Source: Candidatus Poribacteria bacterium (GTDB lineage Bacteria; Poribacteria; WGA-4E; WGA-3G). From it: 64,000 nt of DNA. The stretch is from the NCBI GenBank assembly GCA_026706025.1, contig JAPOZO010000059.1:1-64000 (forward strand), in the 5' to 3' direction. The notes under the pieces are model-generated. The model made no database searches and was not told the origin of the DNA. It was given only the letters and a program-made list of their open reading frames with translations. Shown here in pieces: positions 1 through 64,000 of the stretch (positions are counted from its first letter, which is position 1; each line of letters opens with the position of its first letter). The position numbers and the translations under genes are program-made.

Positions 1-1234
1 CAGTGATAATCACCTTACCGATAATTATGACATCACCTTCGTTGATTTTCAAGGTAATATCAACCACGCCATCTGCCTCATTGAAAAACGGTGTCGGTAC
101 AACTTCTGAGAGCAAGTAGCCTTTGTCGAGATATGCCTGCTGTAATTTGGAGATAGATTCATCGAAATTACCGCGGTTGAACACCTCGCCTTCAGCGGGG
201 TCAAGCATCCCTCGTATCTTTTTTTCAGAAAAGAGGTTTTTAGCACCGGCTTGTACTTCAAGCGTATAGGTTCCGATGATAAATTCGGGACCTTCGTCAA
301 CAGTGATGTCAAGCATCATACCGGTTTTGTCTTCTGTGAAACGTTTTTCGTAGCCGAGTACTTTCACCTGTGCAAAGCCTCGGTCCTGATAGTAGTTGCG
401 GAGGTTTAAGGACAGATCTTCTTCCTCAAACAAAATCTGGTCAAAAGGTTTCCCTGTGCGTGTTTTGATTTTCTTTCGTAGTGTATTCGCGGAAACGAGA
501 TGATTTCCGATAAAATTGATCTCCTCAATTCGGACTCTCGGTCCTTCATTTATCTCAAAGGTGACTTGAACAGTATTCGCCTCCGCCTCATCGTCATTAC
601 TGCTCTGATCAAGATGCGTCTGGATACCGACGAGATAATATCCTTTTTCATGGTACAGTTTTTGGAGTGCTCGCTCGCTCTCCCATCGGCGCCGGTCGCT
701 GTAAATCTCATCAGAACGGAGGGTTATCTCGTTCTTTAACTTACCGGTGTCCAAATTCTCGTTTCCGATAAAGTTGATGCCAGAAATTTTAGGACTCTCA
801 ACGACCTTATATATGATTTCAAGCCCGCCCCCTTCAAAAGGTCGTGTATCTATTTGAACATCGGCAAAGAACCCTGTGTCTTTAAAAAGGCTTTTCAGGT
901 CCTGCGTGAGAAACTCTGGTGAGACCTCATCTTCGACCTGTGTTTGAATGAGCGTACGCAGCATATCTTCAGAGACAGTCTCTACACCTTGAAAAGAAAT
1001 TTTCCTGACAAGAAACATCGGGTCAACAACGGGTTTAGTGGTATCTGAGGTGTTTTCATCGTCAACCTCGGTAGTTGAGGCTGCCTCGGAATCATCACTG
1101 GTATCTATCTGTTTTTCTGCGGTTGGCACTTCAGGTCCAAACACTACGTCCGTCTGTTCTTCTGCGACAGCAGCGGTTACCGTAAGCCCGACGATTAGAC
1201 TGATCAGAATCAGGATGTTTTTTATTGCATTCAT
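1..1234 (-). CDS. bamA: BamA-type outer-membrane assembly factor, N-terminal part (runs off left edge)
   Basis: My translation from the ATG at 1234 leftward gives 411 codons with no stop before the window edge. It starts with a hydrophobic signal peptide (MNAIKNILILISLIVGLTV) and an acidic, Thr/Ser-rich linker. At least four POTRA-like repeats follow, recognisable by units such as ISGINFIGNENL, IEEINFIGNHLV and the recurring YYQDRGFAQVKV / YLDKGYLLSEV pattern. POTRA domains of BamA receive beta-barrel precursors in the periplasm. The C-terminal membrane barrel lies outside the window, so a related Omp85 protein (TamA-like) cannot be fully excluded, but the POTRA number fits BamA. An AGGAGG ribosome site lies about 10 bases before the start. 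The gene is 55 bases downstream of ilvE on the same strand. Confidence 0.88.
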   Translation of the reverse strand, partial: MNAIKNILILISLIVGLTVTAAVAEEQTDVVFGPEVPTAEKQIDTSDDSEAASTTEVDDENTSDTTKPVVDPMFLVRKISFQGVETVSEDMLRTLIQTQVEDEVSPEFLTQDLKSLFKDTGFFADVQIDTRPFEGGGLEIIYKVVESPKISGINFIGNENLDTGKLKNEITLRSDEIYSDRRRWESERALQKLYHEKGYYLVGIQTHLDQSSNDDEAEANTVQVTFEINEGPRVRIEEINFIGNHLVSANTLRKKIKTRTGKPFDQILFEEEDLSLNLRNYYQDRGFAQVKVLGYEKRFTEDKTGMMLDITVDEGPEFIIGTYTLEVQAGAKNLFSEKKIRGMLDPAEGEVFNRGNFDESISKLQQAYLDKGYLLSEVVPTPFFNEADGVVDITLKINEGDVIIIGKVIIT

Positions 1235-1257
1235 AGTGAAATGTCCTCCTGTGTATC

Positions 1258-1271
1258 GCGGGTTTTCCCGC
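1258..1271. other. Small hairpin in the ilvE-bamA gap
   Basis: GCGGG-TTTT-CCCGC forms a perfect 5-bp stem with a four-base loop in the 55-base spacer between ilvE and bamA. No T-run follows on either strand, so it is not a standard terminator. It could be a processing or stability element on a joint transcript. The function is unknown. Confidence 0.35.
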
Positions 1272-1289
1272 ATCCTATAGGTGCGGTAT

Positions 1290-2168
1290 CTACTCTGTGG
1301 TATAGATCGGAGTGCCGGAGCTATTCGCATACTGCCGGAATGCAGAGATCAGTCTCTGTGTTATCTTTCCGGGTTGTCCGTCCCCAACAGCGCGCTGGTC
1401 TATTTTCACAACGGGAATAACCTCGGCAGCGGTGCCGGTCAAAAAGCATTCATCAGCAATATAGAGGTCGTGTCGTGTGAAGACGCGCTCTTCGAGGCGT
1501 ATCCCGGCTTCACGTGCGATGTCTATGACACTGTTGCGGGTAACGCCCTCCAAAATGCCCATATGTACTGGGGGCGTGACAAGCGTTCCGTTCTTTATCC
1601 AGAAGATGTTGTCCCCGCTGCATTCAACGACATAGCCTTCTGCGTTGAGCATCAAAACCTCTTCCGCTCCTGCCTGTTTTCCTTCAATCTTTGCTAAAAT
1701 GTTATTTAGATAGTTCAAGGATTTAATGCGCGGATTAATGGCTTCCGCATAATTGCGTCGGACAGAGGCGGTTACGATCTCCAATCCATCTTCGTAGAAT
1801 TTTTGTGGATATAAGGCGATTTTATCTGCAATAATTATTATACTTGGCTTCGGACATTTAGCTGGGTCCAGTCCGAGATCCCCGACACCGCGAGTTATAA
1901 CCAATCGAATATAGGCTTCTCTGAGGTGATTTCGGCGGAGTGTCTCCAGAACGGTTTCCTTCATCGTTTCAATGGAGATCGGAATCTCTAACATAATGGA
2001 CTTTGCAGAATCGTAAAGCCGTTCGAGGTGTTCGTCGAGTTTAAAGACCCGACCGTTATAGGAACGGATGCCTTCAAACACTCCATCTCCATAAAGCAAA
2101 CCGTGGTCAAATACTGAGACTTTTGCCTCCGCTTTTGGTAAAAATTCTCCATCGATATAAATCAACAT
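1290..2168 (-). CDS. ilvE: Branched-chain amino acid aminotransferase
   Basis: 292 residues, the usual size for a fold-type IV PLP aminotransferase. It transfers the amino group between glutamate and the 2-oxo acids of leucine, isoleucine and valine, in the cytoplasm. The N-terminus (YIDGEFLPKAEAKVSVFDHG) with LLYGDGVFEGIR is the standard start of this family. Lys149 in NPRIKSLNYLNN is the expected PLP Schiff-base lysine, and the ECSGDNIFWI and GVTRNSVIDIA blocks follow in order. D-amino-acid aminotransferase and ADC lyase share the fold, but the EGIRSYNGRVF and KSLNYLNN blocks favour IlvE. The ATG at 2168 has a GGAGG about 13 bases upstream, which is rather far. It lies between lolD and bamA on the same strand but is probably transcribed separately, since a terminator-like hairpin follows lolD. 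Confidence 0.92.
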   Translation of the reverse strand: MLIYIDGEFLPKAEAKVSVFDHGLLYGDGVFEGIRSYNGRVFKLDEHLERLYDSAKSIMLEIPISIETMKETVLETLRRNHLREAYIRLVITRGVGDLGLDPAKCPKPSIIIIADKIALYPQKFYEDGLEIVTASVRRNYAEAINPRIKSLNYLNNILAKIEGKQAGAEEVLMLNAEGYVVECSGDNIFWIKNGTLVTPPVHMGILEGVTRNSVIDIAREAGIRLEERVFTRHDLYIADECFLTGTAAEVIPVVKIDQRAVGDGQPGKITQRLISAFRQYANSSGTPIYTTE

Positions 2169-2196
2169 TTTTTAATTATGGCCTCCTGGTCTTAAG

Positions 2197-2243
2197 AAAC
2201 ACCCAAGCAATACGCAGAAATCCCCAAGCAAAAACACCCCTCC
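2197..2243. repeat. Degenerate copy of the ACACCCAAGCAAAAAC repeat core
   Basis: Two offset copies of the core (AAACACCCAAGCAA, then CCCCAAGCAAAAACACCCC) lie in the 231-base spacer upstream of ilvE. The same core sits inside palindromic elements near 20.1 kb and 33.4 kb. The flanking inverted arms are poorly preserved here, so this looks like an old or partial copy. Confidence 0.5.
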
Positions 2244-2313
2244 ATTACATTTCGGGCAGGTTTCCGGTCATCCTCGGCTGATATTATAGCGTCAAGCAGT
2301 TTTAATAAGAAAG

Positions 2314-2342
2314 AAAAAACCGTTTAGATTCTTAATACGGTT
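2314..2342 (-). terminator. Possible Rho-independent terminator after lolCD
   Basis: On the minus strand AACCGT, a 13-base A/T-rich loop and ACGGTT form a 6-bp stem, followed directly by a run of T residues. It lies about 60 bases past the lolD stop, in the right direction to end the lolC-lolD transcript. The short stem and large loop make it a weak candidate. Confidence 0.4.
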
Positions 2343-2399
2343 GGGATTCACGGAAAATCAGCGCGAAGTGTAATGGCGCGGTATCCAGGATCCCTATAG

Positions 2400-3083
2400 T
2401 TAAGCAACCTTCCCGTCAACAAGTTGAACCACCCTATCCACTTTCTGAGCAAGTTCTTGATTGTGGGTTACGATAACAAAGGTTTGTCCAGATTTCGAGT
2501 TCAAATCCCATAGGAGTTCAAGTACGGCTTCGCTACTTCGCCGGTCAAGGTTCCCAGTTGGCTCATCAGCGAGCACCACTTTGGGTTTATTAATTAAGGC
2601 ACGTGCGATAGCGACCCGCTGCCGCTCGCCCCCGGACAACTGGCTTGGGTAGTGCGAGAGCCTTTCTGAGAGTCCAACGTAGTCAAGCAGAGATGCTGCT
2701 TGCTCATAAACTGCTTTATCGTTTGGTGTTGTGATTAAAGCCCCCATTGCGACATTTTCAAGTGCTGTAAATTCCGGTAGCAGGTGATGAAATTGAAACA
2801 CAAACCCGATTTCCTTGTTCCGAAACCGTGCGAGTTCGGTATCGTGCCAGGTAAAAATGTCCTGTTCATCGTATAAGACGCGCCCTGCAGTCGGGCGGTC
2901 GAGTGTTCCGATAATATGAAGCAGTGTGCTTTTCCCAACACCTGATGCCCCGACGACTGCAAGCAACTCTGACATATTTACTTCAAAATCAATACCTTGA
3001 AGTACTGGAAGTTCCACCTCGCCATCATAATAAGATTTGTGTAAATCTACAATACGGATGAGTGCTTCTGCAGTATTCGGCAC
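2400..3083 (-). CDS. lolD: Lipoprotein-releasing ABC transporter ATP-binding subunit
   Basis: 227 residues, typical for LolD/MacB-class ATPases. Walker A is GASGVGKS (residues 45-52), the Q-loop is FVFQFHHLLPEFTALENV, the ABC signature LSGGERQR starts near residue 149, and Walker B is VVLADEPTG near 169-177, followed by a VTHN switch histidine. The LLPEFTALENV stretch is characteristic of LolD. The protein would power detachment of outer-membrane lipoproteins from the inner membrane for hand-over to LolA. It follows the permease gene by 17 bases on the same strand, so the two are co-transcribed. MacB- or FtsE-like ATPases are alternatives, but the paired LolC-type permease supports LolD. Confidence 0.92.
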   Translation of the reverse strand: MPNTAEALIRIVDLHKSYYDGEVELPVLQGIDFEVNMSELLAVVGASGVGKSTLLHIIGTLDRPTAGRVLYDEQDIFTWHDTELARFRNKEIGFVFQFHHLLPEFTALENVAMGALITTPNDKAVYEQAASLLDYVGLSERLSHYPSQLSGGERQRVAIARALINKPKVVLADEPTGNLDRRSSEAVLELLWDLNSKSGQTFVIVTHNQELAQKVDRVVQLVDGKVA

Positions 3084-3100
3084 AGACTTCCTCTTTTTGA

Positions 3101-4561
3101 TTATTCATGTTGCAAAGCTTCAACCGGCTTCAGATTCGCCGCTTGCCACGCCGGATAGAGCGTTGCAAACCAGCAAATAATGAATGACAACACATTGATG
3201 AAAATAACAAATAGCCAATTTACCTTTATCGGCAGTTGATGCATCTGGTAGATTTGGCTAAGTCCAAGATCCACGAGCGAAATTGGTGTGACTGTACAAT
3301 AGAGTGCGAAACCTATTCCGATCAACCATAAGACCCCGACTGCAAACTTCCATGCCCCCTTGTTTCGCAACACACGCTGTGAGGCTATGAAAACTTGTAA
3401 AAGAATTGGCACAGCAAGCACAAAGGCATACCAGTAAGCCGGTCTCGCGGTATTGGAACTGAGAAGCCAACAGAGCGAAAGTCCTAAAGCGGTGCCAAGC
3501 ATTGTTCCGAGTATCCCAATAACGCTCCCCTGAATCATGAAGATTCGCATAATGTTGCCGCGTGAGGAGCCGAGTGTCCTGAGTGTTCCGACATCTTTTG
3601 TTTTTTCCATCACCGTCATGATGAGTGTGCTTGCGATATTAAAGGAGGCGACGATGATAATAAGAGCTTCAATGATGATAGTTGCTATTTTTTCTAATCG
3701 CAGTGCCGAGAAGAGCGGTGCTTGCCTCTCCATCCATGTGATTGCGTTGGGCATCCCCTCTAAGACAGTAAATCCAGCAACATCTTCGATGCGCGTCGCC
3801 ATCCGGGGTGCCAATTCAGCATCGGCCAATCGGACGAAAATGGTATTCGCTCGGTTCTCTGCATCATACAATTTTTGGGCAGAATTGATGTGAATAAGCC
3901 CAAGATTGTTATCGTAAAACTCCATTTCGGATTCATAAAACCCGATGACAACAAAGTTCGCCAAGTCGGGGACAAGCATTGCCTCATTTACTGGATGCCG
4001 TTGCAGCGTAACGAGTAACCGCAGGACATCGCCTTTGATAATGCCGAGCCGGGCTGCCAAACGCCCCCCAAGAATGATGCCGCCGGTAATCGTTTCGCCT
4101 CTGATAAACCGAGCTTTTTCAATACGCTCCGAGTTTAGGAAGTCCGTTGAGCCATCAACATACGTTGAGAAACCAGTGACCTTGTCTTCCTGCGCTGGGT
4201 CAATGCCTTTGATGATAATTACATCTTGAATAGTATCCGTACGTTCTCGGAAAACGCCTGTTTGTGTCCAAATAGCAGGGGAGGCGGCGACCACATCATC
4301 AAGTCCCTCAATCCTTTCAATGCGTTTTTGATAGTCTGTGAAAAAACTCTGATCAATTAGACTCAAGACGACGTGTGCCTCGTTTGATAGAAACCTGTCC
4401 TTGAGTCCATGCTCAACACCATCTAATACAGCAATGACGAGGATTACTGTTGCGACACCAAGTGCGACCCCACCGATTGAAATAATACTAATAATAGAGA
4501 TAAACGACTGTTTTCGCCGAGAACGCAAATAGCGTGAGGCGACAAACCATTCAAATTTCAT
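3101..4561 (-). CDS. lolC: LolC/LolE-family lipoprotein-releasing permease
   Basis: 486 residues, somewhat longer than the common ~400-residue LolC/E. The N-terminus WFVASRYLRSRRKQSFISII followed by a transmembrane helix is the family hallmark. A large periplasmic domain (about residues 45-280) follows, then three more membrane segments typical of FtsX-type permeases, including the conserved MEKTKDVGTLRTLGSSRGNI. The C-terminus ATLYPAWQAANLKPVEALQHE is also classic. The extra length sits between the last two conserved helices, around residues 365-445, where additional hydrophobic segments appear. Only one permease is visible, so it may act as a homodimer (a LolF-like arrangement) with LolD. 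That is inference. Confidence 0.9.
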   Translation of the reverse strand: MKFEWFVASRYLRSRRKQSFISIISIISIGGVALGVATVILVIAVLDGVEHGLKDRFLSNEAHVVLSLIDQSFFTDYQKRIERIEGLDDVVAASPAIWTQTGVFRERTDTIQDVIIIKGIDPAQEDKVTGFSTYVDGSTDFLNSERIEKARFIRGETITGGIILGGRLAARLGIIKGDVLRLLVTLQRHPVNEAMLVPDLANFVVIGFYESEMEFYDNNLGLIHINSAQKLYDAENRANTIFVRLADAELAPRMATRIEDVAGFTVLEGMPNAITWMERQAPLFSALRLEKIATIIIEALIIIVASFNIASTLIMTVMEKTKDVGTLRTLGSSRGNIMRIFMIQGSVIGILGTMLGTALGLSLCWLLSSNTARPAYWYAFVLAVPILLQVFIASQRVLRNKGAWKFAVGVLWLIGIGFALYCTVTPISLVDLGLSQIYQMHQLPIKVNWLFVIFINVLSFIICWFATLYPAWQAANLKPVEALQHE

Positions 4562-4684
4562 GTTTTTAACTATGGGTCCCTGGGCATCGTTCCACGATGG
4601 TTTCTGATTAATTCCGACCTGGTTCGGGATACGTACGGCTTTATAGTAAAATTTGAAAATAAATGAACACTTGCAAGAAGATAA

Positions 4685-4716
4685 CCCCCTAAATCCCCCT
4701 TATCAGGGGGACTTTA
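4685..4716. repeat. REP-like hairpin AAATCCCCCTTATCAGGGGGACTTT
   Basis: TCCCCCT-TATC-AGGGGGA (4694-4711) is a perfect 7-bp stem flanked by CCCCCTAAA. This kind of C/G-rich hairpin recurs as an intergenic repeat in many bacterial genomes. The stop codon of the adjacent GNAT gene lies inside it, so the element appears to have inserted at, or replaced, the gene's 3' end. Confidence 0.6.
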
Positions 4717-5317
4717 AGGCGGAATGCGTAAGTCCTATTGATTCTCTTTTCTTGTCAGACGAGATAGGTGTTAGTGAATCATAGTCCGTTTTTAGCATCC
4801 CGTATCCCCTTGAATCCTCAAAGTTATTCCATTTCTTTGTATGTTGTCGGCGGCACCCTTCATAGCGCATTCCGACTTTTTCCAGCACCCGTCCAGAGGC
4901 AGGATTTCGCGTGAAGTAATAAGCATAGATCCGATTCAACTTCAATACTTCAAAACTGTAAGCAACAACAGCGCGTGCTGCTTCAGTCGCATACCCATGA
5001 CTCCAGTAAGGTTTCCCTATCCAATAACCGAGCTCAGCTCTCTCGTTTTCTTGCTCGAGTTCAAGTCCTATAGTCCCGATTAAGTGTCTGTCTGTTCTCA
5101 GCGTAATTGCGAAATTTATTGCTTCGTCTCTTTTGTACGCGTCAGCACAGGCGCGAATCCATTCTTCCGCCATACCCTCTTCATAAGGGTGTGGAATGCG
5201 GTAGACCATTAAAGCGATATCACGTTCACCTGCGAGGTGTTGTACATCTTGCGCGTCCTCAAGTGTGAATGAGCGAAGTAATAATCTTTCCGTAAGAAGG
5301 GGCGGCGCGGTTCTCAT
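4703..5317 (-). CDS. GNAT acetyltransferase, RimJ/RimL type (second of a tandem pair)
   Basis: 204 residues. ERLLLRSFTLEDAQDVQ at the N-terminus, the acetyl-CoA-side block LGYWIGKPYWSHGYATEAA and the C-terminal NPASGRVLEKVGMRYEG identify the RimJ/RimL-like GNAT family, which acetylates protein N-termini or small amines in the cytoplasm. The substrate is unknown. The start ATG overlaps the TGA of the preceding GNAT gene as ATGA, which implies translational coupling. It is clearly a paralogue of that neighbour and arose by duplication. The last residues, including the LKSP tail, are encoded by a palindromic repeat, so the natural C-terminus was probably shorter or different. Confidence 0.85.
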   Translation of the reverse strand: MRTAPPLLTERLLLRSFTLEDAQDVQHLAGERDIALMVYRIPHPYEEGMAEEWIRACADAYKRDEAINFAITLRTDRHLIGTIGLELEQENERAELGYWIGKPYWSHGYATEAARAVVAYSFEVLKLNRIYAYYFTRNPASGRVLEKVGMRYEGCRRQHTKKWNNFEDSRGYGMLKTDYDSLTPISSDKKRESIGLTHSALKSP

Positions 5318-5865
5318 TTTTCTGTGAACTCATCTTTTAGAATTTCGTACCGGATTGTGTCCTCAAAATAGTGTCTTTTCGGATCTTTCGGAATATACTC
5401 AACATAATGCATTCCGATCTTTTGCATCACTCGTCCAGAAGCGGGATTTCGTTTAAAGTAGTTAGCGTAAATATATTCAATGTCGTGTTCGCGAAACCCA
5501 TAAGCGAGGACTGCTTTTGCTGCCTCAGTGCAGTACCCACAGTTCCAATAGGATTTCCCTATCCAATAGCCAAGTTCTGCATCCTTGTAAGGTAAGTGAA
5601 TCCGAAAGTTTAAACTAATTTTGCCAATCAAAGTGCCATCTGTCTTAAGTGTGACAGCAAAATTAGTGCGTCCGCCGTCTTCAAAGCATTCGTGGCACCA
5701 CTGGACCCACTCCTCCGCCATACCTTCTTCATACGGATGTTCTATCTCATCAGTGGTCGATGCCATATCTGGGTCATCAATAAGGCGTTGTACATCGGCG
5801 GCATCTTCAAGCGTAAATGAACGGAGTATCAACCGTTCTGTGTGAAGTGTCGGCGCGGTTTTCAT
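5314..5865 (-). CDS. GNAT acetyltransferase, RimJ/RimL type (first of a tandem pair)
   Basis: 183 residues, normal for the family. ERLILRSFTLEDAADVQRL opens the fold, AELGYWIGKSYWNCGYCTEAAKAVLAY holds the acetyl-CoA binding region, and NPASGRVMQKIGMHYVEYIP is the conserved C-terminal block. It starts one base after the lysS stop codon and overlaps the next GNAT gene by four bases, so lysS and the two acetyltransferases form a coupled unit. The substrate is unknown; proximity to a tRNA synthetase does not define it. Confidence 0.87.
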   Translation of the reverse strand: MKTAPTLHTERLILRSFTLEDAADVQRLIDDPDMASTTDEIEHPYEEGMAEEWVQWCHECFEDGGRTNFAVTLKTDGTLIGKISLNFRIHLPYKDAELGYWIGKSYWNCGYCTEAAKAVLAYGFREHDIEYIYANYFKRNPASGRVMQKIGMHYVEYIPKDPKRHYFEDTIRYEILKDEFTEK

Positions 5866-5866
5866 C

Positions 5867-7339
5867 TTAATTTTCCGGGCGCATCTGTGGAAACAGGATT
5901 ACGTCCCGGATGGAGTACTGGTTCGTTAGCAGCATCGTCAAGCGGTCAATACCGATACCGAGTCCACCTGTTGGCGGCATCCCGTATTCCAAGGCGCGTA
6001 GATAATCTTCGTCTACCATGAATGCTTCATCATCGCCAGCCTCTAAACTGCTTGCCTGCTCCAGAAAACGTTGGCGTTGGTCAATCGGATCATTGAGTTC
6101 ACTAAAAGCGTTTCCGACCTCCATGCCACAGATAAAGAATTCAAAACGTTCAACGAACTCTGGGTTGTCAGGCTTCTTCTTGGCGAAGGGTGAAACCTCA
6201 ATCGGATGATCCGTTATAAATGTCGGCTGAATAAGTTTTGATTCCGCAAATTTATCAAAGAGTTCAGCGATAATTTGCCCCTTCGTCTCATCACCTGCTA
6301 AGTCAACGCCAGCGTCAACCGCTGCCTTGTACAACTGATCCGCTGACAATGGCAGCGGATCTATACCGCTGTGTTCTCTAACGGCATTGACCATGCTCAT
6401 CCGCCGCCAAGGAGGCGTGAGATCGAGTTCATACTCCTGATAAGGGATTATCGTTGTCCCATGAATAGTTTTTGCGGTATCAGCGATGAGGGTTTCCGTG
6501 AGTTCCATTATCTGGATATAGTCAGCATAGGCCTGATAGAGTTCAAGCATTGTAAATTCAGGGTTATGGTCTCTATCCATGCCTTCGTTTCGGAAGTCGC
6601 GTGAGAATTCATAAACCCGTTCAAATCCACCGACGATCAGGCGTTTGAGGTAGAGTTCATTTGCGATTCGCAGATAAAGCGACTGTTCCAAAGTGTTGTG
6701 ATATGTTGTGAACGGTCGAGCGTTTGCGCCGCCATAAATTGGTTGAAGGACGGGTGTCTCAACTTCAATAAAATCTTGAGCGTTGAGCATATCGCGAATC
6801 GCTTGAACAATTTGTGTTCTTTTAAGAAAAACGTCCTTGACCTCAGGATTCATGATGAGGTCGGCGTATCGTTGTCTATAGCGTGTCTGTTTATCTTGTA
6901 ACCCGTGCCATTTTTCCGGGAGCGGTCGAATAGATTTGGAGAGGAGTTCTATGGAATCAACGAGAACAGTCAATTCACCGGTTCGTGTTCGGAAAACTGT
7001 TCCTGCAGCCCCGACAATATCACCGCTATCAAAGCGTCGATAGATTTTATAGGGTTCGGCACCGACTTTGTCGCGCCGGACGTAAATCTGAATTTTACCT
7101 TCGCCATCTTGTAGATGCGCGAAGCTGCTTTTGCCGTGATCGCGTTTGGTCATGATTCTACCTGCGACGCGAACGGTATGCGTTTGGTCGGGCGCCTCTT
7201 GGATTTCGGCAAAATCTCGGTGAATTGCGGATGTCGTATGTGTAGGTTCGTATTTGTGCGGATACGGTTCTACACCAAATCGGCGTATTTCGTCCAACTT
7301 GTCACGACGTTGCTGAATTAAATCCTTTGTCTCTTCCAC
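5867..7339 (-). CDS. lysS: Lysyl-tRNA synthetase, class II
   Basis: 490 residues, standard length. It charges tRNA-Lys with lysine using ATP. An N-terminal OB-fold (about residues 55-160, with VRVAGRIMTKRDHGKSSFAHL) binds the anticodon. The class II catalytic core follows, with motif 2 FRNEGMDRDHNPEFTMLELY, the lysine-specific GMEVGNAFSELNDP and motif 3 GLGIGIDRLTMLL. The start is a GTG at 7339, set by AAGGAGG about nine bases upstream. A promoter-like TTGCTT-17-TATAAT lies about 45 bases before the start. The GNAT pair follows directly. Confidence 0.96.
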   Translation of the reverse strand: MEETKDLIQQRRDKLDEIRRFGVEPYPHKYEPTHTTSAIHRDFAEIQEAPDQTHTVRVAGRIMTKRDHGKSSFAHLQDGEGKIQIYVRRDKVGAEPYKIYRRFDSGDIVGAAGTVFRTRTGELTVLVDSIELLSKSIRPLPEKWHGLQDKQTRYRQRYADLIMNPEVKDVFLKRTQIVQAIRDMLNAQDFIEVETPVLQPIYGGANARPFTTYHNTLEQSLYLRIANELYLKRLIVGGFERVYEFSRDFRNEGMDRDHNPEFTMLELYQAYADYIQIMELTETLIADTAKTIHGTTIIPYQEYELDLTPPWRRMSMVNAVREHSGIDPLPLSADQLYKAAVDAGVDLAGDETKGQIIAELFDKFAESKLIQPTFITDHPIEVSPFAKKKPDNPEFVERFEFFICGMEVGNAFSELNDPIDQRQRFLEQASSLEAGDDEAFMVDEDYLRALEYGMPPTGGLGIGIDRLTMLLTNQYSIRDVILFPQMRPEN

Positions 7340-7381
7340 GAATTGCTCCTCCTTTTCAAGGTCCTATTTTATTTTTTAATA

Positions 7382-7410
7382 ATTATACTTTAGTTTTCTT
7401 CATAAAGCAA
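7382..7410 (-). promoter_or_regulatory. Sigma-70-type promoter for lysS
   Basis: On the minus strand TTGCTT, a 17-base spacer and a perfect TATAAT lie upstream of the lysS GTG start, leaving a leader of about 35 bases that contains the AAGGAGG ribosome site. The position and orientation fit transcription of lysS and the two GNAT genes. Confidence 0.6.
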
Positions 7411-7427
7411 CCCAAAATCAGGGGAAT

Positions 7428-7492
7428 AGTTATCAGTTGTCAGTTATCAGTTGCCAGAGTATGAGTGATAGGTTTCCGTCAGCCGTCAGTAA
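7428..7492. repeat. TCAGTT-type intergenic repeat
   Basis: Tandem variants of the 10-base unit (TTATCAGTTG, TCAGTTATCA, CAGTTGCCAG, then GTCAGCCGTCAG) fill the prfB-lysS spacer. It belongs to the dispersed family seen in many spacers of this window. Confidence 0.7.
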
Positions 7493-7502
7493 TTGGTTGG
7501 TT

Positions 7503-8607
7503 TTATTTTTCTTGTGCCTTCATCTTAAGATAACTCTCAATGAACACGTCCAACGCGCCATCCAACACAGCACTAACGTTCCCAGTTTCAACATTCGTCC
7601 GTACATCCTTGACGCGTTGGTAAGGGTGCATCACATACGACCGGATTTGACTACCGAAATCGATGTCCAAACGTTCACTCCGCTGTCTCGATAGTTCTGC
7701 TTCCCGTTCAGCCCGATATTTTTCATGAAGGCGTGAGCGGAGGAGTTTCATCGCGATTTCTCGGTTCTTGTGCTGCGAACGCTCGTTCTGACACTGAACA
7801 ATAATCCCTGTCGGTTTATGTGTAATACGAATTGCTGAGTCTGTGACATTGACATGTTGTCCACCAGCCCCGCTGGCTCGATAGGTATCTATGCGTAGGT
7901 CTTCTGCTTGAATGTCTACTTCCACAGTATCGTCGATTTCAGGGGTAACGTCAACGGCGGCAAAAGAGGTATGCCGTCGCTTGTTAAAATCGTAAGGAGA
8001 CAGACGGACGAGCCTATGCACCCCCGTTTCAGCTTGGAGGTACCCGTAAGCGGAAGGTCCTGTAACAAGAATCGTCGTTCCTTTGATACCGGCTTCATCT
8101 CCGACAGTGATGTCAACAATCTGCGTTTGATAGCCGCGTGTGTCGCACCAACGGAGGTACATGCGCATCAACATCCCTGCCCAATCTTGTGCGTCAACGC
8201 CCCCTGCGCCAGAATGGATACTGAGAATAGCGTTATTCTCATCAAATTCACCATTCAACATTAACTGGAGTTCCATCTGTTCAAGACGACTGGCGACACT
8301 CTCCAACCCATCTCCAACTTCCGTCTGTAAACTTTCATCGTTCTCTTCAATTGCGAGTTCAATGAGCGTCTGGATGTCTTGAATCTTGAGATTCAGTTCC
8401 TCGTATTTACTAATTTCATCTCGGAGGACTGCGATACGTTGATTGATTTTTTGAACGCGTTGTGTATTGCTCCAAAAGTCTGGAGCGATAGTTATCTCCT
8501 CAAGTTCTGCTAATTCTTTTCGTTTTGCAGATAGGTCAAAGATAACCTCTGAGTTCTAAGAGACGCGTCTGCATTTCTTCAGCCTGGTTTTTTAAATCTA
8601 TAAGCAT
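7503..8607 (-). CDS. prfB: Peptide chain release factor 2, with programmed +1 frameshift
   Basis: RF2 recognises UGA and UAA stop codons and triggers peptide release. The ATG at 8607, with GAGG before it, opens a 23-codon first frame ending ...LELRGYL, then TGA at 8538-8536. Shifting +1 at CTT-TGA-C joins the long frame (DLSAKRKELAELEE...), giving 367 residues, close to the E. coli length of 365. GGQ lies at about residues 248-250 in RASGAGGQHVN. The stop-codon reading tripeptide is SPY (about 203-205) rather than the usual SPF. The gene lies 18 bases downstream of lnt and is likely co-transcribed with it. Reading only from the downstream TTG at 8306 would lose the N-terminal helical domain and is not the real start. 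Confidence 0.95.
8536..8553 (-). promoter_or_regulatory. prfB programmed +1 frameshift site
   Basis: On the minus strand the codons read CTC AGA GGT TAT CTT TGA C. CUU-UGA-C is the known RF2 slip site. Low RF2 lets the ribosome pause at UGA and slip +1 on CUU, which raises RF2 synthesis. The upstream AGAGGU can pair with the anti-Shine-Dalgarno sequence but is weaker than the AGGGGG of E. coli. Frame arithmetic confirms that the two reading frames join exactly one base apart. Confidence 0.95.
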
Positions 8608-8625
8608 ATATTACCTCATGAGTAG

Positions 8626-10359
8626 TTAAGAATGTTTACGCCATCGGCGTATTACGGGGCGACTGCCGAACCAGCCGACACAGATGAGTGTGCAAAGGAT
8701 CGGAAACCAATCGCCGTAGCGGGTATAAAGTGTCTGCTCACGTTCCGTAGATGAAAGCAGCGGTACGGGTGCGATAAGGACTTCTTGCGTGGCGTTCGGT
8801 GCAACCAGAGGCATCCTGATCCTACCGAACTTGTCCACAATGCCCGAGAATCCGCCATTTGCGCAACGGAAGACCGCTATCCGGTTCTCAATCGCGCGGA
8901 AAGGTGCCATCGACAGATGCAGTTCGGGGAAAGCGGTACCCTTGAACCAAGCATCGTTGGTGAAGATTCCCATCACTCTGGCACCTTTTTGGACAGGTCT
9001 ACGAAATTCGTCTGGAAACACCGATTCAAAGCAGATTGAAGCGCCGATCTCTATTTTCTCGGTGTCTGCCTTATCTTTAACGACAAACACTTTTGCGTCC
9101 CGAAACAGACCGTCTGTCCGTTTGACTGTTTCCGTTCTATCTTTAACGATAAACACGGGTAAAAGGTTTACTGTTTTTCCATGAGCAAAGGGTTCAAACT
9201 GAATAAAATCGGGGATAAAATCGGGGAGAAGGTTTTTCAGTGGTACGTACTCGCCAAACGGCACGAGGTGCATCTTCGCATAGTCTCCCTGTATTTTTCC
9301 ATCTGAGGCTATCGAAAGGACGCGGTTATATATCGGTTCACTTCTTTTGTCAATGTCTTTGGAAAATTTGCCGATTGCTGCGTCTGTTTTTCCTCTGTTC
9401 GCTGTACCAACGATTATAGGCATAGATATTTCACGGAGCATTCGGGAAAACCTGCCGTAGGATCTCGGCCATTCACCAGTCAACGCTCGGCTTCGAATTG
9501 ATGTTTCGGGCCATACAATTAAGTCGGGTGCAGCCCTGCTCGCTTTATATGTCAAGTTGATGTAACTCTGCAAAATCGCTGGGAATTGATTCACATCCCA
9601 CTTCCGTAACTGCGAGATATTACCGGGGATGAGTGCGACGTTTAAGGTTTCGGTGTCTGCCGATACTGTGCTATTTGTCTCACGGTCTAAAGGTTCAGCG
9701 TCTTGAAGTTGGAAGGCCCCATAACCAAAGCAGAGAAACATCAGAACCACCGGTAGGACTACGGCACGAATTTCTTGTCGCCACTGCTGGCGGTTGCAAA
9801 GAAGGGTAGCGATGCCAGCATTAAAAAACACTATAACAAAACTAATGCCGTGTACACCGACAATAGAGGCAGCCTGTATGCTGAACAGGTTGTTCCATTG
9901 TGAGTAGCCAATACTCCCCCACGGGAATCCTGTTATCAGCCAACTTCGGACCCATTCCAATGCTGTCCAGATGCACGCAGCGGCAAGAGGGAATAGTATA
10001 CCTGAACGCACCGGTACAAACTTCATGAGGGCAGCGAAAACAGCAAAATAGAGGCCCGTATAGCCGACGAGGAGCAGATAACCAGCGATCGTAGCGAAGA
10101 TGTTTGCGTATGGATAGAGCAGGGCAATAGCAAGGAGCAAACCTGCGAAGAACAGGAAGCCCGTTAAGTAGCCGACCCAGAAAGCGGATTTCCAGTTGGT
10201 TGTCTGCGCGAGTGCAATGAAAAACGGCACCATCGCGATCCAAGCGAACGGATAGAGGTTTACATTCGGGAAACTAAGAAACAGCAGGAGTGCTGAAAGT
10301 ATCGCAAGTAGCCAATGTTGATGGCGTTTCAAAAGGTTTTCCGTGGGAATATCCTCCAT
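8626..10359 (-). CDS. lnt: Apolipoprotein N-acyltransferase
   Basis: 577 residues, somewhat longer than the ~510-residue E. coli enzyme. About seven to eight hydrophobic N-terminal membrane segments (residues ~15-215) precede a periplasmic nitrilase-like domain. Its catalytic triad is visible as Glu in LIVWPETSIRSR, Lys in KMHLVPFGEYVPLKN and Cys in GASICFESVFPDEF. It adds the third acyl chain to outer-membrane lipoproteins, which fits the lolCD genes a few kilobases away. Extra length comes from an insert around residues 370-420 rich in charged residues. The stop is 18 bases before the prfB start. Confidence 0.93.
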   Translation of the reverse strand: MEDIPTENLLKRHQHWLLAILSALLLFLSFPNVNLYPFAWIAMVPFFIALAQTTNWKSAFWVGYLTGFLFFAGLLLAIALLYPYANIFATIAGYLLLVGYTGLYFAVFAALMKFVPVRSGILFPLAAACIWTALEWVRSWLITGFPWGSIGYSQWNNLFSIQAASIVGVHGISFVIVFFNAGIATLLCNRQQWRQEIRAVVLPVVLMFLCFGYGAFQLQDAEPLDRETNSTVSADTETLNVALIPGNISQLRKWDVNQFPAILQSYINLTYKASRAAPDLIVWPETSIRSRALTGEWPRSYGRFSRMLREISMPIIVGTANRGKTDAAIGKFSKDIDKRSEPIYNRVLSIASDGKIQGDYAKMHLVPFGEYVPLKNLLPDFIPDFIQFEPFAHGKTVNLLPVFIVKDRTETVKRTDGLFRDAKVFVVKDKADTEKIEIGASICFESVFPDEFRRPVQKGARVMGIFTNDAWFKGTAFPELHLSMAPFRAIENRIAVFRCANGGFSGIVDKFGRIRMPLVAPNATQEVLIAPVPLLSSTEREQTLYTRYGDWFPILCTLICVGWFGSRPVIRRWRKHS

Positions 10360-10429
10360 TTCTTTATATCAAGTCACTTTAATTTTACACCACGGCATTG
10401 GCATCTGTCAAGGAACTGATGACTGACAA

Positions 10430-12622
10430 CTAAAAAAGATCGGTTTTCAATAGGTGGGCGATTTTGATAAATACTATCCGCTCGGTGTCTCCTTCTACAT
10501 CTCGGTTGTCGTTATAGACAATAAAGAAATTGCTTTCGGGACGATACTCATACGCGAAAAGAGCGAAGACTCTACGTTCTCTCTCTAACGTGAATTCTGC
10601 ACTCGCCCGGGCATACATCCGCTGCGCAAATTGATAGTTCACAATGAAACGGCGGGTCCATTCCGAAAGATGCCACTGCGTCGCCTCTGGCTCTCTTTCG
10701 TGGAGTCTTTGTAGAATAAACTCAAAACTAAGTTTGGCGGTCGGACGAATCGTGATTTCTGGGCGGATAAAGAAAGTGTCTTTATTATCGCGGATGCCAA
10801 AGCTACCAGTATTTCGGATCTGGACATATTTGGGTGGAAACCATCCGGCGAAGAATCGAACTGTTCTGTCTGTGAAGGGTTGATTGTCATCGTTAACGTG
10901 ATAGTACCACTCTGGTCCAAGGAGAACGAAAAAATTACTCACACCGAGGAGTCCACTAAAACGTGCCCTGTGGTTTGTGAGTTCACCTGCATGGTTCGCA
11001 AGCCGTTCGTATTCAGCCTCACCACGGAGCCTTTCGAGTGCACCTTTGTATTGCTTGTTATAGCGACTCCTAATAACAAGACCGCGTCTGTCTACGCGCG
11101 GCACGAAACCCGTTTCGGGATTAAAGTGTTCCCCAATGTCTGCATAAACCGCATCTAACGAGAATACATTTGTCCGACGCGCGAGTTGGAGAAAAATTAG
11201 ATCGTCCACAGTACGCTCTGCCATTTTGAGACCGCCTGCTTTCCATTCCGTTGCGTATTCGAGATTGAGATTCAGGTCTGCTGGCAGTTGGACGCGCGCA
11301 TCTACGCCACCGGCGCGGTCATAAGTGCTGCCGCGTTGTTTATTCACGCCTAAAAATCCAACAGATGACGTTTTCCCGATCTCTCGTTGCAATCGCAAAA
11401 CAGAGTAGTTGTAGTTAGCAAGCGGTAACTCGCCTTCTTTTATCTCTTTATCTGGGTTCTCTGGGCCCGCGACGGCACCCATAAAGGCGAGGTTGTACTT
11501 ACTGAACTTTCCGATGATCTTCCCGCCACCGATTAAATCTTCAACCCGTCGGCTATAGAACAGATCCATCGGCATTTGAAAAAGTTCGTTTCCTTCAAGG
11601 AAAAACGGACGCTTCTCAGGAAAACGGAGCGGGATGTCGCTGAGATTCACAAGGTCGGGGTCCGCCTCGATTTGTGCGAAATCTGGGTTTAACGTCAGAT
11701 CGATTGTGAAATCTTTGATCGGATACCGGAGATCAAGTCCCGCGTCGGGTTTCAGAGCGGTTGTCGTTTCGCCATCTCTTGATTGCAGTATTTGTGGCTT
11801 TAGTGTGCCATACGGTTTGAATTTCACCGGTCGTTTGGTAACCAAGTCTGCGATTTGAAGGTTCGTTAGATGCCCGAATTTTGAGACAGCGTACTGTCGC
11901 TCTCCCAAATCCGCCCATGTCTGTTCCTCGGCAGGCGCTTCATCATTTCGCCAAAAGTTAATGCCCCAAGTTGCAGTTTCGCTGGCTTTTGAGAATCGGA
12001 GTTCCGCAAATGGAATAGCGAATTCGGCTGTCCATCTGTCTGTCCCTTTTGCTGCCTGACCTTGCCAATCGCAATCCCATGAGATGGCGGTGCCAATCAT
12101 CGACGAACCGGTCCGCCTATTCGCGCCTTCGTTAATCAAGCGTCGATCAGTTTGTGTGCCAAGCGCGTTTAAAGCGAACGCATAGCAATTCCTACCGTCA
12201 AGAAAAGTATCGATTAAAACTTCAACATGGTCATCAGAGAAGAAGAAGGAATCTCGGCGCGTCTGATTTGCTGCGAGGTTGTGCATATCGGTCTTGAAAC
12301 ATTCAAACGCCACATAGAGTTTATTCGCGTCGTAAGCGAGGTAGATAGTCGTTGGCTGAGTCGCTGGCTCGCCGCGCTGTGGTTCAAATTGAATGAGTCC
12401 ACCGGTTTTCGCGCTATTTTGCCAGCATGCGTCATCTAATTTTCCATCAATTTTCGGTGGGGTTTCCGTGCGGATCGCTTTAATCTCTCGGTGTGTAGAA
12501 GTTTCAGCGGGTTCGTGATCTGTGTCTGCAGGAAAAACTTTACCCGCCAACACATAGATCGTGAAATAAGTGAGCAACGTAAAAAGATATAAGTTTCCAA
12601 GCCGTGCTTTAATTGTTCGCAT
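10430..12622 (-). CDS. Exported CBM9-like / DUF5916 outer-membrane protein
   Basis: 730 residues with an N-terminal signal or anchor segment (LYLFTLLTYFTIYVLAGKVF). Residues about 45-240 form a carbohydrate-binding family 9-like domain: PKIDGKLDDACWQNSAKTGG, IYLAYDANKLYVAFECF, DDHVEVLIDTFLDGRNCYAFALN. The remainder, including FPEKRPFFLEGNELFQMPMDLFYSRRV, matches the DUF5916 type, a presumed beta-barrel with alternating hydrophobic strands. Such proteins are thought to sit in the outer membrane of glycan-using bacteria; the substrate is unknown. The final TAG stop lies at the junction with a GACTGACAAC repeat, suggesting that repeat insertion trimmed the 3' end. No co-directional partner is adjacent. 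Confidence 0.8.
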   Translation of the reverse strand: MRTIKARLGNLYLFTLLTYFTIYVLAGKVFPADTDHEPAETSTHREIKAIRTETPPKIDGKLDDACWQNSAKTGGLIQFEPQRGEPATQPTTIYLAYDANKLYVAFECFKTDMHNLAANQTRRDSFFFSDDHVEVLIDTFLDGRNCYAFALNALGTQTDRRLINEGANRRTGSSMIGTAISWDCDWQGQAAKGTDRWTAEFAIPFAELRFSKASETATWGINFWRNDEAPAEEQTWADLGERQYAVSKFGHLTNLQIADLVTKRPVKFKPYGTLKPQILQSRDGETTTALKPDAGLDLRYPIKDFTIDLTLNPDFAQIEADPDLVNLSDIPLRFPEKRPFFLEGNELFQMPMDLFYSRRVEDLIGGGKIIGKFSKYNLAFMGAVAGPENPDKEIKEGELPLANYNYSVLRLQREIGKTSSVGFLGVNKQRGSTYDRAGGVDARVQLPADLNLNLEYATEWKAGGLKMAERTVDDLIFLQLARRTNVFSLDAVYADIGEHFNPETGFVPRVDRRGLVIRSRYNKQYKGALERLRGEAEYERLANHAGELTNHRARFSGLLGVSNFFVLLGPEWYYHVNDDNQPFTDRTVRFFAGWFPPKYVQIRNTGSFGIRDNKDTFFIRPEITIRPTAKLSFEFILQRLHEREPEATQWHLSEWTRRFIVNYQFAQRMYARASAEFTLERERRVFALFAYEYRPESNFFIVYNDNRDVEGDTERIVFIKIAHLLKTDLF

Positions 12623-12724
12623 CGGTTTATGTATGCAGAGCCTCCTATTGCCTTTTGTAGAGTCTGCTTGCGATTTTAGCGTAGATTTGTTTTTCTGTCA
12701 ATAGAAAAGGAAGGGCAACGGAAG

Positions 12725-12766
12725 TATTTAGTTGTTAGTTGCCAGTAGTTAGCAATCAGTTATTAA
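12725..12766. repeat. TCAGTT-type intergenic repeat
   Basis: TAGTTGTTAGTTGCCAGTAG followed by TTAGCAATCAGTTATTAA. Diverged members of the dispersed ten-base repeat family, in the 277-base divergent spacer between the DUF5916 gene and the dehydrogenase gene. Confidence 0.6.
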
Positions 12767-12817
12767 GTCGGTAGGTGCGGTTTGCTACTAATAATTGAAT
12801 ATCTTTGGCATAGAATA

Positions 12818-12846
12818 TTGACAGTCTCCGCGATATGTGATAAACT
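12818..12846 (+). promoter_or_regulatory. Sigma-70-type promoter of the hydroxyacid dehydrogenase gene
   Basis: A perfect TTGACA, a 17-base spacer and TAAACT lie 54 bases before the ATG at 12900. The implied leader carries a GAAGGAGA ribosome site. Confidence 0.65.
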
Positions 12847-12899
12847 TCGGCTTATGTGAACGACTATCACAGTAATTTTTACAGCGAAGGAGACTATCA

Positions 12900-13847
12900 A
12901 TGGCTAAAATCAAGGTGCTGATTGCGAGTGGGATCAGCCAAGAAGTTGCGGATATGCTGCAAGATGCCCCACCGGAGATGGAAATAAATTTTTTGCCGGA
13001 AGGTGAATCTCTCAGCGATCACCTTTCAGATGTCGAAATTCTTTACGGAACGGTGCCAGAGGCGGCACTTCCTTCTGCGAAATCCCTTCAGTGGGTGATG
13101 CAACCTTTCGTAGGTGTGGAAGGCTCAATGTATCCTGCCTTTAAGGAAAGTCCTATCACTTTGGTGAACAGTAGAAGATTGTACGGACCGCAACTTGCTG
13201 AACACGCGTTCGCGCTGCTGCTTGCACTGACACGAGGCATCAACACGCAACTCGATTTGATGCGAGAGAAGGAATGGAAGTGGCTGCCGTGCGTCGAAGT
13301 ATCAGGAATGACGATGGGGGTGCTCGGACTCGGCGGTATCGGTAGGGCAGTCGCCCAACGCGCTAAAGCGTTTGATTTCAACGTGATTGCCGTTGATCCA
13401 GAACCGATGGAAAAGCCGGAGACCGTAGATGAATTGGGACAGTTGGACTGGCTGCCGGAGTTTTTGTCCCGCTGCGATGTCTTAACGGTCTGCTGCCCAA
13501 TCACACCAGAGACTCACAAGTTGTTATCCCATCCAGAATTCGATGCCTTGCCAGAGGGATGTTACTTCATCAATGTCAGTCGCGGTAAGGTGGTTGACGA
13601 AGAGGCATTGATTGCCGCGCTGGAAAGCGGAAGAGTAGCGGGTGCGGGATTGGATGTTACTTACACGGAGCCGTGTCCACCCGATAATCCGCTATGGACG
13701 CTCCCGAATGTGATCTTAACGTCCCATACTGCGGGTGCCTCACAGAATATCGCGAAACGCGCCATGGAGATGTTTATTGAGAATATGCACAAATATGTGA
13801 ACGGTGAACCTTTGACCAACGTCGTAGACAAGGAAAAAGGGTATTAA
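12900..13847 (+). CDS. D-2-hydroxyacid dehydrogenase, NAD-binding
   Basis: 315 residues. The Rossmann motif GVLGLGGIGRA (about 140-150) with Asp166 at the end of beta-2 indicates NAD rather than NADP preference. The catalytic Arg228 (NVSRGKVVDE), Glu257 (TEPCPPDNPLW) and His276 (LTSHTAG) are all in place. The enzyme interconverts a 2-oxo acid and a D-2-hydroxy acid in the cytoplasm. The substrate (phosphoglycerate, glyoxylate or another) cannot be read from sequence, and the absence of an ACT domain argues against classical SerA. It stands alone behind its own promoter and ends directly against a TCAGTT repeat. Confidence 0.9.
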   Translation: MAKIKVLIASGISQEVADMLQDAPPEMEINFLPEGESLSDHLSDVEILYGTVPEAALPSAKSLQWVMQPFVGVEGSMYPAFKESPITLVNSRRLYGPQLAEHAFALLLALTRGINTQLDLMREKEWKWLPCVEVSGMTMGVLGLGGIGRAVAQRAKAFDFNVIAVDPEPMEKPETVDELGQLDWLPEFLSRCDVLTVCCPITPETHKLLSHPEFDALPEGCYFINVSRGKVVDEEALIAALESGRVAGAGLDVTYTEPCPPDNPLWTLPNVILTSHTAGASQNIAKRAMEMFIENMHKYVNGEPLTNVVDKEKGY

Positions 13848-13848
13848 T

Positions 13849-13881
13849 AGTTATCAGTTGTCGGTTTTCAGTTGTCAGTAG
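13849..13881. repeat. TCAGTT-type repeat abutting a stop codon
   Basis: TAGTTATCAGTTGTCGG followed by TTTTCAGTTGTCAGTAGG begins two bases after the dehydrogenase TAA. The same arrangement is seen after the genes ending at 17206 and 19959. Confidence 0.7.
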
Positions 13882-13974
13882 GCGCGGTTTCCTAACCTCG
13901 CCAGTGGAGTAGGAAAAGGTAATGCGATCGTAGGTCCCCCGGCGCGGTTACAAACCGAACCTGATTACCGAATA

Positions 13975-15117
13975 TCAAGTGTCTATTTCAAGAGCCTCCA
14001 ACGCTTCAGTATCAATGGTAACGCCGATGCCGGGGGTATCGTCAAGGATGAATGCCCCGTCTTGGACTGCCGGTTTTCGCGTGGTGATCTGCCCCTTCAT
14101 CTCATACGCGCCGGGGGAATGCTCCATGATGAGGAAGTTAGGTATTGTTGCGGAAAATTGGATTGTTGCGGCAATTGATAAGATACCACCGCCACCGATG
14201 TGGGGTGTTACAGGAATGTTATAGGTATCGGCAAGGCTAGCAATGCGTTTGCCTTCTGTAAGTCCTGTGCGTGCAATATCGGGCATGGTGATGTCGCAGG
14301 CGCGGCGTTCAAATACTTCCCGCAATTCAAAACGGGTGCGCGTCCACTCCCCGATAGCGACTGACATATCCAATGCTTGTGCCAATGCTGCTTGTCCGGG
14401 GATATCCTCCGGTACTGTGGGCGACTCTAACCACATCACGTCCAGTTTTTCAAGTCCGCGTCCGAGCAGTACCGCATCTGGGATGCTGTATTGGGTATGG
14501 ACATCTACCATCAACTTGATTTGTGGTCCCACCCGTTCACGCACGGCGGCGACGATCTCCAATATTTCTGCCCGGTCCTGGGTTGCGTGAATTTTCAAAC
14601 CACTGTACCCTTGTGAAACATATTCCGCCGCCTGCGCTGCAGCCGATTCAGGCGCGCTTCCGCCGATCCCAGCATACAAAGGAATCCGGTCCCGATATCT
14701 GCCGCCAAGCACTTTGTGGACCGGTTTCCGTGTCGCTTGCCCGATGATGTCCCATAACGCAATATCACAGCCAGCGAGTGCATCAATAAAAAAACCTGTG
14801 TAGTGTCCACGCTCGCGCATCGCTGTGAACATGCGTTGCCAAAGATATTCCACGTCAAACGGGTCTTTCCCCATCAATATCGGACGACACAAATCTTCGA
14901 CGATTGTTTTCGATGTCCGCGGCGAGACCGGACTTTGCCCTTCGCCGTAGCCGACGATGCCATCTGATGTGGTGATTTTTACGACCATTGTTTCGTGGTG
15001 ACGTGCGTAGATACAACGCCACCCTTCGTCAGGCAAGTAATAATTGTCGGTCTGTTGTTCTGATGACTTCCCGGTTTGGAATCGGAGCGCGAAGGCTTCA
15101 ATTTGTGTGATTTCCAT
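13975..15117 (-). CDS. Enolase-superfamily enzyme, mandelate racemase/muconate lactonizing group (KxH type)
   Basis: About 380 residues from the ATG at 15117, preceded by AAAGGA; an in-frame TTG six bases earlier is less likely. The N-terminal capping domain is followed by the barrel with Lys-Ile-His at residues 175-177 (GLKIHATQ), metal ligands Asp205 (MVDVHTQY), Glu231 (WLESPTVPED) and Glu257 (AIGEWTRTRFE), and a His306 base (VTPHIGGGGI). The superfamily abstracts the proton next to a carboxylate. KxH in place of KxK is known among sugar-acid dehydratases such as fuconate/galactarate types, so an acid-sugar dehydratase is plausible, but the substrate is not identifiable. Confidence 0.88.
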   Translation of the reverse strand: MEITQIEAFALRFQTGKSSEQQTDNYYLPDEGWRCIYARHHETMVVKITTSDGIVGYGEGQSPVSPRTSKTIVEDLCRPILMGKDPFDVEYLWQRMFTAMRERGHYTGFFIDALAGCDIALWDIIGQATRKPVHKVLGGRYRDRIPLYAGIGGSAPESAAAQAAEYVSQGYSGLKIHATQDRAEILEIVAAVRERVGPQIKLMVDVHTQYSIPDAVLLGRGLEKLDVMWLESPTVPEDIPGQAALAQALDMSVAIGEWTRTRFELREVFERRACDITMPDIARTGLTEGKRIASLADTYNIPVTPHIGGGGILSIAATIQFSATIPNFLIMEHSPGAYEMKGQITTRKPAVQDGAFILDDTPGIGVTIDTEALEALEIDT

Positions 15118-15265
15118 GATCAAGTGTCCTTTCCGACCTCAGCATTCAGAATAGATTTTCTTGAACTTTTAGATAAATAAACGTAAAATATAAAGAGATG
15201 GTTCACTTTTCTGCGACAACACACCAAGACCTTTTATCGACTGCCCAGTCCCTCAAATCCGCATT

Positions 15266-17206
15266 ATGTCTCTATCACATTCGCCTATGGATCCGCCAAA
15301 TCATGAAAAGATTACCGTGCGTACCATCCTCATATCGTTGCTGCTCTTGCCGTTCATCTACAAGTGGCATATTGAATGTGAAGCCCTGCGATATACCTTC
15401 CCAACGTTGATGGCACCGTTCTATAGTGTTGTATTCACACTGCTGGTCATCGCGGTGTTTAATACCGGTCTAAAAAAATACGCAGCGAAGCACGCGCTGA
15501 CAGGTGGTGAACTGATTAGTCTCTATGTGCTAATGTCAATCACATTGCTATTCATGTCCTACGACATGTTCCTTCCGCTCGTCTCAATTATCGTTCACGC
15601 CTTCTATTTCGGCACGCCTGAAAACGAGTGGCGCGAACTCTTCTGGAGTTATCTACCAGACTGGTTGACGATCAATGATCCGAGCGTGCTTCGGGCGTTC
15701 TATCTCGGCGACGAGCCGTTTTTTGAGACCTATTATGTGATGAAGTGGTTGATCCCGACGTTCTGGTGGTGTGCATTCACTTTTGCGCTGATTTTCGTGA
15801 TGCAGTGTATCAATGTGATTATCCGAAAACAGTGGACAGAACAAGAACGCCTCGTGTACCCGATTGTCGAGCTGCCGTATCAACTTGCCTACAACACAAA
15901 CCGATTTCTTCGGAGTCGGGCGATGTGGTGCGGATTCAGCATCGCGGCTATCATCAGTCTTGTGAATGGCGTTAACATCTTTTTTCCATCAATCCCGGCT
16001 TTTCCGAATAAGCACATCCCGCTCAACGCGCTATTTACGGAAAGACCGTGGACGGCTCTTCTTCGCGGTGGGGACGCGATCATTGTCTATCCTTTCGCCG
16101 TTGGACTCGGTTTCCTGATGCCGCTTGAGCTGCTCACATCGTGTCTGCTTTTCTTTTTTCTTTATAAAATACAATATTTCGTTGCGATCCTAACCGGATT
16201 GGAGAACATCCCCGGCTTTCCGTATCCGTACGAGCAAAATATCGGCGCGTACATCGGTATTTGCGCAGTTGCATTGTGGGGTACACGCCGACAAGTTTGG
16301 CGAGCATTCCGCACAGCGTTTGTGCGAAAGCAAATAGCAGACGAAAGCGAGCCGATGCGGTATCGAACCGCATTTTTGGGGATTGTTTTCGGTGGGATGT
16401 TCATCATCGGATTCGCGATGCGCGGTGGCATGGCGATGTGGGTGGCGTTGCTGTTTTTTGCTGCACATTTTGCGACGATTGCGATCCCGTTGACGCGTAT
16501 CCGTGCACAAATCGGTTTTCCTATCCATTCAACGACCTTTATTGGACCCCACCATAGCCTCGTTAGCATACTTGGCACACGGCGGATCGGTGCACGCAAC
16601 CTGACATGGTTTTCGCTCTTTTTCTGGTTCAACAGAGACAATCGGAGCCACCCGATGCCGCACCAACTTGAGGCGTTTAAGCTCGCCGAGCGCGGCAACC
16701 TTGATGTGAAAGGTCTGTCTCGTCTAATGCTCATACTAACAATCATCGCGATGCCGTTGTGTATCTTTATGTTGGTAGATACGTTTTTTGAGCTCGGTGT
16801 TAATTCTGGCAAGGTAGGTGGTCAGATTAATAGCTTCGGTGGACGTGCGTATCGTTTCCTTGAAGGTTGGCTCACTTCGCCACAAGATGCGAACCGAGGG
16901 CACATCGCCGCGATAGGGATCGGTTTCTCTGTTACAATCCTACTGTCAGCGGTACGGAGCCGACTTTTTTGGTGGCCGATCCATCCGCTCGGCTATGGTG
17001 TATCTTTTCATCTCCATCTCTTTTGGGCGGCGTTTATTATTAGTGCCGTTGCCAAATGGAGTGTGCTAAAATACGGAGGACTCGGTCTCTACCGGAAGAC
17101 AGTGCCGCTCTTTCTCGGATTGGCACTCGGCGATTTTGTCATGGGGAGTTTCTGGAATATCTTGAGTATCATCCTTGATAGACCGACGTATACGTTTTAT
17201 TATTAA
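15266..17206 (+). CDS. Large polytopic membrane protein, DUF6785/DUF6784-like
   Basis: 646 residues with about 12-14 hydrophobic segments spread along its length. The stretch RKQWTEQERLVYPIVELPYQ and the C-terminal WWPIHPLGYGVSF match what I recall of the DUF6785/DUF6784 family, common in Planctomycetes-like and Poribacteria-like genomes and of unknown function. A transporter-like role is a guess based on topology only. Two start codons are possible, 15266 and the ATG at 15287 (MDPPNHEKITVRT); no strong ribosome site separates them. It is divergent from the enolase-superfamily gene and might work with it, which is inference from position. Confidence 0.72.
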   Translation: MSLSHSPMDPPNHEKITVRTILISLLLLPFIYKWHIECEALRYTFPTLMAPFYSVVFTLLVIAVFNTGLKKYAAKHALTGGELISLYVLMSITLLFMSYDMFLPLVSIIVHAFYFGTPENEWRELFWSYLPDWLTINDPSVLRAFYLGDEPFFETYYVMKWLIPTFWWCAFTFALIFVMQCINVIIRKQWTEQERLVYPIVELPYQLAYNTNRFLRSRAMWCGFSIAAIISLVNGVNIFFPSIPAFPNKHIPLNALFTERPWTALLRGGDAIIVYPFAVGLGFLMPLELLTSCLLFFFLYKIQYFVAILTGLENIPGFPYPYEQNIGAYIGICAVALWGTRRQVWRAFRTAFVRKQIADESEPMRYRTAFLGIVFGGMFIIGFAMRGGMAMWVALLFFAAHFATIAIPLTRIRAQIGFPIHSTTFIGPHHSLVSILGTRRIGARNLTWFSLFFWFNRDNRSHPMPHQLEAFKLAERGNLDVKGLSRLMLILTIIAMPLCIFMLVDTFFELGVNSGKVGGQINSFGGRAYRFLEGWLTSPQDANRGHIAAIGIGFSVTILLSAVRSRLFWWPIHPLGYGVSFHLHLFWAAFIISAVAKWSVLKYGGLGLYRKTVPLFLGLALGDFVMGSFWNILSIILDRPTYTFYY

Positions 17207-17242
17207 TAGTTTTCAGTTATCAGTTGTCAGTTGTCAGTCTTC
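17207..17242. repeat. TCAGTT-type repeat abutting a stop codon
   Basis: TAGTTTTCAGTTATCAG then TTGTCAGTTGTCAGTC starts directly at the end of the membrane-protein gene. It is followed by a small imperfect palindrome (GATCCCTCCTACAGGGAAC). Confidence 0.7.
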
Positions 17243-17281
17243 GGAGATCCCTCCTACAGGGAACTAAATGTAGATCAATTC

Positions 17282-17310
17282 TTCACTATTTCCGCTGAAC
17301 GTGTTATGAT
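17282..17310 (+). promoter_or_regulatory. Possible promoter of the C39-like gene
   Basis: TTCACT, a 17-base spacer and TATGAT lie about 75 bases before the ATG at 17386. The -10 box is good and the -35 box matches four of six positions. Confidence 0.4.
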
Positions 17311-17385
17311 TTCACTCATCGTGGAAACACGCAGCCAAGAAAGATTTTAAGGTTTACCACCATACGCCTCACCAGGAGGAAAACT

Positions 17386-18804
17386 ATGAAACGATTTGCT
17401 TGCTTCGTCCTCATTGCTCTGTTCATATTTTCACCCGCCTTCGCAGCGGACGACAAACTCGCCTCTGGTGCTACCAATCTCTATCACTTCGCCAACCTCT
17501 TGGGTCTTGAGGTACCACTTGAGCAGGTCGAAAACATCGTCGTGGAAAGAGCTCAGGGACCTTACGTCGTCAAGTTTGTCATCATTGACGCTGCAAGTAG
17601 AATCGGGATTGAATTGCAGGAACGCGACCTCAACTATGAGCAGTTACAGGCACTTGAAACACCCGTTATCGCTTGTCTCAAAACCGCATTTGATGACGAA
17701 GACCCTTCGGAAGTGGATGCTATTGCTGTAGACGATTTTGTTGTCGTTGAATCCGCAACTGAAGAATCAGTGCGTGTGTTTGACATGCCCGGTAAATCTT
17801 CACAGGCGACACCCATTGCTCGCGACCGCTTTTTGAAGTACTGGACGGGACAAGTACTAACGTTAAGACCACCCCTCTCCGCAGAATCGACACAACTGCT
17901 TGAAGATATCATAAGTGGAACAACTGCCTATAACGCACAATTTAAAAGCGGCGAGGTCGAATTCTCAATTACGCTGGATGAACGGATTCGACAAGAAAAG
18001 AAGAATTTCTTTGAACGTTTTTTCGGATCAGAAGAGAAGGAGGCGGTCGAGTATGAAGAGCAGGGGTATTGGTACATCACCTACCGATTTGATGGCGATC
18101 GCCACTTTTACGATGTCAAGATACGCAAAAAGATGGAATTGAATGGAAAATCCCTGGAGAACTGGCACGGAATGCACTTTCAATATCGGATAGACGGTAG
18201 AACGCAGTATTTCAGGGAGAAGCCCGATACTGAATGGCAACAACAATTCCCGCATAAGGCGGGACCGCCTTGGGGGGAAGACATACCATCAGACGCTTTC
18301 GAGGCAGCGTTTAACCCTCGCTGGTGGAGCTGGCCACCGTGGGGATTTAAACTCACAGACTTAATTCGCGTCTTTAAACCTATCAGTGTTCAACAAGTTA
18401 ACGTTGAAGGGACACCACATTACTTCCTGACGCTGCAACGCACGGATTTCGACTCAATGCGTACCGATGAAATTTGGCTGGATCCACAAAAAGCGTACCG
18501 ACCGACCCGAATTTTAGCACACCGTAAATCCCTTACCTCCGTGTTCATAGAGGGGCGTGATGGCAAAGTCAGACCCCTACCGCGTGAAAAAGTGCATGCC
18601 CTTACCTCTTATACACACCAGTTCGCACAATTTAAACCCGATATCTGGTTTCCGAAAACTGTCACTATGGAACAATCGTCTGTCGTAGGTGATGAAGATA
18701 AACAACCTCCACGGGTATACCGCAAGACAACCATGCAAGTGCATCGCGCTGTTTTTAACATCCCAATTTCAGAAAAAGACCTGGGCATAACCTCAGACAG
18801 ATAG
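17386..18804 (+). CDS. Exported protein: degenerate C39-peptidase-like domain plus LolA-like domain
   Basis: 472 residues with a clear signal peptide ending AFA-AD near residue 20. Residues 26-162 follow the C39 papain-like pattern, including the alpha-1 helix (SGATNLYHFANLLGLEVPLE), the lPaIA-type strand (LETPVIACLK) and the end block DRFLKYWTGQVLTL. The catalytic cysteine position holds Ser27 and the histidine position appears as Asp117 (DDFVVVE), so it should be proteolytically inactive. Residues about 180-470 resemble a LolA/LppX-like lipid-carrier fold (TDEIWLDPQKAYRPTRI, FKPDIWFPKTVTMEQ). The product is probably periplasmic. An AGGAGG site precedes the ATG. The domain calls rest on pattern recognition and need a profile search. 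Confidence 0.6.
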   Translation: MKRFACFVLIALFIFSPAFAADDKLASGATNLYHFANLLGLEVPLEQVENIVVERAQGPYVVKFVIIDAASRIGIELQERDLNYEQLQALETPVIACLKTAFDDEDPSEVDAIAVDDFVVVESATEESVRVFDMPGKSSQATPIARDRFLKYWTGQVLTLRPPLSAESTQLLEDIISGTTAYNAQFKSGEVEFSITLDERIRQEKKNFFERFFGSEEKEAVEYEEQGYWYITYRFDGDRHFYDVKIRKKMELNGKSLENWHGMHFQYRIDGRTQYFREKPDTEWQQQFPHKAGPPWGEDIPSDAFEAAFNPRWWSWPPWGFKLTDLIRVFKPISVQQVNVEGTPHYFLTLQRTDFDSMRTDEIWLDPQKAYRPTRILAHRKSLTSVFIEGRDGKVRPLPREKVHALTSYTHQFAQFKPDIWFPKTVTMEQSSVVGDEDKQPPRVYRKTTMQVHRAVFNIPISEKDLGITSDR

Positions 18805-18921
18805 CACTACAAAACGAATCGCTGGATAAATGTATTTGAAACATATTTGACTTTACCAAGGGTATATGTTAATCTATTCTTTGGAAACCAATATTCTATA
18901 TTTTAGCGAAAGGTGAAGTTA

Positions 18922-19959
18922 ATGGAACAATGGATTGAACATCTTATTATTGGGTTACCCAGTCTGGCACTTTTTTTGATAATTGCGGTGACGCTTTACA
19001 CGCTCGGTAAAGGCGCGGATTGGCTTGTTGATGAAGCCGTAGCCTTGTCAACACGGTGGGGCTTAGGCAAAGCGGTCATCGGTGCGACAATTGTGAGCGT
19101 CGGCACAACGACACCAGAGGCAGCTGTCTCTGTCCTCTCGGCACTACAAGGCAAACCGGGGCTTGCACTCGGTAACGCCGTCGGCTCAATTATTTGTGAT
19201 ACGGGACTTATCATCGGCTTGGCATCTCTAATAGCACCGTTACCGCTTAACCGTCAGTTGGCATCACGATTGTCAAATGTGCAAGTAGGTGCTGGCATCC
19301 TTCTTGTGGCGGCCTGCTTTCCGTGGGCATCTCCGGCGAAAGTCTTTACGCAAGGTGGCGTTTTGGCACAATTCGTAGGTGTCGTCTTTGTTGTACTGCT
19401 GGCATTGTATATTTGGCAGTCCATCCGATGGGCAGGTTCAACACCATCAGATGCTGAAAGCACAGAAGAAGGAAATGGAGAAGCAGGAGGTGCATTCGGA
19501 ACACTGATTAAACTTATCGGGTCAATCGCTATCATTGTGGTCTCGGCACAAATCCTGATTCCAGCCGTGAGTATCATGGCGGAACGGATTGGCGTGCCGA
19601 AACATATTATTTCGGCGACGCTCGTTGCATTTGGCACATCGCTCCCGGAACTGGTGACAGCGATAACAGCAGTCAGACGTGGACACGGTGAGTTGGCAGT
19701 CGGAAATATTATCGGTGCAGATATCCTGAATGTGCTCTTTGTTGCCGGTGTCTCGGCTGCTGCGACGCAAGGTGGACTACAGGCAGATGGGCAGTTCTTC
19801 CAGTTCTTATTCCCAGCGATGCTGTTTATTCTGATCGTCTTCCGGTGCGGTATCTTCGTGTCGGGTGACCAGTTGAAACGCCCGTTTGGCATCGTGTTAG
19901 TCGCTACATGGCTGTTGGTGACGATCCTGAGCTACGTCCTTTCAATTGAGATGCATTAA
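18922..19959 (+). CDS. Na+/Ca2+ exchanger family (CaCA, YrbG-like) antiporter
   Basis: About 345 residues with 10 predicted membrane helices in two inverted halves joined by an acidic, Gly-rich loop near residues 170-190. Each half has the alpha-repeat signature: VSVGTTTPEAAVSV with GNAVGSIICD in the first and VAFGTSLPELVTAI with GNIIGADILN in the second. The acidic Glu and Asp of these motifs bind Ca2+ and Na+. The ATG at 18922 follows AAAGGTG with good spacing, so I prefer it to the GTG at 18913. The cation actually moved is not provable from sequence. Confidence 0.9.
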   Translation: MEQWIEHLIIGLPSLALFLIIAVTLYTLGKGADWLVDEAVALSTRWGLGKAVIGATIVSVGTTTPEAAVSVLSALQGKPGLALGNAVGSIICDTGLIIGLASLIAPLPLNRQLASRLSNVQVGAGILLVAACFPWASPAKVFTQGGVLAQFVGVVFVVLLALYIWQSIRWAGSTPSDAESTEEGNGEAGGAFGTLIKLIGSIAIIVVSAQILIPAVSIMAERIGVPKHIISATLVAFGTSLPELVTAITAVRRGHGELAVGNIIGADILNVLFVAGVSAAATQGGLQADGQFFQFLFPAMLFILIVFRCGIFVSGDQLKRPFGIVLVATWLLVTILSYVLSIEMH

Positions 19960-19965
19960 TTAAAT

Positions 19966-20000
19966 AGTTATCGGTTGTCAGTTGTCAGTTATCAGTTACA
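19966..20000. repeat. TCAGTT-type repeat downstream of the exchanger gene
   Basis: TAGTTATCGGTTGTCAG then TTGTCAGTTATCAGTTAC lies a few bases past the TAA at 19959. A reverse-oriented partner (CTGATAACTAAA) sits near 20211, so the 330-base spacer 19960-20289 is bracketed by inverted copies. Confidence 0.7.
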
Positions 20001-20068
20001 AGAGGGTTGGGATAATCATAGGGTCTCCTCTTTCTGAAAACTGAAAGGTTTTTCGTATGAAGAATAAG

Positions 20069-20178
20069 AATTTAATCGGGTAATTTTTCCCGATGCCCGG
20101 TGCGGTTAGGAGGGAAACACCCAAGCAAAAACACCGCACCTACCGGGCCTGGGAAAACGCAGAATTACCCAAATATTT
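20069..20178. repeat. Palindromic intergenic element with ACACCCAAGCAAAAAC core
   Basis: Inner arms CCCGGTGCGGT and ACCGCACCTACCGGG flank the loop TTAGGAGGGAAACACCCAAG CAAAAAC. Outer arms (AATTTAATCGGGTAATTTTT against AGAATTACCCAAATATT) are imperfectly inverted. It shares its loop and layout with the element at 33300-33433. No ORF is inside, so it looks like a MITE- or REP-like non-autonomous repeat. The rest of this spacer is TCAGTT repeats and a possible promoter (TATAAT at 20235-20240). Confidence 0.6.
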
Positions 20179-20289
20179 TATTAAACTTCATTAGAAAAAC
20201 CGAACCGATAACTGATAACTAAAGTATGTGATAGTATAATTCCAAGTTTTGAAAAGTATTCAATAAGTTCCTTCAAAGGAGGTACGATA

Positions 20290-21471
20290 ATGAGTAACGA
20301 TCAATCACCTGAGAAAGAAGTCTATCGCGCCCCGGCGTTTGCGGATTTCAAACAGGAACTTTCGGCACCCGGAGCTACACCTGAAAGATTGGAACACTTG
20401 AGAGAACACGGCTTCGTCATCATCAACGATTTTGTTGACAATCCGTGGATTCCGATCCTCCGAGAGGCGGGCCGTCGCGTTACGCAAGCGTGCGCGCCAG
20501 AAAACGGCTACGATGTCATCGACTGCTCAAAGGGATACGTTCACCGCGCAGGTGAGAATGAACCTTGGGCAATCCGAGGCATCCTCCATCCTGCTTTTAA
20601 AGAACCCGATTTCGCTCAATTTTACGGATCACCCGATTTCACCGGCTTCGTCAACGCATGGTGCGGCGTGGAGCCTGAAGACCTTGTGATGACGAATATA
20701 CTTCTCTGGTGCAACCCCCGTAAAAAAGAGAATAGGCTCGGATGGCACCGAGACGTGACATGGTGGGGTACTGGAAAAAGTTACTTCTCACAAGAAGATG
20801 ACCGAGGAGACGGAACTGAGGCTTATTCCGAAGAGGTTGAGCGGATCCGCTGGAAAGAGATTCAAGAAGACAACGAGAAACGCATCACCGAACGGAACGG
20901 CGTCGGTATGTTTTTGGCACTTGCAGATGATGAATGCCATGAACTCGTTGTCGGGAGCCACAGCCGCTGGCGAACTCCGCTTGAGCATGACGTGCTGCTC
21001 CCAAAATCCATGAAGGATCAAGGTGTACCCTACACACCGAGTTGGAACGGCACGGATTCACTCCCCGGACAGGTCGCGATTCGGCTTAAGGCAGGCCAAG
21101 CCCTCATCCGTAACGGCGCGACGATCCATACGGGGCATACCGTGCCTGAGCGTGAACGCAACACGCTGTCAATTGGTTGGTCGAAGTGGGGCGGTCCCTC
21201 TGAGGAGGAGCCAAAGGTTGTCGATGCACGATTCGCGTGGCAGCTCGACCCCGCTGTTCGTGAGGCACTTCCGCATGAATGGATGAAGACCGCCTGGGAT
21301 CGCTGGGCAGCAAACCACAAGCTCGGCGATAGACTTGAAGATCGCTATGCTGGCTTTGACATCCAACGTATCAAGGCGGGTGAAGTCGTCGGGTGGCGAA
21401 CGGAATTGGAACGTCAAGCTGCCGCTGCAGGCGACGAGTGGGAACGCTATCAAACTGTGTCGGAATCGTAG
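20290..21471 (+). CDS. Phytanoyl-CoA dioxygenase (PhyH)-like Fe(II)/2-oxoglutarate enzyme
   Basis: 393 residues. The double-stranded beta-helix iron site appears as His153-x-Asp155 in LGWHRDVTWWG and a distal histidine in GATIHTGHTVPERERN (His280 or His283), with an Arg after it to hold 2-oxoglutarate. Such enzymes hydroxylate small molecules with O2 and 2-oxoglutarate; the substrate here is unknown. An acidic insert (about 165-205) separates the two halves. AAAGGAGG lies about eight bases before the ATG, and a TATAAT at 20235-20240 gives a likely promoter whose weak -35 region falls within a TCAGTT repeat. The transcript ends at a strong terminator. Confidence 0.87.
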   Translation: MSNDQSPEKEVYRAPAFADFKQELSAPGATPERLEHLREHGFVIINDFVDNPWIPILREAGRRVTQACAPENGYDVIDCSKGYVHRAGENEPWAIRGILHPAFKEPDFAQFYGSPDFTGFVNAWCGVEPEDLVMTNILLWCNPRKKENRLGWHRDVTWWGTGKSYFSQEDDRGDGTEAYSEEVERIRWKEIQEDNEKRITERNGVGMFLALADDECHELVVGSHSRWRTPLEHDVLLPKSMKDQGVPYTPSWNGTDSLPGQVAIRLKAGQALIRNGATIHTGHTVPERERNTLSIGWSKWGGPSEEEPKVVDARFAWQLDPAVREALPHEWMKTAWDRWAANHKLGDRLEDRYAGFDIQRIKAGEVVGWRTELERQAAAAGDEWERYQTVSES

Positions 21472-21485
21472 AGGCACAAAATGTG

Positions 21486-21521
21486 AAGGCGGATCTTCGG
21501 ATCCGCCTTTTTTGTTTTTTG
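21486..21521 (+). terminator. Strong Rho-independent terminator after the first PhyH gene
   Basis: AAGGCGGATC, the stable tetraloop TTCG and GATCCGCCTT form a perfect 10-bp stem, followed by TTTTTGTTTTTT. It begins about 15 bases after the TAG stop at 21471. Confidence 0.95.
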
Positions 21522-21589
21522 AGCCAACCACCGCCCCCCTCCGTAGAAGCGATGCTCACCGACTGCTAACCGCCGATGACTGATAGCCA

Positions 21590-22576
21590 TTAAGCCGGTG
21601 GTGCGATGAGACGGACAAATGAACGGGAAACCTCATCCAGTTCATCCCGTACCGCTGCATCGAGTTCCCAACCGACACCGCCGAGTGTATCGTCGAGTTG
21701 TTCAATCGTATCGCTGCCACTGATTGCGACTGTGACTTCCGGATGCGACAACACCCACGCGACAGCGAGTTGGGCAGGCGTTTTGCCCAACTCCGCTGCG
21801 AGCCGCTTAAGCGTCAATATCACCTGACCAGTTGCGCCGCTCATTCGTTGCAAAAATTCATCACGGAGGCGTGTTCCCCATAAAGTGCCTTCGGGAGGCG
21901 GTTCATCTGGAGAATAGACCCCGCTTAACAGACCAACGGCTAATGGACTATAAGCCATAACCCCTAACCCTTCCTCACGCACCAAGCCGAACAATTCGGT
22001 TTCCATATCCCGATTTAAGAGGTTATACATGTTCTGAATACACATATAGGGCGTTGCGTTAATCCTATCAGCAATCCAGAGTGCCTTACACGCCTGCCAT
22101 GCTTGATGATTACAGCAACCGATATAGCGTACCTTACCCGAACGTACCAGATCGTCCATTGCGCGAACGGTTTCTTCTTGCGGTGTCGTTTCATCGGGCG
22201 CGTGGATAAGATAGACATCAATATGATCGGTGTTCAGACGCGTTAGGGAACGTTCTACCTCCCGCATGATATGGTAGCGCGACAAACCGGCATCATTTGG
22301 ACCTGGACCGATCTGACTGAAGACCTTTGAGGTAATCACAACGTCATCTCGTTTACCCTGAATTGCTTTACCGAGAACCTCCTCGGAGCGACCGATATTG
22401 GCGCGATCGTCCATAAGTCCATAGATATTGGCGCAATCAATAAGGTTGATACCAGAATCGATGGCGTGTTCAATGAGTCTTTGGGCATCATCTGCATCAC
22501 CTTGTCCTCTGAGTCCTAAGCCTAACGCCAACGGACTCACTTTAACCCCTGCTTTTCCAAAATTAACATATTCCAT
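21590..22576 (-). CDS. Aldo/keto reductase
   Basis: 328 residues, normal for the family. The catalytic tetrad is visible: Asp and Tyr in INLIDCANIYG, Lys in VVITSKVFSQ and His in VYLIHAPDE. The NADPH-binding C-terminal block is present as VAISGSDTIEQLDDTLGG. It would reduce an aldehyde or ketone, or oxidise a sugar, in the cytoplasm. The EYVNFGKAGVKVSPLALGLG start and sequence style are those of the sugar-oxidoreductase-like AKR group; the substrate is unknown. It faces the PhyH gene convergently, separated by the terminator. Confidence 0.9.
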   Translation of the reverse strand: MEYVNFGKAGVKVSPLALGLGLRGQGDADDAQRLIEHAIDSGINLIDCANIYGLMDDRANIGRSEEVLGKAIQGKRDDVVITSKVFSQIGPGPNDAGLSRYHIMREVERSLTRLNTDHIDVYLIHAPDETTPQEETVRAMDDLVRSGKVRYIGCCNHQAWQACKALWIADRINATPYMCIQNMYNLLNRDMETELFGLVREEGLGVMAYSPLAVGLLSGVYSPDEPPPEGTLWGTRLRDEFLQRMSGATGQVILTLKRLAAELGKTPAQLAVAWVLSHPEVTVAISGSDTIEQLDDTLGGVGWELDAAVRDELDEVSRSFVRLIAPPA

Positions 22577-22670
22577 AGACAGAGTTCCTTAATCTCCTGT
22601 TAGTTGACTATACTATTCAAACGTGTTTACAAATTACCGAATTGTTCATTTTCATTCAATATGATTTCAG

Positions 22671-22745
22671 ACAGATGCCGCCCCTACGGGGCTTGAAAAT
22701 TTAGGGAAACCGCTGATTCTACACAGATGCCGCCCCTACGGGGCT
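22671..22745. repeat. Two direct copies of a 23-base repeat containing a CCCCTACGGGG palindrome
   Basis: ACAGATGCCGCCCCTACGGG-GCT occurs at 22671-22693 and again at 22723-22745, 52 bases apart. Each contains the self-complementary GCCCCTACGGGGC. They fill much of the spacer between the aldo/keto reductase and pseudouridine synthase genes. Confidence 0.85.
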
Positions 22746-22786
22746 GCTGAACTTTTTCCGAATCTCTATTCAACTCAACCGATACG

Positions 22787-23773
22787 TTAAGTTGAAACCA
22801 TATTAATTTGATACATCCGTAAGGCATTTACGACCCGCTGCATATCTTTTGGCATCGGTGCTGAAAAAGTCAAGTTTTCGCTTGTAGCCGGATGTTCAAA
22901 GCCGAGCAGTCGGGCATGTAATGCCTGACGCTTGAGCTGCGCAAGTGTCTGTTTCAACGCCGCTGTATCGGCATCGTTTCGCGCGCGTTGTTCACCGCCA
23001 TAAACAGCGTCTCCAGCGACTGGGTGTCCGATGTGTTGAAGATGGACGCGAATCTGATGGAGTCGTCCGGTTTCGAGCGTAAGTTGAACAAGTGCGAACT
23101 TGGGATACCTTTCCAAAACTTCATAGTGCGTAACGGCATGCCGTCCACCGGTTTCAACGACTGTCATTCGCCGTCGATCTCGCCGACTTCTTGCAATTCG
23201 GGCATCAATCGTCCCAGTGGTTTTCGCCGGTATGCCACACACGACAGCAACATATTGCTTTGTAATGCTATGTTGCTCAAATTGTACGGATAGACCTCGA
23301 TGCACAACATCTGTTTTCGCAACAACGAGGATCCCAGACGTGTCCTTGTCCAATCTGTGAACAATCCCCGGTCGTTCTATACCACCGATGCCGGATAGAT
23401 CGGTGCAGTGCGCCAGCAGTGCATTGACAAGCGTCCCGACGTTCACGCCGTTCGCGGGATGAACGAGCATTCCAGCAGGTTTGTTTAGAACGATTAAGTG
23501 GCTATCCTCGTGAAGAATGTCAAGCGGAATGCTCTCAGGTGCTACGGTGTCTAAAGGGCGAGGTGGTGGTAGTGTTAAACATACGCGGTCGCCATCTCGG
23601 AGCAAATAACTCGGTTGTTTCGCTACTTTATCATTGACGGTAACATCGCCATCGCGAATCAGCCGCTGCAGATAGGTTCGAGACATCGCTTCAGTTGCGT
23701 GGAGCAAAAACCGATCCAAACGGGTGCCGCTATGCTCCTTTTTGATGTGGTAGACCGTCGTTTCATACTTCAT
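22787..23773 (-). CDS. rluD: RluD-family 23S rRNA pseudouridine synthase
   Basis: About 328 residues from the ATG at 23773. The upstream in-frame TTG at 23809 would add 12 residues without family similarity. An N-terminal S4 RNA-binding domain (GTRLDRFLLHATEAMSRTYL, about 15-75) is followed by the pseudouridine synthase domain with the catalytic-Asp motif GIVHRLDKDTSGILVV. The later block LETGRLHQIRVHLQHIGHPV is also typical. It isomerises uridines in 23S rRNA. RluD, RluC and related enzymes share this layout, so the exact target uridines are inferred. Confidence 0.88.
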   Translation of the reverse strand: MKYETTVYHIKKEHSGTRLDRFLLHATEAMSRTYLQRLIRDGDVTVNDKVAKQPSYLLRDGDRVCLTLPPPRPLDTVAPESIPLDILHEDSHLIVLNKPAGMLVHPANGVNVGTLVNALLAHCTDLSGIGGIERPGIVHRLDKDTSGILVVAKTDVVHRGLSVQFEQHSITKQYVAVVCGIPAKTTGTIDARIARSRRDRRRMTVVETGGRHAVTHYEVLERYPKFALVQLTLETGRLHQIRVHLQHIGHPVAGDAVYGGEQRARNDADTAALKQTLAQLKRQALHARLLGFEHPATSENLTFSAPMPKDMQRVVNALRMYQINMVST

Positions 23774-23820
23774 CCAAGTTATTATATATCTTAGTCTTGC
23801 ATTTGTCAATTGCTTGATTA

Positions 23821-23953
23821 GTTTTCAGTTGTCAGTACTCAGTTATCAGTTAAGACGCAGTTGTAAATCTCATTAGCAAGGCGGAAAGCTGATAACCAGT
23901 CCTCTGACAACTGAAAGGCGATGCAGTCGCCATACTGATAACTGAAAACTGAA
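23821..23953. repeat. TCAGTT-type element with inverted arms between rluD and truA
   Basis: The left part reads GTTTTCAGTTGTCAGTACTC then AGTTATCAGTTAAG. The right part has the reverse orientation (CTGACAACTGAAAGG and TGATAACTGAAAACTGAA). It fills the divergent rluD-truA spacer and ends just before the truA promoter. Confidence 0.7.
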
Positions 23954-23958
23954 TTGAT

Positions 23959-23987
23959 TTGACACTTAATATGGAATGTGATACGCT
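23959..23987 (+). promoter_or_regulatory. Sigma-70-type promoter of truA
   Basis: TTGACA, a 17-base spacer and TACGCT. Predicted initiation near 23994 lies downstream of the in-frame GTG/ATG codons at 23978 and 23990, which supports the truA start at 24029. Confidence 0.6.
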
Positions 23988-24028
23988 TTATGTATGAGGC
24001 TTTCAGATGCCGACGACAGGGTGATACA

Positions 24029-24814
24029 ATGCGAAATATCAAACTCGTGCTTGAATATGACGGCACGAACTACAACGGTTGGCAGACACAGCCAAATGTA
24101 CCAACAGTCCAAGCCACAATCGAAAACGCCTTGACGAAACTAACGAAAACTCCGATCCAGATCACAGGAGCCGGGAGGACAGATAGCGGTGTCCACGCGG
24201 AAGGACAGGTAGCGAATTTTCGGACGGCTGCGCAGATGCCACTCATCGCTTTTCAGAAAGGACTCAACGCCACACTACCACGGGATATTATTGTCTGCTC
24301 TGCATCAGAGGTGCCCGCCGATTTTCATGCACGTTTCAGTGCGACAAGTCGGCGATATCGGTATACGATTTTGAATAGAGAATACCCGAGTGCGCTTTCA
24401 CGACAGACAAGTTATTTTTTCCCCGAAGAAATCAACGTGTCAAAAATAAGTGACCTTTGCCAAACTCTGATTGGAAAATCGGACTTCTCCTCTTTTCAAA
24501 AGACAGGAAGTGATCGTATCAATCCTGTCTGTGAGATTTACGAGACACACTGGTGGCAGAAAGAACCATACATCCATTTTGAAATCGAAGCCGATTCGTT
24601 TCTGCGTGGTATGGTCCGCGCGATCGTCGGCACCGTGCTAACTTTTAATCGCAAATTTTTGCTTGCAAGCGGCGCGAAAAATATGAAATATGAGGATGCT
24701 AAAACCGAGCTTTTCCGCATTTTAGGAGCCAAAGATAGGTCTGCAGCAGGGATGTCAGTCCCAGCACACGGATTGTCGCTCATTAGTGTCAAATATAAGC
24801 CTCACCACTTTTAA
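24029..24814 (+). CDS. truA: tRNA pseudouridine(38-40) synthase
   Basis: 261 residues from the ATG at 24029, the usual TruA start (MRNIKLVLEYDGTNYNGWQ) with AGGGTG before it. The catalytic Asp lies in GAGRTDSGVHAEGQVANF. The FSATSRRYRYTILN and SFLRGMVRAIVGT blocks are the other family signatures. TruA modifies uridines in the anticodon stem-loop of several tRNAs. It is divergent from the rluD-type gene, so two pseudouridine synthases share one intergenic region. Confidence 0.94.
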   Translation: MRNIKLVLEYDGTNYNGWQTQPNVPTVQATIENALTKLTKTPIQITGAGRTDSGVHAEGQVANFRTAAQMPLIAFQKGLNATLPRDIIVCSASEVPADFHARFSATSRRYRYTILNREYPSALSRQTSYFFPEEINVSKISDLCQTLIGKSDFSSFQKTGSDRINPVCEIYETHWWQKEPYIHFEIEADSFLRGMVRAIVGTVLTFNRKFLLASGAKNMKYEDAKTELFRILGAKDRSAAGMSVPAHGLSLISVKYKPHHF

Positions 24815-24909
24815 GGTGAATAGGTATCGTCTATCGACAATCAGTCAAAAGGAACTTTAGCAAATCAGGAGTATTGAGTACCCCCCAATGGGCATTATTG
24901 GTTACAAAA

Positions 24910-24953
24910 CCCCTCTTAACTCTCACTGCAAGGCAAACTGAAGACCGACAACT
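24910..24953. repeat. TCAGTT-family fragment with CTCTCACTGCAAGGC segment
   Basis: CCTCTTAACTCTCACTGCAA then GGCAAACTGAAGACCGACAAC closely matches the sequence at 47205-47245, which carries CTCTCACTGCGAGGC plus reverse-oriented TCAGTT units. It lies just upstream of the HD-domain gene. Confidence 0.65.
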
Positions 24954-24970
24954 ACTCAAAAGGAGTTTTT

Positions 24971-25984
24971 ATGAACTATAGCCAAGTCTTGAATGAATTG
25001 GAAACTTTAGTCAACGAAACCTTCACGCTTTGGGAACACAACCGTGTTGGTTTTCAATGGCGACACTATACATGGAACCACACGATGCGTGTGCGTGCGA
25101 CGAGTATGGAACTCGGTAGACGGGAAGGCGGCGACGTGAAACTGCTTGAAGTTGCTGGCACGCTGCACGACATCACTAAACGATATGACGGTGATTTTAA
25201 GACCGACGATGAAGGAAAACGTGTCTTCACCCCTGATGGTTTTTGGTTAAACGAGCCGCTTACGCCTGCCGGTCAGAACATCGTTACGGAACTTTACAAC
25301 AAGCATAACCTCCACGGTAAGGTCCATCACGAATCCGGGGCAGTTATTACTGAGAATATCTTAGCGATGTACGACTTTGAACCGGCTTTCGTGGAAGCTG
25401 CGACAGCTGTTGTTTTCGCACATCTCAAGCCTACGAACCTCACAGAGGAGAATTTTAAACTGCTCTACAACAGGATTGAAAACCAGATCCTCTATGATGC
25501 AGACACTATGGATCCGAACGTCGGCTATACCGGTTTTTTCCGAAACATTCACATTCACGCCTATTTCGCACTCCAACGCGGAAACTTCGATTTAGAGGAT
25601 TATGTGCGGAACCTGCCGCGCTGGATTAACTCGAAGCAGGAATTCGTTGACAAACTTCTAACCGAATCCTCTCGTGAACTTGCCCAAGGGCGACAGGACA
25701 GGAATCAGCGGCTTTTCTTGCAAATGGTAGATGAATTAGAGGATATGGAGATCAATCGGAAATACGGGCTGCTCGGTATCATCGAATATTTCGTGAGTGA
25801 GAATGAGGACCCGCACTTCTTGAACCAACTTGACCACCTGACAAGCGAGTGGCTCCCACAAAGGAAACAGTGGTTGGCAGAAGAGGAAAAAGACGCATCA
25901 GCACGTGACCGCGCTCAATCGGCTATTGATCGCGTTGACGATTTTCTGACGTTAATGATCCGTGAAAGCAAAGGAGAAATTTAA
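24971..25984 (+). CDS. HD-domain phosphohydrolase-like protein
   Basis: 337 residues. Metal-binding HD residues appear as His37 (NHTMRVRATSMELG), His66-Asp67 (AGTLHDITKRYDG), later histidines in KVHHESGAVITENIL, and Asp in ILYDADTMDPN near residue 178. This fits the HD superfamily of metal-dependent phosphohydrolases or HDIG-like hydrolases. The C-terminal third is helical and charged. AAAAGGAG precedes the ATG. The next gene, a PhyH dioxygenase, starts 26 bases later on the same strand, so the two probably share a transcript and perhaps a pathway. The substrate is unknown. Confidence 0.8.
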   Translation: MNYSQVLNELETLVNETFTLWEHNRVGFQWRHYTWNHTMRVRATSMELGRREGGDVKLLEVAGTLHDITKRYDGDFKTDDEGKRVFTPDGFWLNEPLTPAGQNIVTELYNKHNLHGKVHHESGAVITENILAMYDFEPAFVEAATAVVFAHLKPTNLTEENFKLLYNRIENQILYDADTMDPNVGYTGFFRNIHIHAYFALQRGNFDLEDYVRNLPRWINSKQEFVDKLLTESSRELAQGRQDRNQRLFLQMVDELEDMEINRKYGLLGIIEYFVSENEDPHFLNQLDHLTSEWLPQRKQWLAEEEKDASARDRAQSAIDRVDDFLTLMIRESKGEI

Positions 25985-26010
25985 GGCGTGGCTTGCCAGA
26001 AGGAGTTGCT

Positions 26011-26874
26011 ATGAACAATCCAGCGACAAGTGAACGGACAGACATCATCCAGATTCCGTATCCATCCGATCTTTACCGTTTTGACACCGCTGCCGAAGGG
26101 ATTTCTGGTGGATTTTCAGCCGTAACCGAGACAGATATTGAATACTTTCATCAATACGGTTATCTCGTCATCAACGATGCCTTCAGTCCTACGGAAGTTA
26201 AGGATGCCCTGGCGGGCATGGTTCATCTCATGGATGGAAACGATCCCGACTTCCGGGCAATTCAATTTGAACCGAAACTCGCCAAAGAGAAAGACGAGAT
26301 GGAAGACCAAGAGCGCCGTGATGCTATCAGAAAAATCTTCCGTTTTGTGGACCACGAACCGCGCCTGAACGCGCTGGCAGCGCATTCAGGATTGCTTGGT
26401 GTCCTCGAACAGATTATGGGAGATACGCCCGAACTGTTTCAAGATATGGCACTCGTTAAACCGCCGCGCCACGGGTCGGAAAAGCCGTGGCATCAGGATT
26501 GTGCGTATTTTAACTTGCCGGAGGGAACAACGGTCGTCGGTGTATGGATCGCGTTAGATGAAGCAACACCGGAAAATGGATGCTTGCACATTATTCCGGG
26601 TTCAAATAACGAGGGGCCAATGATCCATTTCAAACGCCGCGATTGGCAGATCTGCGATACCGATGTCCCTGTTGGGCGTGATACGATGGTGCCGCTGAAG
26701 CCGGGTGGTTGTCTCTTCTGGCATGGATTGACGCATCACGGCAGCCCTGTTAATCAGTCTGAGCAGCGGCGGCGTGCGCTACAGTTCCATTACAAACCGG
26801 CAAGTGCTGGCGAAGTTACAACACAGGAACGTTTAGCGGTTTATGGCAGTGATGGGAAAGATGTAGATTGCTGA
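26011..26874 (+). CDS. Phytanoyl-CoA dioxygenase (PhyH)-like enzyme, second copy
   Basis: About 287 residues from the ATG at 26011, chosen because AGAAGGAG lies seven bases before it; the open frame extends to a TTG at 25993. Iron ligands are His161-x-Asp163 (KPWHQDCAYFNLP) and a distal His in FWHGLTHHGSPVN, with the 2-oxoglutarate Arg in EQRRRALQFHY. The block ALDEATPENGCLHIIPGS is the standard PhyH signature. It is shorter than, and only distantly related to, the PhyH protein at 20.3 kb. It ends in TGA, a useful internal sign that TGA is a normal stop in this genome. Confidence 0.9.
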   Translation: MNNPATSERTDIIQIPYPSDLYRFDTAAEGISGGFSAVTETDIEYFHQYGYLVINDAFSPTEVKDALAGMVHLMDGNDPDFRAIQFEPKLAKEKDEMEDQERRDAIRKIFRFVDHEPRLNALAAHSGLLGVLEQIMGDTPELFQDMALVKPPRHGSEKPWHQDCAYFNLPEGTTVVGVWIALDEATPENGCLHIIPGSNNEGPMIHFKRRDWQICDTDVPVGRDTMVPLKPGGCLFWHGLTHHGSPVNQSEQRRRALQFHYKPASAGEVTTQERLAVYGSDGKDVDC

Positions 26875-26877
26875 GTA

Positions 26878-26997
26878 TTAGTTATCAGTTATCAGTTGTC
26901 AGTTAAAGAGCGATTCTGTAACAATTTACTGTTTCCTATGAGTAGTCCAAGTTTGGGTAGATTGTTACAGAGACACCTCTTAACTGACAACTGATGG
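26878..26997. repeat. MITE-like hairpin element bounded by TCAGTTGTCAGTT arms
   Basis: The left arm ATCAGTTGTCAGTTAAAGAG (26891-26910) is matched by the inverted right arm CTCTTAACTGACAACTGAT (26977-26995) with a one-base indel. Inside, TCTGTAACAAT (26915-26925) and ATTGTTACAGA (26961-26971) are perfectly inverted. The whole could fold into one long hairpin. A diverged copy lies at 28151-28275. No coding capacity. Confidence 0.75.
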
Positions 26998-27080
26998 CTA
27001 TTGCGGCAGTTGCGAATTCTGCAAACGCTACATAGTGTTCTTATCCAAAAACCGATAGCCGAAGCGCAACACCTATTAGG

Positions 27081-28133
27081 CTACTTCTTTTCTTCTGGGA
27101 ACGGGGCACGGATGTCATAACGTCCTTCAACAAACACAGGCAGCTTACCGCCTTCAACCAATAGGTCAAGCGGGTTCGGGCGCGTTGTTAAGGGGAAAGT
27201 TACGACGTCCTGAATGCGCAAAGATTCGTAAATCGCCATCAGGATTTCTATCGTGCAAAGCCCGTGTCTGCCAGCGTTGCGGTGTTCATCAACATCGCCT
27301 TCAATCCATGCTAACATTTCGTTAAATTGATTCGGTTCACTTTGTCGGGGTTCGATGGTCTGCCACCCAGCGGCTTTGCTGTTCAAGAGTTCAATTGTGC
27401 CATCGCCACCACGGCGCAGCTGTCCATCATCCCCATAAACTGCATCGCCTCGCAGTCCCGGTTCTGGCAAATCGCTTTCGTAGATACCGCGGATCCCGCC
27501 TTCAAAGCAGATTTCTGCCATACAGAGGTCTTCGGTCCTGACCCGGCGTTCCCAACGGTCGGTTTTCCGTGCTGCCTGACCAATGAGCCATAACGGATCT
27601 GGATCTCCAAGAATAAAACGCATTTCGTCAACTTCGTGCGTTCCACGGTTCAGCAATCCGTGTCCGTCGCGACGGAGCATGGCTTGTGGTTGGCCGATTG
27701 CGCCTTCTTGGATGAGTCGGCGTGCCTCGCAATTTTGTGGACTGAACCGGCGTTGGTGCCCGACAACCAATTTCACGTTGTGCTTCTCACAAGCATCCAT
27801 CATGTCCTGGGCATCGCCGACGGAAGCCGCCATCGGTTTCTCGGTAATAACACCTAAGACTCCGCTTTCAGCAGCGGCGATTGTTGGTTCGGCGCGAACG
27901 CTCTGCCACGTGGTGATACTGACGATGTCCAAATTTTCTTTCTCGCACATTTCACCGAAATCGGTATAGTGGGTTGGAAGTCCGAATTCTTCAGCGAATT
28001 TCGCGGCGGATGCTTCGCTGATATCCGAAGCGGTGACCACCTCGGCACGACCGGTATTGGTCCAATTATTTGCATGGGAACGTCCCATACCACCACATCC
28101 AATAATTCCGACACGATATGTTTTGTCTGCCAT
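27081..28133 (-). CDS. Gfo/Idh/MocA-family oxidoreductase
   Basis: 350 residues. The N-terminal Rossmann fold has GIIGCGGMGRSHANNW and the conserved TEKPMAAS (the EKP lysine of the family). The C-terminal alpha/beta substrate domain follows, with DLCMAEICFEGGIRG. These NAD(P)-dependent enzymes oxidise or reduce sugars, inositols or related compounds in the cytoplasm. The substrate is unknown. The gene is flanked on both sides by the same type of hairpin repeat (26878-26997 and 28151-28275), which could allow excision or duplication of the gene as a unit. Confidence 0.9.
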   Translation of the reverse strand: MADKTYRVGIIGCGGMGRSHANNWTNTGRAEVVTASDISEASAAKFAEEFGLPTHYTDFGEMCEKENLDIVSITTWQSVRAEPTIAAAESGVLGVITEKPMAASVGDAQDMMDACEKHNVKLVVGHQRRFSPQNCEARRLIQEGAIGQPQAMLRRDGHGLLNRGTHEVDEMRFILGDPDPLWLIGQAARKTDRWERRVRTEDLCMAEICFEGGIRGIYESDLPEPGLRGDAVYGDDGQLRRGGDGTIELLNSKAAGWQTIEPRQSEPNQFNEMLAWIEGDVDEHRNAGRHGLCTIEILMAIYESLRIQDVVTFPLTTRPNPLDLLVEGGKLPVFVEGRYDIRAPFPEEKK

Positions 28134-28150
28134 CTGTTTTACCTTTTTAT

Positions 28151-28275
28151 AGTTTTCAGTTATCGGTTATCAGTTTTCAGTTAAGAGGGAGCTTTGTTAC
28201 AATTCACCGCTTCCTGGAGCCCACAAGTTTCGGCAGCTTGTTACATAAGCATTTCTTAACCGACGACTTCTGTCT
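28151..28275. repeat. Second copy of the TCAGTT hairpin element
   Basis: It begins with TTTTCAGTTATCGGTTATC and CAGTTTTCAGTTAAGAG. Its core (GTTACAATTCACCGCTTCCT, CAAGTTTCGGCAG, TTGTTACATAAG, TTTCTTAAC) aligns with that of the element at 26878-26997. The arms are more diverged. It occupies the left half of the 353-base spacer 28134-28486. Confidence 0.65.
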
Positions 28276-28342
28276 TACAAGAATCATATACTATCAAAGA
28301 TTGCCTGTCAATACAAGCAAATTCTGCGAAAGATAGATAACA

Positions 28343-28360
28343 TGTGTCTATTTTGACACA
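28343..28360. promoter_or_regulatory. Palindrome upstream of murA
   Basis: TGTGTC-TATTTT-GACACA is a perfect 6-bp inverted repeat followed by ATTTTTT. It could be an operator or a weak terminator. It lies about 130 bases before the murA start, upstream of the sigma-54-like site. Confidence 0.35.
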
Positions 28361-28412
28361 ATTTTTTAAACCAAAAAACCTTGTAACGTCTAAGTTTGTA
28401 ACAGGTACCCAA

Positions 28413-28429
28413 TTGGCATCGTTTATGCT
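28413..28429 (+). promoter_or_regulatory. Sigma-54-like (-24/-12) promoter motif upstream of murA
   Basis: TTGGCATCGTTTATGCT keeps the GG and GC dinucleotides at the spacing expected for sigma-54 (YTGGCACGRNNNTTGCW), with mismatches at three consensus positions. It lies about 58 bases before the murA ATG. A single match of this length can occur by chance, and no enhancer-binding regulator is visible nearby. Confidence 0.35.
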
Positions 28430-28486
28430 ATAGAGAAAATAAAAATCCACCTATCCCGCGATGAAGATCTCTGAAGGAGACGGAAA

Positions 28487-29752
28487 ATGGAAAAATTAAT
28501 AATCAAAGGCGGTACCAGACTCGAAGGGACAATCCCGGTCAGTGGTTGCAAAAACGCTGTGCTGCCGATTGCAGTTGCTGCTGCGATTCTCGGTGACGGT
28601 GTTAGTGTACTCCATAACGTGCCGAACTTAACAGATGTGGCAACCCTCCGCGCAGTATTGGAAGGGTTGGGTGCTACAATAAAATTTAAAAATTCATCAC
28701 TCTATATTGAACCAATAAACCACTTGGAGTACGAAGCACCTTACGAACTCGTGCGAAAAATGCGGGCATCCATCTATGTGTTGGGTCCGCTTGTTGCCAA
28801 GCTTGGCAAAGCCAAAGTATCGTTTCCGGGCGGATGCGCAATCGGTCCGCGCCCGATTGACTTACACATTCGTGGCTTGGAGCATCTGGGTGCGGAAGTG
28901 AGGGTAGAAAAGGGGTATATATACGCGCAAGCAAAACGCTTAACCGGCACAGAGATGTATCTTACAGGTCAACACGGACCGAGTGTCGGTGCGACAGCCA
29001 ACGTTCTGATGGCCGCGACGTTAGCACAAGGGAGGACTGTCATCCGTGGCGCAGCATGTGAACCCCATATCTCCGATCTCGCCTGTTTCCTCAAGGCAAT
29101 GGGGGCAGATATTGAAGGTATCGGTACATCTGTTCTAACGATTCGTGGGGTCAAACAGCTCCGTGGGACTGAACACACCGTCATCTCTGACGACATTGAG
29201 GCGGGCACTTTTATTGTCGCAGGTGCGATTACGAGAGGCGATGTTTATGTTGAGGGGATTACTCAGCAGCAAATTCCGGCTATTTCAGAGACAATCGTTG
29301 AGGCAGGCGTTGAATTAGATTGGGATACTAACGGCGTGCGCGTCACAACCCCTCGCGAGATAAGGGGCATTGATGTTTCTACGGCTCCATTTCCGGGTTT
29401 TCCGACGGATATGCAAGCGCAAATCATGGGCATGCTCTGCCTGGCATCAGGCACCAGTATTATCAACGAAAATGTCCACACAGACCGGTTTATCCATGCA
29501 GCGGAGCTCAATCGGATGGGTGCGGATATCATGCTTGATGGTGGCAAAGCGATAATCAATGGTGTTCCGAACTTCAGTGGTGCGCCTGTCATGGCTTCCG
29601 ATTTACGTGCTGGTGCGGTATTGGTTGCGGCAGGGATGGCAGCCTCAGGTGAAACCGTCGTCTCGCGGGTGTATCATATTGACCGTGGGTATGAGTCTAT
29701 AGAGAAAAAACTGAATAACGTCGGTGCGAATATTAAGCGGGTTGACGCGTAA
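28487..29752 (+). CDS. murA: UDP-N-acetylglucosamine 1-carboxyvinyltransferase
   Basis: 421 residues, standard. MurA catalyses the first committed step of peptidoglycan synthesis, adding enolpyruvate from PEP to UDP-GlcNAc. Lys22 (VSGCKNAVLP) and Cys117 (FPGGCAIGPRPIDLH), equivalent to Cys115 in E. coli, are present; the Cys form is normally fosfomycin-sensitive. PTDMQAQIMG and RAGAVLVAAGMA are further family blocks. GAAGGAGA precedes the ATG. hisD follows after 51 bases and probably shares the transcript. Confidence 0.96.
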   Translation: MEKLIIKGGTRLEGTIPVSGCKNAVLPIAVAAAILGDGVSVLHNVPNLTDVATLRAVLEGLGATIKFKNSSLYIEPINHLEYEAPYELVRKMRASIYVLGPLVAKLGKAKVSFPGGCAIGPRPIDLHIRGLEHLGAEVRVEKGYIYAQAKRLTGTEMYLTGQHGPSVGATANVLMAATLAQGRTVIRGAACEPHISDLACFLKAMGADIEGIGTSVLTIRGVKQLRGTEHTVISDDIEAGTFIVAGAITRGDVYVEGITQQQIPAISETIVEAGVELDWDTNGVRVTTPREIRGIDVSTAPFPGFPTDMQAQIMGMLCLASGTSIINENVHTDRFIHAAELNRMGADIMLDGGKAIINGVPNFSGAPVMASDLRAGAVLVAAGMAASGETVVSRVYHIDRGYESIEKKLNNVGANIKRVDA

Positions 29753-29803
29753 GATCGCGCGTATAAGCCCCGGCGTAAATAGAAAGGAACAGGTTATTTA
29801 GGG

Positions 29804-31102
29804 ATGTTGCGAATCGTTCAGGTGCGTACGGCAGAGGCAGCCGATCTGCTCTCTAAGCTGAAGGCGCGGGGTAAACTCACAGACGAAAGTATCTTAAAAG
29901 TCGTCCGTCGGACTTTGAGTGATGTCCAAGCGGAAGGCGATAAGGCGGTTGTTAGATATGTCCGCAAACTTGATGCTCCCCGTATCTCAGTAAAAGAATT
30001 AAGTGTGTCGCGAGAAGAGATCGGGGAAGCCTATTTAGAGGTTCCGACTGAATTTATAGATGCGATTACACAAGCGAGAACAAATATTGAAAAGTTCCAC
30101 GAGAAGCAGTTACGGACTTCATGGATGTCAACGGAAGCCAATGGTGTGCTGCTCGGGCATTTGATTCGTCCGTTAAGGCGTGTCGGTGTGTGCGTGCCAG
30201 CGATTAGCCAGCTTCTCGTCTCTTCGTTGCTGATGAATGTCATCCCTGCTACCGTTGCGGGTGTCGAAGAAATTGCTGTCTGTATTCCGCCGATGCGAAA
30301 TCGGGACATCAACCCCTATATGCTGGTTACCGCCTCGGAATGTGGTATCCAAGAAATCTACAAATGTGGTGGTGCCCCAGCCGTCGCAGCGATGGCTTAT
30401 GGTACCGATACCATTCCATCTGTTGATAAAATTGTCGGCCCTGGGAATCTCTATGTCCAATTTGCGAAGAAAGAGGTTTATGGACATGTGGATATAGATA
30501 AATTGGCAGGACCGAGCGAGATTCTTGTCATTGGTGATGGTACGGCTGATCCAGATTACGTCGCTGCAGACTTAATTTCCCAAGCAGAACATAGAGGCGA
30601 TAGTGCCGCGATTCTCGTTACGCCATCCGTTGGGTTCGCCGAACAGGTCAAAGCAGCGATTGAGGTTCAAGGGGAATTGCTACCTCGGCGCGAGGAGCTG
30701 ACCGAGGCTTTTGAAAACTACGGTGCAGCGTTTATTGTTGATGATATAGCAGAGGCGGTCGCTTTAGCAAATGAAATCGCGCCAGAACACCTTGAACTCC
30801 ACGTCGAAAACCCGTTTGAATGGGTCGGAGACGTTGAAAATGCGGGGGCTATCCTGATAGGTCCCTATTCGCCAGAAGCCGTTGGTGATTATATTGCGGG
30901 CCCGAACCATGTCTTGCCAACAGGTACCGCTGCACGCTATGCCTCCCCGTTAAGCGTTGATGATTTCCTGAAGAAGACGAGTCTTATCTCATACACAAAA
31001 TCGGCTTTAAAAGCAGTCACACCGGCGGTTGTTAAATTGGCGGAGGTAGAAGGACTTGAAGGACACGCTGCCGCCATGAAAATCCGATTCGAGGAAGATT
31101 AG
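29804..31102 (+). CDS. hisD: Histidinol dehydrogenase
   Basis: 432 residues, standard length. It carries out the last two steps of histidine synthesis, oxidising L-histidinol to L-histidine with two NAD+ and a Zn2+ site. The signature GPSEILVIGDGTADPDYVAA with LISQAEHRGDSA, the metal and active-site block IAPEHLELH, and GPNHVLPTGTAARYASPLSV are all present. It lies 51 bases after murA and 20 bases before a DUF1028 gene, an unusual placement away from other his genes. hisC is about 19 kb away on the other strand. Confidence 0.96.
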   Translation: MLRIVQVRTAEAADLLSKLKARGKLTDESILKVVRRTLSDVQAEGDKAVVRYVRKLDAPRISVKELSVSREEIGEAYLEVPTEFIDAITQARTNIEKFHEKQLRTSWMSTEANGVLLGHLIRPLRRVGVCVPAISQLLVSSLLMNVIPATVAGVEEIAVCIPPMRNRDINPYMLVTASECGIQEIYKCGGAPAVAAMAYGTDTIPSVDKIVGPGNLYVQFAKKEVYGHVDIDKLAGPSEILVIGDGTADPDYVAADLISQAEHRGDSAAILVTPSVGFAEQVKAAIEVQGELLPRREELTEAFENYGAAFIVDDIAEAVALANEIAPEHLELHVENPFEWVGDVENAGAILIGPYSPEAVGDYIAGPNHVLPTGTAARYASPLSVDDFLKKTSLISYTKSALKAVTPAVVKLAEVEGLEGHAAAMKIRFEED

Positions 31103-31122
31103 GAATATAGGAAACATAGAAG

Positions 31123-31833
31123 ATGCTTTTAATACCACTGAGTCTTTTGTTCCACCTTTCCGAACCCGATCTATCTAACGAAAAACCTGTTCTGTCTCCT
31201 GTTGCGACGTTTTCAATTGTCGGATATGATGCGGAAACGGGTGATCTTGGGATCGCCGTACAATCCAAATTTTTCGCTGTTGGCTCGGTTGTACCGTGGG
31301 CTGAAGCCGGTGTTGGCGCGATTGCGACCCAATCTTGGGCAAATACGACTTATGGACCTAACGGTTTGAAACTGCTCAAAAGTGGTCTTTCGGCGGAACA
31401 GAGTTTGGAACGTCTCATCGCAGATGACCCTGGACGTGCAACGCGGCAGGTAGGTATCGTTGATGCAGAAGGAAACGTTGCTAACTATACAGGCGATGAA
31501 TGTAACGCATGGGCAGGTGCTGTTTCAAGTAAACATTACACAGCTCAAGGCAACATCCTCGCGGGTGAAGATGTTGTTAAGGCGATGGGTAAAGCCTTTG
31601 AGGAAACGGAAGGTGAACTCGCAGATAAATTAATGGCTGCACTCTTTGCTGGACAAGAAAAAGGTGGGGATACACGCGGTCAGCAGTCCGCGGCTATACT
31701 CGTCGTTCGAAAACAGAGCGGTTACGGCGGTTTCAATGACCGGTATATCGACCTACGCGTGGATGATTCCGAGAGACCGATTGAAGCACTTCAGCGGTTA
31801 TTGGAGATTCACAAAAAATTGATGCCTCGATAA
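31123..31833 (+). CDS. DUF1028-family protein (Ntn-hydrolase-like)
   Basis: 236 residues. From residue about 28 it is a full DUF1028 domain: ATFSIVGYDAETGDLGIAVQ, AEAGVGAIATQSWANTTYGP, and GDECNAWAGAVSSKHYTAQG. The family has a proteasome-like Ntn-hydrolase fold but no settled function. The first 27 residues are hydrophobic at the start (MLLIPLSLLFHL) and could be a signal peptide, although no good cleavage site is evident. It follows hisD by 20 bases. A role in the histidine pathway would be a guess from position. Confidence 0.85.
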   Translation: MLLIPLSLLFHLSEPDLSNEKPVLSPVATFSIVGYDAETGDLGIAVQSKFFAVGSVVPWAEAGVGAIATQSWANTTYGPNGLKLLKSGLSAEQSLERLIADDPGRATRQVGIVDAEGNVANYTGDECNAWAGAVSSKHYTAQGNILAGEDVVKAMGKAFEETEGELADKLMAALFAGQEKGGDTRGQQSAAILVVRKQSGYGGFNDRYIDLRVDDSERPIEALQRLLEIHKKLMPR

Positions 31834-31890
31834 ATGCTATTGCTCGCGACCGATTATACGGCATCAGGTTGTGCTGTTCGGCAAGTCAGA

Positions 31891-32325
31891 TTATTCCGTT
31901 GTTGGTTCATCTAATACGAGCATCGGACGATTGAAACGGGAACGGATATGGTTCAGTGCTGATAGGACGGCAGGTGAACCTATGATTCGACGTTCTAATT
32001 TACGTTTGCCCGGAATATCGCTGATGACAAGACCGATCAATACCGTCAAAATGCCTTGCCCGGGTAAAGGTATCAGGATAAGCCCGACAATAATAAGAAT
32101 AACAGCAAGTACATTTTTTAGGAAAATCAGAATAGGTTGTCTGATACGATTCGCCCGTCTTTTGGACATGAAATAGTCAAAGGGTAGGTAGGCGATGACC
32201 AGTGCACAAAGGAAGATACTCCCCACTAAACTTGCCCCCGAAATAATACCGACTACCAATCCATGCGCTTTAAGCCATCCAAAGACAGCCAGACAGAAAG
32301 CTTTGAAAATATCAACAAACGACAA
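31891..32325 (-). CDS. PGPGW-like small membrane protein with TTG start
   Basis: 144 residues. Two hydrophobic regions (about residues 8-48 and 70-105); the second includes LILIPLPGQGILTVLIGLV, resembling the PGPGW membrane-protein family with PGQG in place of PGPG. An ERR-rich cytoplasmic tail follows. The only suitable start is a TTG at 32325, placed by a very strong AGAGGAGGGGGG about eight bases upstream. The function is unknown. The gene lies 24 bases after the SDR gene on the same strand and is probably co-transcribed. Confidence 0.7.
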   Translation of the reverse strand: MSFVDIFKAFCLAVFGWLKAHGLVVGIISGASLVGSIFLCALVIAYLPFDYFMSKRRANRIRQPILIFLKNVLAVILIIVGLILIPLPGQGILTVLIGLVISDIPGKRKLERRIIGSPAVLSALNHIRSRFNRPMLVLDEPTTE

Positions 32326-32349
32326 GAAGATCCCCCCTCCTCTAAGAAC

Positions 32350-33123
32350 TCATCGGCGCGAAACAGCTCCACCGTCAATCGTCATAATATCACCACTAAT
32401 ATAGGCGGCTTCATCGGAGGCGAGAAATAATACCGCTCCGATATAGTCCCATACTGTTGCCCCTCGTTCGAGAGGTGGTGCGTCCACAGCGGCAGATGGT
32501 AACTCAGGTAGTGTATCGTCTTCAGGAATATTTTGTGACGCGTTCATACCGGTCGGTGCTCCGCCACCCGGTGCTACAGCGTTTACCGTAATCCCGTATG
32601 GACGTAGTTCCAATGCAAGGCTCCGTGTAAGTCTATTCAGAGCGGCTTTGCTGACACAATAACTGAGCGTCCCAACGTGTGATTCCTCGGCATAGATAGA
32701 GGAATTGTTAATGATACGTCCGCGTATCTCCTGCTCTACCATTACTTTAGCGACCGCTTGTGCGCATAGCAGACACCCTTTCACATTAACCGCCATGACT
32801 CTGTCAAATTGCTCCGGCGTAAGTTCAAACAACTTCTGAGGACCGAGGATACCTGCATTATTGAATAGAATATCAATCCGTTTAAATGTATCCACAGCCA
32901 TATCTACAGCCGATTGAACTTGCTCAGGCACCGTAACATCCAAATGAACAGCAATCGCTTTTCCGCCTTTGGCACGTACTTCTTCAGCAACAGCATCTGC
33001 GCTCCTACCACCGGCGACAACAACAGACGCTCCCTCACGAGCGAATGCCAAACACGCGGCTCTTCCGATACCTAACGGTCCACCGCCACCTGTTACAAAT
33101 GCAACTCGGTTTTCAAAACGCAT
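32350..33123 (-). CDS. Short-chain dehydrogenase/reductase (SDR)
   Basis: 257 residues, classical SDR. The cofactor motif TGGGGPLGIGRAACL, the structural NNAG (ILFNNAGILG), the catalytic Ser in IINNSSIYAEE and YxxxK in LSYCVSKAALNRL are all present, and the C-terminal EAAYISGDIMTIDGGA is typical. It oxidises or reduces an alcohol/ketone in the cytoplasm with NAD(P). The substrate is not predictable. It pairs with the PGPGW-like membrane gene downstream. Confidence 0.92.
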   Translation of the reverse strand: MRFENRVAFVTGGGGPLGIGRAACLAFAREGASVVVAGGRSADAVAEEVRAKGGKAIAVHLDVTVPEQVQSAVDMAVDTFKRIDILFNNAGILGPQKLFELTPEQFDRVMAVNVKGCLLCAQAVAKVMVEQEIRGRIINNSSIYAEESHVGTLSYCVSKAALNRLTRSLALELRPYGITVNAVAPGGGAPTGMNASQNIPEDDTLPELPSAAVDAPPLERGATVWDYIGAVLFLASDEAAYISGDIMTIDGGAVSRR

Positions 33124-33299
33124 TCTGTCCTCTCTATCACGCGATTTTCTCTGTTCCTCTATATGTCACTATTTTATCATAACGCCCAATATTTTTCAAG
33201 GTTTCACATGATTTTTTTTAAAGGCTGTTGGCTGTCAGCGATCAGCCACCAGTAAACCATGAACCACACACAGCACTGATTTCCATACCTCGCTTATAG

Positions 33300-33433
33300 G
33301 GTTTATAGTAGATTCTGTAATTATTTATACACTCAGCACCGGTGGGGTTAGGAAACCGTGAAAAAACACCCAAGCAAAAACCCTACCGGTGATTGTAAAA
33401 TGTGTATTTATTTTTAGAATTTACTATAAAACC
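33300..33433. repeat. 134-bp palindromic MITE-like element with ACACCCAAGCAAAAAC core
   Basis: The outer arms GGTTTATAGTAGATTCTGTA (33300 on) and TAGAATTTACTATAAAACC (ending 33433) are imperfect inverted repeats of about 32 bases. Inner arms CACCGGT (33337-33343) and ACCGGTG (33385-33391) flank a core with GTTAGGAAACCG and AAACACCCAAGCAAAAACCC. It has no ORF and lies in the 619-base spacer 33124-33742. The rest of that spacer shows weak TCAGTT-like repeats at 33225-33250, no gene I can support, and a promoter near its right end. Confidence 0.7.
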
Positions 33434-33641
33434 TGATTGCTAACAACTGATGGCGAAACCCTTCTATGATTTATTAGATACATTTAGACGTGAAAATCTT
33501 CACTGAAACCTCCGATAAGTTTAGATGTAATTCAGATATCACCGTTATGGGATTCAAGAGTTAAAGCAACGTTTTCTACACAGAAACTTCATCAAACCAT
33601 GCCTATTAGGTCTGAAGATTAGCGATTATACATTTTTAACT

Positions 33642-33670
33642 TGACAAACTCTTGTTAAAAACCTTACTAT
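33642..33670 (+). promoter_or_regulatory. Sigma-70-type promoter of the PQQ-propeller gene
   Basis: A perfect TTGACA, a 17-base spacer and TACTAT lie about 75 bases before the GTG start at 33743. It may drive the whole rightward run to 40.7 kb. Confidence 0.6.
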
Positions 33671-33742
33671 AGTTAATGAAGTAGCATAAAATGCTAAAAT
33701 TTATGCTTTATTTTACATATAATAAAAAAAGGAATTTTCATA

Positions 33743-35269
33743 GTGGCGCAGACGCAAAAACCGATTCGCTGGTGGCCTCTCTTTGTTATCCTCTGTCTTG
33801 CCATTTTAGGCATCATAGCCATCTGGATAGTAGAAGCAGGTCATCGCCAAGACAAGGTCTTTTGGATAATCATGGTTATTATCCTTACAACCTTCTTGGG
33901 AGTCTTGTGGCTACTATGTTTTTCCCGCTTGCGTTGGCGGATTAAGTTAATTACCCTTGCCATAGTTGCCTTGTGTGTCTTTCTCAGCACCAGCCTATTC
34001 CAATTCAAAGGATTCAGCGGCGATCTTATCCCTATATTTGAATGGCGATGGCAGGAGAACCCCACAGTTTTTCGTCAGGATCCAGGCAGCACGCCCAATA
34101 CCGAAAAGTCCGCGATGGACTACCCACAATACCTCGGGCAGCATCGGAACGGTGTCGTGTCGGGTATCCAGTTAAATCTTGATTGGGGTACGCATCCACC
34201 AAAACTTGTTTGGCGACACCCCGTTGGTGCAGGCTGGTCAGGCTTTGCAGTCGTTGGTGATTCAGCAATCACACAAGAACAGGAAGACGACTGGGAAAAA
34301 GTGGTCTGCTATGAATTATACACCGGCAGAATAAAATGGAGTCATCAAGACCGGGCGCGCTACAATACTCCGCCTGCAGGACTCGGACCACGAGCGACAC
34401 CAACGATCTCAGAAAATCGAGTTTATACTGTCGGTTCAACAGGAATCCTTAACTGTCTGGACTTTGAAACAGGTGCCCAGCTCTGGACAACAAATATCTT
34501 TGAAGAGAACCAAGCGAAACCACCACCTTGGGGTGTCAGCATTTCGCCGCTCGTTTTCAATGAGCTTGTTATCGTGAGTGCCGGTGGTGCGGTCGCATAC
34601 CACAAAGAGACAGGCGAAATCGCATGGACGGGTTACCGAACACAAAGCGGTTATAGTTCACCCTTCGTGACAAGGCTATTAGACACGGAACAGGTTGTGC
34701 TTTTCAACCAAGGTTTAATTACCGCCCATGAACCACTCACTGGCGAACTTTTGTGGAAACAGCCGTGGGTAGAAGCCTATGCAGAATGTGTTGCGCAGCC
34801 AGTCCCGATTTCTGATGACACACTTCTCGCCTCAACCGGTTATGGTGGCGGTGCTAAGCTTTATCAGCTCTCGCGTAACCCGACCGGTGAATTTGACGTT
34901 TCCATTATATGGGAAACGATAAATCTTAAAGCAAAATTCACCAATATCATCTACTACGATGGCTATCTGTACGGACTTGATGACGGTATCTTCGCTTGTA
35001 TAAACCCAACCGACGGCACACGTCAATGGAAACGTGGTAGGTACGGGCACGGTCAGACATTGCTAATTTCGGATGTCCTGCTGGTAACAACCGAATCGGG
35101 TGACGTGGTCCTCATTGAACCTAACCCAGAACGCCATATTGAACACGCACGTTTTGCAGCATTAACAGGTAAGACATGGAACACGCCTGCACTTGCGGGT
35201 CGCTACCTTCTTGTACGGAATGACGGCGAGGCAGCATGCTACGAATTACCAATCATAAACACGAAATAA
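33743..35269 (+). CDS. Membrane-anchored PQQ-like beta-propeller protein
   Basis: 508 residues starting at a GTG with AAAAAGGAA upstream. Three hydrophobic segments (about residues 10-30, 38-58, 64-84) anchor the N-terminus. From residue about 130 the sequence is a propeller of PQQ/quinoprotein-like blades: DYPQYLGQHRNGVVSG, LVWRHPVGAGWSGFAVVGD, NCLDFETGAQLWTTNIFEE, LTGELLWKQPWVEAYAE. Such domains are often scaffolds without PQQ, and the catalytic Asp/Ca2+ set of PQQ dehydrogenases is not obvious. The domain probably faces the periplasm. It is 85 bases upstream of the serine hydrolase gene in the same orientation. Confidence 0.82.
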   Translation: MAQTQKPIRWWPLFVILCLAILGIIAIWIVEAGHRQDKVFWIIMVIILTTFLGVLWLLCFSRLRWRIKLITLAIVALCVFLSTSLFQFKGFSGDLIPIFEWRWQENPTVFRQDPGSTPNTEKSAMDYPQYLGQHRNGVVSGIQLNLDWGTHPPKLVWRHPVGAGWSGFAVVGDSAITQEQEDDWEKVVCYELYTGRIKWSHQDRARYNTPPAGLGPRATPTISENRVYTVGSTGILNCLDFETGAQLWTTNIFEENQAKPPPWGVSISPLVFNELVIVSAGGAVAYHKETGEIAWTGYRTQSGYSSPFVTRLLDTEQVVLFNQGLITAHEPLTGELLWKQPWVEAYAECVAQPVPISDDTLLASTGYGGGAKLYQLSRNPTGEFDVSIIWETINLKAKFTNIIYYDGYLYGLDDGIFACINPTDGTRQWKRGRYGHGQTLLISDVLLVTTESGDVVLIEPNPERHIEHARFAALTGKTWNTPALAGRYLLVRNDGEAACYELPIINTK

Positions 35270-35354
35270 TTTGCAACCCTGACATATTCTCGCATTCATA
35301 ATATATTATCTCGATCCATTAAGGATGAAAAAGAGAAAGGAACAGGTCAGCAGC

Positions 35355-36290
35355 ATGTTTAGACACATACGGAAGTTAGTAATACTTTTGATCTGTTGGA
35401 GCATCGCGCTATTGCTCCCGATATTTACCGAGGCATCGGGTACATACCGGAACATCCCGAGTAAATACCGAAGTACGATTGATTCGCCTTTGGAGGCTGA
35501 CTTTGAACGTTATATCAAAAGCCGCCGTAGCCGAAAAATCTTGGCATCAACCGACCGGACTAGCTTCGTGGTCTACGATATATCAAAAAACAGAAAATTA
35601 GTGTCGATCAACGAAGATCGGCAGATGATGGCAGCCTCACTCATTAAGAATTTTGTGATGCTCGCCTATTTCCACGAAGTCAAATACGGGCGGAAAAAAC
35701 ATACGACTGTAAACAAACGTAATCTGACGAATATGATCCAGTGGAGTTCAAATTCGTCAACTAACTACTTCATTCGATTGCTCGGTGGGCCGGCGCGAGT
35801 AAATAAAATACTGCGCAGCAATTATCCGTACTTTAAGCAGACTCAGATTGTGGAATATATCCCGTATGGCGGACGGACTTATAGAAACATGACATCCGCC
35901 CGCGACCTAAGCACATTTTTCTTGCGGCTGTGGCAAGGGAAACTCCCCTTTCCTGAAAAAATGAAGTGGTACTTCAAGCTCAAAAATGGGGATTATATCT
36001 ATAAACAGACCTATATCCCTACTTCAGTGGAAGTTTATAACAAAACTGGAACCGTCTACGGATTGGTAGGTGACGGTGGCGTATTGGTTCTTCGGGACCC
36101 GCAAGGTAGGGCAAGACCTTACATCTTCATCGGATTGATGGAGGACCGGACGAAGACAAACCGCAGAAATCGGTGGCAATCCTTTTATGATTGGAAGAAC
36201 CGTCGCGCTTATATCTTACGTAGACTCTCTGAACAGGCTTATAAGTACATCTATGAAAAGCACTACGGCGGCCGATTAGTGCGCCGCTAA
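35355..36290 (+). CDS. Exported class A beta-lactamase-like serine hydrolase
   Basis: About 311 residues from the ATG at 35355, which has AAAGGAACAGG upstream; an ATG at 35325 lacks a properly spaced ribosome site. A signal peptide (HIRKLVILLICWSIALLLP) is followed by the penicillin-binding fold with SxxK at Ser95-Lys98 (AASLIKNFVM), an SxN-like motif in WSSNSSTNYF (Ser in place of the usual Asp of SDN) and KTG in VYNKTGTVYG. It could be a cell-wall peptidase or a beta-lactamase relative; the changed SDN motif and missing Glu166-type loop argue against a true beta-lactamase. The following gene starts 18 bases later. Confidence 0.8.
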   Translation: MFRHIRKLVILLICWSIALLLPIFTEASGTYRNIPSKYRSTIDSPLEADFERYIKSRRSRKILASTDRTSFVVYDISKNRKLVSINEDRQMMAASLIKNFVMLAYFHEVKYGRKKHTTVNKRNLTNMIQWSSNSSTNYFIRLLGGPARVNKILRSNYPYFKQTQIVEYIPYGGRTYRNMTSARDLSTFFLRLWQGKLPFPEKMKWYFKLKNGDYIYKQTYIPTSVEVYNKTGTVYGLVGDGGVLVLRDPQGRARPYIFIGLMEDRTKTNRRNRWQSFYDWKNRRAYILRRLSEQAYKYIYEKHYGGRLVRR

Positions 36291-36308
36291 CGGGGCAAAG
36301 GGACACTT

Positions 36309-36965
36309 ATGCGACGCGTTGTTGATATCGGCAGACGTATTGAACTCATACCCATTGATCCACATTTCCACGACATCACTATAGGTCTCTATCGCCAGCA
36401 GACAGTTGACGCAACGACAGGTAAAGATTTCCCTGTTTTCTTAGTGCATACCTACAGTCAGATTTCAGGTGCTGCCGAGAGAATCGAAAGCGTGATAAAG
36501 GCGATGCAAACACTCGGTGGAATGCTGAGAACTCCTGACGGTTTGCTCTATTTCGCCTGTAATAGTGCCCACGAAGCCGCGTGTCGCCGCGTCTTTTTGG
36601 AAGCCTGTAAACTCACATCAGCCACCTTTGTTGAACCACGTCCACTCAACATACTCGATAAGAAATCGAAACTCACTATTATAGTGGATTCAAGCGGAAA
36701 AGGCATCTACCGGGTTACAGCAGAAAGCGAAGGGAGAGGTGCGGCTCGACGGGTCTCAGCGATTGCGGGTGGGTTGATGAAATTGGGTGAAATGGAAAGC
36801 ATTGAAACGGATAATAAAGACACTGTCGCTTTTGCTTGTGCGCAGTCGCACGATGCCCTCATCGGACTCCTGCTGATGCGTGCCCCAAATGTTAGAGTCG
36901 TCTTGCGTGAAGAAGAAATGGAAGCTGGACGCGGTGTACTCGCCGCACCGAGCCAACAGACATAA
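36309..36965 (+). CDS. Conserved-looking protein of unknown function
   Basis: 218 residues; I do not recognise the family. It has no signal peptide or membrane segment. Two similar halves seem possible: AERIESVIKAMQTLGGMLRTPDGLLYFACNSAHEAACRRVFLEAC in the first resembles AARRVSAIAGGLMKLGEMES...TVAFACAQSHDALIGLLL in the second, suggesting an internal duplication. Shared points are the FACxxxHxA segments and a preceding LGxM. It sits 18 bases after the serine hydrolase gene and 12 bases before the UroD/MtaA-like gene, so it is in the same operon and could assist that enzyme. Confidence 0.75.
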   Translation: MRRVVDIGRRIELIPIDPHFHDITIGLYRQQTVDATTGKDFPVFLVHTYSQISGAAERIESVIKAMQTLGGMLRTPDGLLYFACNSAHEAACRRVFLEACKLTSATFVEPRPLNILDKKSKLTIIVDSSGKGIYRVTAESEGRGAARRVSAIAGGLMKLGEMESIETDNKDTVAFACAQSHDALIGLLLMRAPNVRVVLREEEMEAGRGVLAAPSQQT

Positions 36966-36977
36966 AGGAAACCGAAG

Positions 36978-38000
36978 ATGCAAAAGGCAATGACCGGTCG
37001 CGAACGTGTACTCGCCGCGCTTCGCAACGAACCGACCGACCGAACCCCTGTCTGTAATCCGACCTCCGTCGCAACCGTCGAACTTATGGATCTCGTGAGG
37101 GCCCCCTTCCCCGAAGCAAATCGAGAGCCGGAACTGATGGCACGTCTCGCCGCTACCGGATACACGGAACTCGGCTTTGACACTATCATGCCCGTCTTCA
37201 CGATTATCCAAGAATCCAGTGCCCTCGGGTGTAAGATTCAGTGGGAACAGAAAGATAACTGGCCCACCGTTAGAATGCGGGAGCCGATTTGGGAAGATGT
37301 CGATGACATCGTTATTCCAGACGATTTTTTAACACATCCAGACACCCGATGTGTGCTGGAGGCGATTAAAATCTTAAAGAAAGAATACGGGGATGAAGTT
37401 GCCGTTATCGGAAAAACGATGGGCCCGTGGTCGCTCGGTTATCACTGTTTCGGCGTTGAACCTTTCCTATTGTTGTCGCTTGATGATCCAGGGAAAACGA
37501 AACTCGCACTTGATCGGATGAAGGAAGCCACGGTGCAATTCGGTGTTGCACAAATTGAGGCGGGTGCCGATGCGCTCACGCTTCCAGACCACGCCACAGG
37601 GGACCTGGTCAGCGGCGAATACTACCAACGCTATCTCCGTGATCTTCACATCGAATTCGTTGAGCGTATTCCAATCCCTCTAATATTGCACATCTGCGGA
37701 CGCACGGTTGACAGAATGGAGTACATCGCACAAACCGGTATGGCAGCTTTCCATTATGATTCCAAAAACGAACCCCAAGAATCCATGGACATCGTGAAAG
37801 AACGGATTGCGCTTATCGGGAACATTAACAATCCTGAAACACTGTTTGCTAAAGAACCGGAAGACGTTAAAGCAGAAGTGATAAAAAACCTTGATGCTGG
37901 TGTCCCACTTATTGGACCGGAGTGTGCGATTCCACTTCAGACTACTATTGAAAACCTTCAGGCGATCCCGGAAGCGGTACAGGAATGGCATCGTTCATAA
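36978..38000 (+). CDS. Uroporphyrinogen decarboxylase / MtaA-type corrinoid methyltransferase family protein
   Basis: 340 residues with the UroD/MtaA fold: TGRERVLAALRNEPTDRTPV at the start and GADALTLPDHATGDLVS in the middle. The Zn-binding pattern of MtaA/CmuA-type methyltransferases is visible as His-x-Cys in LILHICGRTVDRM and a later Cys in LIGPECAIPLQTTIENLQAI. This favours a methylcobamide-dependent methyltransferase over true HemE, which lacks the cysteines. The methyl acceptor is unknown. It lies in the run leading into the two dockerin-thioredoxin genes, 28 bases upstream of the first. Confidence 0.82.
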   Translation: MQKAMTGRERVLAALRNEPTDRTPVCNPTSVATVELMDLVRAPFPEANREPELMARLAATGYTELGFDTIMPVFTIIQESSALGCKIQWEQKDNWPTVRMREPIWEDVDDIVIPDDFLTHPDTRCVLEAIKILKKEYGDEVAVIGKTMGPWSLGYHCFGVEPFLLLSLDDPGKTKLALDRMKEATVQFGVAQIEAGADALTLPDHATGDLVSGEYYQRYLRDLHIEFVERIPIPLILHICGRTVDRMEYIAQTGMAAFHYDSKNEPQESMDIVKERIALIGNINNPETLFAKEPEDVKAEVIKNLDAGVPLIGPECAIPLQTTIENLQAIPEAVQEWHRS

Positions 38001-38028
38001 ACAGGAATCCCTTCGGAAAAAACAAACC

Positions 38029-38637
38029 ATGAAAAAAATTGCTGTTTTGCTACTAACAGTAAGTTTGACACTGATCGGTTTGACCAACGGTTATACAGAA
38101 GATGAGGATTTCGATGCTCGGAGTGCCTCTGATGTCAACGCCGATGGCTTCGTGAACATCCTTGATTTGACGTTCATTGCCTCACACTTGGGTAAGATGC
38201 CCACTGCGGATCAGGTTCCTAATCCGGACATCAATCGCGATGGCACGGTGAACATCCTTGATTTGGTACTTGCTGCAAGTTTCCTCGGCAAAACATCCGG
38301 TATCCCATTTGAAGTTACCGATGCGACTTTTGACGACATTATCCTGGGTTCCGAACTCCCTATCGTTGTAGAATTCAAATCTGAGTTCTGAATATACTGT
38401 ATACTGATGAAGCCTGTGGTCCCAGCGGTAGCATTAGAATATCGAGATACCTTCACGTTCGCCAAGTTGGACGTGAATACCCAAGAAGAAAAAACAGTCG
38501 AATATCGAATTCGCGGAACACCTACCTATATCGTATTCAGAGATGGAGAGATTGTAGGTAGATTTATTGGCGCGATGCCGAGTGCTAAACTGGTGCAGCA
38601 AATTCTCAGCATCTTAGAGATTGAAGAAACTGAATAG
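38029..38637 (+). CDS. Dockerin-thioredoxin fusion with in-frame TGA, probable selenoprotein (A)
   Basis: Read through one TGA (38389-38391) this is a 202-residue protein. Order: a signal peptide (KKIAVLLLTVSLTLIGLTNG); two dockerin-type Ca2+ repeats (DVNADGFVNILDLTFIASHL at 35-54, DINRDGTVNILDLVLAASFL at 67-86); then a thioredoxin domain from about residue 92. The TGA is codon 121 and gives ...VVEFKSEF-U-IYC-ILMKP, placing it on the first Cys of CxxC (compare E. coli FWAEW-C-GPC-KMIAP, with the later Pro aligned). The cis-Pro loop (IRGTPTYIVF, Pro165) and C-terminal helix are intact and the stop is TAG. Without readthrough only a dockerin stub is made; the internal ATG at 38407 has no ribosome site. 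Likely an exported thiol-redox enzyme. Confidence 0.8.
38404..38425 (+). promoter_or_regulatory. Possible bacterial SECIS stem-loop, gene A
   Basis: After the TGA, CTG (+13 to +15) can pair with CAG (+32 to +34), and GCC (+21 to +23) with GGT (+27 to +29), leaving the apical loop TGT with G at +25 and U at +26. Bacterial SECIS elements have an apical G-U about 16-37 bases after the UGA. The stem is short and has internal mismatches, so this is only suggestive. Confidence 0.4.
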
Positions 38638-38664
38638 GAATTTTAAGGATAAGGAAGGAAATCC

Positions 38665-40740
38665 ATGAAAAAATTGATTTGTTCATTGCTAACACTGAGT
38701 TTAGCACTGTTCGTTTTAACAGCAAGTTACGCCGAAGAAGATACCGATATTGAGATTTTGAGGGCAGCTGATGTCAATGCTGATGGAATGATAGACATCC
38801 TCGATCTGGTGCTGGTCGCTTCGGACTTCGGCGAGACATCCACTGCAGATCAGCCTCTGAACTCAGATGTCAACGGTGATGATAATGTCAATATCCTTGA
38901 TTTGGTCCTTGTCGCGAACCATCTTGGCAAAACTGTCAGACCTCCTGTGGCGTTCGTGAGTGTGGACCCCGCGATTGACTCCGAGATTACTGTGGACGAC
39001 ACCATCACCCTGACTTTTGACAATCCACCAGAGGCAGTTACTGTTAGTGAAGGTACGGCTACAGTCACTGATAATACCGTCACAATCGCGGGACCTTTCA
39101 CACCCGGCACCCTGGCGTTGACGATCACTTGGGCAGATGGTTCTGAAACGCTCAACTATACCGTCCGTCAGCCAGCGGAGTTTGTCAGTGCTGATCCAGA
39201 AAGCGAAACAGAAATCACCACAAACGATACCATCACACTGATTTTTGATCATTCACCAAAGAACTTTACTGTCAGTGAAGGCATCTCTATTATCACTGGT
39301 AATACTGTCACAATCATAGGTCCCTTTACACCGGGTGTTCTTGAGTTGACGATTATTTGGGCAGATGGTTCCGAAACGCTCAACTATACCGTCCGTCAGC
39401 CAGCGGAGTTTGTCAGTGCTGATCCAGAAAGCGAAACAGAAATTACCACAAACGATACCATCACACTGATTTTTGATCATTCACCGAAGGACGTTACCGT
39501 CAGTGAAGGTGTCGCTACAACTGATGGAAATACTGTGACTATCACGGGACCTTTCACACCCGGTACCCTTGAGTTAACTATCACTTGGGCAGATGGTTCC
39601 AAAACTTTCAACTATACCATACGTCAGTCTTCGGACTTTGTGAGTGCAGACCCAGAAAGCGGGACAGAAATTACTACGAACGAAACCATCACACTGACCT
39701 TTGACAATCCACCAGAGGACGTTACTGTCAGTGATGGCGTTGCTACAATCACTGATAATACTGTCACAATCACGGGGCCTTTCACACCCGGTACACTGGC
39801 GTTGACGATCACTTGGGCAGATGGTTCCAAAACTCTTGACTATACCATACATCAGCCTGTGGCGTTCGTGAGTATAGATCCTACAATCGAGTCGCAGCTG
39901 ACCGTGGACAGTACCATCACCCTGACTTTTGACAATCCACCAGAGGACGTTACCGTCAGTGAAGGCACCGCTACAACCGCCGATAATACTGTCACAATCA
40001 GGGGGCCTTTCACACCCGGTACACTGGTGTTGACGATCACATGGGCAGATGGAAGTTTAGAGTTTACTTACACAGTCGCCGAACCGGATACCGAGGTACC
40101 TTCAATCACTGGTGGAACTATCAACGATGGCGATACAGACGTTGATGCCGAAGCGATTAACAGTAGCGCATTGATTGAAGTCGAGTTCAGCGAAGCGGTA
40201 AGTGGTACCATCGCACTGCAAACCGAAAACGACGATGATGTCGGTTGGCTTGGTAAAGTCGAAGGTAATAAAGCGACTCTTGAACTCGTCAAAGGCAAAG
40301 AGCTTGACCCGGAAACTACATACGTTATTGCGGGGAAAGTTGAAGACGCTGCTGGCAACGAAACGGATATCAATATTACTTTTACGACCGCCAGTGCATA
40401 CGATGGCATCCCCTTTGAAGTCACCGATGAAACATTTGACACTCTTGTACTTGAATCTACGCTTCCTGTTGTGGTTGAGTCCTATAAAGATGGATGACCG
40501 TTCTGTCAAAGAATGGCGCCAGTTGTCGCCGAAATTGCCTTAGAATACAAGGACACATTTGTCGTCGCGAAATTGAATTCAGGCAACAATCCGAAAACAA
40601 TTCAAAAATACCGGTTTATAGGACATCCTACTTATCTTGTCTTCCAAGATGGAAAGAACGTTGGACGTTTCGGAGGCGTGATACCGAAAGCCGAGTTTAT
40701 CCAGGAGGTATTTGATCTGATAGATGTTGAAGAAAATTAA
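38665..40740 (+). CDS. Dockerin, Ig-like repeats and thioredoxin with in-frame TGA, probable selenoprotein (B)
   Basis: Read through one TGA (40495-40497) this is 691 residues. Order: a signal peptide; two dockerin repeats (DVNADGMIDILDLVLVASDF and DVNGDDNVNILDLVLVANHL); five 76-residue Ig-like repeats (94-473); a Big_5-like Ig domain (about 475-575, VEFSEAVSGTIALQ and LDPETTYVIAGKVEDAAGNE); then thioredoxin. Codon 611 is TGA in VVVESYKDG-U-PFC-QRMAP, again exactly the first Cys of CxxC. Pro655 in FIGHPTYLVF is the cis-Pro. The distance from TGA to the end (81 residues) nearly equals that in gene A (82). AAGGAAGG precedes the ATG, 27 bases after gene A. Probably a long-armed exported redox protein; the target of the dockerins is unknown. 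Confidence 0.8.
38944..40083 (+). repeat. Five tandem 228-base repeats encoding Ig-like units
   Basis: Each unit encodes 76 residues of the pattern FVSxDPxxxxxIT, DTITLxFDxxP, VTVSEGxAT, NTVTIxGPFTPG and LTITWADGS. Units 2 and 3 (39172-39399 and 39400-39627) share long near-identical DNA stretches, for example across the NYTVRQPAEFVSADPESETE boundary, which points to recent duplication or gene conversion. The unit number may vary between strains. Confidence 0.9.
40514..40531 (+). promoter_or_regulatory. Possible bacterial SECIS stem-loop, gene B
   Basis: TGGCG (+17 to +21) pairs with CGCCG (+30 to +34, one G-U pair), closing the loop CCAGTTGT. A further C-G pair (+23/+28) leaves an apical AGTT. 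G is at +25 and U at +26 from the TGA, the same positions as in gene A and within the window known for bacterial SECIS elements. Confidence 0.5.
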
Positions 40741-40772
40741 TCGTAGCGCAAGTCCTACCTGTTTCTTCAGTG

Positions 40773-42686
40773 CTATAGGGTATTTCGGTGGTAGAACCAC
40801 CACTCCAGTAGGAGGAGCAGGAACGCCATAAGCGCGAACCAACGCCACACTTCCTGCGTCAGGGGCTGCAATCCGCCTTCCATCATGGGGACTGTTCCAT
40901 TTGTATCCTGTTCTATAACAGGATGCGAAAGTGCCGACACGCTCGCGTCCAGCAGATTAATCGTAAACCGTTCAAGGTGCCTGTCATCAGCATAGAGGGT
41001 ATAGACCCCAACCTGATCTGTATCGGTAAATATGGAATCGCGCACTGGAACCATCCGTTTATCAGGTTTCTGCACCTGAAGGGTAGTGTCCTCCGCGATA
41101 GAGGCAATGCGCACGTGTTCTCCTGTCCGGAAGGCATGTCGGGTCTGTCCCTCTTGAAATACCACGGGTTGGAGCGTGGTACTTCTCGCCTCTAACCATG
41201 CTAAACAGTGATAGAAAAATAACGGACCATCCGGGATAGTCAGAGCGAGGGTATGGCTTTCCGGTCTTGATACATCAAAGTTGAATGCATCAAACTCAAA
41301 AACAACAAAGTGACTGCCTGATTTCTCACCGATCCATATCAATGATCCCTTTTCTGTATCTACAAGCGAATGTCCTAAGAGCGGCAACGCCCGGTGGGTA
41401 GATTTAATCACCTGTAACTCTTGCAGTGACACATCTACCATGAGCGGATGGGTTTCATCTGTTTTGATAACGCGCACAGGTGCCGTAACCTCCTCAACAC
41501 CACGAGCATCCTCTGGTACAAATGGTAGATTGCTGCCGGGATTGACAAAGATCAAGTGTGTTCCAGAGGCAACTTCAGTAGGACCACTAAAAGCTTCGCG
41601 TCCAGCAGGTGTGCCACCATCAAAGATTGCGATATGTGCGTTCCCGGTGCCGTGATAATCCGCAGGGATAACCTGAAGGACTTCTACGTGTTTTCCGTAG
41701 GTCGTTAATAATGCAGGCAACAAAGACTTTTGATTGTCACTAACAAGCAGGATCCGCAATGGCGAAACACCGGATAGGAGTGCAGAGGCACTATTATCAA
41801 CTACAAAGTCGTCCTCTAACTGAAGGTGTGCACTCATAACCCGCCCCTCTAAACCGATCGGATCGCCCGAAAACAGGATAGATTTAGTTTTGTCCGGAGG
41901 GATAGACACTGTTTTCTCATCAAAGGGTTCGCCTTCTACCGCCAATTGAACGTCCAATTCTCTGGGAGCATCCGTAAAATTTCGGACACCGATCAGGACC
42001 TTGTACTTGTCCGCTACGACTTCAACGTTGAAATGAACAATCCCGACATTCTCCGCTGCACCGCCGACTCCGATTTTATGAACTGGCAGCGATATATCTG
42101 GCAAGTTTTGAAAATTATCACTAATAAAGAAGACTTCGTCTTGTGGTGACTCTGCATAGTGCATTGCAGCATCAAAGACGGGTCGGAGATTGCGTGGTGC
42201 CTCGCTTTGCGGGATATTTTCTATTGCGCGCTGGAGTTTGGCTGTATCCGTTGTGAAGGCTTCTTGGATAGCTGCGGCATTTGTCAGCATAAGCATCATT
42301 CCGCCCTCTGCTGAGACCTGTTCTATATGGTCCAGTGCCGCCTGTTTTGCCAAGGCGAGACGGGTTTGTCCGCCCTCTGTTGCCAACATACTCGCGGAGT
42401 TGTCAATGATGAGAATTGCCCGTCCCGGCATAAGACCGGGTCTACGCAATGCTGGACGCGCTACGCTGAAGGTGACAAGCAACAAAAACAGGACTTGCAG
42501 AAGAGGAAGCAGCAGGTTCCGGAGTCGTTGGAAAGGGATATTCGCTCTCCGGTCTTCATCAGTGGAGAGCCAAAGCATAATGCTCGGGACACGGTGGGTG
42601 TAGCGGCGCAATTTTAGGAAGTGAAGCACCACGACAATCGGGACGAATCCCAATAGATAAAACGCGGCAGGGTTCAGGAACTGCAT
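40773..42686 (-). CDS. BatA/VWA-domain membrane protein
   Basis: 637 residues. The N-terminus is the BatA type: FLNPAAFYLLGFVPIVVVLH (membrane helix 1), LKLRRYTHRVPSIMLWL, and a second helix around 58-76. A von Willebrand A domain begins at ILIIDNSASMLA, with the MIDAS metal residues Asp95, Ser97 and Ser99 (DxSxS). A long extracytoplasmic beta-rich region follows, then a C-terminal membrane helix (WFALMAFLLLLLEWWFYH). BatA-like proteins are usually paired with a MoxR ATPase and a DUF58 protein, none of which are adjacent, so the partners must be elsewhere or lost. It faces selenoprotein gene B convergently, 32 bases apart. Confidence 0.85.
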   Translation of the reverse strand: MQFLNPAAFYLLGFVPIVVVLHFLKLRRYTHRVPSIMLWLSTDEDRRANIPFQRLRNLLLPLLQVLFLLLVTFSVARPALRRPGLMPGRAILIIDNSASMLATEGGQTRLALAKQAALDHIEQVSAEGGMMLMLTNAAAIQEAFTTDTAKLQRAIENIPQSEAPRNLRPVFDAAMHYAESPQDEVFFISDNFQNLPDISLPVHKIGVGGAAENVGIVHFNVEVVADKYKVLIGVRNFTDAPRELDVQLAVEGEPFDEKTVSIPPDKTKSILFSGDPIGLEGRVMSAHLQLEDDFVVDNSASALLSGVSPLRILLVSDNQKSLLPALLTTYGKHVEVLQVIPADYHGTGNAHIAIFDGGTPAGREAFSGPTEVASGTHLIFVNPGSNLPFVPEDARGVEEVTAPVRVIKTDETHPLMVDVSLQELQVIKSTHRALPLLGHSLVDTEKGSLIWIGEKSGSHFVVFEFDAFNFDVSRPESHTLALTIPDGPLFFYHCLAWLEARSTTLQPVVFQEGQTRHAFRTGEHVRIASIAEDTTLQVQKPDKRMVPVRDSIFTDTDQVGVYTLYADDRHLERFTINLLDASVSALSHPVIEQDTNGTVPMMEGGLQPLTQEVWRWFALMAFLLLLLEWWFYHRNTL

Positions 42687-42690
42687 TTTT

Positions 42691-42760
42691 ATAGTTTTCA
42701 GTCGTCAGTTACAAGAGGTTATCGGTTAATCAAACCTACTTTTAACTGATAACTGATGGC
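42691..42760. repeat. TCAGTT-type inverted element upstream of the BatA-like gene
   Basis: TAGTTTTCAGTCGTCAGTTA on the left is answered by TAACTGATAACTGATGGC on the right. It lies a few bases before the start codon at 42686. It is part of the 304-base spacer 42687-42990, which otherwise contains only the GGATTTAGTCT repeats. Confidence 0.65.
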
Positions 42761-42872
42761 TTTTCCAAAATTTGCTTTAAGAAGTGCTTTTGCCTTCCTC
42801 CTTTCTTGTTTTTTTCCAAAGTGCGTAGCCTGAAACGTAGTGGAAGGGTTTTTGCAATGTAATACAAGGAAC

Positions 42873-42922
42873 GGATTTAGTCTAACCCCAGACTAAATCC
42901 AGTCTATTTCCAGACTAAATCC
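42873..42922. repeat. Inverted and direct copies of AGACTAAATCC
   Basis: GGATTTAGTCT (42873-42883) pairs perfectly with AGACTAAATCC (42890-42900) across a six-base loop. A third copy (42912-42922) is a direct repeat of the second. Alternative hairpins are therefore possible. It lies downstream of the 130-residue protein gene; no T-run makes it a standard terminator. Confidence 0.75.
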
Positions 42923-42990
42923 GGTGTTTCTTCAGGTCTACGTAAAGGAATGTGAAGTCTCCAGCCTCCCTTACCGAACCGCAAGGAATA

Positions 42991-43383
42991 TTAAGAATCC
43001 TCTTTTTCTTTGAGGCTTTGCATAACCTCTTCGGCATCCAGTTTGCCGACTTCACCATAGTCTTGTAAGCGTTCACACGCCGCCCGAACTTTATCGTGTT
43101 CGTCAAGCTCCAAATAGAGGCTTGCGAGATTCTTATGCATCTCCCGAAATACGCCTGGCCAGTTCCGCTCACCTTCTTTATCAACGATACGGGTTGCATT
43201 CTCAAGCGCAGTGTTGACAATAGCGTCTAAATCGGCCTTCTCTTCATTTGAAATACGAAAATCTGGCTGTTTGCGCTTTTCGTTGTAGGCTTTCAGTTGT
43301 CCAATTGCCTTATCACATTCGTTGTATGTTTTTTCGATGCTCAACGCGCCTTCAAAAATTTTTGATAAAAATCCAAGTTTCAT
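42991..43383 (-). CDS. Small helical protein of unknown function
   Basis: 130 residues, predicted to be mostly alpha-helical, with charged heptad-like stretches and a TPR-like feel around FREMHKNLASLYLELDEHDKVRAACERLQDYG. No signal peptide. The start MKLGFLSKIFEGALSIEKTY is mildly amphipathic. I do not recognise a family. It stands alone between a repeat-rich spacer and the LamG gene (63-base gap), possibly co-transcribed with the latter. Confidence 0.65.
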   Translation of the reverse strand: MKLGFLSKIFEGALSIEKTYNECDKAIGQLKAYNEKRKQPDFRISNEEKADLDAIVNTALENATRIVDKEGERNWPGVFREMHKNLASLYLELDEHDKVRAACERLQDYGEVGKLDAEEVMQSLKEKEDS

Positions 43384-43446
43384 AGCGTCTCCGAATCAGT
43401 ATAGGTGTGGGTGAGACGAATGTGTCTCACCCAAAAAATAATAGTG

Positions 43447-44223
43447 TTAGAAATCGGTTTTCAGTTCTCCCCATGTCACTGCCAACTTGTCATGTACCTC
43501 AACTGCAAGCACACCGGGTACGCTCATTTCCATTGATGCTTGAATTTCCTCTTCGGTCAACGCCGCGGCGTATATGACGACTTCATCAATAATAGCGTCC
43601 TCGACTTTGTGGAGGTTCGGGTTTTCGCCTGCACCAATGTAAATCGCTGCCTCTTTATGCTCAGGCAAATCAAAATTCTCTGGCTGCTCACCGATAAACT
43701 CGCCGTTGATATAGATTTTACCATCTTTACCATCGGCAACCATCACGTAATGGTACCACTCATCTAATTCAAATTGGAAGTTTCCGAGACTTTTGTCAGC
43801 ATGATGACCGGCATCCCAGAACGGGTTGAAATTGGGGTTGACCATAATTCGGTATTCGCAACATCCAGCTGCTGCGGCTTCAATCGAGATAATCCCATCG
43901 TATGCGTTGTGTGCATTAAGGTAAAACCACGCTTCCATCGTGATGACTCCCTTTTCGCCGATCGGAACGATAAAATCATTCGCAGCCATCTGAACGACAC
44001 CACCATTGAGACGTATCCCTTTCTTGAATGCCCCATCAACGAGCGAGCCTTTGCCAACGAGTTCAGCTTCGTTCAAGTTGCCGGAATCGTCAGTAACCTT
44101 GTTGCCATTCAGTTTGTCAAAAGAGTAATAGACAAGGATGTCCTCTTCCTCAACAGCATAAGAGAGCGTAACAGCAAATACACAGATTGCTGAGAGCCCT
44201 AATACGATCATACTTCTAAGCAT
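43447..44223 (-). CDS. Exported LamG/concanavalin-like domain protein
   Basis: About 258 residues from the ATG at 44223, chosen because AAGGAGGG lies seven bases before it; ATGs further upstream (44229, 44286) are too close to or ahead of that site. A signal peptide (MLRSMIVLGLSAICVFAVTL) is followed by a LamG-type jelly roll: YYSFDKLNGNKVTDDSGNLN, GAFKKGIRLNGGVVQM, ITMEAWFYLN, DEWYHYVMVADGKDGKIYIN and IIDEVVIYAAALTEEEIQ. Such domains bind glycans or surfaces. The tail LAVEVHDKLAVTWGELKTDF is short and unassigned. Confidence 0.85.
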   Translation of the reverse strand: MLRSMIVLGLSAICVFAVTLSYAVEEEDILVYYSFDKLNGNKVTDDSGNLNEAELVGKGSLVDGAFKKGIRLNGGVVQMAANDFIVPIGEKGVITMEAWFYLNAHNAYDGIISIEAAAAGCCEYRIMVNPNFNPFWDAGHHADKSLGNFQFELDEWYHYVMVADGKDGKIYINGEFIGEQPENFDLPEHKEAAIYIGAGENPNLHKVEDAIIDEVVIYAAALTEEEIQASMEMSVPGVLAVEVHDKLAVTWGELKTDF

Positions 44224-44407
44224 CTCCATACCCTCCTTCAGTGTTTTAACTAAAGTAATTCTAACATAAGTGGGTAACAGTGTCAACGCATATTTGGTTT
44301 TTAGCTGCTGGTCATCAGTTGTCAGTGGTTGGCTTTTAGCGGAGTTCGTAGATATGTTTTGTAACCACCGAATCCTTCTGTTATGAGCAGAATAAGGGAA
44401 TTTCGAC

Positions 44408-44436
44408 TTGCGGGTTAGCGCGTAAAGTGCTACAAT
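44408..44436 (+). promoter_or_regulatory. Promoter of uppP implying a leaderless mRNA
   Basis: TTGCGG, a 17-base spacer and TACAAT. The A of the uppP ATG is seven bases after the -10 box, the usual transcription start distance, and no Shine-Dalgarno sequence precedes the ATG. Confidence 0.55.
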
Positions 44437-44442
44437 AACGGC

Positions 44443-45282
44443 ATGACACTTCTTGAAGCGATTCTTCTCGGTATTTTACAAGGCTTAACCGAATTCCTAC
44501 CCATTAGCAGCTCAGGACACCTCGTTTTGGCACAACAGTTCCTCGGATTGAAGGAACCACTCGTCTTTTTCGATGTGATGCTCCATGTCGGGACGTTAGC
44601 GGCTGTGCTTGTCGTCTATCGTGAAGCGATAGGCAAGTTAGCGATAGGCGGCGTTTCTACACTCGTGGACACTGAATTTTGGCGAAAGCCGAGTTCAAGG
44701 TTCAATACATCCCCTGAACTCAAGTTTATATGGCTGATACTGCTCGGCTCTATTCCGACCGGTGTCATCGCAGTGCTGTTCAAGAGTGAATTGGAGTCTT
44801 TTTTCGATGAAGTTCGACTTGTGAGCATCATGTTAATTCTCACGGGTGTTATTTTGCAATTGCCTCGACTTCGCAGACAGGGCGTAGATAGTTCTGATAC
44901 TTCAACTCAGAAATTGAAGACGTGGCACGCACCGCTCATCGGGATCGCACAAGGATTCGCAATTACCCCCGGTATCTCTCGCTCCGGCACGACCATCTCG
45001 CTGGCTCTGTTTTTGGGAATTCCAGCCAAAGCGGCTGCGGAATACTCCTTTCTTCTCTCAATTCCGGCGATACTCGGTGCCGTCGTGCTGAAAATCCGAG
45101 ATGTCGGAGACACTACTATACCCCTATACATTATGGGAGCGGGGATGCTCGCCTCGTTTATAGTCGGTTATATCGCGTTGCGGTTTCTATTGGTCGTGCT
45201 AAACCGAGGAAAATTTTCTCTGTTTTCCTACTACTGCGTGGCTTTAGGGTTGGTATCGCTTTTAATTGCCTTAATCCAATAA
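44443..45282 (+). CDS. uppP: Undecaprenyl-diphosphatase
   Basis: 279 residues, standard for UppP/BacA. It dephosphorylates undecaprenyl pyrophosphate at the inner membrane to recycle the lipid carrier for peptidoglycan and surface glycans. The two signature regions are GLTEFLPISSSGHLVL and PGISRSGTTISLALFLGI, with about seven to eight membrane helices around them. The start lacks a ribosome site and sits at the predicted transcription start. The 3' end overlaps the convergent methyltransferase gene by 52 bases. Confidence 0.95.
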   Translation: MTLLEAILLGILQGLTEFLPISSSGHLVLAQQFLGLKEPLVFFDVMLHVGTLAAVLVVYREAIGKLAIGGVSTLVDTEFWRKPSSRFNTSPELKFIWLILLGSIPTGVIAVLFKSELESFFDEVRLVSIMLILTGVILQLPRLRRQGVDSSDTSTQKLKTWHAPLIGIAQGFAITPGISRSGTTISLALFLGIPAKAAAEYSFLLSIPAILGAVVLKIRDVGDTTIPLYIMGAGMLASFIVGYIALRFLLVVLNRGKFSLFSYYCVALGLVSLLIALIQ

Positions 45283-45914
45283 GTTGCGACACATCCAAGA
45301 ATTTTTTGATTGTAGTGGCGCATCTCTGGTACGACACCGATACTGTCCAAGAGGGCACAAATTTTCTGATCGTTCTGGAGTGTGTTTCGTATCCATTTTT
45401 TTCCAGTCCATCTATAAATGAGACTGGCGAGATACATCTGCAACGGTTTTAGCCTGAAGCGTTTGAGGTAACGGAGTGGAAACCCTAAGCCGTGTCCGGA
45501 AATAGCGAGCGTGCCGCCCGGTTTCAGGACGCGTGTAAGTTCAGTCAAAGCAACACGATCATCAGGGACGTGTGGCATGACGAGGAGACAGGTTACGAGA
45601 TCAAAAGTTTGGTCTGCGAACGGCAAAGTTGGAAGCGAGGCACGGAGCAAGGTCGGAACAACAGAAGATGGATCTATTGAATTTTGGATTTGAGAACGTC
45701 CAAACACCAAGAAGGTCTCGTCTACATCAACCCCAATGAGGAGTTCCGGTGCATCGGAGGAAAGTGCGACAAGGAGATTCCCCGGTCCGCATCCGACATC
45801 CAAGACTCTCTTACCGGTCGCATCAATATTCAGTGTATCCAGTAGTTTTCGTGTCGCGCCGTGTTTTAGTTCACGGTAAGCGTTCTGAATGTAATCGGAA
45901 TGCCATTTTGTCAT
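45231..45914 (-). CDS. Class I SAM-dependent methyltransferase
   Basis: 227 residues. SAM-binding motif I is VLDVGCGPGNLLVAL, with the acidic end of beta-2 in LIGVDVDETF and motif IV/V in DLVTCLLVMPHVPDD, then LKPGGTLAISGHG. This is the UbiE/MenG-like methyltransferase-11 group; the substrate is unknown. It starts five bases after the glycosyltransferase gene and is probably translated with it, so a glycan or polyketide-like envelope substrate is possible. Its last 17 codons or so overlap the end of uppP on the other strand. Confidence 0.88.
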   Translation of the reverse strand: MTKWHSDYIQNAYRELKHGATRKLLDTLNIDATGKRVLDVGCGPGNLLVALSSDAPELLIGVDVDETFLVFGRSQIQNSIDPSSVVPTLLRASLPTLPFADQTFDLVTCLLVMPHVPDDRVALTELTRVLKPGGTLAISGHGLGFPLRYLKRFRLKPLQMYLASLIYRWTGKKWIRNTLQNDQKICALLDSIGVVPEMRHYNQKILGCVATYWIKAIKSDTNPKATQ

Positions 45915-45918
45915 TTTT

Positions 45919-47082
45919 TTAGCTATTGGGTTTCTGCTCCGTTTTTTCCGTTGTCAAAACGGGTTTCCGATCAAGCCGATCACCATCGTATAGCAACCTA
46001 TAAACATCTTCCAATTTCTGCATAGATTCGGTAGTGTCGAATTTCCGCTGGATCGTTGTGCGCGCGTTTTTGCCCAATTTCTCAGCAAAGTCAGGTTCGG
46101 TCAATACCTGTTGCAGTGCCGCTGCTAACGCAGGTGGATCCTTCGGAGGAACCCGAACGCCGTTTGCCTCGTTTTCAACAAGGTCTACGATGCCCCCGAC
46201 ATCCGATGCGATACACGGCATCCCGATTCCCATCGCTTCAATCAGGGCATTCGGTGAACTCTCGTGGAGTGACGGAAGGACAAAGACATCAGCCGTTAGC
46301 AGTACAGAAAAGACCTCCTCACAAAAACCGGAGAACGTCACCTGTGCTGAGAGTCCATATTCTTCCACAAGTGCGCGGAGTTCTGCCGCCAGTTCACCTT
46401 CACCGAGAAACATGCATCGCCATGCAATATTTTGTTCCTTCAGTAGGTTTAACGCCTCTATTAGATAACTATGCCCTTTTTCGGGTGCGAAGCGTCCGAC
46501 ACTGACGATTAGCTTTTCCTCGGTTTCAGGTGTTGGTTTCCGCCGCGCCCATACCTCGGTCGGCAATTCTAATAGATTAGGAATGCTATGAATCTTCTTG
46601 GCTGGATACCGCTGGCAGAGAAAGCGTTGAATCGGTTCGGAATTCGTCAGTAGGACATCGGCGGTGTTATAGATAACCTTTTCGGTGAGCCAGAGCCGGA
46701 ATTTGCCATATCGGGCGTGATAATCGCCACGTTGTGAGGCGACAAACGGGACACGCCGCCAAAAGCCACACTTACGAGAAAGTCCACAGAGGAAATTGGA
46801 ATACCAGAGCCAACTGTGTACGATGTCGGGTTTAAGTGCGCTGACAATACCAGCTATGGTGAACGCTTTTTCCAGTAGGTGCCGACGTTTGTCTCTCGCC
46901 GTGAGTGTGGTAACCTCTCGGACGCAAGGCAGAGCAGAGAGCTCCGCCACGCGTTCCCCCTCAGCACGGCTCAGCACTACAGATACTTCATACTGTTCTG
47001 GCGGTAACCGCGCTAATGTCTTGAGGAGCTGGGATTCGGCACCGTCTTTTGTCATGGAATCAATGATGTAAAGAATCCGCAT
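45919..47082 (-). CDS. Glycosyltransferase, GT4-like
   Basis: 387 residues in two Rossmann-like halves (GT-B). The N-terminal acceptor half starts RILYIDSMTKDGAESQLLK-like, and the C-terminal donor half contains LIVSVGRFAPEKGHSYLIEA and the GT4 ExxxxxxxE segment HESSPNALIEAMGIGMPCIA, followed by SDVGGIVDLVE. It transfers a sugar from a nucleotide donor to a lipid or surface glycan in the cytoplasm. It lies in one direction with the methyltransferase and, after a repeat-filled gap, the GT39-like gene and ispG. Confidence 0.92.
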   Translation of the reverse strand: MRILYIIDSMTKDGAESQLLKTLARLPPEQYEVSVVLSRAEGERVAELSALPCVREVTTLTARDKRRHLLEKAFTIAGIVSALKPDIVHSWLWYSNFLCGLSRKCGFWRRVPFVASQRGDYHARYGKFRLWLTEKVIYNTADVLLTNSEPIQRFLCQRYPAKKIHSIPNLLELPTEVWARRKPTPETEEKLIVSVGRFAPEKGHSYLIEALNLLKEQNIAWRCMFLGEGELAAELRALVEEYGLSAQVTFSGFCEEVFSVLLTADVFVLPSLHESSPNALIEAMGIGMPCIASDVGGIVDLVENEANGVRVPPKDPPALAAALQQVLTEPDFAEKLGKNARTTIQRKFDTTESMQKLEDVYRLLYDGDRLDRKPVLTTEKTEQKPNS

Positions 47083-47090
47083 TATTAATT

Positions 47091-47330
47091 TTTAGTTTTA
47101 AGAGTTATCAGTTGTCAGAGGGAATAGTTATCAGTTATTGGTTTTCAGTTTTCAGTTAAGAGTCACCTTGTGACAGTCCCGTTTGCTGTATCCGTCACAG
47201 AAACCCTCTTTAACTCTCACTGCGAGGCAAACTGATGACTGACAACTGATAACTCTTAAAACTGAAAGGTTTTTCATGCCTCGCAGTGAGAGAAAACCGA
47301 ACTGAAAACTGACAACTACTGACCCCTGAT
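47091..47330. repeat. Complex TCAGTT repeat cluster with a perfect 15-bp inverted repeat
   Basis: Multiple units (AGTTATCAGTTGTCAGAGG, TTTTCAGTTTTCAGTTAAG and their reverse forms) fill the 258-base spacer. CTCTCACTGCGAGGC (47214-47228) and GCCTCGCAGTGAGAG (47278-47292) are a perfect inverted pair 49 bases apart. A second inverted pair (TTGTGACAGTC / CCGTCACAG) sits inside. It appears to be several nested or adjacent element copies. No gene is present. Confidence 0.75.
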
Positions 47331-47340
47331 GGCTCCTCTG

Positions 47341-48858
47341 CTACCAATATGTGTAAAGCAGGACTTCTCCAATGATGAGTTGCGCGACGAGTATCCCCGC
47401 AACCCAATAGGAATCTGCCATCGGACGCGCTGTGAGGTGCTTGGCAACCGGAATGACAAAAAACGGTACCATGAAAATCCAGATACGCTCCACTTCCATC
47501 GTAAACAGGGTCGAGAATGTGAAAAAGAGGAGTGTAATGAGGAACCCGATGACAAAAGTGTCCACGGTTTCGTGCCGGAAGATCCAAAGTGTCCGAGGTT
47601 CACCGATGTCCTGTTCGGATGCAAGGGCATCTTGCCGCCATTCTCTTATCACCGAGACAAGCTGCCGCAGATAGACAGCTGTTATTGGAAATCCGACACC
47701 GATAAGGAAGGCAAAAAGGTTGGCAAAACTCAGATGGAAATAGCGTCCGACGCTTTCGTACCCGGTGCCCATCCCTATCTCGTCTTTTTTGATCGCTGCC
47801 CAGAGTGCTTCAATCGGACGGAATCCAGTCAGGACGAAGAGGAAGAGGTAAAATCCGATGAATCCTGAACTCGCGAAGAGCAGTACCTTCAGATACTGCC
47901 CGAACCGTTTCCGTTCCAATAAGGCGATAACGCAGAAAAACACACCGACAACGACCGTAGAATACGTCATAAACATCCCAAGCGCGAGTGAGAGGCCTGT
48001 GAATAAACTATAGGGACGGAATTCATTCCATTTCTGATCGGGTAGGGTCTCTCGCTCTCGTGCGAGATAAAAGAGGTAAACGCTCAAGATCGGGAAAACG
48101 CTGAAGGGACCGTCCATTGACGTGCCAGTGAACATCACAAAATTGGGGGTGATGAGAAAAAGGAGGAGTGCGTAATGTGCGACCTTTTTGCCGTAAAGCA
48201 TATCCGCGAGTCGGTAGATCGGTATCACCGTAAGTGCGGTAAAGAGGATAGTGATTAAAGATGCGGATATGAGATTGTAACCGAAGAGCCCACTGACATG
48301 CCATAAGAAAAGCACACCGCCCGGCGGATGGGTGCGCGTGTGTCCAGAGAGTTCATCCCACAATTCCGGTTTAGTATAATCTTTTAGGAACCTGCGGGGG
48401 CCAAGTTCGTCTACCCGGGGCACGTCCCCGTAATATTCTAATGAAGTCCGCGTATACGGTTCCAAAAGCGTTAAGACTCGCTTTTTCGCGTCTTCTGTCC
48501 CAATCTCTCGGTATCCGTCAATTTGGGCAACACTAATGTTAATTGCGATGAAACAGACGATCGCTATGCTGATTAAGCGTCGATCCGATATATCCGACAA
48601 GAGGTATCTGTGACAGAGATAGAGGAAACCAACACACACAACCAAAGCAGGCAATATCCACAAACTCAAGTCAAAACTCGGTTGGGCGTAAAGGGGTACA
48701 ACATGCGTGTTATACCCGACTGCCCCCAAGTCAAGGCCAGTCTCGCGCATAATATATTTCAAAAGCAGATGGTAAACAGAGAAAAATAACGCGAGCAATC
48801 CAATTTGAACGGGAATCAATCGAACCGCTTTTTGGATGTGCTGCTGAAAATCCTTCAT
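47341..48858 (-). CDS. Polytopic GT39-like membrane glycosyltransferase
   Basis: 505 residues with about 11-12 membrane segments. The periplasmic loop motif THPPGGVLFLWHVSGLFG and the long first loop with acidic residues (YREIGTEDAKKRV) resemble the ArnT/PMT (GT39-like, GT-C fold) proteins that use polyprenyl-linked sugars. The charged C-terminal loop (EWRQDALASEQDIGEPRTLW) precedes the last helices. It starts two bases after the ispG stop, so the genes are coupled, linking isoprenoid precursor synthesis with a lipid-carrier glycosyltransferase. Exact donor and acceptor are unknown. Confidence 0.75.
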   Translation of the reverse strand: MKDFQQHIQKAVRLIPVQIGLLALFFSVYHLLLKYIMRETGLDLGAVGYNTHVVPLYAQPSFDLSLWILPALVVCVGFLYLCHRYLLSDISDRRLISIAIVCFIAINISVAQIDGYREIGTEDAKKRVLTLLEPYTRTSLEYYGDVPRVDELGPRRFLKDYTKPELWDELSGHTRTHPPGGVLFLWHVSGLFGYNLISASLITILFTALTVIPIYRLADMLYGKKVAHYALLLFLITPNFVMFTGTSMDGPFSVFPILSVYLFYLARERETLPDQKWNEFRPYSLFTGLSLALGMFMTYSTVVVGVFFCVIALLERKRFGQYLKVLLFASSGFIGFYLFLFVLTGFRPIEALWAAIKKDEIGMGTGYESVGRYFHLSFANLFAFLIGVGFPITAVYLRQLVSVIREWRQDALASEQDIGEPRTLWIFRHETVDTFVIGFLITLLFFTFSTLFTMEVERIWIFMVPFFVIPVAKHLTARPMADSYWVAGILVAQLIIGEVLLYTYW

Positions 48859-48860
48859 CT

Positions 48861-49991
48861 TTATCCTTCTGAAGTTTTATCAATCTGAGATGCCTGTAGT
48901 TGCTGTGCTGCCTCTAATAGTGCGTTCGCCAAAAACTCTGGATTGACCTCGTCTCTCCCGCGGAAGGTGCGGACGCGTTCACCACGGACTTTTAGGACTG
49001 CGAGTTCCTTACCGCCCAAGTGGATGCCGACTTCAGCGTTGCGCGTTTCACCCGGTCCGTTGACTTCACAACCCATCACCGCCACCGGAATGTTGATGCC
49101 GTGTTTTTCCAGCAGTTCCTCGGCAACAGCGACGATGTTCTCATAACCTGCATTCGGATCGCCACGCCCACAGAACGGACAGGAGACAACGTCGAGCATG
49201 TCATCCGCCATACCGAGTGCGCGTAGGAGTTCTTTCGCCGTCAAGACTTCCTCAACAGGGTCACCGGTAATTGAGATACGGATGGTATCACCGATACCTT
49301 CGAGCAGCAGTGTACCGATGCCGAGTGTTGATTTGACATGCGAACGCCGCGGTGTTCCGGCTTCCGTCACACCGAGATGTAACGGGTACGGCACTTTCGC
49401 TGAAAGTTGGCGATTCGCCGCAATCATCCGAATCGGATCACTCGATTTAACAGAGATAGCGATGTCTCTGAAGTCGTGTTCCTCACAGATACTGACGTGC
49501 CGCATCGCACTCTCCACCAACGCCTCGGCTGTCGGTGACGGATATTTATCTAACAAATCTTTTTCAAGCGATCCTTCGTTAACGCCGATACGGATTGGGA
49601 TATTCGCTGCTTTCGCTGCAGACAAGACCTCCGCGATCCGTTCCTCGTTACCGATATTGCCCGGATTGATGCGCACTTTTGCCACGCCTGCGTCCACGGC
49701 AGCAAGCGCATAGCGGTAGTTAAAATGGATATCCGATACGATGGGAACGGGTGCACGTTTCACCAGTGTGCCCAGTGCCTTCGCGTCGGGTTCTTCAGGG
49801 ACAGCGACACGGACAATCTGCGCGCCTGCCTCTGTACACCGTTCTATCTGTGCCAACGTGGCATCGACATCGTGGGTCAGTGTCGTTGTCATCGTCTGGA
49901 TAGAGATAGGACTGCCGCCGCCGATCGGGATGTCTCCTACCATGATTTGCCGTGTAGGGCGTTTGTTGCTGATCTGTACAAGTTCTTTCAT
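48861..49991 (-). CDS. ispG: 4-hydroxy-3-methylbut-2-enyl diphosphate synthase (flavodoxin-type GcpE)
   Basis: 376 residues, the two-domain bacterial form. It reduces methylerythritol cyclodiphosphate in the MEP isoprenoid pathway using a [4Fe-4S] cluster. The cluster cysteines are in VVSCPFCGRGDPN (C-x2-C) and VMGCEVNGPGE, with the following Glu as fourth ligand. The TIM-barrel half holds PIVSDIHFNYRYALAAVDAG and KVRINPGNIG. IspG supplies precursors for undecaprenyl carriers, in keeping with uppP and the glycosyltransferases nearby. Confidence 0.95.
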   Translation of the reverse strand: MKELVQISNKRPTRQIMVGDIPIGGGSPISIQTMTTTLTHDVDATLAQIERCTEAGAQIVRVAVPEEPDAKALGTLVKRAPVPIVSDIHFNYRYALAAVDAGVAKVRINPGNIGNEERIAEVLSAAKAANIPIRIGVNEGSLEKDLLDKYPSPTAEALVESAMRHVSICEEHDFRDIAISVKSSDPIRMIAANRQLSAKVPYPLHLGVTEAGTPRRSHVKSTLGIGTLLLEGIGDTIRISITGDPVEEVLTAKELLRALGMADDMLDVVSCPFCGRGDPNAGYENIVAVAEELLEKHGINIPVAVMGCEVNGPGETRNAEVGIHLGGKELAVLKVRGERVRTFRGRDEVNPEFLANALLEAAQQLQASQIDKTSEG

Positions 49992-49999
49992 ATCTTTTA

Positions 50000-50177
50000 T
50001 AGTTATCAGTTGTCAGTCGTCAGTCGTCAGTTAAGAGGTTTGTAAAGTCCATGAAGTGTTCCTAAAGTCTGTAAAGTGAGCTAAAGTTGAAAGAACCTCT
50101 TGCTTGGCGTTTCATAACTTTAGAACACTTTGAAACTTTCGCACACTTTCTAACATTGATAACTAACAACTGACAAC
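50000..50177. repeat. TCAGTT-type element overlapping the hisC 3' end
   Basis: The left side carries AGTTATCAGTTGTCAGTCGTCAG and TTAAGAGGTT. The right side has the inverted AACCTCTTG and AACTAACAACTGACAAC. The right arm runs into hisC and encodes its last residues (VVSC) and TAG stop. The inner part is rich in diverged copies of GTAAAGT/ACTTT. Confidence 0.65.
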
Positions 50178-51248
50178 TTTTAATGCCTTGATAAATTTTT
50201 CGTTTTCTTGTTGTGTGCCAATCGTTACACGGACTGCATTTGGATAACCATAACCTGCTATGGAACGCACAATGACCCCTTGTTTCAGGAGTGCATTAGC
50301 GATGTCTGCTCCCGACTGTGCCACGTGCAACATGATGAAATTGCCTTCCGTTTCGACATAACGAAGCCCCATGTCGTTAAACGCTTTATAGAGGAACATT
50401 TTTCCGGCTGCGTTGCTTTTCTGGCTTTTCGTAACGTGATCCGCATCTTTCAGTGCAGCGCGCGCCGCTGCTTGTCCGATCAAATTGCAATTAAACGGCT
50501 GCCGTACCCGATTGAGCGTCTCAATTAACGGCGGGGGCGCGATGCCATAGCCGATACGCAGCCCTGCAAGCCCATAAATTTTAGAAAATGTTCGGGTGAT
50601 GATGAAGTTGCGTCCCTCCAGAACATAGGGTAACGTCTGCGGGTAGTCCGAACGGGCAACATATTCATAATAGGCTTCGTCAAAAACGACAAGCACGTCT
50701 GAAGGCACCTGTTCCATAAACGCCGCGGTCTCGTCCGCCGTGACCATCGTCCCAGTTGGGTTATTCGGATTCGCGATGAAGACGACCTTTGTTTTATCGG
50801 TGATCGCTGCTGCCATAGCGGTGAGGTCGTGTGTATCATCTACCATCTGCACAACGACAGCCGTTGCACTGCATAACTTCGTCACAAGGCTATAGACGAC
50901 GAATGCGCCCACCGCATAGATAACTTCATCATCCGGAGCGATGTATGCCTCAGCGATTAACTGTAGCACATCATTTGAGCCGTTCCCCAAAATCAGGTGT
51001 TCAGCGGAAACCCCGATATGTGCTGCGAGTTCCTTTTTAAGGTAGTAGGCGTTCCCGTCGGGATAGAGGTGGACCTGTGCGGCACGCTCCGCAATCGCTT
51101 GCACCGCCAACGGTGACGGACCGAGCGGGTTCTCATTCGATGCCAGTTTGATAATATCGGTGATGCCCAACTCGCGTTGGACCTCTTCAATCGGTTTACC
51201 ACCCTGATACGGTTGAATCGTGTCAATACCGGGTTTCGGTTTTAGCAT
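50163..51248 (-). CDS. hisC: Histidinol-phosphate aminotransferase
   Basis: 361 residues, fold-type I PLP aminotransferase of the HisC group. The N-terminus KPGIDTIQPYQGGKPIEEVQ with LASNENPLGPSP is standard. The PLP lysine is in TRTFSKIYGLAGLRIGYG, and NPNNPTGT and DEAYYEYV are the other cofactor blocks. It converts imidazole-acetol phosphate to histidinol phosphate. It is unlinked to hisD. Its extreme C-terminus is encoded by a repeat arm, so the original end has been replaced. Some HisC-type enzymes also accept aromatic substrates. Confidence 0.93.
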   Translation of the reverse strand: MLKPKPGIDTIQPYQGGKPIEEVQRELGITDIIKLASNENPLGPSPLAVQAIAERAAQVHLYPDGNAYYLKKELAAHIGVSAEHLILGNGSNDVLQLIAEAYIAPDDEVIYAVGAFVVYSLVTKLCSATAVVVQMVDDTHDLTAMAAAITDKTKVVFIANPNNPTGTMVTADETAAFMEQVPSDVLVVFDEAYYEYVARSDYPQTLPYVLEGRNFIITRTFSKIYGLAGLRIGYGIAPPPLIETLNRVRQPFNCNLIGQAAARAALKDADHVTKSQKSNAAGKMFLYKAFNDMGLRYVETEGNFIMLHVAQSGADIANALLKQGVIVRSIAGYGYPNAVRVTIGTQQENEKFIKALKVVSC

Positions 51249-51322
51249 AATGTTTTTTGGGTCTCAATTTTTCTGTACTGCCTCAGGCAAGCGCGTCCAC
51301 GGACGCACTTGAACACAATTTT

Positions 51323-51351
51323 ATTATACCACACACCTTCTTTTTTGAAAA
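51323..51351 (-). promoter_or_regulatory. Promoter of hisC
   Basis: On the minus strand TTTTCA, a 17-base spacer and a perfect TATAAT lie about 75 bases before the hisC start. Between them lies the palindrome GCGTCC-AC-GGACGC. The remainder of the 394-base spacer 51249-51642 shows no gene, only this promoter and the one at 51572. Confidence 0.55.
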
Positions 51352-51571
51352 GGAATTTTCCGTACAGAAGCAGGGTCATTCAATTGTCCGTTTTTGGTGT
51401 TGTCCTTTTCGCATTCGCAGGTGATAATACTTAATTTATGTTATGTATTATGACAAAACGCTGAAATTTTCGCAGCCTGTCGCAGCATTTCGCACCGGAT
51501 CCTGGAAAAAAAGACATAAAACCCAATAATTTCTTAAAATCGAATGGCCCTGTGGTATCACATAGTTACTA

Positions 51572-51600
51572 TTGACATTCAAATAGGGCTTGTGTAAAAT
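51572..51600 (+). promoter_or_regulatory. Strong sigma-70-type promoter before the decayed WD40 gene
   Basis: A perfect TTGACA, a 17-base spacer and TAAAAT. Initiation is expected near 51607, which places the GTG at 51604 outside the message and supports the GTG at 51643, which has AAGGAG eight bases before it. Confidence 0.7.
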
Positions 51601-51642
51601 AAAGTGCCTGCGGCAATTGCAGAGGCACAAGGAGACGAAATA

Positions 51643-53583
51643 GTGGAAGATTACACACAATGGGAACTACCAAAAGCCGCGAAAGCGCGTTTAGGAAAGG
51701 GTGGAATTAATGATATACAGTTTTCACCGGATGGCACCCAACTATCTGTGGGTAACGATATGGGGATATGGCTTTATGACGCGAAAACAGGTAAAGAGAT
51801 TGCACTATTCCCGGGGATATGTGAATCCCTTGCATTTTCACCCGATGGTCGTTTTCTGGCAAATGGCGGGTTTGGTAAACTTTGGGGAAGGGAACTTCAC
51901 CTGTGGGAAATAACCACCCGCAGGAAAATCTCATCCACCAGTGAATCTCGTCCTGCTACAGCGTTGCGTTTCTCCGAGGATGGCAAAAAGCTTGTCAGTG
52001 TGGACAGCTGGGGTGCCACAATTAGCAGGTTAGATATCGAAACAGGCGAGCGGGATGTGACGAATCTTGATGGACAACCCGACTCTTTGGGACATATTAT
52101 TGAAGTTTATGCATTTACGCATGATAGAGTGGCAGGCGGAAAGATAGACGGTAAGATCCGCTTGTGGGACACAACGACTGGTAAAAAACTAACCACTCTC
52201 AGTGGACATGCCGTAGAGAACCAGGATCCGCCGCCCGACAGACCTGTTTTGGCTTTGGCTTTTCCGCCCGATGGCACACGACTCGCGAGTGGAAGTCCGG
52301 ATACAACGGTACGATTATGGGATACCGCAACCAACAACGACGAGCCGACCATCCTACGAAAACACACTGGTTGGATAAACGTGTTAGCCTTTTCTCCAGA
52401 TGGAAAGATGCTCGCCAGTGGAAGTACTGATAAGACAGTGAATTTATGGGATACCGCCACTGGAGAACCGCTCACAGCGCTTACTGGACATCTAAGTAGT
52501 ATTGCTGCACTAACATTTTCCCCTGATGGCAGCACGCTTGCAAGTGGTAGTACAGATGGCACAATCCTTTTTTGGGATACCGCAACTGGGGCCCCACTAT
52601 TAACGCCTATCACTGGACATACACAATGGGTGAAAGCAGGGACTTTCCTTAAAGATAGTTCTACGTTTGCCAGCGTCGCATTTAACGGCGCACTTACCTT
52701 TTGGGATCTGAAGACATCAGAAAAAACCTCTCTCCAGATGGCAGGAGATCGGGATTTGTTACTGGGTTTAGCATTTTCGTAGGATGGCACAAAACTCGCC
52801 AGTACCGGCACAAAAGGTGATATATTCTTTGCAGCAGGTTTCGGTCACTCGATTTCTACACCGAGGTCAGATGAGGTCATTCGCATAACAGAGGTCAGAA
52901 CCGGACGTGAGTTGACAGAGACGAATGGGAGTGGTAGAATTTTGGCGTTTTCACCTGATGGAAAAACGGTAGTCTTTGAAAATGGGGTTAGTATTCACTT
53001 ATGGGATACAGAGACTGGTAAAACGCTTGATGTTTCCCATGTAGATCCGACCAATGAGACTGATGCAACATTGGAGAATGTAATTAATGCTTTAGAGTTC
53101 TCACCCGACGGGAAAAGGCTTGCCAGTGGAACTTTCAGCGGAGATGTACAGATATGGAATGCGGAAACCGGAGATGCGTTAACTTTCTTCCGAAAGATAG
53201 AGCCGCTGAAAGGAGATCACAATCGGGATCCTATCAGCACTTTGGCATTCTCTTTAGATGGCGCAATGCTTGCTGTTGGAAGCAACTTTATACGGATTCA
53301 TTCATTAGATGGCGAGAAAAAGATCGGTTTTCAGAAAATGCGCGCGCAAGCCGAAGCGTTAATCTTCTCACCAGATACCAACGTTCTTGCTATTGGACAT
53401 AGAAACGGTGAAATTGGGTTATGGGATATTACAACCGGGAATAAACTCGCCACACTTGACGGACACACGGGGCCGGTGGAGGCGTTGGTATTCTCACCCG
53501 ATAGTAAAACGTTGATCAGTACCGGGCAAGATGGGACAATTCTTGTGTGGGATTGGGACGAAGCCCTTAAAGGCTTACCTTGA
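51643..53583 (+). pseudogene. WD40-repeat protein gene interrupted by an in-frame TAG
   Basis: From the GTG at 51643 (ribosome site AAGGAG) the frame encodes WD40 blades with repeated FSPDGxxLASG and IxLWDTxTG motifs. It stops at TAG (52780-52782) inside a blade where the intact paralogue at 54.5 kb has LALSPDGTKL. The same frame then continues to 53583 with more blades and ends GTILVWDWDEALKGLP. Compared with the paralogue it lacks the signal peptide, although homology (AEAQGDEIVEDYTQWELP) extends upstream of the chosen start, and lacks the C-terminal 290 residues. N-terminal loss plus a nonsense codon suggest decay, yet the promoter and ribosome site are intact, so the first half may still be expressed. 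Confidence 0.75.
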
Positions 53584-53754
53584 TATGAAATGCGTCAATA
53601 CAATTCCAACGCGGTCTGAGTTGTTATCTGAATTTTTAGCGTTACGCGAGTTTCAACCTGTAAATTCGAGTGCATAACAAATAATGCACCTTTTTCGCAC
53701 CGATTACGCGTCACTAACTATAAGTGAAATTACAAACTGTTAGCGGATAATGTG

Positions 53755-53842
53755 ATACCATTTCTAATTGGATACCTTTCAATGTGCTTGTAGCACCTTT
53801 CAGGCAAGTTGGACATGTGGTATGGACTTTCAGAAATGGTAT
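53755..53842. mobile_element. 88-bp MITE-like element with 11-bp terminal inverted repeats
   Basis: ATACCATTTCT (53755-53765) and AGAAATGGTAT (53832-53842) are perfect inverted ends. Inside is the small hairpin GTGC-TTGTA-GCAC. No ORF and no obvious target-site duplication beyond an A/T context. It ends four bases before the AGGAG region of the next gene and could alter its expression. Confidence 0.55.
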
Positions 53843-53860
53843 TATTAAGGAGTTTCACCA

Positions 53861-54343
53861 ATGCCCAAAAAACAGATTGCAGCGAGTTACGAAAACTTTC
53901 ACGTCCTTGCGCACGATTTGGACGAAACAGGTGACCTCAAAGCGGCGTGTAAGGAAACGTTAGGCGTAGGGGTCCGGCTCGCAGATTGGAACGACATCCT
54001 CGCCTATTACCAAGAAGGTGGCTCGTTGGAGGATTTCATTGAGGCACTTAAGATACCGCTTGAGTATGTCAATCCCAACGATACGGATCCTATTCCGAAC
54101 ACCGCCTATCGCATTTCAATGAACGGTGAACTGCGCTGGCGTGGCCGCCACTATTTTGTTGCGCGGCACGATCACACCAAGCGGACAGGTTTTTTGTCCC
54201 ACAACGACATTGATAATTTCCGCTTGACGCTGGGTTCATGGTTCGGTAAGGGAGGGTTCGCGCTCTGCTATGGAGACCTTGATAGTACAGTAGCACCGCC
54301 AGAGCCAGATACCACCGAACCTGTACAGACATCGGGCGGCTGA
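53861..54343 (+). CDS. Small protein of unknown function
   Basis: 160 residues; family not recognised. The ATG has AAGGAG at good spacing. The first 70 residues are helical and acidic (YENFHVLAHDLDETGDLKAAC, WNDILAYYQEGGSLEDFIEAL). The middle looks beta-rich (YRISMNGELRWRGRHYFVAR) and the end is a Pro/Thr-rich, disordered tail (PPEPDTTEPVQTSGG). No signal peptide or membrane segment. It lies between the two WD40 genes, in the same direction. Confidence 0.7.
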   Translation: MPKKQIAASYENFHVLAHDLDETGDLKAACKETLGVGVRLADWNDILAYYQEGGSLEDFIEALKIPLEYVNPNDTDPIPNTAYRISMNGELRWRGRHYFVARHDHTKRTGFLSHNDIDNFRLTLGSWFGKGGFALCYGDLDSTVAPPEPDTTEPVQTSGG

Positions 54344-54411
54344 GGCTGAGGATGCTAACGCAATGGCGGTGCCATTGCTCGTTCTCCTGCCCGGTAAGCA
54401 CGTTCAGAAGA

Positions 54412-54450
54412 AGTTACCAGTCACCAGTAACCAGTGGCCAGTTAGAGAGG
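54412..54450. repeat. Diverged TCAGTT-type repeat (ACCAGT variant)
   Basis: AGTTACCAGTCACCAGTAAC then CAGTGGCCAGTTAGAG is a variant of the dispersed repeat with CCAGT units. It is followed by the WD40 gene ribosome site. Just upstream, AATGGCGGTGCCATT forms a small hairpin. Confidence 0.6.
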
Positions 54451-54493
54451 GGTTCTGCGGATCCTCTGGAAACTGATATAAGGAAAATCTCAC

Positions 54494-57472
54494 ATGTTCG
54501 GACGAGAAAAACAGATAATCGCTGCGTGCACTCTCTATCTTATAGCCTGCCTACTACTGTTTGCTGGTGCACAAACCGACAAAATTGTTGACACTTATCC
54601 GCAGTGGGAATTGCCGAACGCAGCGAAAGCACGTCTGGGAAAAGGAGATATTAACGCTATCCAGTTTTCACCAGACGGTGCCCAACTCGCCGTCGGAACG
54701 GACATCGGTGTGTGGCTGTACGATACCAAAACAGGCGAAGAAATATCTCTATTTCTGGGGATATGTGGGTCGCTCGCCTTTTCGCCCGATGGTCGTTTCC
54801 TTATCAATAGTGGTGGCGATTACTTCTCGAATCTTGGTGGGAGTCGTTGGGAGAACCGAATCGAGTTATGGGAGATAGCCACCGGTCGGGAAGTCCTATT
54901 TCCCAATATGCCGCCTGCTGCTGCGGTGCTGCATTTTTCCGGAGATGGTAAGACACTCATCAGTTTGCGTAAATCAAGAGACACGATAAATCGGTTAGAT
55001 ATTGAGACAGGCAAGCAGACTGTCCACCAATTAGGAGAACGACCGGGTTACGGGCATCTTGAAGTCTACGCGCTCACAGAAGATAAAATCGCGATCGGCA
55101 TGTATAACGGAGCCCTTGAGTTATGGGACACAAGGACGGGCAAAAAGTTATCCACGCTCAGAGAAAATGTAAAAAAACTTGAGGTACCAGATGAACTGGT
55201 CGGACTGATTGATGATGAGAATAGTGTTTTCGCCTTGGCGTTTTCGCCCGATGGTACGCGACTCGCCAGTGGAAACAGAGATACAACGGTACAACTATGG
55301 GACATTACCAACAAGACTGAACCAATCACGCTCCGAAGACATACAAATGAACCGACTGTGTTGGCATTTTCACCCGATGGAAAAGTGCTTGCCAGCGGTG
55401 GTGTTGACAAAAGGGTCCAATTGTGGGATACCACGACCGGTAAACCGATCGGTGCTTGTACGGGGCACGTGAGCGATATCAGGGCATTAGCGTTTTCACC
55501 CGACGGAAAAATGCTTGCCAGTGGGAGTTCGGATGGTACGATCCGATTCTGGAACACACAGACAGCGGAACCGCTATCCACCCATACCACTGGACACATA
55601 GCATCCTTGGAAGCAGCGACGTTCCTTAAAGACGGTGCCACGATTGCGAGTGTCGGGTATAACGGGATACTCACGCTCTGGAATCTGAAAACTTTCCAAA
55701 AGACGACGCTTCAGACGAACAGGACACTTGAGATAATAGGGTTTCGGGGTTGGTATCTGGATTTAGCACTTTCGCCGGATGGCACGAAACTCGTCAGCTT
55801 CGGCACAGAGAGTCCTTCGCCTGAACCGTGGTCGGATTCTGTGCTGCGTTTGACGGATGTCAGCACGGGTCGCGAATTGATGTCTGTTCCTGGTAGTGCT
55901 TCAGACCTGACGTTTTCGCCTGACGCGAAGACTGTAGCAGGTACACGTTCGGGTACAATTCGCCTGTGGAATACAGAGACAGGTGAAACACTTGATATAT
56001 CTCTTTCGGATCCGAACGCTGCCCCTGAAGAGCAACACCGACCTATCATCAAGACCTTGGAATTCTCACCAGACAGTAGAAGACTTGCCGGTGGCACCAT
56101 GGGTGGAGATGTTCAGATGTGGGATACGGAAACTGGGGAAGCACTCACGTCCTTCTTTGCAGAAGAACCCCCGACAGGCAATCGTTATCGGGATCCTATT
56201 ATGGATGTGGCATTCTCATCAGACGGTTCGCTGCTTGCTGTCGGAAGTATGAAAAAGCTGCGCCTGTTGGGAAATCGGAGACAACTCGGCTTTAAGGAAA
56301 TATCCTATGATGCCGATGTCTGGGGCAATACATTACTATTTTCACCAGATGATACCGTCCTTGTTATCGGACTTATACAAAGCGGCGGCATCGAACTATG
56401 GGACCTGACATTGGGGAAAAAACTCACGACGCTTGATGGACATACAAATGCGGTCGAGACGCTTGTATTTTCGCCGGATGGCAAAACGCTTGTGAGCGCG
56501 GGCGGAGATGGAACAGTGCTCTTGTGGGACTGGGATGAAGTCCTCACAACTGCGCGGAATCCTGAATCTGGTGAAGTACTTCAAAACAAAGAAGCGCGTT
56601 CTGAAACAGTGTTGAAATTTGTTGAACGCATCGCAGACAATGAGGCAAACGCACGTTACATCGCGACATTAGAACAGACTTATCTCGAGAACAGATGGAA
56701 AAACATTGTTGAAGCGTTCACAAACAACCCAAATACCATGATGTTAGGATATGTTGAACGTAGGTTATTCTCGCAAATCGCGCAAATCGGCAGAACTGCC
56801 AAGGACCAAGAAAGTTACATGGATAGGCTGCATAAACTGATGGATGCCGTCCCTGACAACCTGAGTGTCCGCCTAAACATCCACCTTGCACTGGCGGCGT
56901 TCTACCGCGACAACGATATGCCCGAGAAAGCAACAGCGCATATTCAAAAAACCGGCTTCATCACCGAAGAGGCATGGCTGATCCTGGGTCCATTTGATAA
57001 CGCCGGGGGTATCGGTTACAATACGGTTTACATCCCCGAAGACGCAGCGCAGATTGACACAACCAAAACGTACGAAGGTATAAACGGACAGGTCGGTTGG
57101 CAAAAAAGCACCGACGATATACGCAACGCCCATATCAGTCTCGGAGAGGATGTCAATTGGGGTGTTGCTTATGCGTTCGCAACTGTTATTTCGCCTGATG
57201 AACGAAAAGTCCAATTCCGATTCGATAGCGACGACCAAGGGAAAATCTGGCTTAATGGCAAACAGGTATTCACGCATACGAAAGCATTCACAGCAGAAAT
57301 TGATAAATACACCATCCCAGTTACGTTCAAATCGGGTCAAAACAGTATCCTCGTCAAAGTATGTGAAGAGGTCGGCGGATGGGGATTCTACTTACGGATT
57401 ACTGATACGGATGGAAACCCATTTGATGATTTGAAAATCAATCAGATAGAAGAAATAGGACTTGCGCAATAA
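54494..57472 (+). CDS. Large exported WD40 protein with C-terminal jelly-roll-like domain
   Basis: 992 residues. A signal peptide or anchor (IIAACTLYLIACLLLFAGA) is followed by about 13 blades marked by FSPDGxxLxSG and ΙxLWDxxTG-like motifs, enough for two seven-bladed propellers (about residues 40-690). A helical linker (700-830) follows, then a jelly-roll-like module with WLILGPFDNAGGIGYNTVYI, KVQFRFDSDDQGKIWLNGKQ and NSILVKVCEEVGGWGFYLRI, resembling the PA14/glycan-binding-type domains seen at the end of such proteins. Probably periplasmic or surface-exposed, for protein or glycan binding; no catalytic site is seen. It is the intact paralogue of the interrupted gene at 51.6 kb. Confidence 0.85.
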   Translation: MFGREKQIIAACTLYLIACLLLFAGAQTDKIVDTYPQWELPNAAKARLGKGDINAIQFSPDGAQLAVGTDIGVWLYDTKTGEEISLFLGICGSLAFSPDGRFLINSGGDYFSNLGGSRWENRIELWEIATGREVLFPNMPPAAAVLHFSGDGKTLISLRKSRDTINRLDIETGKQTVHQLGERPGYGHLEVYALTEDKIAIGMYNGALELWDTRTGKKLSTLRENVKKLEVPDELVGLIDDENSVFALAFSPDGTRLASGNRDTTVQLWDITNKTEPITLRRHTNEPTVLAFSPDGKVLASGGVDKRVQLWDTTTGKPIGACTGHVSDIRALAFSPDGKMLASGSSDGTIRFWNTQTAEPLSTHTTGHIASLEAATFLKDGATIASVGYNGILTLWNLKTFQKTTLQTNRTLEIIGFRGWYLDLALSPDGTKLVSFGTESPSPEPWSDSVLRLTDVSTGRELMSVPGSASDLTFSPDAKTVAGTRSGTIRLWNTETGETLDISLSDPNAAPEEQHRPIIKTLEFSPDSRRLAGGTMGGDVQMWDTETGEALTSFFAEEPPTGNRYRDPIMDVAFSSDGSLLAVGSMKKLRLLGNRRQLGFKEISYDADVWGNTLLFSPDDTVLVIGLIQSGGIELWDLTLGKKLTTLDGHTNAVETLVFSPDGKTLVSAGGDGTVLLWDWDEVLTTARNPESGEVLQNKEARSETVLKFVERIADNEANARYIATLEQTYLENRWKNIVEAFTNNPNTMMLGYVERRLFSQIAQIGRTAKDQESYMDRLHKLMDAVPDNLSVRLNIHLALAAFYRDNDMPEKATAHIQKTGFITEEAWLILGPFDNAGGIGYNTVYIPEDAAQIDTTKTYEGINGQVGWQKSTDDIRNAHISLGEDVNWGVAYAFATVISPDERKVQFRFDSDDQGKIWLNGKQVFTHTKAFTAEIDKYTIPVTFKSGQNSILVKVCEEVGGWGFYLRITDTDGNPFDDLKINQIEEIGLAQ

Positions 57473-57660
57473 TTTAAATTCTGTTACACTGTAGTATTAT
57501 GGATACACTGATATCCCCTACCAAAAGCGAAATTTGTTAATATAACTCACGCAAGTTCCCTTCTCACCACTACAAGTTGTTGTGCGGGAGTAGATAGTTC
57601 CGCGTACTGAGATTTAAGTTTGCCGAGTAATACTGCGCGTTTTTCAAGGAGGTATCCTTT

Positions 57661-60600
57661 ATGCTTGGACGAGATAAAACCCAAGTTGTTGTGCTCCTTC
57701 TGTGTCTAATATTCTTCACTCTCTCCATCTCACCATTGCTTCTTGCGCAAGATGAAGTGAACGATGCAAAAATCATTGAACGCTATAAACTGATGCTAAG
57801 CCGTAAGCCGAAAGAGGGAAGCACGTTTGATCGGCTCTACCAGTTTTATCTCGAAGGTAGCAGTTTAGACGCGATGGTTGCCGATTATCAGGCAGAAGTG
57901 CAAGCAAAACCGGATGATCCGAACCCGCAACTGATCTTGGGACACATCTATAAACGTCTTGGGAAAGACGCTGAGGCTGTCAAAGCATATCAACGCGCCG
58001 TTGAACTCGCACCGAACAATTACTACCCACACTTTGCGCTCGGACAGGCGTATGCCATACTGATTCAACATGAAAACGCGATTGAAGCATTGAACCAAGC
58101 GGCAAAAATCGCTGAGGAGACGCAAGCCGCCACCCCCGAAGACCTTACTGCGATCTACAAAGCACTCGGCAGAGCATACTTCCGTCGAGACCGTGTTGAC
58201 GCAGCAATTTTGGCATGGACGAAGATTGCTGAACTCGACCCAGAGAATATCTTTACACGGATTGAACTCGCCGACTTACTCCGAGAGCAAGAACTCTACG
58301 AACAGGCAATCGCACAACACGAGGCAATCATTCAGTTTAAAGCCGATAATCCGTATCGTGTGTGCCTGAGTCGGCGCGAAATTGGCAATATCCATGAGGC
58401 AAAAGGCGACTACAAGACTGCCATCCAGAGTTACGATTCAGCATTGGCGTTGACAGCACCGGGGAACTGGCTCCGTAAAGACCTCCAACACCGCATCATC
58501 GGGATTTATGCTGCAGACGGGAATTGGGAAGGCTTAATTGAATACTACGAAAAGAAGCTTGAAGCAACCCCGAACGAACCAGAGATTCTCGGCTTGCTCG
58601 CTGCGGCGTATATTGAGAATCAGCAGCCCGAAGAAGGCCTCGCAACATATCAAAAGGCGGTGGAACTTGCCCCAACCGATGCGAATCTACGCTTGAACCT
58701 CATCGCAGCATTTCGGAATGCCGAAAGATTTGAAGACGCTGCGGCAGCCTACGAATCCTTGAGCGAACAGGATCCTGACGATTTCGGGATTTACCGCGAA
58801 CTCGGTGAATTGTACCTGCATTTAGAGGACGAAGACAAAGCGCGGGTAACATATCAACGGATGATTGACCGTGACCCAGAAAATGCGGGGACACATCTCA
58901 TCCTCGCCGAAATCTACGCCAGTAACGAATGGATGGAGGATGCCGCTGGAGCCTATCAAAAAGCGATTGTGCTTGCGCCGAGTAACCTCGACTATATTGA
59001 GTATTTCGGCGAATTCTACTTCCGACAAGGCAATCGTGAGAAGGCAATTGAGACCTGGAACATAATGGTCGCTGCCGACAAAGAAGTCGCTGAGAATTAC
59101 GAGCGGTTGGCGAAACTGCTTGATACAAAGAACTACCGTACCGAAGCGATCGCTGCAAGTCGGAAGGCTGTTGAATTGATGCCCGATGTCTATCGTTATC
59201 GTGAAGCACTGGCGAAGCTGCTCATGAAAAACGAGGATTACGACGCAGCACTCACCGAATACACGGAAGCCGCAAAACTCGCCCCCAACGCATTTTTCGC
59301 TGAGGAGATGGATAACCAGCGGATCGAACTCTACCGACGACAGGGTACCCTCGTCGAGAAGATTGAAACGGTGGAAACAGAACTTGAAACGCCGGGACTT
59401 TCCGATGCCGATATTTTTGCGAAGCAGAAACGGCTTGCCAAGATGTATCTCAAGTTGGGTAACATTACTTACGCGCTCGAAGTCCTTTTGAAGGCAAAAG
59501 CACATCAACCCGACGATATAATTGTGAACCGGTGGCTCGCGGAGGTTTACACCAAACAGAATCGGCGAGATGATGCCAATGCTGTCTACAAACACCTCAT
59601 CACAATTGATAGCGCGAATACACGAGAGTATTATACAAATATCGCGCGGGCGCATCTGAACGTCATGGATTTCGATGCAGCAACAGAAGCATCAAAGCAG
59701 GTCATCGCGCACAGTCCACGGAATCCCGAAGGGCATCAGATGCTTGCAGAGATTGCGAAACAGTCTGGCAACTACGACAGTGCTATAGATAGCCTCAAAC
59801 AAGCACTTCGTCTGCGTCCGGAAGCGATTGATATTCGTTCGGAATTGGCAGCGACCTACAAACTTTCAGGGAAACCCCGGCAGGCACTCGCGCAGTATTG
59901 GCGATGCTGGGAGTTGAGCGATACGGTTAACGACAAACTCGCTTTCGTGAAACCGCTTTCCGAAGCGTATTATGACTTAGGACGGCGCGGCGAGTTTGAG
60001 GAAAAACTGAAGCAGCTGTCGAAATCCAATACATCCAGTGTCGGACCTGTTATCGCGCTTGCTGAACTCTATCGGATGGAGGGCGACCTACCGAGTGCGC
60101 GTTTCCAACTGGCGCGGGCATTAGACAGAGAACGCGAGAACCCTGACCTCTTGGCACAACTCGTTAACATTAGTGTTGATCTCGGCGATAACCAAGACGC
60201 GCTGACCTATCAACAACGCCTCGTCAAAGTTCAACCCGATCCGAGCCATCAGCGACGGCTCGGTGAGCTACTGTTTGATGCTGGACGCGAACAGGAGGCG
60301 ATACAAGCGTGGACGAAACTGCTACACGCGAAGAACCAGACGCTTGAGGCTGAGATCAAACTTGCGGTACTTCTGATTCGGCATGGACTGCCTGACGAGG
60401 CACTTTTTGTGCTTGAACGCGCAGGAGAAAAGATCACAGGTACAGATGCCCATACCGCGCTCTACCAACTCGGCGTGGTGTTGGTGAGTATGAACGAATT
60501 CAATCGCGCTCGTACATACTTCCAGCGAATTTTGGATATGCCGAAACCGCCTAAAAATGCCACACAGCGTGCAAAGACAGCCACAACTTACACAACATCA

Positions 60601-63600
60601 GGTCCCCCCGGAATGGACACAGACAAATTCCGGCTCGCTCGGAATCTGCTTTACCGGGTTCAGGACCAATTGTTTAGAGGAAGAAGCGGACAAGCGTGGC
60701 GACCCAGCAATTTTGAGGAGACACAAGCCGGTGCACTCATCCACTTGGTGACAATTGTTCAACAACAAGGGAAACTTAACGATCTTATTCAACAACTCGA
60801 ATCAGAGGCGACTGCAAACCCGAAAGACATCCAAACGCTTGAAACGTTGGCACAACTTTATATTCTGACCAATGACACCGAGAAAACGACTGAAATCACA
60901 GAACGATTGATTGCTGCGTCGCCAGATGATTTGACGTATCAAGCCATAAGATTGAATGATGTCATTCAAGGCGATTCAGACGCGGAGACTGTGGAAAAGC
61001 ATCTCAACGCTATCACGGGATTACCCTCTGAAGCGCGACTCTGGTACACTGCCCAATATGTCAGTCAACTCTATCATGAGGACAAAAAGGCAGATGCGGC
61101 GCAGCTGCTCAATGCGCTTGAAAATACAAAAGTAACGGACCTCAACGCAAGTTCCATGTTAGTGAACGCGCTACTTCTGATGGACCGGACAGACGCTGCG
61201 GAGCGTATCATCGCTAACGTCCCGATCCCACCGCAACAACAACAGTGGCGGCATAGACAGCTCTATACCAACGTGATAGACACTTACATCCATAAGGAAC
61301 AGATTGATAAAGCAGTTGCGCTGTTCTGGAGTTACTGTGAACGTACGAAACCACAAACGACGAACACCCGACGTGTCGCCAAACTCACAACTTCTTCGTC
61401 ATACTACGGCGGTTACGCGCCGATTCAGTCAAACTATCCTGCACCGACAACGTACTATGATCAAGGTAGATTGGACTATCTTCAACATTTTTACGGAGGA
61501 TTGTGGAGCAGGGATTTACAGGAGGCGTTGTACACCAAATTGCGTGCCGAGTTAGATGTTGGAGAAGGTATAAACCGCATCTATCCGGGTTTAGCACTAA
61601 GTTATTGCCACTGGTGGGACGGGCAGCGCGACAAAGCACAGGAAATTCTATCGACCTTGCAAAAGGAATTTCCGAACGACCTGACCCTCAAACTCAACAC
61701 AATTTTTGCCTCTATCCAGACGGGACAACATGCTGAAGCACTCGAATTGCTTGAGGAACTTGCAGGCACTGACCCAAGAAACCGTCGCCAGTATTACAAC
61801 CTCACGCTTCAACTTGCGCTGCATACAGGCAACACTGTCGTCGTACGGGAATTGATAGCAAAACTTCTGAATTCGCCGAGTAGTGCCCGAGAACTCTATG
61901 AATTTTCGCGAAAACTGCAAGATGCCGGTCTTACACAACACGCCACTGCCGTCGTGAACAAGGCGATGAACTTGGCAATAGGGATGCGGGACCCGAACTT
62001 CCTGATGCGATTAAGTGAACACCTTGAGGATCTCGGGCGGGGACAGGATGCTGCCCAACTTGCAGAACGTGCGCTGCGGTTCGCGAACCAACGCGATCGC
62101 TATGGGTCCACTTTAAGCAGATGGAATTTTCAGCAGGCAACACATTTGGTGAGCCATTCAAAAGCCGTTCGAGCGCGTGAACCGCAATTAGTTGAAGCCA
62201 CCGAAAAGAACCCCAATTCACTCCAGGCACACCTCAAATTAGCTGCCTTTTATGAAAGCACCAATCAGATAGAGAAAGCATCGGCAGCATTTGAGGCAGC
62301 ACTCAGCCTACGCCCTAAAGACAGCACAACCCGGCAACGATACGCCAGCATGTTGCAGCGAAGTGGAAAGGTAAAAGATGCTGTAACCCAATACATGATC
62401 CTCCTCAAGGATAATCCAAACGTTCCCGGCTACCGAGCCTGGGATGTTGTCAGAACCTTCGTTCAGGCAGACAGAGTTGACGATCTCGTTTCGCTCGCGA
62501 AAGGGATGATTACACCATCTATTGGAAGGAACTTCGGTAACGAATTCGCCAGATATGCCGCGCGAGAATGTACGAACAACAACCCCCAAGCTGCTGCCGA
62601 AATCTATGAAAAACTCATCGAGGCATTCCCGAACCGGACCTACAACCATCGTTACTTGGCATCCGCTTACGCTGCTGCCGGTGACCGAGAGAAAGCGATT
62701 CAGTTTTTGCGTAAACAACTGAAGACTGAGGACACGGCATCGCAAGTTCAGACGATATTGCAATTGGCAGAATTCTACAAGACATCCGGTGGGTTAGAAG
62801 GTTTCATTAAGGCATATGAAACAAAACTCACTGAAAAACCGGATGATTCCGTGCTACTCTATCTTGTCGCTTCCATGCAAATTATGGCGAATGACCTTGA
62901 AACGGCAGACACACTTGTGTCCGAACTGTTTGACGATTCTGATAGCATTAATATAGAATATCTCAACAATTTAGCGGATGCATACCGGCGCGCGGGGGAC
63001 TCTGAACGCGAACTGCACCTGCTGGAATCCACGGTCAATAAACTTGATCCACACACGTGGCGGTTTCCTGACACGTGCCAGAAACTCGGCTTAGCCTATT
63101 CGCAGAAAGGCGAGAAAGAGAAGGCGCGAGACGCATTCCGTAAGATGGGGACTCTCCGCATGCTGCAACGTGGATACGACATCTGGGAAAAAGAGGGTGT
63201 CGCAAACATATATATGCAACACGAGATGTGGGACGATGCTGAAGGGATCTATACCGAAATCGTCAATGACCTTTCTGTGCAATCCTATGATCGTGATCAG
63301 GCACAACGGCAGTTGATGATGATTAAACAGCGGCGCGGCGATTTTTCAAACGCTACCCAATTCACCGAAAAAACGCAAGAAATGAACATCGGAACACAGC
63401 GAGCACTGGCGAAAGCGTCCATGGAACAGGGTGAAACCAAGCAGGCGATAGAGATTTACGAACAGGTCGTAAAAATGATGCCTGAGGACCTGGAATCACG
63501 TGCGGAACTGGCTACCCTCTACTCACGTCGTAACCAACACGATACGGCGACCGATATATGGAATACACTGCTTGAAACTGATCCGGGGAATACAAAATAT

Positions 63601-64000
63601 CAGGACGGGTCCGTCAGGGCTTACCAAGTTTCCGGCGACATCGGCAAAGCCTTTGAACTCGCGCAGGGATATATCAATACTGCTCCGGAAAGTGGTGTCC
63701 ATTACGTGCGTCTCGCAAAACTTCACGCTGCCGAAGAACAGGTTGAAGATGCAATCACGGCTTATGAAAAAGCGATTGAATTCGCCCCCGGGAATGCACA
63801 GGCTTACCACGACTTAGCAAGGCTTCATCTCCAGATAGACGATACAGATGCCGCCGAAAAAGCGTTTAAGAAAGCCATTCAATACACCGGACAAGACTGG
63901 AAGCGGCAGGATATTGAACGGGAACTCATAAATCTCTACTACCGTGAGGGTAAATTGGAAGAGATGATAGGGCAGGCAGAAACTGATGGCACCCTTACAT
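57661..64000 (+). CDS. Giant exported TPR-repeat protein (runs off right edge)
   Basis: The ATG at 57661 is set by AAGGAGGT eight bases upstream. My translation stays open to the window end, over 2,110 codons. A signal peptide (VVVLLLCLIFFTLSISPLLL, cleavage near AQD) resembles that of the upstream WD40 protein. The rest is almost all tetratricopeptide repeats with the usual W/LG-Y-A/G-A-P pattern: LGHIYKRLGKDAEAVKAYQR, LAEIYASNEWMEDAAGAYQK, LAAFYESTNQIEKASAAFEA, LARLHLQIDDTDAAEKAFKK. A less regular section around residues 1230-1290 is Tyr/Ser/Pro-rich (YYGGYAPIQSNYPAPTTYYD). It is probably a periplasmic scaffold. It may end in a ligand-binding module like that of the WD40 gene, but that lies outside the window. 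Confidence 0.88.
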   Translation, partial: MLGRDKTQVVVLLLCLIFFTLSISPLLLAQDEVNDAKIIERYKLMLSRKPKEGSTFDRLYQFYLEGSSLDAMVADYQAEVQAKPDDPNPQLILGHIYKRLGKDAEAVKAYQRAVELAPNNYYPHFALGQAYAILIQHENAIEALNQAAKIAEETQAATPEDLTAIYKALGRAYFRRDRVDAAILAWTKIAELDPENIFTRIELADLLREQELYEQAIAQHEAIIQFKADNPYRVCLSRREIGNIHEAKGDYKTAIQSYDSALALTAPGNWLRKDLQHRIIGIYAADGNWEGLIEYYEKKLEATPNEPEILGLLAAAYIENQQPEEGLATYQKAVELAPTDANLRLNLIAAFRNAERFEDAAAAYESLSEQDPDDFGIYRELGELYLHLEDEDKARVTYQRMIDRDPENAGTHLILAEIYASNEWMEDAAGAYQKAIVLAPSNLDYIEYFGEFYFRQGNREKAIETWNIMVAADKEVAENYERLAKLLDTKNYRTEAIAASRKAVELMPDVYRYREALAKLLMKNEDYDAALTEYTEAAKLAPNAFFAEEMDNQRIELYRRQGTLVEKIETVETELETPGLSDADIFAKQKRLAKMYLKLGNITYALEVLLKAKAHQPDDIIVNRWLAEVYTKQNRRDDANAVYKHLITIDSANTREYYTNIARAHLNVMDFDAATEASKQVIAHSPRNPEGHQMLAEIAKQSGNYDSAIDSLKQALRLRPEAIDIRSELAATYKLSGKPRQALAQYWRCWELSDTVNDKLAFVKPLSEAYYDLGRRGEFEEKLKQLSKSNTSSVGPVIALAELYRMEGDLPSARFQLARALDRERENPDLLAQLVNISVDLGDNQDALTYQQRLVKVQPDPSHQRRLGELLFDAGREQEAIQAWTKLLHAKNQTLEAEIKLAVLLIRHGLPDEALFVLERAGEKITGTDAHTALYQLGVVLVSMNEFNRARTYFQRILDMPKPPKNATQRAKTATTYTTSGPPGMDTDKFRLARNLLYRVQDQLFRGRSGQAWRPSNFEETQAGALIHLVTIVQQQGKLNDLIQQLESEATANPKDIQTLETLAQLYILTNDTEKTTEITERLIAASPDDLTYQAIRLNDVIQGDSDAETVEKHLNAITGLPSEARLWYTAQYVSQLYHEDKKADAAQLLNALENTKVTDLNASSMLVNALLLMDRTDAAERIIANVPIPPQQQQWRHRQLYTNVIDTYIHKEQIDKAVALFWSYCERTKPQTTNTRRVAKLTTSSSYYGGYAPIQSNYPAPTTYYDQGRLDYLQHFYGGLWSRDLQEALYTKLRAELDVGEGINRIYPGLALSYCHWWDGQRDKAQEILSTLQKEFPNDLTLKLNTIFASIQTGQHAEALELLEELAGTDPRNRRQYYNLTLQLALHTGNTVVVRELIAKLLNSPSSARELYEFSRKLQDAGLTQHATAVVNKAMNLAIGMRDPNFLMRLSEHLEDLGRGQDAAQLAERALRFANQRDRYGSTLSRWNFQQATHLVSHSKAVRAREPQLVEATEKNPNSLQAHLKLAAFYESTNQIEKASAAFEAALSLRPKDSTTRQRYASMLQRSGKVKDAVTQYMILLKDNPNVPGYRAWDVVRTFVQADRVDDLVSLAKGMITPSIGRNFGNEFARYAARECTNNNPQAAAEIYEKLIEAFPNRTYNHRYLASAYAAAGDREKAIQFLRKQLKTEDTASQVQTILQLAEFYKTSGGLEGFIKAYETKLTEKPDDSVLLYLVASMQIMANDLETADTLVSELFDDSDSINIEYLNNLADAYRRAGDSERELHLLESTVNKLDPHTWRFPDTCQKLGLAYSQKGEKEKARDAFRKMGTLRMLQRGYDIWEKEGVANIYMQHEMWDDAEGIYTEIVNDLSVQSYDRDQAQRQLMMIKQRRGDFSNATQFTEKTQEMNIGTQRALAKASMEQGETKQAIEIYEQVVKMMPEDLESRAELATLYSRRNQHDTATDIWNTLLETDPGNTKYQDGSVRAYQVSGDIGKAFELAQGYINTAPESGVHYVRLAKLHAAEEQVEDAITAYEKAIEFAPGNAQAYHDLARLHLQIDDTDAAEKAFKKAIQYTGQDWKRQDIERELINLYYREGKLEEMIGQAETDGTLT

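Follow-up and report, generated by a model that had tools for sequence, protein, structure and literature searches.

Recoding of UGA by SelB together with a SECIS element is a standard process. Thioredoxins with a UxxC motif (PF00085) are listed among the experimentally verified bacterial selenoprotein families (PMC13188914, PMC9312934). The bacterial SECIS (bSECIS) model, as quoted in PMC13188914, specifies an apical loop of 3 to 9 nt with a G in the first two positions, a distance of 16 to 37 nt between the UGA and the loop, an upper stem of 4 to 16 bp, and a minimum free energy of at most -7.5 kcal/mol. Here, we analyzed a 64,000-nt stretch of Candidatus Poribacteria DNA (the window) containing two adjacent genes on the forward strand, A and B, each with an in-frame TGA at the first position of a thioredoxin C-x-x-C motif. 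Four lines of evidence strongly support reading this TGA as selenocysteine (Sec): the genome encodes the Sec machinery, Cys and Sec exchange at the orthologous site, the sequence beyond the TGA is under purifying selection, and a SECIS-like hairpin is conserved there. A and B very probably are exported proteins with Sec inserted at UGA.

Genes A and B are predicted to encode exported dockerin-thioredoxin proteins

Gene B (38665-40740) starts with an ATG at 38665 and stops with a TAA at 40738-40740. Codon 611 (40495-40497) is TGA and is followed by CCG TTC TGT (P-F-C), a placement that the alignment with relatives shares; with Sec at this codon, the product would be a 691-residue selenoprotein with the motif U611-P-F-C. 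The predicted protein begins with a signal peptide of approximately residues 1 to 23 (38665-38733; MKKLICSLLTLSLALFVLTASYA), of which residues 2 to 22 are helical in the AlphaFold model, followed by a type I dockerin domain (38767-38925; PF00404, above cut-off). An Ig-like arm follows, made of five tandem repeats with approximate limits (38947-40086), apparent as repeats in the sequence and as a string of beta-sandwiches in the model, and a Big_5 bacterial Ig-like domain (40087-40389; PF13205, 7.6e-14). The thioredoxin domain (40417-40707; PF00085, 9.9e-17) lies at the C terminus and scores 61.3 bits against a curated cut-off of 23.5. In sequence comparison with the PDB, it matches thioredoxin structures, the best being 1dby (4.6e-19). 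The protein scores below the NCBIfam TrxA equivalog cut-offs (57.1 versus 138 for NF006898 and 56.8 versus 96.8 for TIGR01068), and by these profiles gene B is not a housekeeping TrxA.

The AlphaFold model of gene B has a mean pLDDT of 78.9 and a pTM of 0.37, which makes the placement of the domains relative to one another unreliable, and the dockerin region is of low confidence. Within these limits, it contains beta-sandwich domains in a string and then a thioredoxin fold, with residue 611 directly before the helix at 612-627, as in thioredoxins; compared as a whole with the PDB, the model best matches Ig tandems such as titin.

Gene A (38029-38637), just upstream, starts with an ATG at 38029, stops at 38635-38637, and would encode a 202-residue exported dockerin-thioredoxin selenoprotein. 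Its type I dockerin (38128-38271; PF00404) precedes a thioredoxin domain (38311-38604; PF00085, 3.7e-19, 69.1 bits against the same cut-off of 23.5) in which codon 121 (38389-38391) is the TGA of the motif U-I-Y-C. The two genes share 48% identity in their thioredoxin domains. The preliminary description had placed a TGA followed by P-F-C at codon 611 of gene B, which is read directly in the sequence, and had given tail lengths from the TGA of 81 residues for B and 82 for A, which our codon counts confirm. It had also proposed extracytoplasmic proteins in a short and a long-armed form, a layout that the signal peptides, dockerins, and Ig-like arm support at the sequence level. It had further joined the two genes into one redox module; their conserved adjacency is what suggests such a unit.

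Across the genus, the locus keeps its place, flanked by a URO-D family gene on one side and a VWA/LamG region on the other, in the order A-B or B-A, and all named relatives carrying it are Candidatus Poribacteria metagenome-assembled genomes. In the relative G048, gene A (L018:1-1023, PYIY01000079.1) contains an inserted element just past the Sec position that encodes a transposase-like open reading frame (ORF); the neighboring gene B is intact.

The dockerins may tether A and B to cohesin-bearing proteins

The dockerins of both A and B match PF00404 above cut-off, and both calcium loops are conserved in the B orthologues. The genome itself contains 24 cohesin matches and approximately 73 dockerin matches above cut-off, and three of the four cohesin proteins inspected have the organization LRR-cohesin-dockerin-FlgD_ig. 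Given how common cohesins are in the genome, A and B could plausibly dock onto a surface scaffold. We regard their docking onto a cohesin partner as a reasonable inference rather than a result, with a chance in the neighborhood of even. The wider proposal, that the genus displays Sec thioredoxins on its surface through dockerin-cohesin docking and thereby builds a selenium-dependent extracellular redox assembly resembling a cellulosome with redox cargo, is tentative and on the doubtful side.

A serious alternative, to which we give somewhat less than an even chance, is that Sec insertion is real and that the dockerin serves only as a calcium-binding fold or as part of an intramolecular pair, with no tethering to a cohesin scaffold. 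The abundance of dockerins is compatible with this explanation, since many of them share a protein with a cohesin, and we identified no A- or B-specific scaffold; the number of cohesins, their occurrence in proteins of the LRR-cohesin-dockerin-FlgD_ig type, and the conservation of both calcium loops in B orthologues speak instead for tethering.

The proteins at L131, L133, and L134 combine an LRR, a cohesin, a dockerin, and a FlgD_ig C terminus (CHU_C-like in two) and are candidate surface scaffolds that contain both docking halves.

The TGA is conserved and the sequence past it is under purifying selection

We compared 104 thioredoxin domains of the A/B-related family from this genome and dozens of related Poribacteria genomes. 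At the catalytic position, 94 have TGA, 5 have TGT, and 5 have TGC; no other codon occurs. All 94 TGA-bearing domains continue in frame for 77 to 92 codons with no frameshift. A single 80-codon tail would stay open by chance in approximately 2% of cases [(61/64)^80], so that intact tails in all of these domains are far beyond chance. TGA is carried by four groups, namely A, B, C (short and lipoprotein-like), and E (small, with a dockerin), and a separate paralogue group has Cys (WCPFC) in all six species read. In a sister genus (L071 and L072), a single gene with Cys (CGWC and CIFC) occupies the place syntenic with A/B, and another sister genome (L073) has a single TGA version there.

A tree of the family requires three Sec/Cys changes and places A and B as separate clades inside a mostly-Sec part, with weakly supported deep forks. 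Sec is thus most likely older than the A/B duplication, with both TGA sites descending from one TGA-bearing ancestor, as far as the sequences indicate. The preliminary description had argued from the shared position of the TGA in two divergent paralogues that chance nonsense mutation is a poor explanation. That conclusion stands, given the strong support for Sec recoding, but the two sites do not count as independent coincidences: if Sec predates the duplication, their shared position reflects inheritance and selection.

In several genomes, two lipoprotein-like thioredoxins, one with Cys (WCPFC) and one with Sec (UGFC or UGAC), lie 2 to 10 kb apart (L034:2725 and L034:12248 on contig C65 of this genome; L115, L116, L122, L123, and L124). 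One neighbor is always Cys and the other always Sec, perhaps reflecting a division of labor.

Median pairwise dN/dS downstream of the TGA was 0.13 in A, 0.37 in B, and 0.21 in C, comparable to or moderately higher than the values upstream in the same thioredoxin domain (0.10, 0.23, and 0.22, respectively); these are simple Nei-Gojobori-type estimates and, because synonymous sites are near saturation, approximate. Evolution is faster in gene B than in A, and the downstream value of B is inflated where the hairpin described below freezes synonymous sites. Imprecise as they are, the values exclude neutral decay at the level of sequence comparison. Relaxed selection or frameshifts after the TGA in relatives had been named beforehand as evidence against recoding; the frames are instead intact and the selection purifying, which favors recoding.

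These data bear on whether the TGA is a true stop, through nonsense mutation, pseudogene formation, or deliberate truncation before the thioredoxin active site. TGA does serve as a stop codon here, ending 7 of the 45 complete ORFs of at least 200 residues in the window and 15 of the 104 thioredoxin genes. Nonetheless, a true stop is highly improbable in view of the 94 domains from dozens of species that keep TGA at this codon and an intact tail after it, the purifying selection downstream, and the Cys version at the orthologous site; moreover, the sole broken copy found, that of G048, is interrupted by an inserted element and not eroded.

A hairpin after the UGA is conserved in TGA-bearing genes

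If the TGA is read as Sec, a SECIS element should follow it. Across 34 gene B sequences, codons +7 to +12 are synonymously invariant (observed/expected, 0.00; 0.01 at +13), and the lowest of 98 nine-codon windows all fall within this stretch. The observed/expected synonymous change is 0.54 to 0.68 in other regions of gene B and 0.88 over codons +6 to +14 of the Cys paralogues. The frozen stretch folds as GGNGNC[AGUU]GUCNCC, and its third pair varies among C-G, U-G, U-A, and A-U in B and its relatives. On the basis of the synonymous freeze and these compensatory changes, we assign the SECIS-like hairpin of the window's gene B, GGCGCC[AGUU]GUCGCC, to 40515-40530, with its loop at 40521-40524.

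Comparative reading places the corresponding hairpin of gene A, CUGU[GGUC]CCAG, at 38414-38425. Its closing pair is mismatched; 13 of 15 sequences of its clade have ACAG, giving CUGU[GGUC]ACAG. The other clade of gene A and a related genus have hairpins of the GCGACC[GGU]GGUCGC type, with the compensatory versions GAGACC/GGUCUC and GAAACC/GGUUUC (C-G/A-U and G-C/A-U). Group C has UGAUGC[AGUU]GCAUCA with one compensatory pair, U-A/G-C, so that compensatory changes are seen in three paralogue groups. Standard pairs per hairpin exceeded a synonymous-codon null in all four groups (5.11 versus 3.84 ± 0.12, 5.64 versus 4.08 ± 0.17, 3.93 versus 3.32 ± 0.12, and 5.88 versus 4.17 ± 0.28). At the registers of the A and B hairpins, base pairs are far scarcer in the Cys orthologues and paralogues.

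The hairpins fit the bSECIS model as quoted in PMC13188914, with caveats for both genes of the window. The loops AGUU (B and C) and GGU or GGUC (A) agree with it, as do the UGA-to-loop distances of 23 nt (B and the GGU clade of A), 26 nt (the window's clade of A), and 35 nt (C). Between the two clades of A, the register is apparently shifted by 3 nt. Upper stems have 6 bp in the GGU clade of A and in C, 4 bp plus a mismatch and 1 bp in most B sequences, and 3 bp plus a mismatch in the window's gene A. With the conserved helix imposed, 32 of 37, 25 of 25, 14 of 15, and 17 of 17 sequences of the four groups reach the energy threshold, including those of the window (-10.0 kcal/mol for B and -9.3 kcal/mol for A); in the window's gene B, a competing, nonconserved hairpin is about equally stable (-10.3 kcal/mol).

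Folded as single sequences, the 56 to 72 nt following each TGA were no more stable than shuffled ones (z of about -0.05 to -1), and RNAalifold applied to A and B alone returned weak consensus structures; the short hairpins are visible in the codon-aligned sequences. An Rfam scan of the window matched no family. We discarded a bare geometric bSECIS scan as evidence, as stems of at least 4 bp also occur at approximately 53% of in-frame positions in the background.

The genome encodes the Sec machinery

The genome contains a tRNA-Sec with anticodon TCA (78.1 bits, well above the Rfam cut-off) adjoining SelB (352.8 bits), together with SelA (604 bits) and SelD (359.8 bits). SelD has one in-frame TGA (G000:C56:238667-239590) and by its sequence looks like a selenoprotein as well. 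Across the phylum, tRNA-Sec is present in 73 of 85 genomes and in 53 of the 56 of good quality. We examined apparent counterexamples with TGA genes and no tRNA-Sec (G050, G062, G078, and G036). A truncated tRNA-Sec lies beside SelB in G062, G036, and G078, cut by the contig end in the last, and in G050 it is SelB that is truncated, close to a contig end; assembly gaps rather than biology are the likeliest explanation. Apparent gaps also occur in G061, G030, and G033, which are 73 to 83% complete. The tRNA-Sec of G062 (L135:3459-3532) lacks approximately 20 nt of the 3' arm next to an intact SelB, which is probably a misassembly and less likely a real lesion.

The least probable explanation, that a suppressor or code change makes TGA tryptophan, arginine, or cysteine, would equally leave the frame open, as would any code with TGA as sense, but TGA also terminates genes in this genome, the exchange partner is always Cys, the tRNA with the UCA anticodon is a bona fide tRNA-Sec with a full SelA/SelB/SelD set, and the conserved hairpin after the UGA is confined to genes that carry the TGA.

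Discussion

With the TGA read as Sec, the computational evidence suggests a model in which SelB, tRNA-Sec, and the hairpin 23 to 26 nt after the UGA would place Sec at the first residue of C-x-x-C. The signal peptide would direct export from the cytoplasm, and the dockerin would tether the protein, most likely to one of the many cohesin-bearing surface proteins of the genome; in gene B, the Ig-like string would keep the redox domain away from its anchor. By analogy with known thioredoxin chemistry, we infer a redox function for the pair: the selenolate may attack disulfides or other oxidized sulfur in substrates on the surface or outside the cell, with the second Cys (C614 in gene B) resolving the selenenylsulfide. 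A single dockerin-thioredoxin gene at this locus probably gave rise to A and B by duplication.

The locus represents a case of genus-wide, syntenically fixed selenoproteins in Poribacteria, with Sec placed in an exported, dockerin-bearing, and, in B, Ig-armed thioredoxin. Routine gene calling is expected to cut both genes at the TGA. The occurrence of Sec and Cys orthologues at a single locus constitutes a natural experiment through which the value of Sec outside the cell is testable, and paralogue hairpins with the same AGUU loop at 23 and 35 nt make the spacing rules of bacterial SECIS elements testable.

We found no account of Poribacteria selenoproteins in the open literature searched, although an unnamed detection in the supplements of large metagenome surveys is possible, and no dockerin-bearing selenoprotein in that literature or among the entries consulted in the lists of PMC13188914 and PMC9312934. 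Like the bacterial thioredoxin selenoprotein of those lists (PF00085, UxxC), A and B have a UGA-encoded Sec in place of the first Cys of CxxC, and Cys homologues; the lists describe only the thioredoxin domain, whereas in A and B this domain forms the C terminus of an exported dockerin protein, with a long Ig-like arm in B. The DsbA-like, DsbG-like, and PF13098 UxxC selenoproteins (PMC13188914, PMC9312934) share a Sec site of the thiol-disulfide type and a likely extracytoplasmic location but belong to another thioredoxin-fold subfamily, and the entries listed have no dockerin. The Trx7/PDZ selenoprotein NF041199 (PMC13188914) likewise fuses a Sec-bearing thioredoxin-like domain to another module, but combines CxxU in Thioredoxin_7 with a PDZ domain where A and B combine UxxC with a dockerin and Ig-like domains. 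With type I dockerin proteins of cellulosomes, A and B share PF00404 with two calcium loops and the presence of cohesins in the same genome; the cellulosomal cargo is a carbohydrase, whereas that of A and B would be a redox domain. UxxC thioredoxin selenoproteins are thus already known, and the combination of a signal peptide, a dockerin, an Ig-like arm, and a Sec-thioredoxin is a new variation on them.
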